From contig JAILCB010000021.1 in NCBI GenBank assembly GCA_024680595.1, positions 1 to 37,785 of the forward strand: DNA of 37,785 nucleotides. Direction: 5' to 3'. The position numbers and the translations under genes are program-made. The DNA comes from Lachnospiraceae bacterium (GTDB lineage: Bacteria; Bacillota; Clostridia; Lachnospirales; Lachnospiraceae). This document shows, piece after piece, positions 1 to 37,785 of this stretch (positions within the stretch are counted from its first letter, which is position 1; the number at the start of each line of letters is the position of its first letter). The notes under the pieces are model-generated. The model was not told the DNA's origin. It ran no database searches and was given only the letters and a program-made list of their open reading frames with translations.

Positions 1-1
1 C

Positions 2-394
2 ATTCCAAAGCTGGTATTGCAGCCGGTGGTGGAGAATGCCCTCCTGCACGGAATATTCGAGAAGGAGTCCAGAAAGGGCACCATTGTCATTATGGCCTGG
101 GAGGACATTGACCCGGATACCGGCAAGGAAATTATCGTAATCACCGTGTCCGATGACGGGGTGGGAATGGACCCCGATAAGGCAAAGACCATTACAAGAG
201 ATGAAAAGGGCAGCACCAAAAAGGGCAGCGGAATTGCCATCAGCAATACCCACCAGCGTCTGGTCCTATTCTACGGTCCGCCCTGCGGCCTCTATTATTC
301 CTCTGAAATCGGCAAGGGGACGGAGGTGCAGATAAAGATCCTCAAGCAGACCATAGAGGAGTCGGAGGAAGGCCAACTATTTCTGCAAAGATAA
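2..394 (+). CDS. Sensor histidine kinase, YesM/LytS-like, C-terminal part (5' end outside window)
   Basis: This is the ATP-binding (HATPase_c) end of a membrane sensor kinase. The open frame runs in from the window edge with no start codon, so the sensor, membrane and histidine-bearing parts are missing. The N-box is visible near the start (QPVVENALLHG), followed by the G1 box (SDDGVGMD) and a G2 region with GSGIAISNTHQRL and FYG. The N-box wording and the asparagine-arginine spacing are typical of the HisKA_5/HATPase family (YesM, LytS), which usually pairs with an AraC- or LytTR-type response regulator and often controls sugar uptake or wall functions. The partner should lie upstream, outside the window. 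No strong terminator follows. The amino acid transporter genes begin 328 bases later behind their own promoter, so co-transcription is not required. Confidence 0.85.
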   Translation: MPKLVLQPVVENALLHGIFEKESRKGTIVIMAWEDIDPDTGKEIIVITVSDDGVGMDPDKAKTITRDEKGSTKKGSGIAISNTHQRLVLFYGPPCGLYYSSEIGKGTEVQIKILKQTIEESEEGQLFLQR

Positions 395-477
395 GTCCCA
401 TTCCAGAAAACAAAATGGAAAAATAAGCCACAATCTTCTCAATCTTGATATTTTCTCTTTCTCTTGACGGAAAATAC

Positions 478-486
478 TGTTATAAT
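478..486 (+). promoter_or_regulatory. Extended -10 promoter for the amino acid ABC operon
   Basis: The sequence TGTTATAAT is a TG-N extended -10 with a perfect TATAAT hexamer at 481-486. A TTGACG at 464-469 is only 11 bases upstream, too close to serve as its -35, and the correctly spaced hexamer (TTTCTC, 458-463) is poor. I infer an extended -10 promoter starting near 493, giving a leader of about 230 bases before the binding-protein gene. Confidence 0.5.
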
Positions 487-500
487 AAGAAAGATTTTTT

Positions 501-676
501 GTGAAGGGGGCTGCCCTCCCCTTCACATTTGCAAACGCGGCGTCCGGCCAATATTATGGAGCTAGAATACCGCGATTGACTTTCCCCGATTTTTTTGGGG
601 GCCTGTCCTGCTTCATGGGCGGGATTTGCCGATAGGCTTCTTTACCCTATTGGCAAAGTCACGGATTTAGGACAGG
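501..676 (+). promoter_or_regulatory. Structured 5' leader of the amino acid ABC operon (candidate cis-regulatory RNA)
   Basis: Four pairings are visible. A 9-bp hairpin joins 501-509 to 518-526 (GTGAAGGGG with CCCCTTCAC). CGCGG at 536-540 can pair with CCGCG at 571-575. A 12-bp stem joins 625-636 to 646-657 with one G-U pair. An 8-bp closing stem joins CCTGTCCT at 602-609 to AGGACAGG at 669-676 and encloses the previous hairpin. The last helix ends 46 bases before the start codon. I do not recognise a known riboswitch class. A T-box is unlikely because there is no stem I and the antiterminator motif is only partly matched. Regulation by transcription or translation control is inference. Confidence 0.4.
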
Positions 677-722
677 GATGATTTTCCCATATCCACTTGG
701 AGAGAAAGAGAGGAGAAAAAGG

Positions 723-1556
723 ATGAAAAAGACGATTGCATTGTTAGTTACCACATTACTGCTTTTCGGTCTTGTAGGCTGTGGCGGAGCCAGCTCGGGC
801 GGAGCCAGCTCAGGCGGCGATTCCAAGGCTAGCGCGGCTGCCACGGAGGCCAAGACTGACGGCGAAAAAACCGGGGCCAAGAAATGGGTCATTGCCACTG
901 ACACGACCTTCAAGCCCTTCGAGTACACTGATGAAAGCGGAAACTTTGTAGGAATCGACGTAGACATTCTGGCAGCTGTCGCAAAGGACCAGGGCTTTGA
1001 GTATGAGCTTCAGCCTCTGGGCTGGGACGCTTCCATTGCAGCCTGCCAGGCAGGACAGGCGGACGGCATGATTGCCGGAGCCTCCATCACTGAAGAGCGT
1101 AAGTCATCCGGCTGGATTTTCTCAGATGGCTACTACGATGCCAACCAGAGTATGGCAGTTGCCACCGATTCCCCTATTCAGGGCTTTGCGGATATGGCAG
1201 GAAAGGAAGTCGCCGTAAAGACAGGTACCATGAGCGCTTCCTATGCTGAAGAATTATCCAAGGAGCATGACTTCACGGTTACCTATTTCGAGGATTCCGC
1301 CACTATGTACCAGGCTGTTGTGGGCGGCCAGGTTGACGCCTGCTTCGACGACACCCCCATCATGGCCAGCTACATTAAGGACAACGATGTAACCATGAGA
1401 ATCGTAGACGGCACCGGAAATGACCCCGCCTCCTACGGCTTTGCCATCTTCAATGCAGACAATCAGCAGCTTGTTGATATGTTCAATGCCGGCCTCAAAA
1501 AGATCAAGTCTGACGGAACCTATGATACAATACTTGAAAGATATCTTGGCGAATAA
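723..1556 (+). CDS. Polar amino acid ABC transporter, substrate-binding lipoprotein
   Basis: A family 3 solute-binding protein that captures an amino acid outside the cell and delivers it to the membrane permease encoded next. The start is the ATG at 723, with AGGAG seven bases upstream. An in-frame ATG at 678 lacks a ribosome site and would put charged residues before the signal peptide. Residues 1-20 form a lipoprotein signal ending LVGC, with Cys20 as the lipid anchor. A Gly/Ser/Ala linker follows (about 21-50) containing a direct GGASS duplication. The mature domain starts near KWVIATDTTFKPFEY and shows the family pattern GIDVDILAAVAK, ASITEERK and VKTGTMSASYAEEL. It ends with DTILERYLGE. 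The length of 277 residues is typical. The ligand cannot be fixed from sequence; glutamine, or another polar or basic amino acid, is plausible. Confidence 0.93.
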   Translation: MKKTIALLVTTLLLFGLVGCGGASSGGASSGGDSKASAAATEAKTDGEKTGAKKWVIATDTTFKPFEYTDESGNFVGIDVDILAAVAKDQGFEYELQPLGWDASIAACQAGQADGMIAGASITEERKSSGWIFSDGYYDANQSMAVATDSPIQGFADMAGKEVAVKTGTMSASYAEELSKEHDFTVTYFEDSATMYQAVVGGQVDACFDDTPIMASYIKDNDVTMRIVDGTGNDPASYGFAIFNADNQQLVDMFNAGLKKIKSDGTYDTILERYLGE

Positions 1557-1565
1557 GGAAGCGGT

Positions 1566-2237
1566 ATGGTAAGAATAATTTCTGTTTACGGCGGAATGCT
1601 GTTATCGGCCATGGGCAAGACTCTGCTTCTTGCCCTATTGGGCCTATTCTTTGCCTGTATTATAGGCATGTTTTTTGGAATTCTGAGTGTCTTGAAAAAC
1701 AAGGCCTGTAATATCATTGCCCAGATCTTCGTGGACGCCATTCGTGGCGTCCCGATGATCGTTTTGGCCTTCTTTGTTTATTTCGGCATTCCCTATTTCT
1801 TTAATACAACTATAGGCGGCTTTAATGTTTCCTTAACCGCCCTTCAGGCCGGTACTATCTGTCTGGCCCTGAATTGCGGCGCCTATATGTCTGAGATTAT
1901 AAGGGCAGGTATTGAGTCGGTGGATGTGGGGCAGATGGAGGCTGCCCGCTCCCTGGGGCTTTCCTATGGCAAGGCCATGCGACGGGTCGTGCTGCCCCAG
2001 GCCATCCGGACCATGATTCCCAGTATTATTAACCAATTCATCATCACCCTAAAGGACACATCCATCCTTTCCGTAATCGGATTTCCGGAACTGGTCAATA
2101 CTGCAAAGAATGTTCAGGCCAATACTTTCATGGCCTTCCAGACCTGGCTTATCGTAGGTATTATGTATCTCATCGTAATCACTGCTCTTTCGAGAACCGC
2201 GAAGCTTTTGGAAAGGAGACTGAAGCGTGGCCGCTAA
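1566..2237 (+). CDS. Polar amino acid ABC transporter, permease (HisM/GlnP family)
   Basis: Inner membrane channel subunit of the importer, 223 residues, about the usual size. Hydrophobic spans are visible near residues 8-32, 55-75, 85-105 and 190-212. The EAA loop that docks on the ATPase is present as [37 protein letters not shown] is also characteristic of this family. The start ATG lies nine bases after the binding-protein stop, with AAGGAAG just ahead, so translation is probably coupled. Its last codons overlap the ATPase gene by 11 bases. It likely works as a homodimer, because no second permease gene is present. Confidence 0.93.
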
Positions 2238-2973
2238 TAAGAACAATGTAAAGATCGAAGTCAAGAATCTAAAAAAGGACTTCGAGGATCTGGAAGTGCT
2301 TAAGGATATATCAACTACTGTTTATGAGGGAGAGGTGGTTGTTTTAATAGGGCCTTCCGGCTCCGGCAAGTCCACTTTTCTCCGCTGCCTAAACCGGCTG
2401 GAGGAAGCTACGGCCGGCACCATTATTATTGACGGATACGATATTACGGACAAGAAAATCGATATCAATAAGGTGCGCGAGAAGATTGGTATGGTTTTCC
2501 AGCACTTTAATCTCTTCAATAATCTAAATGTGATTAAGAATATGACCCTGGCCCCTCTGGAGCTGAAAAAGGCCTCCCCGGAGGAAGCCAATGAGAATGC
2601 TATGAGGATGCTGCGCCGGGTGGGACTGGAGGACAAGGCCGAGAGCTATCCCTCCCAGCTGTCCGGGGGACAGAAGCAGCGTGTGGCCATAGCCCGCTCC
2701 CTCTGTATGCATCCGGATATCATGCTCTTCGATGAACCCACCTCCGCCCTGGATCCTGAAATGGTGGGAGAGGTTCTGCAGGTCATGAAGGATTTGGCCG
2801 CAGAGGGCATGACCATGGTCATAGTCACCCATGAGATGGGCTTTGCCAGAGAGGTGGCGGATAGGGTGCTTTTCATGGACGGCGGCTATATCGTGGAGGA
2901 AGGGCCGCCCCAGGAGCTTCTCCTGCATCCCAAGGAGCCCAGAACCATAGACTTTTTGAATAAGGTGCTATAG
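2227..2973 (+). CDS. Polar amino acid ABC transporter, ATPase (GlnQ/HisP family)
   Basis: Cytoplasmic ATPase that powers the importer, 248 residues. It has Walker A (GPSGSGKST), a Q-loop region (MVFQHFNLF), the signature LSGGQKQR, Walker B ([13 protein letters not shown]) and the H-loop (VTHEMGFA). All catalytic positions are intact. The start is GTG at 2227, inside the end of the permease gene. AAGGAGA upstream supports it, and the 11-base overlap indicates translational coupling. The polar amino acid class is shown by [17 protein letters not shown]. The operon ends with a terminator near 3258-3299, beyond a repeat block. Confidence 0.95.
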
Positions 2974-3028
2974 ATTTATCCCTCGCAGGGTCCGGGCTTT
3001 GATCCATGAATATGTTCCATATGCCGGT

Positions 3029-3238
3029 GGAGATACCCTGTCCCCCGCAGGATCCGGGATCTGCGTGATATATGCGTAAATTTGCACTTGAAAATTCACT
3101 GTCCCCCGCGGGATCCAGGATCTGCGGATACATTTCCTTTATGTGTTTACAGGGTTTTTGGAGATACCTTGTCCCCCGCGGGATCCGGGATCTGCGGATA
3201 CATTTCCTTTATGTGTTTACAGGGTTTTGGAGATACCA
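3029..3238 (+). repeat. Intergenic tandem repeat, period about 70 bp, downstream of the ABC operon
   Basis: Two near-identical units lie head to tail at 3101-3170 and 3171-3238, differing mainly by one T and one A/G. A diverged partial copy lies at about 3029-3075, and weaker similarity extends back to about 2981. Each unit starts with TGTCCCCCGCGGGATCC, which can fold as CCGC...GCGG around GAT...ATC, and continues with an AT-rich half. The units are not obvious copies of the ATPase 3' end. No reading frame of note crosses them. The region 2974-3365 otherwise holds only the terminator and the promoter listed next. Confidence 0.8.
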
Positions 3239-3257
3239 TCAATAAGTAGGGCTTTAT

Positions 3258-3299
3258 GCTGCCATTCTCTTGAAATAGTGAGTATGGCAGCCTTTTTTT
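3258..3299 (+). terminator. Rho-independent terminator of the amino acid ABC operon
   Basis: An 8-bp stem GCTGCCAT (3258-3265) pairs with ATGGCAGC (3284-3291) across an 18-base loop and is followed by CTTTTTTTG. It lies between the importer operon and the promoter of the next lipoprotein gene. Confidence 0.85.
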
Positions 3300-3326
3300 G
3301 CCAATCCGGTCAAAGTGTCGTATAAT
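3298..3326 (+). promoter_or_regulatory. Sigma-A-type promoter for the lipoprotein-degV operon
   Basis: TTGCCA (3298-3303), a 17-base spacer and TATAAT (3321-3326). The predicted start is near 3333, giving a leader of about 33 bases with AGGAGG ahead of the ATG at 3366. The -35 overlaps the end of the preceding terminator T-run. Confidence 0.8.
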
Positions 3327-3365
3327 GTCGGCAATATTATCTTTTTCATGATTTAGGAGGATGTA

Positions 3366-4613
3366 ATGAAGAAATCAAACGTATTTATTATAGCGGGTCT
3401 CATGACCCTGTCTCTTGTGGGCTGCGGCGGCAGCGGTCAGGGCCAGCAGGCATCCACAGCAGCAGGAACAGAGGCCTCAGGAACAGAGGCCGCAGGCACA
3501 AAAGGCGCAGGCACAGAGACAGCACCGGCTGCCGGCTCTGAAGCGTCTTCAGAGGCCAAAGCCAGTAGTGAAGCCGCCCCGGCCACAGATTCGTCCGACA
3601 CGGGTTCAGATGAGGCCGGCGCTGCAGGCGGAGCCCAGATAGCCAATCCCTGGACCGACTGCACGGAGGATGAGGCCTACGGCCTTATTCCCAATAGCTT
3701 CAGCGCCCCGGAGGGCGCAAAGAATGTGGCCTGGTCCAGAATGGATTCCAATGAGCCCACCCTGGTCCAGATGACCTTTGACCTGGAGGGCGACAGCTTC
3801 ACCGCCAGAGAGCAGGTGACCGGGGATGAGGCCAAGGATATTTCCGGTATGCATTACGACTGGGTGGAAGAGGATGAGGTTACCCTTGCCAATTGGGGCG
3901 GGGGAAATATGAAGGCGAAAACCTACCGCTATGTAGGAGAGGATGAATTTGTAGACCTCTGTACTTGGTATGATACGGAAATCGGTATTTCCTATTCCCT
4001 GTCCGTGGTAGCGCCGGATTTGGCGGGCTTTGATATTCAGGCCGTGGTGGAGGCCATGTATGACGAGAATAAACAGGCCGGTGCCTCCATTCCTCCGGCA
4101 GTGGCGGAGCATAAGCCCATGGACATCACTGACTGCGATACCTTTACCCAGATTGTAGACAAGCTGCCGGCTGACGCGGGCTTTGCCAATGCCACCATTG
4201 ACGGGGTGGATGTATTGCTGGTTGCAGAGGCCGTATATGGCTATGACGAGAATGGAACCAATGCCGCCATCGATGCGGATGTCTATTATTATGATAAGGA
4301 CGGGGTTCCCACCTATGCGGGCTATGTGTTTGCAGGCGGCACCGCCTATCCCCTCTCCATAGGGGACGGCAAGCTCTATGTGGGCGGCAATCATTTCATA
4401 GGGAAAATGACTCTGCAGGACGGCAAAATGGTCTACGTTGAGGATGCCCATGTAGAATATGACGGAACGGGAGCTGCCACTTATTACTACCGGTCCGATA
4501 CCCAAAAGGTGGAGGCCGATGAGAAGGGACAGGTGGCGGATGACACGGTAATGAACCGTCTCTACGACGAATTCGACAAGGCAGAGATGATTGTCTTCAG
4601 CAAGGCCGGATAA
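3366..4613 (+). CDS. Lipoprotein of unknown function with repetitive linker
   Basis: I do not recognise the family. It has a lipoprotein signal peptide ending LVGC with Cys20 as the lipidated residue, so it should be anchored outside the membrane. Residues about 25-92 are a low-complexity stretch of Ala, Glu, Thr, Gly and Ser with repeated G-T-E-A blocks, probably a spacer across the wall. The remaining 320 residues are acidic and look globular. The first part begins NPWTDCTEDEAYGLIPNSF. The second part, from about residue 250, is beta-rich, with YYYDKDGVPTYAGYVF and YYYRSDTQKVEADEKGQ. The start has a perfect AGGAGG. The next gene, degV, starts 11 bases after the stop, so the two are co-transcribed. 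A sensing or ligand-binding role would be a guess. Confidence 0.85.
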   Translation: MKKSNVFIIAGLMTLSLVGCGGSGQGQQASTAAGTEASGTEAAGTKGAGTETAPAAGSEASSEAKASSEAAPATDSSDTGSDEAGAAGGAQIANPWTDCTEDEAYGLIPNSFSAPEGAKNVAWSRMDSNEPTLVQMTFDLEGDSFTAREQVTGDEAKDISGMHYDWVEEDEVTLANWGGGNMKAKTYRYVGEDEFVDLCTWYDTEIGISYSLSVVAPDLAGFDIQAVVEAMYDENKQAGASIPPAVAEHKPMDITDCDTFTQIVDKLPADAGFANATIDGVDVLLVAEAVYGYDENGTNAAIDADVYYYDKDGVPTYAGYVFAGGTAYPLSIGDGKLYVGGNHFIGKMTLQDGKMVYVEDAHVEYDGTGAATYYYRSDTQKVEADEKGQVADDTVMNRLYDEFDKAEMIVFSKAG

Positions 4614-4624
4614 GGAGGAATGCC

Positions 4625-5524
4625 GTGTCTGATTATGCTATTAGCTGCTGCTCCACAGCAGATTTGAGTCATGAATGGTATGAAAAGAGAGATATTGCGG
4701 TTGTTCCCTTTCACATTATTGTAGGCAAGGATGATTTGGAGGACGATATGGGTGTGACGATCACCCAGGAGGAGCTTTTCCGCCGCATGCTGTCGGGCGA
4801 AGAGGCCCACAGCTCCCAGGTCAGTACCGATGCCTATATTAATCACTTCGAGCCCATGCTGAAGCAGGGAAAGGATATTCTCCACATTACCCTGTCCTCC
4901 GGAATCTCAGGGACCCTGAATTCCGCCATGGCGGCTAAGGCGGAGCTGCAGGAGAAGTACCCCTACCGGAAGATTATCATTGTGGATTCCCTAAACGGTT
5001 CCTCCGGCTATGGAATGGTAGTGGATTTGGCCGCTGATCTCAGAGATGAGGGAAAGACCATAGATGAGGTCCAGGACTATCTAGAGGCCCATTTGCAAGA
5101 GTTCAATACCTGGGTGCTTTCTACGGATCTCACCTTCCTAATTAAGGGAGGACGGGTGAAACCCGCTGCCGGAGCCATTGGCAAGCTTTTGAATATCTGT
5201 CCCTTTGTGACCCTGACCCAGACCGGGTCCCTGGCTGTGGTGGAAAAGATCCGCACGAAAAAGAAGGCCCTTGCCCGTTTGGTTGAGATTATGAAGGAAA
5301 GGGCCGACAAGGGTCTCTCCTATGAAGGGAAATGCTTTATCAGCCATTCAGACCCGGCCCTGGGACAGGAGCTAAAAGCCCAGGTGGAGGCCAGCTTCCC
5401 CCAGCTAAAGGGGAAGATCGCCACTTTTCTGGTGGGCGGCACCATTGGAGTCCATTTGGGACCGGGAACTGTGGTGCTCTTCTTCCGGGGTCCGGAAGGC
5501 CAGAAGAGGGACTTCACGGCCTGA
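4625..5524 (+). CDS. DegV family fatty-acid-binding protein
   Basis: A cytoplasmic DegV protein, 299 residues, close to the usual 280-295. Members bind a fatty acid, and some (FakB) present it to the kinase FakA for phosphorylation. Visible family marks are the N-terminal STADLSHEW, SSGISGTLNSA, the VDSLNGSSGYG strand, FLIKGGRVKP followed by GAIGKLLNICPF, and the C-terminal GTIGVHLGPGTVVLFF. The start is GTG at 4625 with AAGGAGG eight bases upstream, in the gap after the lipoprotein gene. No fakA (DAK2) gene is in view. Its 3' end is duplicated downstream (see the repeat at 5518-5604), and it converges on the araB-like gene. Confidence 0.92.
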   Translation: MSDYAISCCSTADLSHEWYEKRDIAVVPFHIIVGKDDLEDDMGVTITQEELFRRMLSGEEAHSSQVSTDAYINHFEPMLKQGKDILHITLSSGISGTLNSAMAAKAELQEKYPYRKIIIVDSLNGSSGYGMVVDLAADLRDEGKTIDEVQDYLEAHLQEFNTWVLSTDLTFLIKGGRVKPAAGAIGKLLNICPFVTLTQTGSLAVVEKIRTKKKALARLVEIMKERADKGLSYEGKCFISHSDPALGQELKAQVEASFPQLKGKIATFLVGGTIGVHLGPGTVVLFFRGPEGQKRDFTA

Positions 5525-5604
5525 CGGATTGCCATGGCGGGAGGCGGCTTTAGCTTCGCCCGTTTCAAAGGCCTGACGAGTTACCATGGCGAGAGGCAGC
5601 TCTG
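5518..5604 (+). repeat. Tandem duplication of the degV 3' end (period 52 bp)
   Basis: The segment around the degV stop codon (GGCCTGACG, then ATTGCCATGGCG and GGAGGC) recurs 52 bases downstream from 5570 as GGCCTGACG, AGTTACCATGGCG and AGAGGC. The first copy folds GGCG...CGCC around the core CGGCTTTAGC (5545-5554), which also occurs in the dispersed element next to it. Confidence 0.65.
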
Positions 5605-5606
5605 CG

Positions 5607-5700
5607 AATCGAGTGGGGAAGATGCAAATCGCACCCTACTCGGCCGCGAGCCGCCGGTCGGCTTTAGCCGACGAATTTCATCTCGGCGGCTCTGCGATAG
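5607..5700 (+). repeat. Dispersed hairpin element, copy 1
   Basis: About 90 bases matching, in inverted orientation, the element at 12398-12485. The core is a double palindrome: GAGCCGCC (5648-5655) pairs with GGCGGCTC (5685-5692), and inside it GTCGGCT (5657-5663) pairs with AGCCGAC (5666-5672). It starts with AATCGAG and GATGCAAATCGCACCC and ends TCTGCGATA. It abuts a terminator hairpin. Short open frames across it are by-products of the repeat and are not annotated as genes. Confidence 0.8.
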
Positions 5701-5750
5701 AAAAAACCGGGTTCAAGAGATTCTCCAATCCCTTGAACCCGGTTCTTTCT
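5701..5750 (+). terminator. Bidirectional terminator between degV and the araB-like gene
   Basis: An 11-bp perfect stem CCGGGTTCAAG (5707-5717) with CTTGAACCCGG (5732-5742), preceded by AAAAAA and followed by TTCTTTCT. It can therefore stop transcripts from both convergent genes. The remaining 5751-5889 holds only a small nested inverted repeat (ACATTC/GAATGT at 5806-5841); I see no gene there. Confidence 0.88.
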
Positions 5751-5889
5751 ATATCAGGCAATTCAGCCTTAATTAATAACTCCCCTTACTCTTCCAATAG
5801 CCCTGACATTCACAATCCCTATTCAGGGGTGCCGCGAATGTGTGAGATCTAATGGCCAGTCAAAAGGATCTGAAATCACAGTATCCCAC

Positions 5890-7563
5890 TCAGGCCTCTG
5901 TCTTATTAGCCTCGCGGATGCGGTTCAGGTGCTTCATCACATCATTTCCGCCCTTGCCGAAGTAATCATGCAGCTTCTTGTACTCCGCATAAAGCTGGTC
6001 ATAGACCGATACCTGAGACTCATTGGGAGTATAGACCTTATCCTGCAGCTTAGCCAGCTTGGCCGCGATTTCATTGGCATCCTTATAGCCCGTAACTTCA
6101 CTCGGTGCCGCGGCAATTCCCAGAATAGCGGCTCCCAGGGCACAGGCCTGGTCACTGGCGCAAACCCGGATATTCCGGTTCAGAATATCGGTATAGATCT
6201 GAACGATGAGGGGATTCTTGGAAGGAATTCCACCGCTGAGAATAATGCTGTTCACCGGCACCCCCGCTGCCTCATAGTTCTCAATAATAGCCCTGGTGCC
6301 AAAGGCAGTGGCCTCGATTAAGGCCAGATAAATGTCCTCCGGCTTGGTCTGCAGATTCATACCGATAATAAGGCCGTTCAGGTCGAAGTCCATGAGAGGG
6401 GAACGCACGCCGTTGAACCAGTCCAGAGCCACCAGGCCGCTGGCTCCCGCCTTATAGCCCTGCAGCTTCTCAGACAAATATTGATGGACGGAAATTCCCT
6501 TTTCCCTGGCCACGGAGGCATAGCTCTCCGGCACACAATTATCCACAAACCAGGCGAAGTGATCGCCTACGCAGCACTGTCCTGCCTCGATTCCGAAGTA
6601 GCCCGGCATGATACCGTCCTTGACGATACCCTGAATTCCCTCAATATGAGCTTCCTTATCCGCCAGCATCAGGTGGCAGGAAGAGGTTCCCATGATGATT
6701 TCCATTTCACCAGGCTTTCCCACACCGCCGCCCGGCACGGAGCAATGGGCATCGATGATGGGGGTGGCCACGGGAGTTCCGGCCTTCAGACCCAGAATGG
6801 ATGCCATTTCGGGACAAATTTCCCCAGCCTTGCCGCCCATGGGCAGAATAGGCATATTCATCTTGTCCTCAATGACATTGGCAAATCCGGGGTCCAGGGC
6901 TCCAAAGAATTCCTTAGAGGGGAAGCCGGTCTCATGGTGATAGAAAGCCTTGTAACCCATGGAGCAGGCAGAAGAGGTCAGAGTATCCGTCATCTTCCAG
7001 ATAATCCAGTCCATAGCCTCCATGAAGTAATCCGCCTTCTCATAGACCTTGGGGGCCTTCCGGAAAACCTCCAGCACCTTGGGCATGGTCCACTCTCCGG
7101 AAACCTTTCCGCCGTACATGGAAAGCCAGCTCTCATTTCTCTCTCTGGCAACCTTGTCAATATAGGCAGCCTCTTCCTCGGCGGCATGATGCTTCCACAG
7201 CTTGACGAAAGCGTGGGGCTCATGGGCGAATTCCTCGGTCTGGCAGAGAGGGGTCTTGTCCTTGTAGACCGGCAGAATGGTGGCAGAGGTAAAGTCTACG
7301 CCCACACCTATAATCTCTTCAGGCAGAACCTTGCCGGGTGCCAATACGCCCTTTACCACAGTAAGGAGGCCGTCATAATAATCCTGGGGATCCTGAAGGG
7401 CCCAGGCCGCAGGCAGGGCCTCTCCGGTGGGAAGGTGGGTCTCCATGACCTTGTGGGGATACTCATAGACACTCTGGGCAATCTCCTCTCCTGTGTGAAT
7501 ATCCACAAGGAGGGCCCTTACTGACAGGGTACCGAAATCCAATCCGATTGCATACTTAGCCAT
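5890..7563 (-). CDS. araB: FGGY-family carbohydrate kinase, ribulokinase (AraB) type
   Basis: Cytoplasmic ATP-dependent kinase of the AraB branch, which phosphorylates L-ribulose and, in some members, related ketopentoses or pentitols. The length of 557 residues fits AraB and is longer than xylulokinase or glycerol kinase. Motifs are the N-terminal phosphate loop GLDFGTLSVRALLVD, VGVDFTSATILP, FVKLWKHHAA, YGGKVSGEWTMPKVL, an internal MGTSSCHLML and the C-terminal ILSGGIPSKNPL. The ATG has AAGGAGAAC upstream. It is the last gene of a minus-strand set after the GpsA-like and AraM-like genes, separated from araM by 246 bases of repeats. No araA, araD or sugar transporter lies nearby, so arabinose use is not proven. 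A pentitol, tetritol or another ketose substrate is possible. Confidence 0.87.
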   Translation of the reverse strand: MAKYAIGLDFGTLSVRALLVDIHTGEEIAQSVYEYPHKVMETHLPTGEALPAAWALQDPQDYYDGLLTVVKGVLAPGKVLPEEIIGVGVDFTSATILPVYKDKTPLCQTEEFAHEPHAFVKLWKHHAAEEEAAYIDKVARERNESWLSMYGGKVSGEWTMPKVLEVFRKAPKVYEKADYFMEAMDWIIWKMTDTLTSSACSMGYKAFYHHETGFPSKEFFGALDPGFANVIEDKMNMPILPMGGKAGEICPEMASILGLKAGTPVATPIIDAHCSVPGGGVGKPGEMEIIMGTSSCHLMLADKEAHIEGIQGIVKDGIMPGYFGIEAGQCCVGDHFAWFVDNCVPESYASVAREKGISVHQYLSEKLQGYKAGASGLVALDWFNGVRSPLMDFDLNGLIIGMNLQTKPEDIYLALIEATAFGTRAIIENYEAAGVPVNSIILSGGIPSKNPLIVQIYTDILNRNIRVCASDQACALGAAILGIAAAPSEVTGYKDANEIAAKLAKLQDKVYTPNESQVSVYDQLYAEYKKLHDYFGKGGNDVMKHLNRIREANKTEA

Positions 7564-7660
7564 AATGTTCTCCTTTCTCTAGAGTGAATTTAATTGATTA
7601 TTTATATCCTTTCAGAGCAAATTTCGCTCAAAAGCATTCTCTTAAGCAGGCTATATCGCC

Positions 7661-7842
7661 CCTCACCGATTTTTCTCAATGAAGGCTACAAGGTGCAGCC
7701 CTGTAGGAACCTCACTGATTCTTCTCAATGAAGGCCGCAAGATACAGCCCTGCCGGAACCTCATTGATTCTTCTCCATGAAGGCCGCAAGACGCGGCCCT
7801 GTAGGAACCTCACTGATTCTTCTCAAAATAATCCGCAAGACG
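7661..7842 (-). repeat. Four-copy tandem repeat of the araM 3' end (period 49 bp) with conserved hairpin
   Basis: Three copies at 7661-7709, 7710-7758 and 7759-7807 lie directly downstream of araM, and the fourth (7808 to about 7842) is the last codons and stop of the gene. In mRNA sense each copy reads a G-C hairpin with a CTT-containing loop, then GAGAAGAATCA, then TGAGG. The stems are GGCCGC/GCGGCC, GGCTGU/GCGGCC and GGCUGC/GUAGCC, with a weaker one in the gene. All variants pair in the minus-strand RNA through G-U, but give A-C mismatches on the other strand. No gene lies in 7564-7809. Confidence 0.85.
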
Positions 7843-9162
7843 CAGGCTATAATCCTCGGACAGGCCCAGATCCCAGAGAATCTGCAGGAGGGTGAAACGG
7901 TCTCTGACCTCCTTTGCCAAAACCACCCCGTCCTTTACCATTTCCGTAGATACTTCAATTTGCGCGGGATTCACGGCCCCGCCCAGAAGGGATAAGAGAT
8001 CTCTCAAGGCCTCCACGGTAGGCAGATTCTCATTAATGAGCTTCTTCATCTCATCCCAATGCTCCTCATAGAAGTCAAGCCTCTTATTCCTGGCCTCTAT
8101 ATTATTCTTCTGACACTTATCCTCCAGGGCAATGATGCCGGGGGCCGCATCTACATAGCAGCGCTCCACCCGCTCTTTCCAGCCCTTGTAATCAAAGTCC
8201 TTCTGCTTTGCCGCTTTGAAGTCTATATCCTCCGCCGCCAGCATCCTATACATATAGGTGGCCGCAATAGTATTAATTCCCACCTTAGTTCCGTGCAGAA
8301 CCGGCTTCTTCCCCTCCATCTCAAACTTCATCTCCCAATAGTGGGACATATGGTGCTCACAGCCGGAGGCCGGACGGGAATTTCCGGTAAAGTACATGGC
8401 GATTCCCGTCAGAACCAGAGCCTCCATGACGGCCTTGACCGCATCCGGATTCCTGTCCTTGATCTTGGGTCCCTCTTCCGTCACAACAGCAAGGGCATCC
8501 CTGACCATCTGGGCCACCTCGTCGCAATAATACTCTCCATTAATGAGATGGGCCATCTTCCAGTCCAAAAGGCAGGTGTGCTTTCCCAGAATATCCGCCA
8601 GACCCGCTGAAATCATCTTCATAGGGGCCTGGGCCAGGATGTCCGGATCCCCAAATACCGCCACAGGACAGTGGGCGTCATAGGTGGTCTTGACATGGCT
8701 CACGATGAGGGCCGCGCCTACGGACACGAAGCCGTCCATGGAAGGGGCGCTGGCCAGTATAATATAATCCAGCTTCAATCTGGCACTGATAAATTTGCAC
8801 ATATCATTGATGGTGCCGGAGCCCACCGCCAGAATCAAATCGCAGTCGGCGGGGCAGTGAATGACCACCTCTCCTACACTCTGCTCATTGGGAATCAGGT
8901 CGGTATAGGGCAGAATATACTGGCTGAAGCTTACACCGGCCTTGTCCAGTTCCCCTGCCTCTTCCTTTCCCAGGGCCTGCCAGGTATTGGTGTCCGCTAC
9001 CAGGTAGACCTTCTTGTAACCCTTTCTCTGTATATAAGCGGGAAGACGATTCAGGGCCCCTCTATCGATATCTAGCTCATCCAGGGGAGTGGAGTGAGTC
9101 CTTCCGCACCCACATTTCATTTCCTTTCCAAGATACTGCTTTAAATCAATCTTCTTAGCCAT
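7810..9162 (-). CDS. araM: sn-glycerol-1-phosphate dehydrogenase family protein (AraM/EgsA)
   Basis: A metal-dependent NAD(P)H dehydrogenase of the iron-alcohol/G1P dehydrogenase fold. AraM of Bacillus subtilis reduces dihydroxyacetone phosphate to sn-glycerol-1-phosphate. The nucleotide-binding part shows AVGSGTINDMCKFISA and ASAPSMDGFVS, and the metal-binding signature is SRPASGCEHHMSHYWEM, with HGTKVGIN after it. The length of about 450 residues is longer than the usual 390-415. I place the start at ATG 9162, which has GAAAGGAGA upstream; an ATG at 9186 overlaps the previous stop and lacks a site. It begins 23 bases after the GpsA-like gene and is surely co-transcribed. Its 3' end is copied three times downstream. 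Whether it acts on dihydroxyacetone phosphate or on a longer sugar phosphate is not shown by sequence. Confidence 0.88.
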   Translation of the reverse strand: MAKKIDLKQYLGKEMKCGCGRTHSTPLDELDIDRGALNRLPAYIQRKGYKKVYLVADTNTWQALGKEEAGELDKAGVSFSQYILPYTDLIPNEQSVGEVVIHCPADCDLILAVGSGTINDMCKFISARLKLDYIILASAPSMDGFVSVGAALIVSHVKTTYDAHCPVAVFGDPDILAQAPMKMISAGLADILGKHTCLLDWKMAHLINGEYYCDEVAQMVRDALAVVTEEGPKIKDRNPDAVKAVMEALVLTGIAMYFTGNSRPASGCEHHMSHYWEMKFEMEGKKPVLHGTKVGINTIAATYMYRMLAAEDIDFKAAKQKDFDYKGWKERVERCYVDAAPGIIALEDKCQKNNIEARNKRLDFYEEHWDEMKKLINENLPTVEALRDLLSLLGGAVNPAQIEVSTEMVKDGVVLAKEVRDRFTLLQILWDLGLSEDYSLRLADYFEKNQ

Positions 9163-9185
9163 TTGGCGTCTCCTTTCATTAGTCA

Positions 9186-10235
9186 TTAATCATTATTGAC
9201 TGTTAATGTGAATTTCTCCCAAGGGATATCTACCTCGGCTCCCTCATTGATAATGGAATCTACATGCATGAGCAGGGGGAAGTCCTCCGGAGATACCACC
9301 CCTCTCTTTGTCAGGGCCCGAACCGCTCTGGCGGTCCTGGTGGCGATAACGATGGATTCCAGGGTTACGCCGGACAGCTCGTCCATGGCTTCCTTAAAGG
9401 TGAGACCCCGGCCCAGCAGGGTTCCAATCTTTCTGGTCCGTCCGCCGAAGACTGTCACATACAGGTCTCCTGCCCCAAAGATAATATTCTCGGCTCCCCC
9501 GTGAATCAGGGAAATGAGCTTGGTCATCTCTCTCACGCTCTGTCCGAAGAGGGCCGCCTGAGAATTATAATGAACCGCCCCTATCTTTCCATCCCGCTTT
9601 TCTGCCAGACCCACTGCCAATGTCACACCCAGGGCATAGGCATTCTTCATGGCCACCGCACACTCCACGCCCACAATATCCGTGGACAGGCTTACATGAT
9701 AGTAGCTGCAGGCAAAGGTCTTTTTCAGGAATTTCAGGGTCTCCATATTTCTGCCGCAGAAGGCTACGTGGCTGTCATCGTGGTCGGCCAGCTCATAGCT
9801 GGTACAGGGACCGCCGATAGCATTGATGTCCAGCTTCTTTCCCTCCGGCAGCCTCTGCTCCATGACATAGGGATAGGGGATTAGGTCTCCCTCCTCCGTG
9901 TCCACCATGCCCTTGGTCACAGAAATCAGGGGGGCATTCTCGGGCAGGATGGGAAGCATATTATCGCAGAACCAGTCCAGTCCGAAGCTGCTGACACCGT
10001 TCAGGACGATGTCTGTCCCTTTCAGGGCCTCTTCCACCTCTTCCACCTGATAATACTTGATTCCCTGAGGAAGAGTGCGCTTCAGGTTCAAGTGGAAATC
10101 CGTTCTCCTGAGCTCGTCAATAATCTCTCTGTCCAAGGGAGTTCCTACCAGCCTTACCTCGTGTCCATTCTCTCTGACCGGGAAGGTCAATGCGGATGCC
10201 ATCTGTCCTGCTCCAATAAAAGTTAATACGCTCAC
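9186..10235 (-). CDS. GpsA-like NAD(P)-dependent glycerol-3-phosphate dehydrogenase family protein
   Basis: A Rossmann-fold dehydrogenase of the 6-phosphogluconate/G3P dehydrogenase superfamily, about 349 residues. The N-terminal nucleotide motif is FIGAGQMASAL. The C-terminal helical domain shows GVECAVAMKNAYALGVTLAV, in which the lysine is the expected catalytic residue, and GAGDLYVTVFGGRTRKIG. True GpsA usually has TC-S--SRN at that last place, so this is a divergent member and its substrate may differ. The start is GTG 10235, five bases after AAGGAGG. An ATG at 10265 would add ten residues ahead of the Rossmann strand and has a weaker site. It is the first gene of the minus-strand operon, driven by the promoter at 10349-10377 and facing the deoR gene. 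Confidence 0.82.
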   Translation of the reverse strand: MSVLTFIGAGQMASALTFPVRENGHEVRLVGTPLDREIIDELRRTDFHLNLKRTLPQGIKYYQVEEVEEALKGTDIVLNGVSSFGLDWFCDNMLPILPENAPLISVTKGMVDTEEGDLIPYPYVMEQRLPEGKKLDINAIGGPCTSYELADHDDSHVAFCGRNMETLKFLKKTFACSYYHVSLSTDIVGVECAVAMKNAYALGVTLAVGLAEKRDGKIGAVHYNSQAALFGQSVREMTKLISLIHGGAENIIFGAGDLYVTVFGGRTRKIGTLLGRGLTFKEAMDELSGVTLESIVIATRTARAVRALTKRGVVSPEDFPLLMHVDSIINEGAEVDIPWEKFTLTVNND

Positions 10236-10240
10236 CGATT

Positions 10241-10247
10241 CCTCCTT
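10241..10247 (-). promoter_or_regulatory. Ribosome binding site fixing the GTG start of the GpsA-like gene
   Basis: AAGGAGG on the minus strand, five bases before GTG 10235. It is the best match to the anti-SD in the region and argues against the upstream ATG. Confidence 0.75.
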
Positions 10248-10348
10248 ATCCTCCATGCCTTGCATGAATCCTTGCCACCAAGCCCCATTCCCGGGTACTC
10301 TATTAATTATTCCCGGTCTTTTCCGCCCGGTTTTTCTCTGTTGAAATC

Positions 10349-10377
10349 ATTCTATAGGACTGACTGAATTAAATCAA
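10349..10377 (-). promoter_or_regulatory. Minus-strand promoter of the gpsA-like/araM/araB operon
   Basis: On the minus strand, TTGATT (10372-10377), a 17-base spacer and TAGAAT (10349-10354). It sits back to back with the deoR promoter, so one bound repressor could control both. The leader downstream holds three scattered CCGGG blocks of unknown meaning. Confidence 0.7.
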
Positions 10378-10386
10378 TACTTGGCT

Positions 10387-10402
10387 CTAATATTGAAATT
10401 AG
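10387..10402. promoter_or_regulatory. Candidate DeoR-type operator between divergent promoters
   Basis: CTAATATTGAAATTAG is an imperfect palindrome (CTAAT/ATTAG) overlapping the -35 of the plus-strand promoter and lying just upstream of the minus-strand -35. Related half-sites, TTCAGAATTAG and GACTGAATTAAATC, flank it. Assignment to the adjacent repressor is inference from position. Confidence 0.35.
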
Positions 10403-10421
10403 TTCAGAATTAGCCTATAAT
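10393..10421 (+). promoter_or_regulatory. Plus-strand promoter of deoR
   Basis: TTGAAA (10393-10398), a 17-base spacer and a perfect TATAAT (10416-10421). The predicted start is near 10428, giving a leader of about 130 bases in which I see no other structure. Confidence 0.8.
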
Positions 10422-10556
10422 TTTGATTGAAAACGCTCATAACAGGAATAGGGGAAAGCCCTGTAAACCAAAAAACTATCTGAAAATATATCTTTTCCCT
10501 ATGAAAGCTTAAATTTCTAAAGTCTAAGGCTATACCATTCTTGAAAGGAGACGGAC

Positions 10557-11315
10557 ATGTCGGAGGACAGGAAAAAGGAGATACGGGATCTACTATCCGC
10601 CAGGGGCTATATGACGGTGGAGGAGCTCTCTAAGCAGCTTTTTGTCAGTGTTCCCACTATTAGAAGGGACTTAAATGAGCTCTCCCGAAAGGGTCTGGTG
10701 AAGAGGGTCCACGGCGGCGCCTCCTATGTGGGCAAGGACTCCTTTGAATGGTCCCTGGACCTCAGAAATAGGGTCAATCTCGGGGAGAAAAAGCGTATAG
10801 GACAAAAGGCCGCCGAGCTCATTGAGGACGGCAACCATCTCTTCCTGGATGCCGGCACCACCTGCCACTTCCTGGCCAGGGCATTGAAGCCCTCTATCAA
10901 GATTTCTGTTCTCACCAACAGCATTCCTACCATGCAGAAGCTATCTGAGAACAAGAATATTATAATAGAATGCCCCTGCGGCCTCTATGTCCCCTCCCAT
11001 TTGGGTATATTCGGGGATGAGGCGGCCTCCTTCATCCAGACCCGGCATGCGGATTTCTATTTCGCCACTGCTACCGGCTTCCACGAAGAAACCGGGGTGA
11101 CTCTCCGCACCCGGCTGGAAATCTCTGTAAAGCAGGCCATGAGGAAGAATTCCGACTGCATGGTCCTGCTGCTGGATCATAGCAAAATGGGAATTAAGAA
11201 TTATTACCATACCTTTGACTTCTCCCAAATCGACATCCTCATAACAGATGCCCCCCTTTCCGCCTCTCTGGCCGAGAAGTGCGCCGACCAAGGTGTGGAT
11301 GTCATTTACGCCTAG
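10557..11315 (+). CDS. DeoR-family transcriptional repressor
   Basis: A sugar-phosphate-responsive repressor, 252 residues, the usual size. The N-terminal helix-turn-helix reads MTVEELSKQLFVSVPTIRRD, followed by LVKRVHGGAS, the family hallmark. The C-terminal DeoR sensor domain contains LDAGTTCHFLARAL, LTNSIPTMQKL, the ATGFHEETGVT segment and LLLDHSKMG. The start is ATG 10557 with AAAGGAGA. It is transcribed away from the gpsA-like/araM/araB operon, so control of that operon by a phosphorylated sugar or polyol intermediate is a sound inference. Its last 11 codons and stop are the first unit of a 61-bp tandem array. Confidence 0.92.
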   Translation: MSEDRKKEIRDLLSARGYMTVEELSKQLFVSVPTIRRDLNELSRKGLVKRVHGGASYVGKDSFEWSLDLRNRVNLGEKKRIGQKAAELIEDGNHLFLDAGTTCHFLARALKPSIKISVLTNSIPTMQKLSENKNIIIECPCGLYVPSHLGIFGDEAASFIQTRHADFYFATATGFHEETGVTLRTRLEISVKQAMRKNSDCMVLLLDHSKMGIKNYYHTFDFSQIDILITDAPLSASLAEKCADQGVDVIYA

Positions 11316-11499
11316 TGCCATTCCTCCTTCTTTTTGCAAATGCGCCGACCGGGGTGTGGATGTCATTTACGCCTAGTGCCATTCTTCCTCCTTTTTGCAA
11401 ATGCGCCGACCGGGGTGTGGATGTCATTTACGCCTAGTGCCATTCTTCCTTCTTTTTGCAAATGCGCCGACCGGGGTGTGGATGTCATTTATTGCTAGT
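11281..11499 (+). repeat. Tandem repeat of the deoR 3' end (period exactly 61 bp, 3.6 copies)
   Basis: Units begin GCGCCGACC at 11281, 11342, 11403 and 11464, the last truncated near 11499. The first unit contains the final codons and TAG of deoR, so each later unit is a copy of the gene end plus about 28 downstream bases that finish with a T-rich CTTTTTGCAAAT. Copies differ at only a few positions, so the array looks recent. A weak GGTGU/ACGCC stem is kept in the first three units. Confidence 0.92.
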
Positions 11500-11519
11500 A
11501 TGACCTTTTCTCTCTCTTG

Positions 11520-11528
11520 TGTTAGAAT
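11520..11528 (+). promoter_or_regulatory. Extended -10 promoter placing the truA-1 mRNA start at or next to its ATG
   Basis: TGTTAGAAT is an extended -10 with hexamer TAGAAT at 11523-11528. At the correct distance upstream lies ATGACC (11500-11505), a fair -35. The ATG of truA-1 is at 11535, where initiation by RNA polymerase is expected, and no Shine-Dalgarno sequence precedes it. Confidence 0.5.
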
Positions 11529-11534
11529 ACGGAT

Positions 11535-12272
11535 ATGAAAAATTATAAGTTTAATCTAAGCTATGACGGAACCCGTTATTTTGGCTGGGAGCACCAGCCC
11601 AATACCGATATGACCATTCAGGGAAAGCTGGAGCAGGTGCTTTCCCTCATGGTTGATGGCCCGGTCACGGTGATCGGGGCAGGACGGACCGACGCCGGGG
11701 TACACGCCCGGTCTATGACGGCAAATGCCCTTCTGGATACAGAAATGACCCCGGAGGAGATTCAGGCCTATATGAACCGCTATCTTCCGGAGGACATCAG
11801 CATTAATGATGTGAAGCAGGCGGCAGACCGCTTCCACAGCCGCTTTAATGCAAAGGGCAAGACCTACCGCTACACCCTTTGGTATGGAGAAGGAAAGCCG
11901 GTCTTTGACCGGAAATATACCACTGTCCTTGATAGGAAGCCCAATCTCCTTCTCATGGAGCAGGCGGCCTCACTTCTGACCGGCATGCATGACTATAGGG
12001 CTTTTTGCGGGAATTCCCGTATGAAAAAGTCCACCATAAGGGTGGTGGACACCATCCGGATAGAGAGCCAGAACCACTATATCCGTATCTATTTCCACGG
12101 AAACGGCTTCCTGCAGAATATGGTCCGTATCCTGGTGGGAACCCTACTTGCCGTATCCTATGGGGATATAGAGGTCTCAGACATTCCCGGCATTCTGGAA
12201 TCCAAAGACCGCACTAAGGCGGGTCCCACCGCCCCGCCCCAAGGACTCTGTCTCATGAAGGTGGACTACTAG
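11535..12272 (+). CDS. truA: tRNA pseudouridine synthase A, paralogue 1
   Basis: Converts uridines 38-40 in the tRNA anticodon arm to pseudouridine. At 245 residues it is the standard length. The catalytic motif is GAGRTDAGVHA with Asp53 as nucleophile. Other family marks are LSYDGTRYFGW, FHSRFNAKGKTYRY, the FHGNGFLQNMVRILVGTLL core and AGPTAPPQGLCL at the end. No ribosome binding site is visible before ATG 11535, and the nearest promoter suggests a leaderless message. A second truA lies at 33687-34829 in the usual ECF/ribosomal-protein context, so this isolated copy is the extra one. It may have a narrowed tRNA target, but the sequence cannot show that. Confidence 0.93.
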   Translation: MKNYKFNLSYDGTRYFGWEHQPNTDMTIQGKLEQVLSLMVDGPVTVIGAGRTDAGVHARSMTANALLDTEMTPEEIQAYMNRYLPEDISINDVKQAADRFHSRFNAKGKTYRYTLWYGEGKPVFDRKYTTVLDRKPNLLLMEQAASLLTGMHDYRAFCGNSRMKKSTIRVVDTIRIESQNHYIRIYFHGNGFLQNMVRILVGTLLAVSYGDIEVSDIPGILESKDRTKAGPTAPPQGLCLMKVDY

Positions 12273-12350
12273 GGCTCTGCCCTATAATGTGGATAGGGCC
12301 GCGCCTTGTGGCCCCAGCCTGAGGGACTTGGGCCATAGGCCGCGCCTCGA
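12272..12350 (+). repeat. Weak local duplications after truA-1
   Basis: From 12272 the bases GGGCTCTGCCC resemble the last codons of truA-1 (GGACTCTGTCTC at 12243) about 29 bases earlier. GGCCGCGCCT also occurs twice, about 42 bases apart (12298 and 12339). A TGGCCC/GGGCCA hairpin spans about 12309-12335. No gene is seen in 12273-12592. Confidence 0.35.
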
Positions 12351-12352
12351 CC

Positions 12353-12400
12353 AGAAAAAAATCGGATAAGGGAGACCATCTCCCCTATCCGATTCTTTAT
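12353..12400 (+). terminator. Bidirectional terminator between truA-1 and the hybrid kinase gene
   Basis: ATCGGATA (12361-12368) pairs with TATCCGAT (12386-12393), extended by GGGAGA/TCTCCC inside. AGAAAAAA precedes and TTCTTTAT follows, so it can end transcripts from both convergent genes. It directly adjoins copy 2 of the dispersed element. Confidence 0.85.
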
Positions 12401-12485
12401 CGCAGAGCCGCCGAGATGAAATTTGTCGGCTAAAGCCGACCGGCGGCTCGCGGAAAGGGTGCGATTTGCATCTTCCCTCTCGATT
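12398..12485 (-). repeat. Dispersed hairpin element, copy 2
   Basis: The minus strand reads almost the same sequence as 5607-5700, from AATCGAG through GATGCAAATCGCACCC and the nested GAGCCGCC/GTCGGCT palindromes to CTCTGCGATA. As in copy 1, the TCTGCGATA end abuts a bidirectional terminator, although the terminator stems have unrelated sequences. Confidence 0.8.
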
Positions 12486-12510
12486 GTATATATGCATTTG
12501 TCAAACAAGA

Positions 12511-12623
12511 CATTTACAATCCCTACAGGACATCCGTCAGGGTCCCATCAAACTGCTGATACCTCGATGGTAAACCTCTGAATTTGCAACCCCTACAGGA
12601 CGTCCGTCAGGGCCCCAATCAGA
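12511..12623 (-). repeat. Tandem duplication of the hybrid kinase gene 3' end (period 70 bp)
   Basis: The end of the kinase gene (plus strand ACCCCTACAGGACGTCCGTCAGGG from about 12589) recurs 70 bases further on at 12519 with CATCCGTCAGGG, and the similarity spans about 43 bases. In mRNA sense both copies can form CCCTGAC/GTAGGG across the stop codon. Confidence 0.75.
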
Positions 12624-15466
12624 CTCTCCGGCGAAATCGGCTTGCCTACGTGGCCATTCATGCCGGAGGTAATGGCATTCTTCTTGTCCTCTTCAAAGGT
12701 ATTGGCAGTCACTGCAATAATAGGAATATCCGACTTCCCGGGCTCATTCAAAAGCCTTATGGCCTCCGCGGCCTGATAACCATTCATATTAGGCATCTGG
12801 ATATCCATGAGAACCGCATCATAGTAATATGGCGGATTCTCCTTTACTTTGTTGAGGCAAATGAGTCCGTCCTCGGCCCTATCCACCCTGAAGCCAAACT
12901 CTTCCAGCATAATTATGGCAATCTCGGCATTAATATCCATATCCTCTGCTAAAAGCAGCCTCTTACCCTGAAAGCCGCTCATAGTCTCTGTCTTCTCTAA
13001 TGCCTCCTCATCCTCCTTTCGGATTCTAAAGGGTATCAGCATAGTGAAGGTGGAACCCTCTCCCTCCTTACTCTGGACCTCAATGCTGCCGTCCATGAGA
13101 TCCAAGAGCCGCTTCACCATGGGAAGTCCCAGACCCACACCCTCAATCCGATTCTTTTCAGAATTTTTCTCCCGGGCAAACAATTCAAAGACCTTGGGCA
13201 GGAATTCCTGGCTCATTCCCCGGCCCGTATCCCGGACCACAGTCTTATAGAGGCCATAGCCCTCCTTATCCGAAGGCAGCTCCTCCACGGAAACCTGGAT
13301 CTCTCCCCCGGACTCCGTATATTTCCAGGCATTGGACAGGAGATTAAAGAAAATAACCCTCACCTTTTCCGCGTCACAGTAAATATTCTCATGCTCTACC
13401 CGGACAGTCCTGGTGAATTCAATGCCCTTTCGGGTCATCTGCTCATTAAACATGGAGTAGAGGGCATCATTTAGCTGTCCCATATTATAGGGAACCTCAT
13501 CCAGGACCGCCAGGCCCTTTTCAAGCCGGGACACCTCCAGCACATTACTAAGGATGGACATCAGCAGGTCTCCGGAGCTCTTAATCTTCAGAAGATACTC
13601 CCTCACCTTCTCGGGATCTTGCCGGTTCTTATTGGCCAGATCCGCAAATCCCAGAATAGCATTCATAGGGGTCCTGATATCATGGGACATATTAAAGAGG
13701 AAGGTGGTCTTGGCCCGATTGGCACTCTCAGCCCTCTGAACCGCCTCCTGCAGCTCCTCGTGGGCCTCCTCCAGCTCATCCTTCTGTTTCTTGGTAATTT
13801 CCAGAATCTTCTGCTCTTTATCCTTTTGAATATTTGTCTTCTTTAGGGAGATAGCCAATACCACGGCCACAGCCACAATGAGACCGATAATTATCAAAAG
13901 AATCATTAAAACCAATGAAAGATTATCATGAATGAACTCCTGTAAGGAATAGGCCGAATTATGCTCCACATACTTATACATGGCATTGGTCATATAGGAC
14001 TTGTCAATAAGGGTAACCCCTCTGGCCATTAGGGAGTAAACCACATTATTCCCCTTCTTGACCCCCAGGCAGTAATTCACATTCTCACCCAAAGGCATCC
14101 GGTTTAGGACCTCATACTCCGTATCGGCCAGGTATTTCTCCGCCCGTCCCGTGTTGAAGAAGGTACAGGTGGCATCCCCCTTCTTCACCGCTTCTAAGCA
14201 TTCCTCTCCGGAATGTACCATATGGATCTGACTATTGGGATAATGCAGTATGGCATAGCTTCTTTGAAAAGGGCTGTGATCCGAGAGAGCAATGACATCT
14301 GTGGTATGGCCATTATAATCACCCCTATATATCAAATAAACAGAGGATTCCACCAAATTGGAGGTCTGAACGATCTTTTTCTGCTCCGATACCCATATAT
14401 TATCGTTAATGGGAAAGGCTACATCTATCTCTTCTTTTCCAAGGGCGGTCACCATATCAGTATAATATTCGTAGCCCACATATTCTATTGGGAGAATGTA
14501 TTGGAGGCCCAGCTCCATTTCCCACCTCTCCATGATGTCCCGGATGACGCCAACCGTTTCTCCCTTTTCATTTGTCCCGCAGAAAGGCAAATAATTCTCC
14601 ACATACCCCACTCTGATCTTGTCGTGATCCTTGACCCATCGACTCTCCTCCGAGGAGAGGGCGGCATTGACGGCCGTATTCTTGAAATACTTGACCTGAA
14701 GACTGGAAATGAAGTTGGGATTACTCTCATTCAGGGATGAAAGGGCCCGGTTTAACTCTCCCAGCAAATCCTCCCTGCCTTTGGCCACGCCCAGATAATA
14801 GGAGGATTTACCCACCATAGTCACGGGGCTTACGCCGGAATTGGAGGGCACATTATTATTGACAGCGATGAAGGCATCAATTTCTCCCTTTTTGAAGGCC
14901 TCATCCCTTACGTCAAAGTCATTGTACATGACCATTTCACAATGAATGCCGGTATCCTTCATCCATTCCTCAAAGAAATCGGTCATGAGATTATTCTCCA
15001 GGGAGCCCACCCTCTTTCCCTCCAGGCTAGTGGGATCGCTCCCCGTGATCTTTTCATCCCCGGCTTTTTTGTAGATATAATAGGATTCATAACCCATTTC
15101 CACACTGGGATAATTAATGAGGGGCGCCCTCTCCTCCGTATAGGAAAGACCGGCCAGCAGATCAATGTCCCCTTTCAAGAGGGCGTCATATAGGTCAGAC
15201 CAGCCCCCGTGCACATATTCATAATCCCATCCGGTATAATTGGCCACACTCTGCAGATATTCATAGGAATAGCCATTCTTTATCTCATCATTACTAGAGC
15301 CCTCCTGAAAATGGTCAGAGTTATACCAGCCAACCCTGACCTTTTGGGCCTGGTTTTTCTCACCTGCAAATACATTAGGAGAAAGAATCAGGGCAAAAAT
15401 GAAAAATAAAACAAGAACTGACGCGAGAATTGATTTTTTCTGAGAACAAATGGCTTTTGTAATCAT
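12593..15466 (-). CDS. BvgS-like hybrid sensor histidine kinase with two periplasmic-binding domains
   Basis: A 957-residue membrane sensor. The N-terminal signal/anchor (about 12-34) is followed by two extracellular family 3 solute-binding domains (about 41-265 and 282-500), which likely bind amino acids or related small ligands. One membrane span (about 517-541) and a coiled-coil linker (about 545-585) lead to HisKA with His595 in FNMSHDIRTP. HATPase follows, with NLLSNAWKYT, RDTGRGM and GVGLGLPMV. The C-terminal receiver domain has EDMDIN, phospho-acceptor Asp888 in LMDIQMPNMNGY and Lys942. There is no PAS domain and no C-terminal HPt domain, unlike classic BvgS, so an HPt protein elsewhere is needed if a phosphorelay operates. 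The start has AAAGGAGA and a consensus promoter upstream. No response regulator gene is adjacent. Confidence 0.94.
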   Translation of the reverse strand: MITKAICSQKKSILASVLVLFFIFALILSPNVFAGEKNQAQKVRVGWYNSDHFQEGSSNDEIKNGYSYEYLQSVANYTGWDYEYVHGGWSDLYDALLKGDIDLLAGLSYTEERAPLINYPSVEMGYESYYIYKKAGDEKITGSDPTSLEGKRVGSLENNLMTDFFEEWMKDTGIHCEMVMYNDFDVRDEAFKKGEIDAFIAVNNNVPSNSGVSPVTMVGKSSYYLGVAKGREDLLGELNRALSSLNESNPNFISSLQVKYFKNTAVNAALSSEESRWVKDHDKIRVGYVENYLPFCGTNEKGETVGVIRDIMERWEMELGLQYILPIEYVGYEYYTDMVTALGKEEIDVAFPINDNIWVSEQKKIVQTSNLVESSVYLIYRGDYNGHTTDVIALSDHSPFQRSYAILHYPNSQIHMVHSGEECLEAVKKGDATCTFFNTGRAEKYLADTEYEVLNRMPLGENVNYCLGVKKGNNVVYSLMARGVTLIDKSYMTNAMYKYVEHNSAYSLQEFIHDNLSLVLMILLIIIGLIVAVAVVLAISLKKTNIQKDKEQKILEITKKQKDELEEAHEELQEAVQRAESANRAKTTFLFNMSHDIRTPMNAILGFADLANKNRQDPEKVREYLLKIKSSGDLLMSILSNVLEVSRLEKGLAVLDEVPYNMGQLNDALYSMFNEQMTRKGIEFTRTVRVEHENIYCDAEKVRVIFFNLLSNAWKYTESGGEIQVSVEELPSDKEGYGLYKTVVRDTGRGMSQEFLPKVFELFAREKNSEKNRIEGVGLGLPMVKRLLDLMDGSIEVQSKEGEGSTFTMLIPFRIRKEDEEALEKTETMSGFQGKRLLLAEDMDINAEIAIIMLEEFGFRVDRAEDGLICLNKVKENPPYYYDAVLMDIQMPNMNGYQAAEAIRLLNEPGKSDIPIIAVTANTFEEDKKNAITSGMNGHVGKPISPESLIGALTDVL

Positions 15467-15534
15467 AATATCTCCTTTAAGCTAAGCAGCCTTTTCAGGT
15501 ACAAGGCTTTTTGAAGACCCTATTTAAGAAATTA

Positions 15535-15563
15535 ATTATAGAATATTCCGATTTAAATATCAA
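15535..15563 (-). promoter_or_regulatory. Consensus promoter of the hybrid kinase gene
   Basis: On the minus strand, TTGATA (15558-15563), a 17-base spacer and TATAAT (15535-15540), in a strongly AT-rich stretch. The leader is about 60 bases long and ends with the ribosome site AAAGGAGA. Confidence 0.85.
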
Positions 15564-15699
15564 TGAAACTAGCTAATTTATGTTAAATTTTCACAAATAT
15601 TACAGAAAAAATTACTTCTTCCATTAAAAGCCCGGATCCGTACTTCCCGCCCTTCTTCCTATGGATTCCTGTCCCTGCCTCCTACAGAATGCAGGCGGA

Positions 15700-15945
15700 T
15701 CCGGCATGCTTATTAGGATGGGACAGTAGAAGAACCCATGCCCTATGAGTAGGGGCAAAGGGTCTGCGAAACCTTTTGCTGCGACCACTCAGACGCTCAT
15801 GCCCTATGAGTAGGGGCAAAAGTTCTCCTTGGATGCCTTCCGTATCGTGACGGTCTACGCATACCCTATGGAGCAGGGGCAAAAGGGAAGACGGGCATTG
15901 CGGCCTGCATACCTCTGCTCATGCCCCATATATTAGGGACAAAAC
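15700..15945 (-). repeat. Tandem repeat of the DUF1624 gene 3' end (period 58-62 bp, four clear copies and one faint)
   Basis: On the plus strand the CATGCCCTA...AGGGGCAAAAG block occurs at about 15736-15760, 15795-15822, 15858-15885 and, as the gene's own last codons and stop, 15916-15945. A fainter copy lies at 15700-15726. In mRNA sense the hairpins are CCCTA/TAGGG (two copies), CCCTG/TAGGG and CCCTA/TGGGG. The variants are G-U pairs in the sense RNA but A-C mismatches on the other strand. No gene is seen in 15564-15918. Confidence 0.82.
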
Positions 15946-16758
15946 CCCATAGAGAATGGGCTGATGGACCATATAGAGGATGAGGGAATGCCGGCCCAGA
16001 AATTCCAGGGGCGCAAGCCATCCTTTCACAAAGATCCCCAGCCATTCCCTGCTTTTGAAAAGTCTATATAGAAAGGAGCCGGTTAGGAAGAGGAAGAACC
16101 AGGGCAACAGCGAAAAATAGTCTGTGGAAAAAAAAGACTCCGGCGGGAAGCCCAAAAAGGCCGTGAAATAATTCTGATAGAAATAGGCCGGCAGGGCTAT
16201 GGTGAAAATTCCCTTCCATCCAATATAGCCCATATTTACAGGGCGAAGGAAGAGAAAGAGCAGAAAACTGCCCATTAGACCAATTACAGGAGGGATTCTA
16301 TTAATGAGGCCCTCTAAGGGTATGGTTAAAAGCATGCAGGAGCCTAGGAGGGTGAGTACCCCGAAATGTACCACGGCTGTTGGCATGAAAAGAGCGGTAA
16401 CTAAGGTGATAAGGGCCCCGGATGCGAAAACGGTGAGCCCCCTTTTGAAATGGCGCCGGCCCAGCTGCCTGCAGAAACCGGATAACAGAATGAAGGTCCA
16501 GCATATGGTCTGCTGCCATATAAAGCCTGGCTTTTCCCCATACCAGGAGGCCCGGACTCCGAATAGATATACCAGATCCCACATACCATGGTAGAGAATC
16601 ATGCTAATAAGGGTCAGTCCCCTTATTCCGTCCAGCTTTTGATAGCGGGCATGGGGGGAAGAACTGTATATATCCTCCAAGATACTCTCCTCCTTCCCGC
16701 CTACTTCTGACAGGGCGGGATTGGTCCCTGCTTTGGCGATCTCTAATATTGCCGCCAT
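15919..16758 (-). CDS. DUF1624/heparan-alpha-glucosaminide N-acetyltransferase-like membrane protein
   Basis: A polytopic membrane protein with about seven hydrophobic spans. The hallmark RYQKLDGIRGLTLISMILYH followed by WDLVYLFG places it in the HGSNAT_cat/DUF1624 group, related to acyltransferase-3 proteins, which may transfer acetyl groups to sugars across the membrane. The C-terminal FLGRHSLILYMVHQPIL is also typical. Substrate is unknown. The start is uncertain. ATG 16758 is the longest frame (279 residues) but has no ribosome site. TTG 16680 has AAGGAGG eight bases upstream and begins 17 residues before the conserved RYQKLDG (253 residues). I give the outer limit. The gene stands alone, transcribed away from the acyltransferase at 17139, and its 3' end is tandemly repeated downstream. 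Confidence 0.85.
   Translation of the reverse strand: MAAILEIAKAGTNPALSEVGGKEESILEDIYSSSPHARYQKLDGIRGLTLISMILYHGMWDLVYLFGVRASWYGEKPGFIWQQTICWTFILLSGFCRQLGRRHFKRGLTVFASGALITLVTALFMPTAVVHFGVLTLLGSCMLLTIPLEGLINRIPPVIGLMGSFLLFLFLRPVNMGYIGWKGIFTIALPAYFYQNYFTAFLGFPPESFFSTDYFSLLPWFFLFLTGSFLYRLFKSREWLGIFVKGWLAPLEFLGRHSLILYMVHQPILYGVLSLIYGA
16689..16695 (-). promoter_or_regulatory. Strong internal ribosome binding site supporting TTG 16680 in the DUF1624 gene
   Basis: AAGGAGG on the minus strand, with an eight-base spacer to TTG at 16678-16680. The alternative ATG at 16758 lacks any such motif. Confidence 0.5.
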
Positions 16759-16780
16759 GCTATATAACAGGACTTTTTTA

Positions 16781-16809
16781 ATTCTATCACAATTTCCCTG
16801 CCATGAGAA
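16781..16809 (-). promoter_or_regulatory. Extended -10 promoter of the DUF1624 gene
   Basis: On the minus strand, TTCTCA (16804-16809), 17 bases, then TAGAAT (16781-16786) preceded by TGA, an extended -10. Transcription would start near 16775, shortly before ATG 16758. Confidence 0.5.
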
Positions 16810-16890
16810 TTTCCTTTTTCAAATATTACATAATTCCGGGCTATCCGGCGGAGCCTATATTTCATCGGGGTCTATCTCACCGGGCTCAAG

Positions 16891-17025
16891 TCTCGTTCCC
16901 GTGACCCGGTGCGGGATTCAGATACATCAGGCAGCGGCTGCTCTCCGTCTTGAAGGTCCTATATATTCTCGCCCCCGTGACCCGGCGCGGGATTCAGAAG
17001 GGCGACAGCTGACATCTTTCTATAC
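16891..17025 (+). repeat. Intergenic direct repeat (period 76 bp), GC-rich
   Basis: TCTCGTTCCCGTGACCCGG (16891) recurs as TCTCGCCCCCGTGACCCGG (16967). Both are followed by a GCGGGATTCAGA block and then diverge. The unit resembles the GC-rich half of the repeat at 3101-3238. It lies between divergent genes. The stretch 16759-17138 holds only this and the two promoters. Confidence 0.6.
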
Positions 17026-17073
17026 AAATCCCTGAAAACTTAGCCCCTCTACAGAGGCTGCCTCAAATCCCCA

Positions 17074-17102
17074 TTGCACCGGGAAAATTTTTGTGCTAAT
17101 AT
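17074..17102 (+). promoter_or_regulatory. Promoter of the acyltransferase gene
   Basis: TTGCAC (17074-17079), a 17-base spacer and TAATAT (17097-17102) with TGC in front, an extended -10. The predicted start is near 17109, giving a short leader to ATG 17139. Confidence 0.7.
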
Positions 17103-17138
17103 AGATTCGTATTATTGGCTGTTTTGGAGTGTAATGAT

Positions 17139-18443
17139 ATGGTCAGGATTCCTAATTTATTTGATCAACTTTTTTATTACTACTTCTCCGAGGAGGAGAG
17201 TGGCTCCATACATTTGAATATGTACCTGACGGAAAGGGTAAAGCCTGATATTCTGAAAAAGGCCTTAAACAAAGCCCTGAAGCGAAATGGCAGTTTCCGT
17301 TCCTCCCCCCGTATTCGGGAGGACGGCTTCCTGGTTCTCATTGATAATCCAATGGAAGCGGATGTCTATCTCTATGATGACGAGCCGGTCCAGCTGGGTA
17401 CAAAGGAGGTAAACGGCTATCTGTTCCGGGTCATGTACGAGAATAACCGGATTACAGTCGCCGCTTTCCACAGTATCTGTGACGGAAAGGGCATGATGGA
17501 GTTCGGCAGGACCCTTCTCTACTATTACCTGACCCTATGCGGACATACTATCCGCACCGGTAAGGAGACCCTGACAGAGGCTGTCCCTGTGGATCCCACG
17601 GAAATGGCGGATACCATGGAGCTTTTGGCAAAGCCAAATGCCACTCCTATCTTTGAGAGACAGCTGAATCCTGTTTTTACCCTGCCGGGAGAGGTCTATC
17701 CCCTTAATAGCGGCATGGGAACCAGGCGTTTTCAATATATTATCGAGACCGATGCTTTTCGGGATTTTGCCCATGGCGTTCAGTCCACTTTTCTGCCGGT
17801 GCTGTCCTCTCTCATCGCTGAGACCATCCGGGAGATGTACAATACCAGGGACAAGGTCATCACCATGAATAGTGCCGTTAATATGCGTCAGTTCTATGGG
17901 AACCGGTCCTTAAGCAATTTCACGGAGCTTTTCTGGATTCCCATGATTGACTCCCTTTTCGAGACGGATTTGGCCACAAGAGCCTTTCTGATTGGCAAGC
18001 TTCTAATGCCCCTGCAGCTGAATCAGGCTAATTATGACTGGAAGATTGCGGAGGCCAAGCGGGATAGAACCGAGCTCTTTAATTTCCCGGTAACGGATAG
18101 GCAGCAGCTCCGGAATTTGAGATATTCCCTTTGGAATAATGAGGAATTCCGGGCCACCTTCTTTACCACCAATGTGGGCAGGACAGAGATGTGTCAGGAT
18201 ATGGCCTCCTATGTCACGGGAGCGGATATGTATGTTTACAATCTCTCCAGGCATCCTTATTTCGCCATCCTGACCCATGAAAACCGAACCGTCATCACCC
18301 TTTTGCAGCGGATCAAGAATGATGCCCTGGCAAAGCGTTTCCTGCAAAAGCTGAAGAAGCTAAAGATTCCCGTGAAGTTTGTGGATTGCGGCCGCTATCA
18401 GAATGACAGGCTGACCTACTCCAAGATACCGGCTTTGGAATGA
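17139..18443 (+). CDS. Condensation-fold/alcohol acetyltransferase-like protein
   Basis: A 434-residue protein of the CoA-dependent acyltransferase superfamily (condensation, PapA5 and WS/DGAT folds). The key is FHSICDGKGM, an HxxxDG motif with His111, Asp115 and Gly116, the expected active site. Other plausible fold landmarks are LKKALNKALKRNGSFRSS at the start and TTNVGRTEM near residue 350, equivalent to the second-domain strand. Members join an acyl group to an alcohol, amine or carrier-bound thiol. No NRPS, PKS or carrier-protein gene is near, so an alcohol or lipid acceptor is likelier than a natural-product line. The start is ATG 17139 with GGAG nine bases upstream; a TTG at 17115 has no support. 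It is a single-gene unit with its own promoter and terminator. Confidence 0.75.
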   Translation: MVRIPNLFDQLFYYYFSEEESGSIHLNMYLTERVKPDILKKALNKALKRNGSFRSSPRIREDGFLVLIDNPMEADVYLYDDEPVQLGTKEVNGYLFRVMYENNRITVAAFHSICDGKGMMEFGRTLLYYYLTLCGHTIRTGKETLTEAVPVDPTEMADTMELLAKPNATPIFERQLNPVFTLPGEVYPLNSGMGTRRFQYIIETDAFRDFAHGVQSTFLPVLSSLIAETIREMYNTRDKVITMNSAVNMRQFYGNRSLSNFTELFWIPMIDSLFETDLATRAFLIGKLLMPLQLNQANYDWKIAEAKRDRTELFNFPVTDRQQLRNLRYSLWNNEEFRATFFTTNVGRTEMCQDMASYVTGADMYVYNLSRHPYFAILTHENRTVITLLQRIKNDALAKRFLQKLKKLKIPVKFVDCGRYQNDRLTYSKIPALE

Positions 18444-18473
18444 TTTCTTTATCCTGATATGATAATGATTATA

Positions 18474-18524
18474 AGAGATTCAGACAGGTTTTTCCGCCTT
18501 TTTGAATCTCTTTATTATTTTTTC
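18474..18524 (+). terminator. Rho-independent terminator of the acyltransferase gene
   Basis: AGAGATTCA (18474-18482) pairs with TGAATCTCT (18503-18511), with an inner AGG/CCT pairing, followed by TTATTATTTTTTC. Confidence 0.9.
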
Positions 18525-18531
18525 ATTTTAA

Positions 18532-18561
18532 TTACAATTTTCTGCCATAATCTGTTATACT
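18532..18561 (+). promoter_or_regulatory. Promoter of the GH25 lipoprotein gene
   Basis: TTACAA (18532-18537), an 18-base spacer and TATACT (18556-18561) preceded by TGT (extended -10). It starts directly after the preceding terminator. The leader of about 84 bases contains a GC-rich patch at 18593-18625 that can fold but has no clear class. Confidence 0.7.
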
Positions 18562-18651
18562 TTATGCAATTAGTCCATGGAAGCTGACTCTGACCCCGGG
18601 CCCGCACCAAGACTCGCAGGCGGGATCTGAATTGAATTATGGGAGAAAAGT

Positions 18652-19755
18652 ATGAAAAGGCATTACTCTATATGGATTTCTATACTTATGACAGCATTGA
18701 TTCTCATAGGCTGTGGAAATGAGGAGGCCCATAATCAGGCCCAGGCAGTGGAGAGTAGTGACCAGACCCCGGAAATAATCCTGAATTCCGGCACATCCCA
18801 AGAGGCCGCAGATGAGACCCTTCCGGCAGAAGACCAGGAAAAGGAACCTTCCGAGTACTCCGAAATCCCGCCCTCTATGTCCACAACAGAAGAGGGGCCG
18901 GACTCCATGTCTATTTCCTCTGCCCAGGCAGGCAAACCCGCAGAGCAGGGACAGGTATCTTTTCCGGAGCAGGATGACTCCCTGTCGGATAACAGCAGCG
19001 GCATGCCAAAAGAGCTGGATTTCATTGATGCCTGGGGTGAATGGCACCATATGATTGTAAATCAGAATGTCCCTCCCTGCCCCTATGACTGGAACAAAAT
19101 GTCCAGGGACAGCAGGGATTTCCCCCTCTATGATGATGAAAACTATGTGATTCACAGAGGAATTGACGTCTCCCACCACCAGAATGACATTGACTGGCAG
19201 AAGGTGAAGGACCAGGGCTTTGATTTCGCCATAATCCGTATCGCCTACCGGGGCTATGGGAATGGCACCCTAAACCTGGACCGCATGCAGAACCAGAATA
19301 TCCGCGCCGCCCAGCAGGCGGGGCTTTCCGTAGGTGTCTATGTCTTCTCCCAGGCCATTACGGAGGCGGAGGCCCTTGAGGAGGCAGAGCTGGTCATTTC
19401 CGCTCTGAAAGATGTCGATCTGGAGCTGCCTGTGGTATTTGACCCGGAGCTTATAAGGGATGATGTGGCCAGAACCGATGACATCAGCGGAAATCAATTC
19501 ACCAGAAACACCATCGCCTTCTGTGAAAGGGTCCGTGAGGCAGGCTTCGACCCTATGGTCTACAGCAATCTGGTATGGGAGTCGGAGATTTTTGATATGA
19601 CTGAGGTAAGCCGTTATCCCATTTGGTATGCGGATTGTGAGCCCCTTCCCCAGACCCCCTATGATTTCGTATTCTGGCAATATGATTCCGAAGGAAAGGT
19701 GGACGGGGTCACGGGTAATGTAGATATGAATATCTGGTTTGAGAAGATCAGGTAG
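18652..19755 (+). CDS. GH25 family lysozyme, lipoprotein
   Basis: A muramidase expected to cleave the MurNAc-GlcNAc bond of peptidoglycan. The signal peptide ends LIGC with Cys21, so it is anchored on the outer membrane face. Residues about 22-125 are an acidic Ser/Glu/Pro-rich spacer. The GH25 barrel starts near IHRGIDVSHHQ (Asp172) and contains FAIIRIAYRGYGNG, GLSVGVYVFSQA, the catalytic pair in VVFDPE (Asp264, Glu266), and near the end YPIWYAD and FVFWQYDSEGKVDGV. All key positions are present. At 367 residues it is a usual length for an anchored GH25 with no extra wall-binding domain. GGGAG precedes the ATG. It converges on the AAA gene at 19802. Likely roles are wall turnover or growth. 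Confidence 0.93.
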   Translation: MKRHYSIWISILMTALILIGCGNEEAHNQAQAVESSDQTPEIILNSGTSQEAADETLPAEDQEKEPSEYSEIPPSMSTTEEGPDSMSISSAQAGKPAEQGQVSFPEQDDSLSDNSSGMPKELDFIDAWGEWHHMIVNQNVPPCPYDWNKMSRDSRDFPLYDDENYVIHRGIDVSHHQNDIDWQKVKDQGFDFAIIRIAYRGYGNGTLNLDRMQNQNIRAAQQAGLSVGVYVFSQAITEAEALEEAELVISALKDVDLELPVVFDPELIRDDVARTDDISGNQFTRNTIAFCERVREAGFDPMVYSNLVWESEIFDMTEVSRYPIWYADCEPLPQTPYDFVFWQYDSEGKVDGVTGNVDMNIWFEKIR

Positions 19756-19770
19756 AGGCTTTAGGCTAGA

Positions 19771-19792
19771 GGAAAATTTATAGGTCTTTTCC
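19771..19792. terminator. Possible weak bidirectional terminator
   Basis: GGAAAA (19771-19776) pairs with TTTTCC (19787-19792) in the 46 bases between the convergent GH25 and AAA genes. The stem is AT-rich and short. Confidence 0.3.
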
Positions 19793-19801
19793 TTTCAAGC
19801 T

Positions 19802-21385
19802 TCACTTCTCAAACCACTCTAGCTTCGCTGTATGGGTCTTTTCCTTCTCATCGTAGTCTATCCCGACGAAGAGGAGCCGGCCCCGGTAATGGACAAGGCT
19901 GTCAAAGTATTTCCTCTCTTTTATCTGATCCATTGCGCTCTCCACCCTGTCATTCCTCTTCAGCTCTATAATCATGGCGGGTTTCTCAGGATCCCCCCCA
20001 TGGACGGGAATATAGACCACATCGGCAAAACCCTTGCCTGTCCTCATCTCCCGGACGCAGATATAGGAATTCAGAGCGTATATGTAGGATAGATAGATAG
20101 CGCCGCCCAGAGCGTCCTCATTGTTGTAGCTCCTGTTACTTGTCACATGGATATGGCTCTCATCGAGAGCCCTTGCCACCGCCTCGGCATCCCCGGCTAT
20201 GGTCTGCTTGAGAAGCTCTTTGGAATCCCTGATAATCTTATCCGTGACCTCATATTCCTCATCGTCCTCAATGGAATATATCCACTCCTGTCTCACCTCC
20301 CGATTGGGAATACGACAGGTTTCGCTGTCCATATCATAGGCCAGATAGCCCAAATGTATCAGATAGGTAAATATATCATCCTTTGATCTAAAGTAGTCCA
20401 TAGTATTCATATACTTCCCCACACTCACTTCTGCACTCTCACCCGATAGCAGCCGGATGACAGCCTCTTTCGTCCCCCTGAAATTCTCTCGGATCCTGTC
20501 GACGATCACCATATAGGTGGATGTCTTGTTCCAATAGAGACCAAATCTCCCGTTTGTCATGCTCTTTACCACGGATTCCGGATTATATATCTCGTATCCA
20601 TGCTGGGCATAGCCATCGTACCAGCTCTTGCATTCCTCATAGTCCATATCATACTGCCGGCACAGATCCTTTACCTCATCGGCGGTAAAGCCCACGTATT
20701 CCGCCAGCTCCCCCGAATCCAGGATGGTATACTCGGAGAAATTATTGAGCTTTGACTGCACCCGGTCTCGCACAATGGGGAGAATTCCAGTGAGGTAAGC
20801 CAGAGAGATGGCAGGACGCAGAGTAGCGCTCTTAAATAAGCCATTTAAAAGCTTCAAATACTTTGCAAAGAGATCCTTGCTGACATTCTCGCGGATAAAT
20901 ACGTCATATTCATCCATGATAATCACAAAGGTTTCACCTGTCCCACTATAAATTTTCAGTATACTTTTCCCAAGAGAATCATCGGAATCCATGGTTATCC
21001 CCGGAAACTCTTTCCGCATTTCCGTTTTAATATCTTCGGTCACAATCTTAATGAGGTTTTCCGTATCCTCCACATTCTGGTATTCACTGTTCCAGTCGAT
21101 TTTGAGAACATTATATTTGTTCAGCTTTCCCTCAAAAGACGGATCACCTGCGATCTTATATGGAGCAAACAATTCTCTCGCATCGCAGCCCTTCGAATAG
21201 TAGGATGAAAGCATCTCGCTGGCAATGGTCTTTCCGAACCTTCTGGGACGGGACATACATATATAATTTTGTCCCTTATCTATGAAGCGATTCATAGCCT
21301 TTATCATCATTGTCTTGTCCACATATATGTCTGCCGCAAGTGTTCGTCTGAAATTTTCATAACCTGGATTCAAATATATACCCAT
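19802..21385 (-). CDS. AAA-ATPase-like/PD-(D/E)XK nuclease-domain protein
   Basis: A 527-residue member of the large AAA-ATPase_like (DUF1703) group that ends in a PDDEXK_9 domain. The family is very common in Lachnospiraceae and Bacteroidetes and its function is unsettled. The N-terminal YVDKTMMIKAM and the unusual P-loop MSRPRRFGKT are diagnostic; the first glycine of a standard Walker A is missing, as is normal here. Walker B is FVIIMDEYDVF. The C-terminal nuclease-like motif is GFADVVY followed by MIIELKRN, matching D...ExK. The start is ATG 21385, after GGGGGA at a good spacing, giving MGIYLNPGYENFRR. Two earlier in-frame ATGs lack sites. It stands alone. Proposed links to mobile DNA or defence are not shown by this context. 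Confidence 0.88.
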   Translation of the reverse strand: MGIYLNPGYENFRRTLAADIYVDKTMMIKAMNRFIDKGQNYICMSRPRRFGKTIASEMLSSYYSKGCDARELFAPYKIAGDPSFEGKLNKYNVLKIDWNSEYQNVEDTENLIKIVTEDIKTEMRKEFPGITMDSDDSLGKSILKIYSGTGETFVIIMDEYDVFIRENVSKDLFAKYLKLLNGLFKSATLRPAISLAYLTGILPIVRDRVQSKLNNFSEYTILDSGELAEYVGFTADEVKDLCRQYDMDYEECKSWYDGYAQHGYEIYNPESVVKSMTNGRFGLYWNKTSTYMVIVDRIRENFRGTKEAVIRLLSGESAEVSVGKYMNTMDYFRSKDDIFTYLIHLGYLAYDMDSETCRIPNREVRQEWIYSIEDDEEYEVTDKIIRDSKELLKQTIAGDAEAVARALDESHIHVTSNRSYNNEDALGGAIYLSYIYALNSYICVREMRTGKGFADVVYIPVHGGDPEKPAMIIELKRNDRVESAMDQIKERKYFDSLVHYRGRLLFVGIDYDEKEKTHTAKLEWFEK

Positions 21386-21542
21386 GCGGAAATCCCCCAT
21401 CCAGTAAATAATCATTATTTTTCATTATAACAGACGAAGGAAAGACATGCCACCACAGTAGGCTTAGCATCTACAAACCAACCGTCCTCCATCTGAATAA
21501 ACCTCTTGCAGACCCTGATCTAGAATAGGTAGGATCCCTAAT

Positions 21543-21583
21543 GAAAACCACACCCAACATTATTCGTTGAGTGTGGTCTTTTT
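21543..21583 (-). terminator. Terminator downstream of the CoA-transferase gene
   Basis: ACCACAC (21547-21553) with GTGTGGT (21571-21577), extended by CAAC (21555-21558) with GTTG (21566-21569). T-runs lie on both sides (TTTTCATT on the minus strand, CTTTTTC on the plus strand). It serves the minus-strand gene ending at 21715. The rest of 21386-21714 includes a GC-rich patch at 21600-21650 with no gene. Confidence 0.82.
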
Positions 21584-21714
21584 CATTATCCATATTCGAC
21601 CGGGCCCCCGGCAGGCAGGGGCTGCCTCCGGTGCGGATCGCGGGATTTACGAATGCGTTTCCTTAATCTATTGGATAATTTCCTCCAGTCCCGGTCCTGG
21701 CTCTGACAGTTTCA

Positions 21715-23076
21715 TCAGTCATCTATAATGACATTGTCCCTCTTATTGCAGCGGCTCCAAATACCCATCTTTTCCGCGGCCTGGATCAGATCCTCACGGA
21801 ATGCGGGATGGGCGATGGAGATCAGGGCTTCCGCCCTCTCCCAGGTGGACTTGCCCTTGAGGCAGACCATACCATATTCTGTGACTATATTCATGGTATT
21901 GGCCCTGGTATCCGTTACAATGGAGCCCGGTGCCAATGTGGGCAGGATACGGCTCTGCAGGGAACCGTCCTTCTGCTTATAGGTGGAGGAAAGGCAGACA
22001 AAGCTCTTGCCCCCCTTGGACAGATGGGCACCCATGACGAAGTCCAGCTGGCCGCCGGCACCGCTAATCTGCTTGGTTCCTGCGCTCTCCGCATTGACCT
22101 GGCCAAAGAGGTCAATATTCACGGCATTATTAATGGAAATGAAGTTATCAATGGCACTGATTCTGGCAATGTCATTTGTGTAATCCACGGGGGCGCTCAT
22201 GCACTCCGGATTGTCATCGATATAATCATAGAGCTTCTTGGTACCGGCGCCGAATGCATAGGTCTGGCGGAAACGGTCGAAGGGCTTCTTGGAGCCGTTA
22301 ATCTTGCCGGCCTTAGCAATATCCACAAAGGCATCCACATACATTTCTGTATGAACTCCCAAATCCTTTAGATCGGATTCCGCAATGAGAGATCCCACCG
22401 TATTGGGCATGCCGCCAATTCCCAGCTGCAGGCAGGCGCCATTGGGGATTTCCTTCACGATGAGCTCCGCCACCTTCTTGTCAATCTTACTGGGAGGGCC
22501 TGCAGGAATCTCGCCCAGAGGCAGATTTTCCCCTTCCACAATGGCATCCACCTTGGAAATGTGGATTCCCTCCTCAAAGCCGCCCAGGGCCCTGGGCACA
22601 TTCTGATTCACCTCTACAATAATGTGGTCAGCCACCTCGCAAACCGCCATGAGGTGGGAGGCACTGGGGCCAAAGTTGAAGTAGCCGTGCTTATCCATGG
22701 GGGCTACCTGGAACATGGCCACATCCACATGCTTAATATTCTCCCTATAGTATTTGGGCAGCTCGGAGTAGCGCAGGGGTGCATAGTAGGCCAGCCCCTT
22801 AGCCGCCATTTTCCTCTCGATACCGGTCATGTGCCAGGAATTCCACAGGAAATGCTCTCCCGCGTCCTCTCTCTCAAAAACCTTCAAAGGCTTGGTCAGA
22901 ATACCGCCCCGGAGCTTCACCTCCGTGAGCTCGTCCGTGCGCTCTGCAAGGGCCTTGTCCAATGCCTCCACGGTGGTCACGCACCAGCCGTAATCCACCC
23001 AGTCCCCGGACTTGATGACCTTTACAGCCTCCTGTGCGCTGACTAGTTTCTGTTGATATTCCTCTTCGTATCCCAT
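21715..23076 (-). CDS. Butyryl-CoA:acetate CoA-transferase (4-hydroxybutyrate CoA-transferase family)
   Basis: Moves CoA from butyryl-CoA to acetate, the last step of butyrate formation in gut Lachnospiraceae and related anaerobes. At 453 residues it has the family length. The sequence closely follows the form I recall for Roseburia-type enzymes: [41 protein letters not shown] and [19 protein letters not shown]. The catalytic glutamate should be Glu244 in [10 protein letters not shown], which aligns with the active-site Glu of the 4-hydroxybutyrate enzyme. [16 protein letters not shown] and [15 protein letters not shown] also match. The ATG has AAGGAGG six bases upstream. It is alone, with a terminator after it and no thl-crt-bcd genes nearby, which is normal for this gene. 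Substrate choice between butyryl- and 4-hydroxybutyryl-CoA rests on overall likeness. Confidence 0.88.
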
Positions 23077-23137
23077 TCAAAACCTCCTTATAGAATTAAT
23101 ATATGAATAAGCGCTCCTACCTGATGTCAGGCCCGCT

Positions 23138-23156
23138 GCCGGCTTTAGCCACCGGC
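23138..23156 (+). repeat. Fragment of the dispersed hairpin element (GGCTTTAGCC core)
   Basis: GCCGGCTTTAGCCACCGGC is a near-perfect palindrome sharing the CGGCTTTAGCC core of the elements at 5607 and 12398. It lies in the 117 bases between the PP2C gene end and the CoA-transferase start. No convincing promoter for the transferase was found here. Confidence 0.5.
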
Positions 23157-23193
23157 CGGACCATGGTGCCGGCCATAATATATGACAGGCCTT

Positions 23194-23919
23194 CTACTTG
23201 ATTTGGATTCCAATTGCAGATGTATTGTCATGAGAAGAGCCGGATTCCCTTTCACATACATAGGCTCCCATATTCTCCACCCATTCCCGGGCAGAGCCGG
23301 TCTCCTTCAGATACTTCATCATTCCCGCCTCATCGATGAGCTCCCAGAATCCGTCCGTGCACAGAAGGAAGCTCACTCCCTTGTGAACCTTAATAGGCCG
23401 GGCAATAACCGGCTCAAATTTCTCCCAATCCGTGCCCATTGCCTTTAGAATCCTATTCCGGTCCTCGTGGAAGCGGATTTCCTCCTCCTTAATCTCTCCG
23501 GAAAGGGCCAGCATCTGGGGCACACTATGGTCAATTGTCCTGCCGGTAATGACGCCATCCTCGAATTGATAGAGTCTGGAGTCCCCGATATGTCCCCACC
23601 TGGCCTCATCTCCGTCCAGCACCAGTACCACGCTGGTAGTCATCATGGAATGAGATAAGCCGGCCTCCTTCTGACGCGCCTTCAGTCTGTCCTGGGCCGC
23701 GGAAAAGGCGGTTTCAAGGAAATCCTCTTTCTTGTAATCCTTTTTGAATTTCTCTCCTATAACCTCAGCCACCAGCGAAGAGGCCTCTTCGCCATGACCC
23801 TGTCCCCCCAGCCCGTCATTCAGGATGAAACAGGCCCGGTCATCCAATATATGGGCGACAATGAAATCTTCATTATTGTCCCTATCGCCCTGGTTAGTAA
23901 ACAAATGGTAGTCCAGCAT
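23194..23919 (-). CDS. PP2C-family serine/threonine protein phosphatase
   Basis: A metal-dependent phosphatase of 241 residues, the compact bacterial PrpC/Stp type. It removes phosphate from Ser/Thr residues, usually opposing Hanks kinases. Metal-binding and core motifs are intact: NQGDRDNNED (Asp18), FILNDGLGGQGHGEEAS (Asp35), WGHIGDSRLYQF, LLCTDGFWE and SHDNTSAIGI. No membrane span is present, so it is cytoplasmic. Its ATG is 11 bases after the stop of the 840-residue anchored protein, so it is the third gene of the pfkB operon. No kinase gene adjoins it, unlike the common prpC-prkC pair. That points to a dedicated role with its operon partners or to action on a distant kinase. Confidence 0.93.
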   Translation of the reverse strand: MLDYHLFTNQGDRDNNEDFIVAHILDDRACFILNDGLGGQGHGEEASSLVAEVIGEKFKKDYKKEDFLETAFSAAQDRLKARQKEAGLSHSMMTTSVVLVLDGDEARWGHIGDSRLYQFEDGVITGRTIDHSVPQMLALSGEIKEEEIRFHEDRNRILKAMGTDWEKFEPVIARPIKVHKGVSFLLCTDGFWELIDEAGMMKYLKETGSAREWVENMGAYVCERESGSSHDNTSAIGIQIK

Positions 23920-23930
23920 TATCCGCTCCT

Positions 23931-26453
23931 TTACTCCTTTACATAGGACACAAATTCATTGCCATAAGAGGCAAACAGTTCCTTGGAGTCATTCATCCCC
24001 TTTTTCCGGGCCTTGCCCTCATCCGGGTCCAGAATGACCGTATTCTGTCCGTCATAACCCACAATCAATACATATTTCCCCTCTCCGGCTCTGGCAATGA
24101 CCGGATTTCCGACACTTACATAATAGAGCACGGAGGATAAATCACAGCCCGCCAGATTTAGGGCATGGGCCCCTGAAATCTCCGACTCCAGAATCTCCAT
24201 GGCCGTCATACCCTGGGAGAGCAGGGTCTCCGACCGGGCAGCCCCTCCTTCATAGCGGAGGATCAAATCCACAACCCCGGCCAGGCTGTCACTTTTTTCC
24301 CCCTTGTCCTCACCTATCCCGGTGAGTTCCCGGGTCAGGGCCCGATTGCCCTTCTGCCAAATATAACGGCGCATATTATCCAATACTGTTCCGGAGCTCT
24401 TGTCCGCAGCCTCCACGGCCTCATAGGCGGTGCGATAGATGCCCTCAATTCTGCCCCGGGAATAGACTGTCATCAGGTCAGGATCCGTCTCTTCTGTTTC
24501 CGGAAGAGAAAGCTCCCTCGCCCCTTCAAAAAGCACTTCCTCAGGCTCCGCTATATATACCGAAGCCGTATTGATATGGGACAAAAGATCGATTTCTACA
24601 ATCTTTTCATATCCCTCCGTCACCACCGTTTCTACGGTATTCTTGTCTCCCCGGGACTCGTTCTGATTCACGATTGTATCTTCCTCAATAGCAATGAGGG
24701 CGTCGCCTTCTCCTGACTTCCTGCCCCTCATTAGGGTAATTTCTCCATCCCTTATACTTGCCCCGGTAATGAAAATGCCCTCTTTTTCATAGGACTTCAG
24801 CAGATTTCCCCCGCTATCCTCTATATAAACGGCGTTCATGGGGCTGATAGAGACACCCAGCCGGTTGGTCACCGCATCCTCTTCCCTGGCGGTGCCATAG
24901 ACAAAATCCTCTCCTACAAACCCCAGGGGACGCACCTTTGTCCCCCCGCCCTTCCGGATCTCCTGTAATTCTCCGGTATGGAAATCCATGAGCAGAATAC
25001 CTGTGCCGTCAGCTGTCAGGCAGGCGGCCGTTCTGCCGCTTCTGGACACGGACAGGGCGTCAAAGGAAACCTTGTCCGCCATGACATCACAGGTCTGATT
25101 TGACAGATTAATATGCAAAACGGAATCATTGAGATAGAGATAGAGATCCGTCCCTCCCACAGAATAGGCCAGTTTCTCCACATCACAGCCCAGGCGATCC
25201 TCAGAACCCCTATAGGGTATGAAAATCTCTTCCTCAATCTGATTTAGAGAACTATTGTAATAATAAACAGAAACCCCAACCTCTCCCTCATGTCTGCCCC
25301 GGTTCATATAGCCGTAGACTATGAAGTGGGCGTCTCCTGTCTCATTAACCTGCAGAATCCGGATTCCATGTCCCCTATAGCGGTTCCGCTCGTCATCATC
25401 TCCATCCCGAAAGAAGGAGAATATCCTGACAGCCCTGAAATCCGTGTTCCGGTAGCCATATAGGGCCCCGTTCTGCTCAAAGGCCACCGTCTTGCCGTCC
25501 TCATTCTCCAGCAGATTCACATTGGAATCCGTAATGCCCAGTATGATCTTATCATTGGCAAAGGAATCCTTCCTCTCCGGATCAAAGACCTGCCGCATTT
25601 CTCTTTCATAGGAAAGCAGGTATATCCTTTCCCTTGAATACCGGACCCGATAGAATTCCTCCACATCATACCAGACTGTATCCTCGCCTCTTTCCTCGCT
25701 CAATGTATATCTCAGCCTGAAAGATGACGTATTGCTATCCATTTCCAGTATCTCAGGATAAACAGCAGCCGGCGGCTTTATATTCAGGTTCCCCCAGGTA
25801 ATCTGTTCGAAATTCGAGTGGATATTGACATGGGCATAGGTGGAATTGTCCCCGGTAATATCGCTCTCCAGATAGGTGGTAAGCCGCTTTGCCGCCACCT
25901 TATCAAAGGTATCCCGGCAGAAATCCAAAACGAACCGTAAGAGCTCTTCCGTATGGGAGTCCGAATGCTGAATCACCCGCATATAATAAAAGAGCTCTCG
26001 CCCATTCTCTTCCCTCAGAATAAGGGAAAGCAGGTACTCCTTCTCGGCCTGTATCAGATCCTTTAAGCGGATGGAGAGCGGTATGACTCCATCCTCCTCC
26101 ACAAAATCCCCTATCTCCGTACTCTCTATGAGGCGCGTCCCGTCCAGAGAACGCACCTCATAGGTAATTCCTGCAATATCCGCTCCATAAGTATAGACAA
26201 GAATATCTGCGCTGCGGTCTTCCTTTAAGGGCGTAATGGCCCCCCTTACCGTTTCCGCACCCCTTTTGCCTGCATAGCCGTGACACAGATTGACCTCTTC
26301 TCCCCCAATCCCGGCTACAAGCGTAGGAAAGGAGGCCTCGGTCATTTCAAGGGTAGTCTCTGTGGCCCCCCGATTCATGAAGTAGCTGAATAGAAAAAGG
26401 GCCGCTATAAATGTGAGCAGGAAGACCCCTGCTTTTAGTAATCGATTACGCAT
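23931..26453 (-). CDS. Membrane-anchored 840-residue protein, propeller-like middle, degenerate C39-like C-terminus
   Basis: I recognise no named family for the whole protein. The N-terminal span (about 7-25) is an uncleaved anchor or signal, so the bulk should be outside the cell. Residues about 30-270 are mixed. Residues about 275-600 have repeated beta-strand patterns such as YLLSYEREMRQVF, DFRAVRIFSFF and GTGILLMDFHTGELQEI that suggest a beta-propeller. Residues about 721-840 resemble a C39-like papain fold: SDSLAGVVDLILRYEG matches the helix that normally starts with the catalytic Cys, and GNPVIARAGEGKYVLIVGYD with VILDP matches the His strand. Here Cys is replaced by Ser and His by Lys793, so peptidase activity is unlikely. 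The ATG overlaps the pfkB stop by eight bases. Confidence 0.8.
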   Translation of the reverse strand: MRNRLLKAGVFLLTFIAALFLFSYFMNRGATETTLEMTEASFPTLVAGIGGEEVNLCHGYAGKRGAETVRGAITPLKEDRSADILVYTYGADIAGITYEVRSLDGTRLIESTEIGDFVEEDGVIPLSIRLKDLIQAEKEYLLSLILREENGRELFYYMRVIQHSDSHTEELLRFVLDFCRDTFDKVAAKRLTTYLESDITGDNSTYAHVNIHSNFEQITWGNLNIKPPAAVYPEILEMDSNTSSFRLRYTLSEERGEDTVWYDVEEFYRVRYSRERIYLLSYEREMRQVFDPERKDSFANDKIILGITDSNVNLLENEDGKTVAFEQNGALYGYRNTDFRAVRIFSFFRDGDDDERNRYRGHGIRILQVNETGDAHFIVYGYMNRGRHEGEVGVSVYYYNSSLNQIEEEIFIPYRGSEDRLGCDVEKLAYSVGGTDLYLYLNDSVLHINLSNQTCDVMADKVSFDALSVSRSGRTAACLTADGTGILLMDFHTGELQEIRKGGGTKVRPLGFVGEDFVYGTAREEDAVTNRLGVSISPMNAVYIEDSGGNLLKSYEKEGIFITGASIRDGEITLMRGRKSGEGDALIAIEEDTIVNQNESRGDKNTVETVVTEGYEKIVEIDLLSHINTASVYIAEPEEVLFEGARELSLPETEETDPDLMTVYSRGRIEGIYRTAYEAVEAADKSSGTVLDNMRRYIWQKGNRALTRELTGIGEDKGEKSDSLAGVVDLILRYEGGAARSETLLSQGMTAMEILESEISGAHALNLAGCDLSSVLYYVSVGNPVIARAGEGKYVLIVGYDGQNTVILDPDEGKARKKGMNDSKELFASYGNEFVSYVKE

Positions 26454-27390
26454 TCTTTAAACGGAAGCTCTCAATCTCTTCTCTCGTCGGCAGAGAGGAA
26501 ATGGCACCCTTAGCAGTAACACAGAGAGAACCGCTGACATTCCCATAATCCAGGGCATCTCTCAGGACCTCCTCTGTAAGCTTTTCCGGCTTATCCGCTC
26601 CAAGCAGGAGAAGTCTGGACAGGAATCCGCCCCAAAAGGCATCTCCGGCCCCTGTAGTATCAGCCACATGATCAACCTTATAGCCCTTATGGACAAAGGA
26701 GGTACCCTTATAGAAGCACTCTGAACCGTCCCCTCCCAGGGTTTCCACTATGGCGGAAATATTCTTTTCCTTCATAAGGGCGGGGATATTGTCCCGGCCG
26801 CCAATCATATCCACCTCTTCATCCGAAACCTTCAGGAGATCCACATAGGGCAGAATTTCCATGACGGCATCGGCGCAGGCCTGCTTATCATCCTTCCAGG
26901 CCACATTTCTATAATTAATATCAAAGCTCACCATCCTGCCCAGCTCATGGGCCTTGCGGATAATGTATTTCGTGGCCTCCACCGCCGGACCCTCCGACAG
27001 GGAGAAGGAGCCTGCCTGTACCAGCTTGCAGGCCTCTATATCCTCGTCTCTAATATCCTCTGCGGAAAGCATCATATCCGCCCCGGGCTTTCTGGCAAAG
27101 GTAAAGCTTCTCTCATTATGTTCATTCAGGGATACAAAAGCCATGGTCGTGGTGGCTGTGTCGCAGAGTTCAGGAGACAGGGGTTTAACTTTGTTCTCCT
27201 CCAAGGTGCTTAGGAGAAATCTGCCAAAGTCGTCATTGCCAACCTTGCAGTAGACCCCGGCCTGCAGGCCATTCCTGGCCATGGCAATGGCCGCATTGGC
27301 GGGGGCGCCCCCCGCATTTCTGATATAGCTTCCTTTCTCCGCTCCGGGCAGGAAGTCTATTACCATTTCGCCAATTGTAATTACATCCAT
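26446..27390 (-). CDS. PfkB-family sugar kinase, fructokinase-like
   Basis: A cytoplasmic ribokinase-fold kinase of 314 residues, close to the usual 300-320. It phosphorylates a free sugar with ATP, probably fructose. The first PfkB signature is GGAPANAAIAMARNG, and the second, DTTGAGDAFWGGF, carries catalytic-base Asp250 and the anion hole. VITIGEMVIDFLP at the start and YRNVAW near residue 160 fit the fructokinase branch better than ribokinase or 1-phosphofructokinase. The ATG has GAGGAGG just upstream. The stop codon overlaps the start of the anchored propeller protein, so translation is coupled. Pairing a sugar kinase with an extracellular-facing protein and a PP2C phosphatase is unusual. 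No sugar transporter is adjacent; glycogen phosphorylase lies upstream. Confidence 0.9.
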   Translation of the reverse strand: MDVITIGEMVIDFLPGAEKGSYIRNAGGAPANAAIAMARNGLQAGVYCKVGNDDFGRFLLSTLEENKVKPLSPELCDTATTTMAFVSLNEHNERSFTFARKPGADMMLSAEDIRDEDIEACKLVQAGSFSLSEGPAVEATKYIIRKAHELGRMVSFDINYRNVAWKDDKQACADAVMEILPYVDLLKVSDEEVDMIGGRDNIPALMKEKNISAIVETLGGDGSECFYKGTSFVHKGYKVDHVADTTGAGDAFWGGFLSRLLLLGADKPEKLTEEVLRDALDYGNVSGSLCVTAKGAISSLPTREEIESFRLKNA

Positions 27391-27477
27391 ACTTCCTCCT
27401 CTGCCGCGCTCCTCCTGCGGCTCATGTGTTTATGGGACGGCTTATCTCACCGGAGACAGCCTATCCCTATTCCTGTA

Positions 27478-27569
27478 GGATCTCCGGCAAGGCAAAAGGA
27501 GATCCCAAATTTTCCTCTAATTATTGCAAGCCCCGGAGGCGGCAGAGCTTTTCTCTGTCACCTCCAGGG
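27478..27569 (-). terminator. Hairpins after glgP; probable weak terminator or mRNA 3' stabiliser
   Basis: Just after the glgP stop, in mRNA sense, CCCUGGAGG pairs with CCUCCGGGG (27561-27569 with 27531-27539, one G-U) around an inner CAGAG/CUCUG stem. A second perfect 8-bp hairpin (GGATCTCC 27478-27485 with GGAGATCC 27498-27505) follows. Neither has a good U-run, so classical termination is doubtful. The interval 27391-27583 contains nothing else. Confidence 0.45.
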
Positions 27570-27583
27570 ATAATATTACTACT

Positions 27584-30076
27584 TTATTCGTTTTCTTTGC
27601 CGATAGAAATTGCGGGCTTCTTTAACTCCACATGATCCAGATGCCAGATTTCATCCACATATTGCTGGATGGTGCGGTCGGAGGAGAATTTGCCCACCGA
27701 AGCCACATTGAGAACGGCCTTCTTGGCCCAGAGGGCCGTATCCTGATACTCAGCCTCCACTCTCTCCTGAGCCTCCGCATAAGAGCGGAAATCCTTCAGG
27801 ATGAAGTAACGGTCTGCCTTGGATGTGCTCTGGGTATTGAGCAGTGAATTATAGAGCTCCCGGAAGCGTTCCGGATCATCCTTGGAATAGAAGCCGTTAA
27901 TGAGCTGGGTCAGAACCTCGCGGACCTCAGGATCATGATTAAAGATATCCATGGGATTATAGCCGCCATTATTCTCGTAGTTAATGACCTCTTCTGCGGA
28001 CATGCCAAAGATGAACATATTCTCACTGCCCACCTCTTCAGCCATCTCCACATTGGCCCCGTCCATGGTGCCCAGGGTCAGGGCTCCGTTTAGCATGAAC
28101 TTCATGCAGCCCGTACCGCTGGCCTCCTTGGAGGCAGTGGAAATCTGCTCCGATACATCCGCCGCGGCAAAGATGATCTCCGCATTGGACACACGATAAT
28201 CCTCAATAAAGACCACCTTCAGCTTATTATTAATGGATGCATCATTATTAATCACATCCGCCACTGAATTAATAAGCTTGATGGTGAGCTTGGCAACCCT
28301 ATAACCGGCAGAAGCCTTTGCGCCAAAGATAAAGGTTCTGGGATAGAAGTCCATCTCGGGGTGGGCCTTAATCTTATTATAGAGGTACATGACATGCAGG
28401 ATATTCATGAGCTGCCGCTTATACTCATGCAGTCTCTTTACCTGTACATCAAAGATAGACCTGGGATCCACCTCAATCCCGTTATGCTCCAGAATGTATT
28501 TGGCCAGGCGCTGCTTATTGCGGAACTTGATATTCATGAACTCGCTCTGGGACCTCTCATCATCGGCATAGACCGCAATTCCCTTGATCCTGGGCAGGTC
28601 TGTGATCCATTCCGGCCCCACATGATCCGTAACCCACTGGGCCAGCAGGGGATTTCCGTGGAGCAGGAAGCGGCGCTGGGTAATGCCGTTGGTTTTATTA
28701 TTGAACTTCTGAGGCATCATCTCATAGAAGTCCTTGAGCTCCTGGGTCTTCAGAATTTCCGTATGCAGACGGGCCACGCCGTTTACGGAGAAGCCGGCCC
28801 AGATAGCCAGATAGGCCATTCTCACCTGACCATCATAGATAATGGCCATATTCTTGACCTTATCCTGGGAATTGGGATAGTGCTCCGCAATCCGCAGGCA
28901 GAAGCGGCGGTTGATTTCCTCGATAATCTGATAGACCCGGGGCAGAAGTCTGGAGAAGAGCTCAATGGGCCAGCGCTCCAGGGCTTCCTTCATAATCGTA
29001 TGGTTGGTATAGGCGCAGGTCTTGGTAGTTACCTCCCAGGCCTCATCCCAGGACAGATAATACTCATCCATCAAAACCCTCATGAGCTCGGGTATAGCCA
29101 CGGTAGGATGGGTATCATTTAGCTGGAAGACGTTCTTTTCCGCAAATTTGCGGATATCATCGTGCTTCCTCATATACTTGTCCACAGCCTCCTGGACAGA
29201 GGCGGAAATGAAGAAATATTGCTGCTTTAGGCGGAGCTCCTTACCTGCATAATGATTGTCATTGGGATAGAGGACCTCGACAATATTCTTGGCCAGATTC
29301 TCCTGCTCTACAGCCTTCTTGTAGTCACCCTTATCAAAAGAATCCAGATGGAAGCACTCTGCGGGCTCCGCGTCCCAGATCCTAAGGGTATTCACGATTC
29401 CGCTGCCATAGCCTACGATAGGCATATCATAGGGGATGGCCATAACGGACTGGTAGCCCTCCTGAATGAAGTGGTTCCTGCCGTTCTCATCTGTCTCCAC
29501 CCTTACATAGCCGCCGAACTTGACTTCCTTCTTGTATTCACGGCGTCTCAGCTCAAAGGGATTGCCGTCCTTGAGCCAGTCATCGGGAACCTCATACTGG
29601 AAACCGTTCTTGATCTTCTGCTTGAACATTCCATAGCGATAGCGGATTCCGCAGCCATAGGCGCTGTAGCCCAGGGTTGCCAGGGAATCCAGGAAACAGG
29701 CCGCCAGTCTTCCTAAACCGCCATTTCCCAAGGCGGCATCGGGCTCCTGATCCTCCACCAGGTTCAAATCAATGCCCATTTCCTTTAAGGCGCTCTGAAC
29801 TTCCTCATATTCGCAAAGATTCAATAGATTATTACCCAGGGCCCGTCCCATGAGGAACTCCATGGAGAGATAGTAGACCGTTTTGGGATCTTCCTTCTCA
29901 TAGGCCTTCTGAGTCAACATCCACTGCTCAATAATGGTGTCCTTTACCGCGTAACCCACTGCCTGAAAGATCTGATCCTCGCTGGCTTCATCCACCGTCT
30001 TCCGGAAAAGCGTCTTGCAATTCTCTTCAATGGAATCCTTGAACTTTTCCTTGTTAAACTGTTTCGTATAATACAA
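27584..30076 (-). CDS. glgP: Glycogen/maltodextrin phosphorylase
   Basis: A pyridoxal-phosphate enzyme that releases glucose-1-phosphate from alpha-1,4-glucans, 830 residues, full length for the GT35 family. The cofactor lysine is Lys659 in EASGTGCMKFMLNGALT, followed by LGTMDGANVEM. Other hallmarks are DAALGNGGLGRLAACFLDS, YGIRYRYGMF-type wording at CGIRYRYGMF, QLNDTHP, and VKRLHEYKRQLMN with FGAKASAGY. Position six of the PLP motif is Cys, where Ser-Asn is more common. The start is TTG at 30076 with AAGGAGG seven bases upstream; the next in-frame ATG lies too far inside. No other glycogen gene is in the window. With the adjacent fructokinase-like operon it suggests carbohydrate storage and use in this neighbourhood. 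Confidence 0.96.
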   Translation of the reverse strand: MYYTKQFNKEKFKDSIEENCKTLFRKTVDEASEDQIFQAVGYAVKDTIIEQWMLTQKAYEKEDPKTVYYLSMEFLMGRALGNNLLNLCEYEEVQSALKEMGIDLNLVEDQEPDAALGNGGLGRLAACFLDSLATLGYSAYGCGIRYRYGMFKQKIKNGFQYEVPDDWLKDGNPFELRRREYKKEVKFGGYVRVETDENGRNHFIQEGYQSVMAIPYDMPIVGYGSGIVNTLRIWDAEPAECFHLDSFDKGDYKKAVEQENLAKNIVEVLYPNDNHYAGKELRLKQQYFFISASVQEAVDKYMRKHDDIRKFAEKNVFQLNDTHPTVAIPELMRVLMDEYYLSWDEAWEVTTKTCAYTNHTIMKEALERWPIELFSRLLPRVYQIIEEINRRFCLRIAEHYPNSQDKVKNMAIIYDGQVRMAYLAIWAGFSVNGVARLHTEILKTQELKDFYEMMPQKFNNKTNGITQRRFLLHGNPLLAQWVTDHVGPEWITDLPRIKGIAVYADDERSQSEFMNIKFRNKQRLAKYILEHNGIEVDPRSIFDVQVKRLHEYKRQLMNILHVMYLYNKIKAHPEMDFYPRTFIFGAKASAGYRVAKLTIKLINSVADVINNDASINNKLKVVFIEDYRVSNAEIIFAAADVSEQISTASKEASGTGCMKFMLNGALTLGTMDGANVEMAEEVGSENMFIFGMSAEEVINYENNGGYNPMDIFNHDPEVREVLTQLINGFYSKDDPERFRELYNSLLNTQSTSKADRYFILKDFRSYAEAQERVEAEYQDTALWAKKAVLNVASVGKFSSDRTIQQYVDEIWHLDHVELKKPAISIGKENE

Positions 30077-30083
30077 TATACCG

Positions 30084-30090
30084 CCTCCTT
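30084..30090 (-). promoter_or_regulatory. Ribosome binding site fixing the TTG start of glgP
   Basis: AAGGAGG on the minus strand, seven bases before TTG at 30074-30076. The upstream stretch 30077-30352 has no clear promoter by eye. Confidence 0.7.
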
Positions 30091-30214
30091 TCTAGAGCTA
30101 ACCACTACAGCATATAAGCTTCACCGTCCCCTATGGGATCGATTAGAAACCTCAGCATATGATCTCATCGCTCCAGTACACCGTGTAAATTCAATTCTGG
30201 CTCGCGGAGCCTTA

Positions 30215-30250
30215 ATCTCAGTGGGAGCCTGACCCCCGCTGAGATGAATT
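30215..30250 (-). repeat. Hairpin related to the dispersed element, between ileS and glgP
   Basis: ATCTCAGTGGG (30215-30225) pairs with CCCGCTGAGAT (30235-30245), 11 bp with one wobble. The following GAGATGAATTTGTC matches the GAGATGAAATTTGTCGG part of copy 2 at 12412-12424. This is a partial, diverged family member upstream of glgP. A small CCACTT/AAGTGG hairpin lies at 30263-30277. Confidence 0.5.
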
Positions 30251-30352
30251 TGTCATAATCCGCCACTTTGGAAGTGGGGTCTTCCCATATTAGGATAGGA
30301 CATTTATCTATTTCTATATTCTCAAATGAGTCATCCTGCCGCATGGATAGAG

Positions 30353-33300
30353 TTACAGTTTCTCCACGCCCAAAGTAACAGGTTCCCCGTTAATCTTCCA
30401 GTCCTTTACATAGCCCCGGGCTGAGCCGATTTCAATGGCATCCGCCATGGCCTCAGTCTTCACGAAGTCTCCATTGGCCGTGAGATACTCGGCAAGCTTT
30501 TCGTTACCGGAAAGAGAAATGGCAATCTTGTCCATTACCTCGAAGCCGGCTTCCTTTCTCATGGTCTGAATCTTACTGATAAGTTCTCTGACAAAGCCCT
30601 CTTCAATGAGCTCCGGAGACAGGTTGGTGTCCAGAACCACTGTGACGCCGCCGTCACTCTGCTCCACGAAGCCCTCCTGATTACTCATATCAATGAGCAG
30701 ATCTTCTTCCGTCAGGACTATCTCTGCGCCGTCCGCATCAAACCTAAGTGCCCCTTCTGCCTTCAGGGTGTCCATGGCCGCATTGCCGTCCAGTCCCTGC
30801 AGATAGGCCTTGATCTTACCTAAGAACTTGCCATACTTAGGGCCCACGGTCTTGAGCTGGGGCTTAAAGGTATAGGTGGTGAAGTCCCTTACGTCATCGG
30901 TGAACTCCACTTCCTTTACATTTAGCTCATCCGCAATAATGTCTGTATAGAAGCGGCTGCCGCCCTCTGCCAGATTGAAGTCAGCCTTTACATACATTTT
31001 TCCAATAGGCTGGCGGTTCTTGATACCGCAGGCATTTCTGGCGGCCCTGCTCAATACTACCACATTCAGAACCCGGTCCATGTCTCTTTCCAATTCCGCA
31101 TCAATCAGGGTCTCATCGGCCACAGGATAATCACAGAGGTGAATGGACTCCGGTGCTTCCTTGTAGAGAGAGCGCACCAGATTCTGATAAATCTGCTCGG
31201 TCATGAAGGGAATCATGGGAGCCGCCGCCTTGGCAATCGTTACCAGAGAGGTGTAAAGGGTCATATAGGCATTAATCTTGTCCTGCTCCATACCCTTTGC
31301 CCAATAGCGCTTCCGGCAGCGGCGGACATACCAGTTACTGAGGATTTCCACGAAGTCCTGCAGCTCCTTGGCGGCCTCCGTAATCCTATACCGGGCCAGA
31401 TTATCGTCCGTCTTTTTCACAGTGCTCTGGAGCTTTGACAGAATCCACTTGTCCATGACAGACAGCTTTTCATGGTCCAGGCTGTATTTGGACGCATCAA
31501 ATTCATCAATATTAGCGTAAAGCACGAAGAAAGCATAGGTATTCCACAGGGTTCCCATGAACTTCCTCTGGCCCTCTATCACGGCTCCGTCGTGGAAGCG
31601 GTTGGGCAGCCAGGGGGCGGAATTCACATAGAAGTACCAGCGGATGGCATCGGCCCCGTGCTTTTCCAGGGCTGCAAAGGGATCTACCGCATTGCCCTTG
31701 GACTTACTCATTTTGTTTCCGTTCTCATCCAGCACCAGACCCAGAACGATACAGTTCTCGAAGCAGGGCTTGCCGAAGAGCAGGGTGGACTCGGCATGGA
31801 GGGAATAGAACCAGCCTCTGGTCTGATCCACTGCCTCAGAAATAAAGGCCGCCGGGAACTGCTGCTCGAAAAGCTCCTGATTCTCGAAGGGATAGTGGTG
31901 CTGGGCAAAGGGCATGGCGCCCGAATCGAACCAGCAGTCAATCACCTCCGGAACCCTCTTCATTTCTCCCCCGCACTTAGGGCATTTGCAGGTAATCTCA
32001 TCGATATAGGGCCGGTGCAGCTCTACGGTCAGGGCCTTCTTGTTGCCGGACAGACGGTAGAGCTCTTCTCTGGATCCCGCTGCCTCCCTGTGAAGGCAGT
32101 CCGGACACTCCCAAATATTGAGGGGCGTGCCCCAATAACGGTTTCTGGAAATGGCCCAGTCCTGAATATTCCGGATCCATTCGCCGAAACGGCCGCTTCC
32201 AATGGTAGGCGGAATCCAGTTAATCTTTTCATTATTCTCTACCAGCTGGTCCCTTACATCCGTCATCTTGATGAACCAGGATTCCCGGGCATAGTAGATA
32301 AGGGGTGTGTCACAGCGCCAGCAGAAAGGATAATCATGCTCAAACTTCTCTGCGGCATAGAGGAGGCCTCTAGAGTCCAGATTCTTCAGGATTTCAGGGT
32401 CGGCGTCCTTCACGAACAGGCCCCCAAAGGGTGTCTCCGGCTTCATATTGCCCTTGTCATCCACGAACTGAATGAGGGGGAAGTCATATTTGCGGCCTAT
32501 ACGGGCATCATCTTCACCGAAGGCCGGAGCGATATGAACGATTCCGGTACCGTCCTCCATGGTGACATAGCCGTCACAGACCACATAATGGGCCTTTTTC
32601 TTCTGCTTTTCGGCTTCCAGTCCGGAGCACTCGAAGAGGGGCTCATACTCCCGGCCCTCCAGGTCAGAGCCTTTATACTTTTCCACAATCTCATAGGGGG
32701 CTGTGGGCTTGTCTCCGCCCAGAACCCTTTCCAAAAGGGGCTCTGCCATGATATAGGTATAGCCGTCTGCGGTCTTGACCTTGGCATAGGTCTCCTCCGG
32801 ATTCACGCAGAGACCGGTATTGGACGGCAGGGTCCAGGGGGTGGTGGTCCAGGCCAGGAAATAGAGATCCTCATCCTTGGCCTTGAAGCGGGCCACGGCC
32901 GAGCGCTCCTTTACTGCCTTATAGCCCTGGGCTACCTCATGGGAAGAGAGGGGTGTGCCGCAGCGGGGGCAGTAGGGGACTACCTTGAAGCCCTTATAGA
33001 GCAGGCCTTTCTTCCAGATTTCAGAAAGCGCCCACCACTCGGACTCAATATAATTATCCTCATAGGTGACATAGGGATGGTCCATATCCGCCCAGAATCC
33101 TACTGTTCCGGAAAAGTCCTCCCACATGCCCTTATATTTCCAAACGGACTCCTTGCACTTCTTGATGAAGGGCTCCAGTCCATATTCCTCAATCTGCTCC
33201 TTGCCGTCCAGGCCCAGCAGCTTTTCCACCTCCAGCTCCACCGGCAGGCCGTGGGTATCCCAGCCGGCCTTACGGGGTACATACTCCCCCTTCATGGTAT

Positions 33301-33514
33301 GGTAACGGGGAATCATATCCTTGATAACCCTGGTCAAGACATGGCCGATATGGGGCTTTCCATTTGCAGTCGGCGGGCCGTCATAGAATGTATAGGTCTG
33401 GCCACCCTTCCGGATCTCCATGGATTTATCGAATATATCCCGATCCTCCCAAAATTTCTCGATCTCCTTCTCTCTCTCAACAAAGTTCAGATCGGTATTA
33501 ACTTTCTCGTACAT
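30353..33514 (-). CDS. ileS: Isoleucyl-tRNA synthetase, long (type 2) form
   Basis: Charges tRNA-Ile with isoleucine. The 1053 residues, the WDTHGLPVE wording and the CPRCGTPLSSHEVAQGY insertion match the eukaryote-like type 2 enzyme rather than the 930-residue type 1. ATP-binding motifs are HIGH at 55-58 (KPHIGH) and KMSKS at 601-605. The editing (CP1) domain holds LAWTTTPWTLPSN and the GTGIVHIAPAFGEDD segment. Zinc-type Cys pairs appear at CPRCG and CKCPKCGGE. Type 2 enzymes are known for low sensitivity to mupirocin. The ATG has AAGGAGAGC upstream. No T-box is seen in the 172-base leader, although ileS genes in Firmicutes often have one. The gene follows truA-2 on the same strand but has its own promoter. 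Confidence 0.97.
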   Translation of the reverse strand: MYEKVNTDLNFVEREKEIEKFWEDRDIFDKSMEIRKGGQTYTFYDGPPTANGKPHIGHVLTRVIKDMIPRYHTMKGEYVPRKAGWDTHGLPVELEVEKLLGLDGKEQIEEYGLEPFIKKCKESVWKYKGMWEDFSGTVGFWADMDHPYVTYEDNYIESEWWALSEIWKKGLLYKGFKVVPYCPRCGTPLSSHEVAQGYKAVKERSAVARFKAKDEDLYFLAWTTTPWTLPSNTGLCVNPEETYAKVKTADGYTYIMAEPLLERVLGGDKPTAPYEIVEKYKGSDLEGREYEPLFECSGLEAEKQKKKAHYVVCDGYVTMEDGTGIVHIAPAFGEDDARIGRKYDFPLIQFVDDKGNMKPETPFGGLFVKDADPEILKNLDSRGLLYAAEKFEHDYPFCWRCDTPLIYYARESWFIKMTDVRDQLVENNEKINWIPPTIGSGRFGEWIRNIQDWAISRNRYWGTPLNIWECPDCLHREAAGSREELYRLSGNKKALTVELHRPYIDEITCKCPKCGGEMKRVPEVIDCWFDSGAMPFAQHHYPFENQELFEQQFPAAFISEAVDQTRGWFYSLHAESTLLFGKPCFENCIVLGLVLDENGNKMSKSKGNAVDPFAALEKHGADAIRWYFYVNSAPWLPNRFHDGAVIEGQRKFMGTLWNTYAFFVLYANIDEFDASKYSLDHEKLSVMDKWILSKLQSTVKKTDDNLARYRITEAAKELQDFVEILSNWYVRRCRKRYWAKGMEQDKINAYMTLYTSLVTIAKAAAPMIPFMTEQIYQNLVRSLYKEAPESIHLCDYPVADETLIDAELERDMDRVLNVVVLSRAARNACGIKNRQPIGKMYVKADFNLAEGGSRFYTDIIADELNVKEVEFTDDVRDFTTYTFKPQLKTVGPKYGKFLGKIKAYLQGLDGNAAMDTLKAEGALRFDADGAEIVLTEEDLLIDMSNQEGFVEQSDGGVTVVLDTNLSPELIEEGFVRELISKIQTMRKEAGFEVMDKIAISLSGNEKLAEYLTANGDFVKTEAMADAIEIGSARGYVKDWKINGEPVTLGVEKL

Positions 33515-33520
33515 TTATAA

Positions 33521-33597
33521 TGCTCTCCTTTCGCGATCCGCTAACCCACGGAAATCAGCCTTTTTACTAGAGGTGATGCTCTCCTTTTCACAGACCG
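33521..33597 (-). repeat. Duplicated ribosome-site segment in the ileS leader (period 56 bp)
   Basis: The minus-strand block CGGATCGCGAAAGGAGAGCA just before the ileS start has a copy, CGGTCTGTGAAAAGGAGAGCA, 56 bases further upstream. The upstream copy is followed by ATC rather than a start codon, so it is a decoy site with no reading frame. Confidence 0.7.
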
Positions 33598-33605
33598 TAA
33601 CGTTT

Positions 33606-33614
33606 ATTATAGCA
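33606..33614 (-). promoter_or_regulatory. Extended -10 promoter of ileS
   Basis: On the minus strand, TGCTATAAT: perfect TATAAT at 33606-33611 with TGC in front. The -35 (TGTGCT) is poor. Transcription should start near 33599, just before the upstream copy of the duplicated ribosome site. Confidence 0.6.
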
Positions 33615-33686
33615 TATTTTCCCTAATTAGCACATATTTCAGCCATCATCAGAGAATTTACCTTCATTTCCCCGGGGCCTGAAAAT

Positions 33687-34829
33687 CTATTCCCGGCCTA
33701 ATATTTGGATTTGCTCCAGGGTTAGACCCCTGGCGGGTGCTGTGGGGCCTGCCGCCCTCCGATCCCTGGCTTCAAGTATTTCCTTTATCCGGTCCGGCGG
33801 GATTCTGCCCCTGCCCACCTCTATTAGGGTGCCCGCAATGATTCGGACCATATTATAGAGAAAACCGTAGCCCTTTACGGTAATTATGACATCCATAGCC
33901 TGCCTGCCATGGAACATTTCATCTGACCCTAAGGTCTCTGCTCTCGTTTCGCCTTCTGCCGTCATTTGGCTTTCTGCCGTCATTTGGCTTCCTGCCGTCA
34001 TTTGGCTTTCTGCCGTCATTTGGCTTTCTGCCGTCATTTGGCCTTCTGCCGTCGTTTGCCTTCCTGCCGTCGTTTGGCTTCCTGCCGTCGTTTGGCTTCC
34101 CGCCGTCATTTGGCTTCCTGCCGTCATTTGGCCTTCTGCCGTCATTTGGCTTTCTGCCGTCATTTGCCTTCCTGCCGTCATTTGGCTTCCTGCCGTCGTT
34201 TGCCTTCCTGCCGTCATTTCGCCTTCTGCCGTCGTTTCGCCTTCTGCCGTCGTTTGCCTTCCTGACGTCGTTTGGCTTTCCGGCACAATTATGGGTTCAG
34301 CCTCCACCCTTGCCTCTGTTATCTCCCGGACGCTGGTCTTTGCCTGGGTATAGATAGAGCAGAAGCTCTTGAAATCATGCCGGCCCACCAGAAAGGCCGC
34401 AGCCTGATTCATTTTTTCAATATCTAATGGATAATAGGTGAAATGAGAATAGAGCCTCTTCAAGGGATCCGGAAAGGGCGCCCTATAGATTCGATATTTA
34501 TATGTTTTCTCAGTAGGCACATTCCTGGGATGAAAATCCGGCTCCACCTGGATAGAAGCGCGGACGCATATATCCTCAGGCAGACGGCTATTAAGGGCAT
34601 AGGCAAATTTATCCGCCTCCATTCTGGCCTCCGTATCAAATATAGCCAGATTTCCCTTTGCATGTACCCCCGCATCCGTGCGGCTGGCCCCTTCCACGCA
34701 TACCTCTTCCCCTGTGATGGACAGAATAGCCTTATTGAGCTCCCCCTCCACGGTGGGCTGTCCTTCCTGGAACTGCCAGCCGTGATAATTTGTACCGTCA
34801 TAGGCAACCGTTAAAAGGATTCTACGCAT
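33687..34829 (-). CDS. truA: tRNA pseudouridine synthase A, paralogue 2, with an 18-copy hexapeptide insertion
   Basis: Modifies tRNA positions 38-40. The catalytic motif is GASRTDAGVHA with Asp52. Flanking marks are VAYDGTNYHGW, FHPRNVPTEKTYKYRIY, GRHDFKSFCS, VKGYGFLYNMVRIIAGTL and AAGPTAPARGLTL, so both halves of the fold are complete. Between the strand ending ARVEAEPIIV and the strand starting AMDVIITVKGYG, where other TruA proteins have a short loop, residues 187-294 are 18 exact-length hexapeptides of form [M/T]-T-A-[E/G]-[G/S/R]-[Q/E]. The total is 380 residues against about 250. The start is ATG 34829 with GGAGG five bases upstream; an ATG at 34889 lacks a site. It follows ecfT, the conserved Firmicutes order, so this is the ancestral copy. 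Confidence 0.92.
   Translation of the reverse strand: MRRILLTVAYDGTNYHGWQFQEGQPTVEGELNKAILSITGEEVCVEGASRTDAGVHAKGNLAIFDTEARMEADKFAYALNSRLPEDICVRASIQVEPDFHPRNVPTEKTYKYRIYRAPFPDPLKRLYSHFTYYPLDIEKMNQAAAFLVGRHDFKSFCSIYTQAKTSVREITEARVEAEPIIVPESQTTSGRQTTAEGETTAEGEMTAGRQTTAGSQMTAGRQMTAESQMTAEGQMTAGSQMTAGSQTTAGSQTTAGRQTTAEGQMTAESQMTAESQMTAGSQMTAESQMTAEGETRAETLGSDEMFHGRQAMDVIITVKGYGFLYNMVRIIAGTLIEVGRGRIPPDRIKEILEARDRRAAGPTAPARGLTLEQIQILGRE
33948..34271 (-). repeat. In-frame minisatellite in truA-2: 18 tandem units of 18 bp
   Basis: Exactly 324 bases. Units read GCCGTC[A/G]TTTGGCTT[T/C]CT-like on the plus strand. Variation is confined to a few positions and mixes three or four unit types in no order. 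The period is a multiple of three, so copy changes keep frame. Open frames on the plus strand here are a by-product of the period. Confidence 0.95.
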
Positions 34830-34893
34830 AGCCGCCTCCATCCCCAACCCGGATTCCATTCCTCTCTGCCTTAGAATACAAGCCCCCATATCT

Positions 34894-34902
34894 ATAATAG
34901 CA
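34894..34902 (-). promoter_or_regulatory. Possible extended -10 promoter for truA-2
   Basis: On the minus strand, TGCTATTAT, 65 bases before ATG 34829, without a recognisable -35. The 209 bases between ecfT and truA-2 also include a hairpin with a TTCG-type loop near 35010-35030, just after ecfT, lacking a T-run. Confidence 0.35.
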
Positions 34903-35038
34903 GGGCATATCCCGCGCTTTGCACGAGAATTCCGAATGCCCTTCCCTGCCGCATCCGGATAGTTATAGGATTGAGTATTTCATCAGAAATCCGCAATCCG
35001 CAGACGACCGGCCCTCGCGAAGCGATGGGCGGGTCCCC

Positions 35039-35884
35039 TCATTCGATAATGGCAAACCTGTTTCGAATCATATCCATGATTCCCAAATGAATTCCCCTGG
35101 AATAAATCACCAGTCCCAGAAAGACAAATAGGACTATATATGTTATGGCATCTCTTTTCTTGTATACAAGAGGCTTCATCTTTGTCCTGCCGCTGCCGCC
35201 CCTATAACAGCGGGCCTCCATGGCCATGGCCAAATCATTGGCCCTGCGGAAGGCAGATATGAATAAGGGTACCAGAATGGGTACCAGACTTTTGGCCTTC
35301 TTGATAATGTTGCCGTGCTCGAAATCCGCCCCCCTGGCCATCTGAGCCTTCATAATCTTGTCGGTCTCCTCCAGCAGAATAGGAATAAAGCGCAGGGCTA
35401 TGGACATCATCATGGCTATTTCATGCACCGGCACATGAAACACTTTCAAGACACTCATGGCCTTCTCCAGACCGTCCGTCAGGTTATTGGGGGTAGTAGT
35501 CAGAGTCAGAATTGAGGCCCCAATAATCAGGTACATGAGCCGGATTACCGTTAAAATGGCCATCTCCAGTCCATTATCCGTAATGGTCAGCTTCCATATC
35601 CGCAGAATTGGCACCCCGGATGACAGGAAGAGATTGAATATAACCGTAATTAACATCAATATTACAATACTCTTCATGCCCCGGACCATATAGCGGAAGG
35701 GAACCTTGGAAAGCTTTATAACGGAAAACAGAAAGGCTGTGATCGCTATGAAACCGGCCACATTCTTAAAGAGGAACAGAGATATTATGAAAATCAGAGT
35801 TCCCGCCAGTTTTGTACGCGGATCCAGCCTATGGATAAGGGAATCCGCATGATAATATTGTCCAAGGGTAATATCTCTTAGCAT
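35039..35884 (-). CDS. ecfT: ECF transporter transmembrane subunit EcfT
   Basis: Membrane scaffold of the shared energy-coupling factor module that drives vitamin and cofactor uptake with separate S components. At 281 residues it has the usual size. The N-terminal SLIHRLDPRTKLAGTLIFII is diagnostic. The two coupling-helix motifs are ARGADFEHGN and AMEARCYRGG, which contact the two ATPases. About five to six hydrophobic spans are visible, including 26-60 and the last near 245-265. The ATG has GAGGAAAT and lies 21 bases after the ATPase fusion gene. No S-component gene is near, as expected for a group II module with S components scattered over the genome. Confidence 0.95.
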   Translation of the reverse strand: MLRDITLGQYYHADSLIHRLDPRTKLAGTLIFIISLFLFKNVAGFIAITAFLFSVIKLSKVPFRYMVRGMKSIVILMLITVIFNLFLSSGVPILRIWKLTITDNGLEMAILTVIRLMYLIIGASILTLTTTPNNLTDGLEKAMSVLKVFHVPVHEIAMMMSIALRFIPILLEETDKIMKAQMARGADFEHGNIIKKAKSLVPILVPLFISAFRRANDLAMAMEARCYRGGSGRTKMKPLVYKKRDAITYIVLFVFLGLVIYSRGIHLGIMDMIRNRFAIIE

Positions 35885-35905
35885 ATTTCCTCGATGGGTG
35901 ACGCC

Positions 35906-37741
35906 CTATGCAAAACGCAGTATCTCGTTACGCGCCTCTTCTATGGTTGTGATCAGGGGATCCACTGGAAAACCCGATCTCTTCAAATCTCCCATAATAT
36001 ATGTGACCTGAGGAGCCCTTAGCCCCATCTCTTCCAGCTCTTCCCTATGGCCGAAAACCTGCCGGGGAGAGCCGTCCATTCTGAGGCAGCCCTTATCCAT
36101 GCATAGGATTCTGTCCACGTAATTTGCCACATCCTCCATGCTATGGGATACCAGTACAACAGTAATCTGATTCTTATCCCGGAGACTCTTCACCAGATCC
36201 AGAATCTCATCTCTGCCCTGGGGATCCAGTCCGGCCGTGGGCTCGTCCAGAATCAATATATCGGGCTTCATGGCCAGAACTCCGGCAATAGCCACCCTTC
36301 TCTTCTGTCCTCCCGACAGGTCAAAGGGGGATACATAGAAGAGGTCATCGGGAAGCTTCACGCTCTTCAGGGCTTCATAGGCCCTAAGCTCGGCATCCTT
36401 GTCGGATAAGCCCATATTCTTGGGTCCAAAACAAACATCCTTGAAAACAGTTTCCTCGAAAAGCTGATGCTCCGGATATTGAAAGACCAGACCCACATGG
36501 GATCTCAATTCTCTCCTCTTGTAGCCCTTTTCAAATATATCCTGTCCCTTGAAGTAAACCGCCCCCTCTGTTGGCTCTATGAGACCGTTCAGATGCTGGA
36601 CCAGAGTAGACTTTCCGGAACCGGTATGGCCGATTAGTCCAATGAATTCCCCCTTGTATATGGACAGATTAATGTCTTTCAGGGCCTGAATCTCGTCGGA
36701 GGTGTCCTTGCTATAAGTGTAGCCCACATGATCCAGAATGAGAAGGGGTGGTTCTTTGGCGCTATCCTCTTCTGCAGATCCCGCCTGCTCCCTGCCGGCT
36801 CCTGCGCCCTTGCCGGAATCCCCTCCGGAAACAGGATTTTCCTGAGCCAATGCAGGTCCTGCCTTTTGACCTGGGGCCCCACCTCTTAGGGTCAGCTTTT
36901 TTGCTAACGCCTCTACCAGCTCCTCATTGGTGAGAATACTCTCCGGCAGATCCAGTCCCGCCTTCCTTAATTCATAGGAAAGCATGGTGGGCTGGGGAAC
37001 GTCCAAACGCAGGGCCCTCAGGGTCTCAATCCGGGTAAAGATCTCCCTCGGTGTCCCCTGCAGGGCAATCTTTCCCTGATTCATGACAAAGACCCGGTTT
37101 GCGTAAATCACTTCCTCCATATAATGGGTAATGAGGATGACCGTAACATTCTCCACCGAATTCAGGGCCCTGGCGGCCCGGATTACCTCCTTCCGGCCTG
37201 CGGGATCCAGCATGGCCGTGGGCTCATCCATGATGATACATTTGGGATGCATGGCTACAACCCCTGCAATGGCAACCCTCTGCTTCTGTCCGCCGGAAAG
37301 CCGGTTGGGGGAATGGGTGCGGTAATCATACATTCCCAGAATCTGCAGGGCCTCTTTTACCCTTTCCCAGATTTGCTCTGTGGGCACCCCCATATTCTCG
37401 GGGCCGAAGCCCACATCCTCCTCCACCACATTACCGATAATCTGGTTATCAGGATTCTGAAATACCATTCCGGCATTCTGCCTTATATCCCAGAGATATT
37501 TGGGATCTCTGGTATTCATGCCATCCACCTCTACACTGCCCTCTGTGGGATACAGTATGGCATTAATGTGCTTGGCAAGGGTGGATTTGCCTGAACCATT
37601 TCCCCCTAATATGGCAATGAACTCCCCTTTTTTCACATTCAGGGAGACTCCGTCCACTGCGCGGATAATGCCGGAGGGGTTACCGTCCTCATCCCGCCTG
37701 ATATATTCGTATGCCAGATCCTTTGTCTCTACGATACCCAT
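35906..37741 (-). CDS. ECF transporter ATPases EcfA1 and EcfA2 fused in one polypeptide
   Basis: The two energy-coupling ATPases are one 611-residue protein, where most Firmicutes have two genes of about 280 residues each. Domain 1 has Walker A GGNGSGKST (about 46-54), MVFQNPDNQ, the signature LSGGQKQR, Walker B CIIMDEPTAMLDP and ITHYMEEV. Domain 2 has Walker A GHTGSGKST, LVFQYPEHQLFEETV, LSGGQKRR, LILDEPTAGLDP and VSHSMEDV, and it ends with the EcfA2-type tail. Both sites look competent. The joint is a low-complexity stretch of about 45 residues rich in Gly, Ala and Glu after LTLRGG. The start is ATG 37741 at MGIVETKDLAYEY; the TTG at 37771 has no spaced ribosome site. Upstream neighbours (often rplQ) lie outside the window. 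Confidence 0.9.
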   Translation of the reverse strand: MGIVETKDLAYEYIRRDEDGNPSGIIRAVDGVSLNVKKGEFIAILGGNGSGKSTLAKHINAILYPTEGSVEVDGMNTRDPKYLWDIRQNAGMVFQNPDNQIIGNVVEEDVGFGPENMGVPTEQIWERVKEALQILGMYDYRTHSPNRLSGGQKQRVAIAGVVAMHPKCIIMDEPTAMLDPAGRKEVIRAARALNSVENVTVILITHYMEEVIYANRVFVMNQGKIALQGTPREIFTRIETLRALRLDVPQPTMLSYELRKAGLDLPESILTNEELVEALAKKLTLRGGAPGQKAGPALAQENPVSGGDSGKGAGAGREQAGSAEEDSAKEPPLLILDHVGYTYSKDTSDEIQALKDINLSIYKGEFIGLIGHTGSGKSTLVQHLNGLIEPTEGAVYFKGQDIFEKGYKRRELRSHVGLVFQYPEHQLFEETVFKDVCFGPKNMGLSDKDAELRAYEALKSVKLPDDLFYVSPFDLSGGQKRRVAIAGVLAMKPDILILDEPTAGLDPQGRDEILDLVKSLRDKNQITVVLVSHSMEDVANYVDRILCMDKGCLRMDGSPRQVFGHREELEEMGLRAPQVTYIMGDLKRSGFPVDPLITTIEEARNEILRFA

Positions 37742-37785
37742 ACTTCTCTGCCCTGCACTGCAAATTTTCAATTCCTACCCGCGAG

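Follow-up and report, generated by a model that had tools for sequence, protein, structure and literature searches.

Does this locus hold a process by which the 3' ends of genes are copied into the intergenic DNA behind them? The window, that is, the whole stretch of 37,785 nucleotides analysed here, was described in an earlier note as carrying five genes (degV, araM, deoR, a hybrid kinase gene and a DUF1624 gene), and perhaps a sixth (truA-1), whose last codons and stop are repeated downstream in direct orientation, each array using its own gene's sequence and usually spanning a small hairpin. A process acting at transcript ends, or slippage at the hairpins, was suggested as the origin. The question was approached by repeat scans of the window, of the genome from which it comes and of related genomes.

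Sampling and array detection

The source draft genome (G000) comprises 3,216,399 bases in 318 contigs and is 85% complete, and the window is its contig C63. The sample taken from it consisted of the window and 60 further stretches (565,438 bases, 546 kb of them unmasked), with a G+C content of 42-52% across the unmasked sampled contigs. Masking was complete in eight sampled contigs (19,256 bases), which were left out of the later scans; the earlier density scans took them as non-coding, so that the G000 densities per non-coding kb are too low there. About 30 short G000 loci retrieved with the REP-like element described below were left out of the counts. G000 and its relatives were sampled as contigs chosen by number or as a single long contig, with 69-136 kb per relative, and the E. 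coli sample was 50 kb. No second genome of the same species was found in the genome searches made.

Genes were called by a purpose-written script with a hexamer model instead of a published program, which gave 418 genes in the G000 sample. Thresholds varied by scan: a score of at least 20 was used for the first census and the kinship set, a score of at least 18 for the census of 104 arrays and for the spacer, lag and outer-stop counts, and gapped self-BLAST for the between-genome comparison of gaps, the counts of spanned gene ends and the scan of reach into genes.

Repeats of the window

The names araM and deoR were taken from the earlier note, and Pfam confirmed DegV, the hybrid kinase domains, HGSNAT_cat (PF07786) and an FGGY kinase at 5890-7563. 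An Rfam search of the window returned no family at its gathering score. As a control for each case, its 360-bp gene-end region was shuffled 200 times by a Markov model. The repeats, with the truA-1 region, were as follows:

3019..3237, no strand: intergenic array with spacings of 61 and 70, touching no gene end (TRF)
5518-5549 and 5570-5601, + strand: copy pair at the degV 3' end, 32-nt copy, lag 52
7661..7845, - strand: array at the 3' end of the araM-family gene, period 49, gene copy and three outer copies (TRF and HSP scans)
11280..11491, + strand: array at the 3' end of the deoR-family gene, period 61, about 3.5 copies (TRF and HSP scans)
12273..12372, + strand: region downstream of truA-1
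12512..12617, - strand: pair at the 3' end of the hybrid kinase gene, 36 nt, 89% identity, lag 70, start at -25
15737..15947, - strand: repeats of the HGSNAT_cat/DUF1624 gene, four spaced short copies with spacings of 61, about 62 and about 60
16891..16998, no strand: direct repeat in a divergent intergenic region, 32 nt, lag 76, touching no gene end

Copying of the gene end was borne out for degV, araM, deoR and the hybrid kinase gene, each of which was matched by 0/200 shuffles. The suggestion that truA-1 is perhaps copied was not upheld, its best score of 10 being matched by 42/200 and 8/200 shuffles. At the DUF1624 gene the strong pair (lag 61) begins 92-98 nt beyond the stop, and the copy over the gene end itself, the last of the four, is weak (17/28 positions, matched by 0/2000 base shuffles). 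The array at 3019-3237 is a counter-example to a gene-end rule inside the window itself; neither it nor the repeat at 16891-16998 had been counted in the earlier note. The repeats at 15737-15947 have a dyad of the CCCTA...TAGGG type and unrelated spacers of near-constant length, and look CRISPR-like to the eye from the repeats alone; two of the four are degenerate, unlike the near-identical repeats of CRISPR.

The degV copies are alike at 26/32 positions, and the copy takes in no more of the gene than its final 4 coding bases and the stop codon (start 7 nt before the stop-codon end); with a score of 17 the pair lies below the genome-wide cut-offs of 18 or 20 and is therefore absent from the genome-wide counts. 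The spacer of the hybrid kinase pair is unrelated (29% identity). The araM array (lag 49, start at -34) lies between the co-directional genes 7810-9162 and 5890-7563. Two Lachnospiraceae genomes (L062 and L063) have proteins that share 75-76% identity with the araM-family protein, and the relatives L062-L064 align to the last residue of the latter and then continue for 2, 2 and 14 residues, respectively, which indicates that the gene end is old, the copies are new and copying went outward. The outer copies of the deoR array (lag 61, start at -36) agree with one another, against the gene copy, at two bases; at both deoR and araM, changes common to the outer copies are absent from the gene copy, as if one outer copy had been made first and multiplied later.

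Number of arrays

With a score of at least 18, 104 non-coding direct-repeat arrays were found in about 103 kb of non-coding DNA of G000. Of these, 79 lay wholly between genes, 21 spanned a stop codon, 2 a start codon and 2 both, and the median period was about 65 bp. At a score of at least 20 and lags of 15-200, the respective numbers were 74, 19, 1 and 1, together with 45 arrays inside genes. The 282 intergenic segments held 77 arrays at lags of at least 25, and none was obtained in five Markov shuffles; a score cut-off of 14 gave 104 arrays against 0 in one shuffle. Direct copies are thus far above chance and the arrays are real. By extrapolation, the whole genome would hold several hundred of them.

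Placement relative to gene starts and stops

The observed footprints were placed randomly 300 times at any position leaving genes intact. By this null, 17.5±3.5 stop-spanning arrays were expected and 21 seen, 18.0±3.8 start-spanning arrays were expected and 2 seen, 4.5±2.0 arrays over both start and stop were expected and 2 seen, and 64±4.7 purely intergenic arrays were expected and 79 seen. The stop share among stop-spanning and intergenic arrays (21/100) was as expected (P=1.0), and the start share among start-spanning and intergenic arrays (2/81) was far below expectation (P=1e-6). Only 2 of 85 classed arrays lay in divergent regions against 12.9 expected by length (P=1e-4), and convergent regions were not enriched (4 seen against 6.7 expected, P=0.42).

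Since stop overlap equals that of random placement, gene 3' ends do not appear to be a target, contrary to what the earlier note had suggested. In the gapped self-comparison, 3' ends were spanned more often than 5' ends (23/273 versus 6/291, P=0.0009); among non-coding positions, 3' ends are nevertheless duplicated no more often than chance gives, the outcome that the earlier note had named as counting against its reading. The 3' excess arises because arrays are missing at starts, and selection can explain that lack. A duplication that covers a stop does not alter the gene, whereas by covering a start it places a further ribosome site and start ahead of the gene; selection presumably removes duplications of the latter kind.

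Of 20 gene-end arrays, 19 begin 4-45 nt before the stop-codon end, and that of L028, at a contig edge, begins 58 nt before it. When 300 nt of coding sequence were included in the scan (324 flanks, 23 of them with pairs), one of the stop-spanning copies, at L008, was seen to reach 79 nt. A depth limit for copies in genes (chance 0.008 of there being no copy beyond 47 nt) was considered and dropped, since L028 and L008 make its premise false.

Direction, frame and spacers

Of the local pairs in the gaps of G000, 141 were direct and 46 inverted, and none of the 46 in the sampled gaps had arms at least 15 nt apart; such pairs do occur in two congeners (2 in G013 and 5 in G012). The inverted pairs of the G000 gaps are hairpins only. 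Because the local copies are direct, slippage or unequal exchange fits better than transposition. Periods of arrays inside genes were multiples of three in 33/34, and intergenic lags left remainders of 1, 0 and 2 in 36, 32 and 26 cases, respectively. No helical phasing was seen across all array periods (nR2 1.9 at 10.5 bp).

The 104 arrays were divided into 51 contiguous ones (core at least 0.9 of the lag) and 53 spaced ones (core below 0.9), the spacers of the latter matching at 0-54% in register and a few at up to 83% if shifted. At least three core copies were present in 12 of the 53 spaced arrays, with spacing constant within 2 nt in five, and at some loci, among them L014, L034 and L036, the gap is taken up by degenerate copies lying in between. 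The constant spacing and the intermediate copies make it likely that many spaced arrays began long ago as tandem copies and have since diverged unevenly; a copied piece may also have been inserted in some. Simple duplication with even decay does not predict that half of the arrays keep only a core beside a poor spacer. Clean two-copy arrays, of which 12 were listed, were too few for a verdict on border microhomology.

Distribution among genomes

Genomes were compared by the intergenic segments of at least 40 bp that contain a local direct duplication. These were 72/282 in G000; 8/37, 3/18, 3/39, 2/45 and 0/55 in the congeners G006, G012, G004, G014 and G013, respectively; 2/49 in G041 (Lachnospiraceae bacterium UBA7026, the genome of L062); 3/183 in four genomes of other families of the order together (0/59, 1/52, 1/42 and 1/30); and 0/21 in E. 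coli K-12. Significance tests took in G013, G014, G004, G006 and the order set, from which G000 differed with P=9e-7, P=9e-4, P=0.014, P=0.69 (no difference) and P=3e-14, respectively. Array abundance is lineage-specific. No array was present at five araM-family loci of other genomes (36-76% identity), and nothing turned up when E. coli genomes were searched for the araM gap.

Inside genes, G000 held 34 arrays in 565 kb, G006 and G004 held 7 and 8 per 100 kb, G037 4 per 100 kb, G014 2 in 136 kb, G013 and G012 0, and G025, G031 and G027 1, 0 and 1, respectively; G000 thus lay above the remaining genomes except G037, G006 and G004. Since arrays inside its genes are no denser than in G006 and G004, a genome-wide rise in duplication rate is unsupported. 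Two readings fit: a duplication rate that is higher outside genes only, or a count inside genes that is blurred by selection and by repeat proteins. Loss of mismatch repair was rejected as a cause, three MutS-type ATPases being present in G000, as in most of 30 relatives searched.

Other repeats

A palindrome, TGCCTAAAT-15/16 nt-ATTTAGGCA (33-34 bp), occurs in G000 in arrays of 2-6 and is absent from the window. In G000, the pattern TGCCTAAAT-N8..24-TTAGGCA was matched 57 times forward and 49 times in reverse, with many sites counted on both strands, and the reversed-pattern control gave 0; among 47 congeners it was met only in G008 (1 forward, 3 reverse). Contigs of G000 with the palindrome include C7, C15, C18, C52, C53, C101, C119, C137, C149, C205, C210, C270 and C302, and all copies in the sample (16/16) lie outside called genes. 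Loci with palindrome arrays were:

L008, 12829-12957
L016, 4918-5140
L019, 824-972
L042, 15552-15777
L060, 1076-1468

The centre spacings of the palindrome cluster at 74, 84-85, 94-96, 105-106 and 116 bp (about 7-11 turns of 10.5 bp), with 47, 81, 92.5, 145, 146 and 149 outside the clusters. With one value per class and locus, from 18 G000 loci and one G008 locus among the matches listed and with one pair 253 bp apart left out, phasing was strong (n=26, R=0.75, Rayleigh P about 5e-7, best period 10.45 bp, matched by 0/5000 uniform sets), though the loci may be related by descent. Judged by this spacing, the arrays look like phased sites for a DNA-binding protein, and the palindrome family is a stronger oddity than the gene-end arrays.

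A dispersed REP-like element of about 100 nt lies in the window at 5607-5710 (+) behind degV and, inverted, at 12398-12485 behind truA-1. In G000, where 40 of 93 candidates were scored, it matches at least 50 places, with tandem copies at some of them, and it was found in 8/48 genomes of the genus including G000 (18 places in G014, 7 in G065, 7 in G049 and 1-2 in four others). At 33937-34280, an 18-bp tandem repeat of about 18 copies lies inside the - strand gene 33687-34841 (PseudoU_synth_1 match) and encodes a six-residue repeat in a TruA-like protein (tRNA pseudouridine synthase match).

Proposed origin of the arrays

Taken together, the arrays are probably the outcome of short tandem duplications that are frequent in this lineage's non-coding DNA, made by slippage or unequal exchange and filtered by purifying selection. 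Duplications with a median period of about 65 bp would arise often in non-coding DNA by replication slippage or unequal exchange, and would then expand and decay. The survivors would lie in intergenic DNA and across gene ends, at which the copy next to the gene leaves the protein whole; few would lie over start codons or in divergent regions, and those inside genes would be almost all in frame. The copying of 3' ends would be the subset of arrays that chance to straddle a stop codon. Several results sit less well with this reading: the poorly matching spacers of about half of the arrays, an in-gene density no higher than in G006 and G004, the retention of outer stop codons, the lack of enrichment in convergent regions and the spaced inverted pairs of two congeners. 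Slippage, one of the origins proposed earlier, was judged the likeliest molecular step from the direct orientation of the copies, and the in-frame periods inside genes and the scarcity of arrays over starts point to selection as the filter. A striking local pattern such as copied gene ends can follow from duplication and selection alone, the stop overlap being predicted by a simple null, and the contrast between a lineage with arrays in a quarter of its sampled gaps and sampled genomes of other families of the order with almost none is a natural comparison for the rate of small tandem duplications.

Alternative explanations

It is unlikely that the arrays are kept for an RNA function, i.e. message stability, termination or a spare stop. 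The outer stop codons were all kept in 18/19 arrays against 14.3 expected from random trinucleotides of the same units (P=0.03), which agrees with the idea of a spare stop and is weak evidence as one of many tests; position matches in the stop-spanning arrays were 77/78 at the stop, 722/825 in coding and 729/782 in downstream sequence. The short core that about half of the arrays keep beside a poorly matching spacer would likewise fit a function. Against it, lags of stop-spanning arrays were divisible by 3 in 4/20, and stop-codon backup, one of the earlier suggestions, is doubtful because most are not. Intergenic units were no more structured than other intergenic DNA (median fold z -0.26, n=79, versus -0.17, n=150, P=0.88; stop-spanning units were outside the set). 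Single arrays do contain hairpins, and the hairpin noted earlier as usual in the copies was thus not an enriched feature; hairpin-driven slippage was rejected on the same result. Terminator-like sites, by a crude finder, were found in 7/70 co-directional gaps with an array and 18/156 without, with the site overlapping the array in four of the seven, so that the proposed link to transcript ending gained no support. The five araM-family loci of other genomes, all of them free of arrays, also speak against a kept function. The intergenic array units were richer in G+C than other intergenic DNA (51.6% versus 41.3%), which may, at a guess, come from avoiding promoter regions rich in A+T.

A process targeting gene or transcript 3' ends, e.g. 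through R-loops where the ribosome has left the message, could make the duplications, and the higher coverage of 3' than of 5' ends and the avoidance of divergent regions would follow from it. We regard it as quite improbable, since stop overlap is no higher than by random placement, 79/104 arrays touch no gene end, and convergent regions, which have two 3' ends, show no enrichment. There is also a slim chance that, in this lineage, the DNA that follows genes and is not translated mutates unusually often, an exposed transcript or the replication fork prompting short direct copies of nearby sequence after the ribosome has left. Copies would then be contiguous or carry a new spacer, intergenic regions would grow by self-copying and the copied stops would be weakly kept.

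Dispersed mobile repeats that chance to adjoin genes are largely refuted for the arrays tested, and we give this explanation very little credence. The REP-like element and the palindrome family are present in G000 and some arrays contain them. Only 14/94 sampled arrays resembled another by BLAST, however, with a largest group of 6 and with half of the groups made up of adjacent arrays of a single locus, and another four (L016, L019, L042 and L060), unlinked by BLAST, had only the short palindrome in common; the deoR array matched one place only in the whole genome, its own, and spaced-arm inverted copies within the same gap were lacking. The earlier view that this is not one mobile repeat was therefore confirmed, and most arrays do, as was stated there of each, carry a sequence of their own, the exceptions being those just named.

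An artefact of assembly might be feared in a fragmented draft of this completeness; it is most improbable, because the copies have diverged (median identity 92%, with full copies at 95% or above in 9/104) and the non-coding arrays are present on 34/53 unmasked sampled contigs, including 21/22 of those of at least 10 kb. Reverse transcription of message ends can be practically dismissed, nothing but the location of some copies speaking for it and no RVT_1 match being present in G000 (85% complete) or in the array-rich G006.

Comparison with known systems

The arrays are close to several known kinds of repeat, and no description of the same pattern was found among the papers listed by the literature search. 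Intrinsic terminators differ from the arrays, with which a G+C hairpin followed by a T run had no association. REP/BIME elements are palindromic and dispersed; they lie in co-directional or convergent gaps and avoid divergent gaps. The G000 arrays likewise avoid divergent regions; unlike REP/BIME, they are not enriched in structure (79 units versus 150 controls) and are mostly not dispersed.

The MIRUs of mycobacteria (PMC3635867) are tandem units of 50-100 bp in the gaps between genes. They are one related family, and some of their units overlap gene ends or stop codons. The G000 arrays are similar in having tandem units in intergenic gaps, some of them over gene ends, and differ in that their units are mostly unrelated between loci (14/94 alike, largest group 6). 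For lake bacterioplankton, passages of a further report (PMC9426551) describe intergenic tandem repeats whose gains and losses were ascribed to slippage, with deletions within populations; as far as those passages go, the likeness lies in intergenic tandem repeats with slippage, G000 being one draft genome and not a set of populations.

The arrays also resemble the intergenic VNTRs or minisatellites of bacteria, with which they share head-to-tail copies of tens of bases, sequence that is mostly the locus's own, a non-coding position and slippage as the likely explanation. Copies beyond chance were found here in 5/6 window cases and in the 77 arrays of the 282 segments, where shuffles gave 0. 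The arrays of G000 may differ from them in their high density (104 in about 103 kb of non-coding DNA, in one draft genome), and are best read as an abundant case of intergenic tandem repeats and not as a new system.
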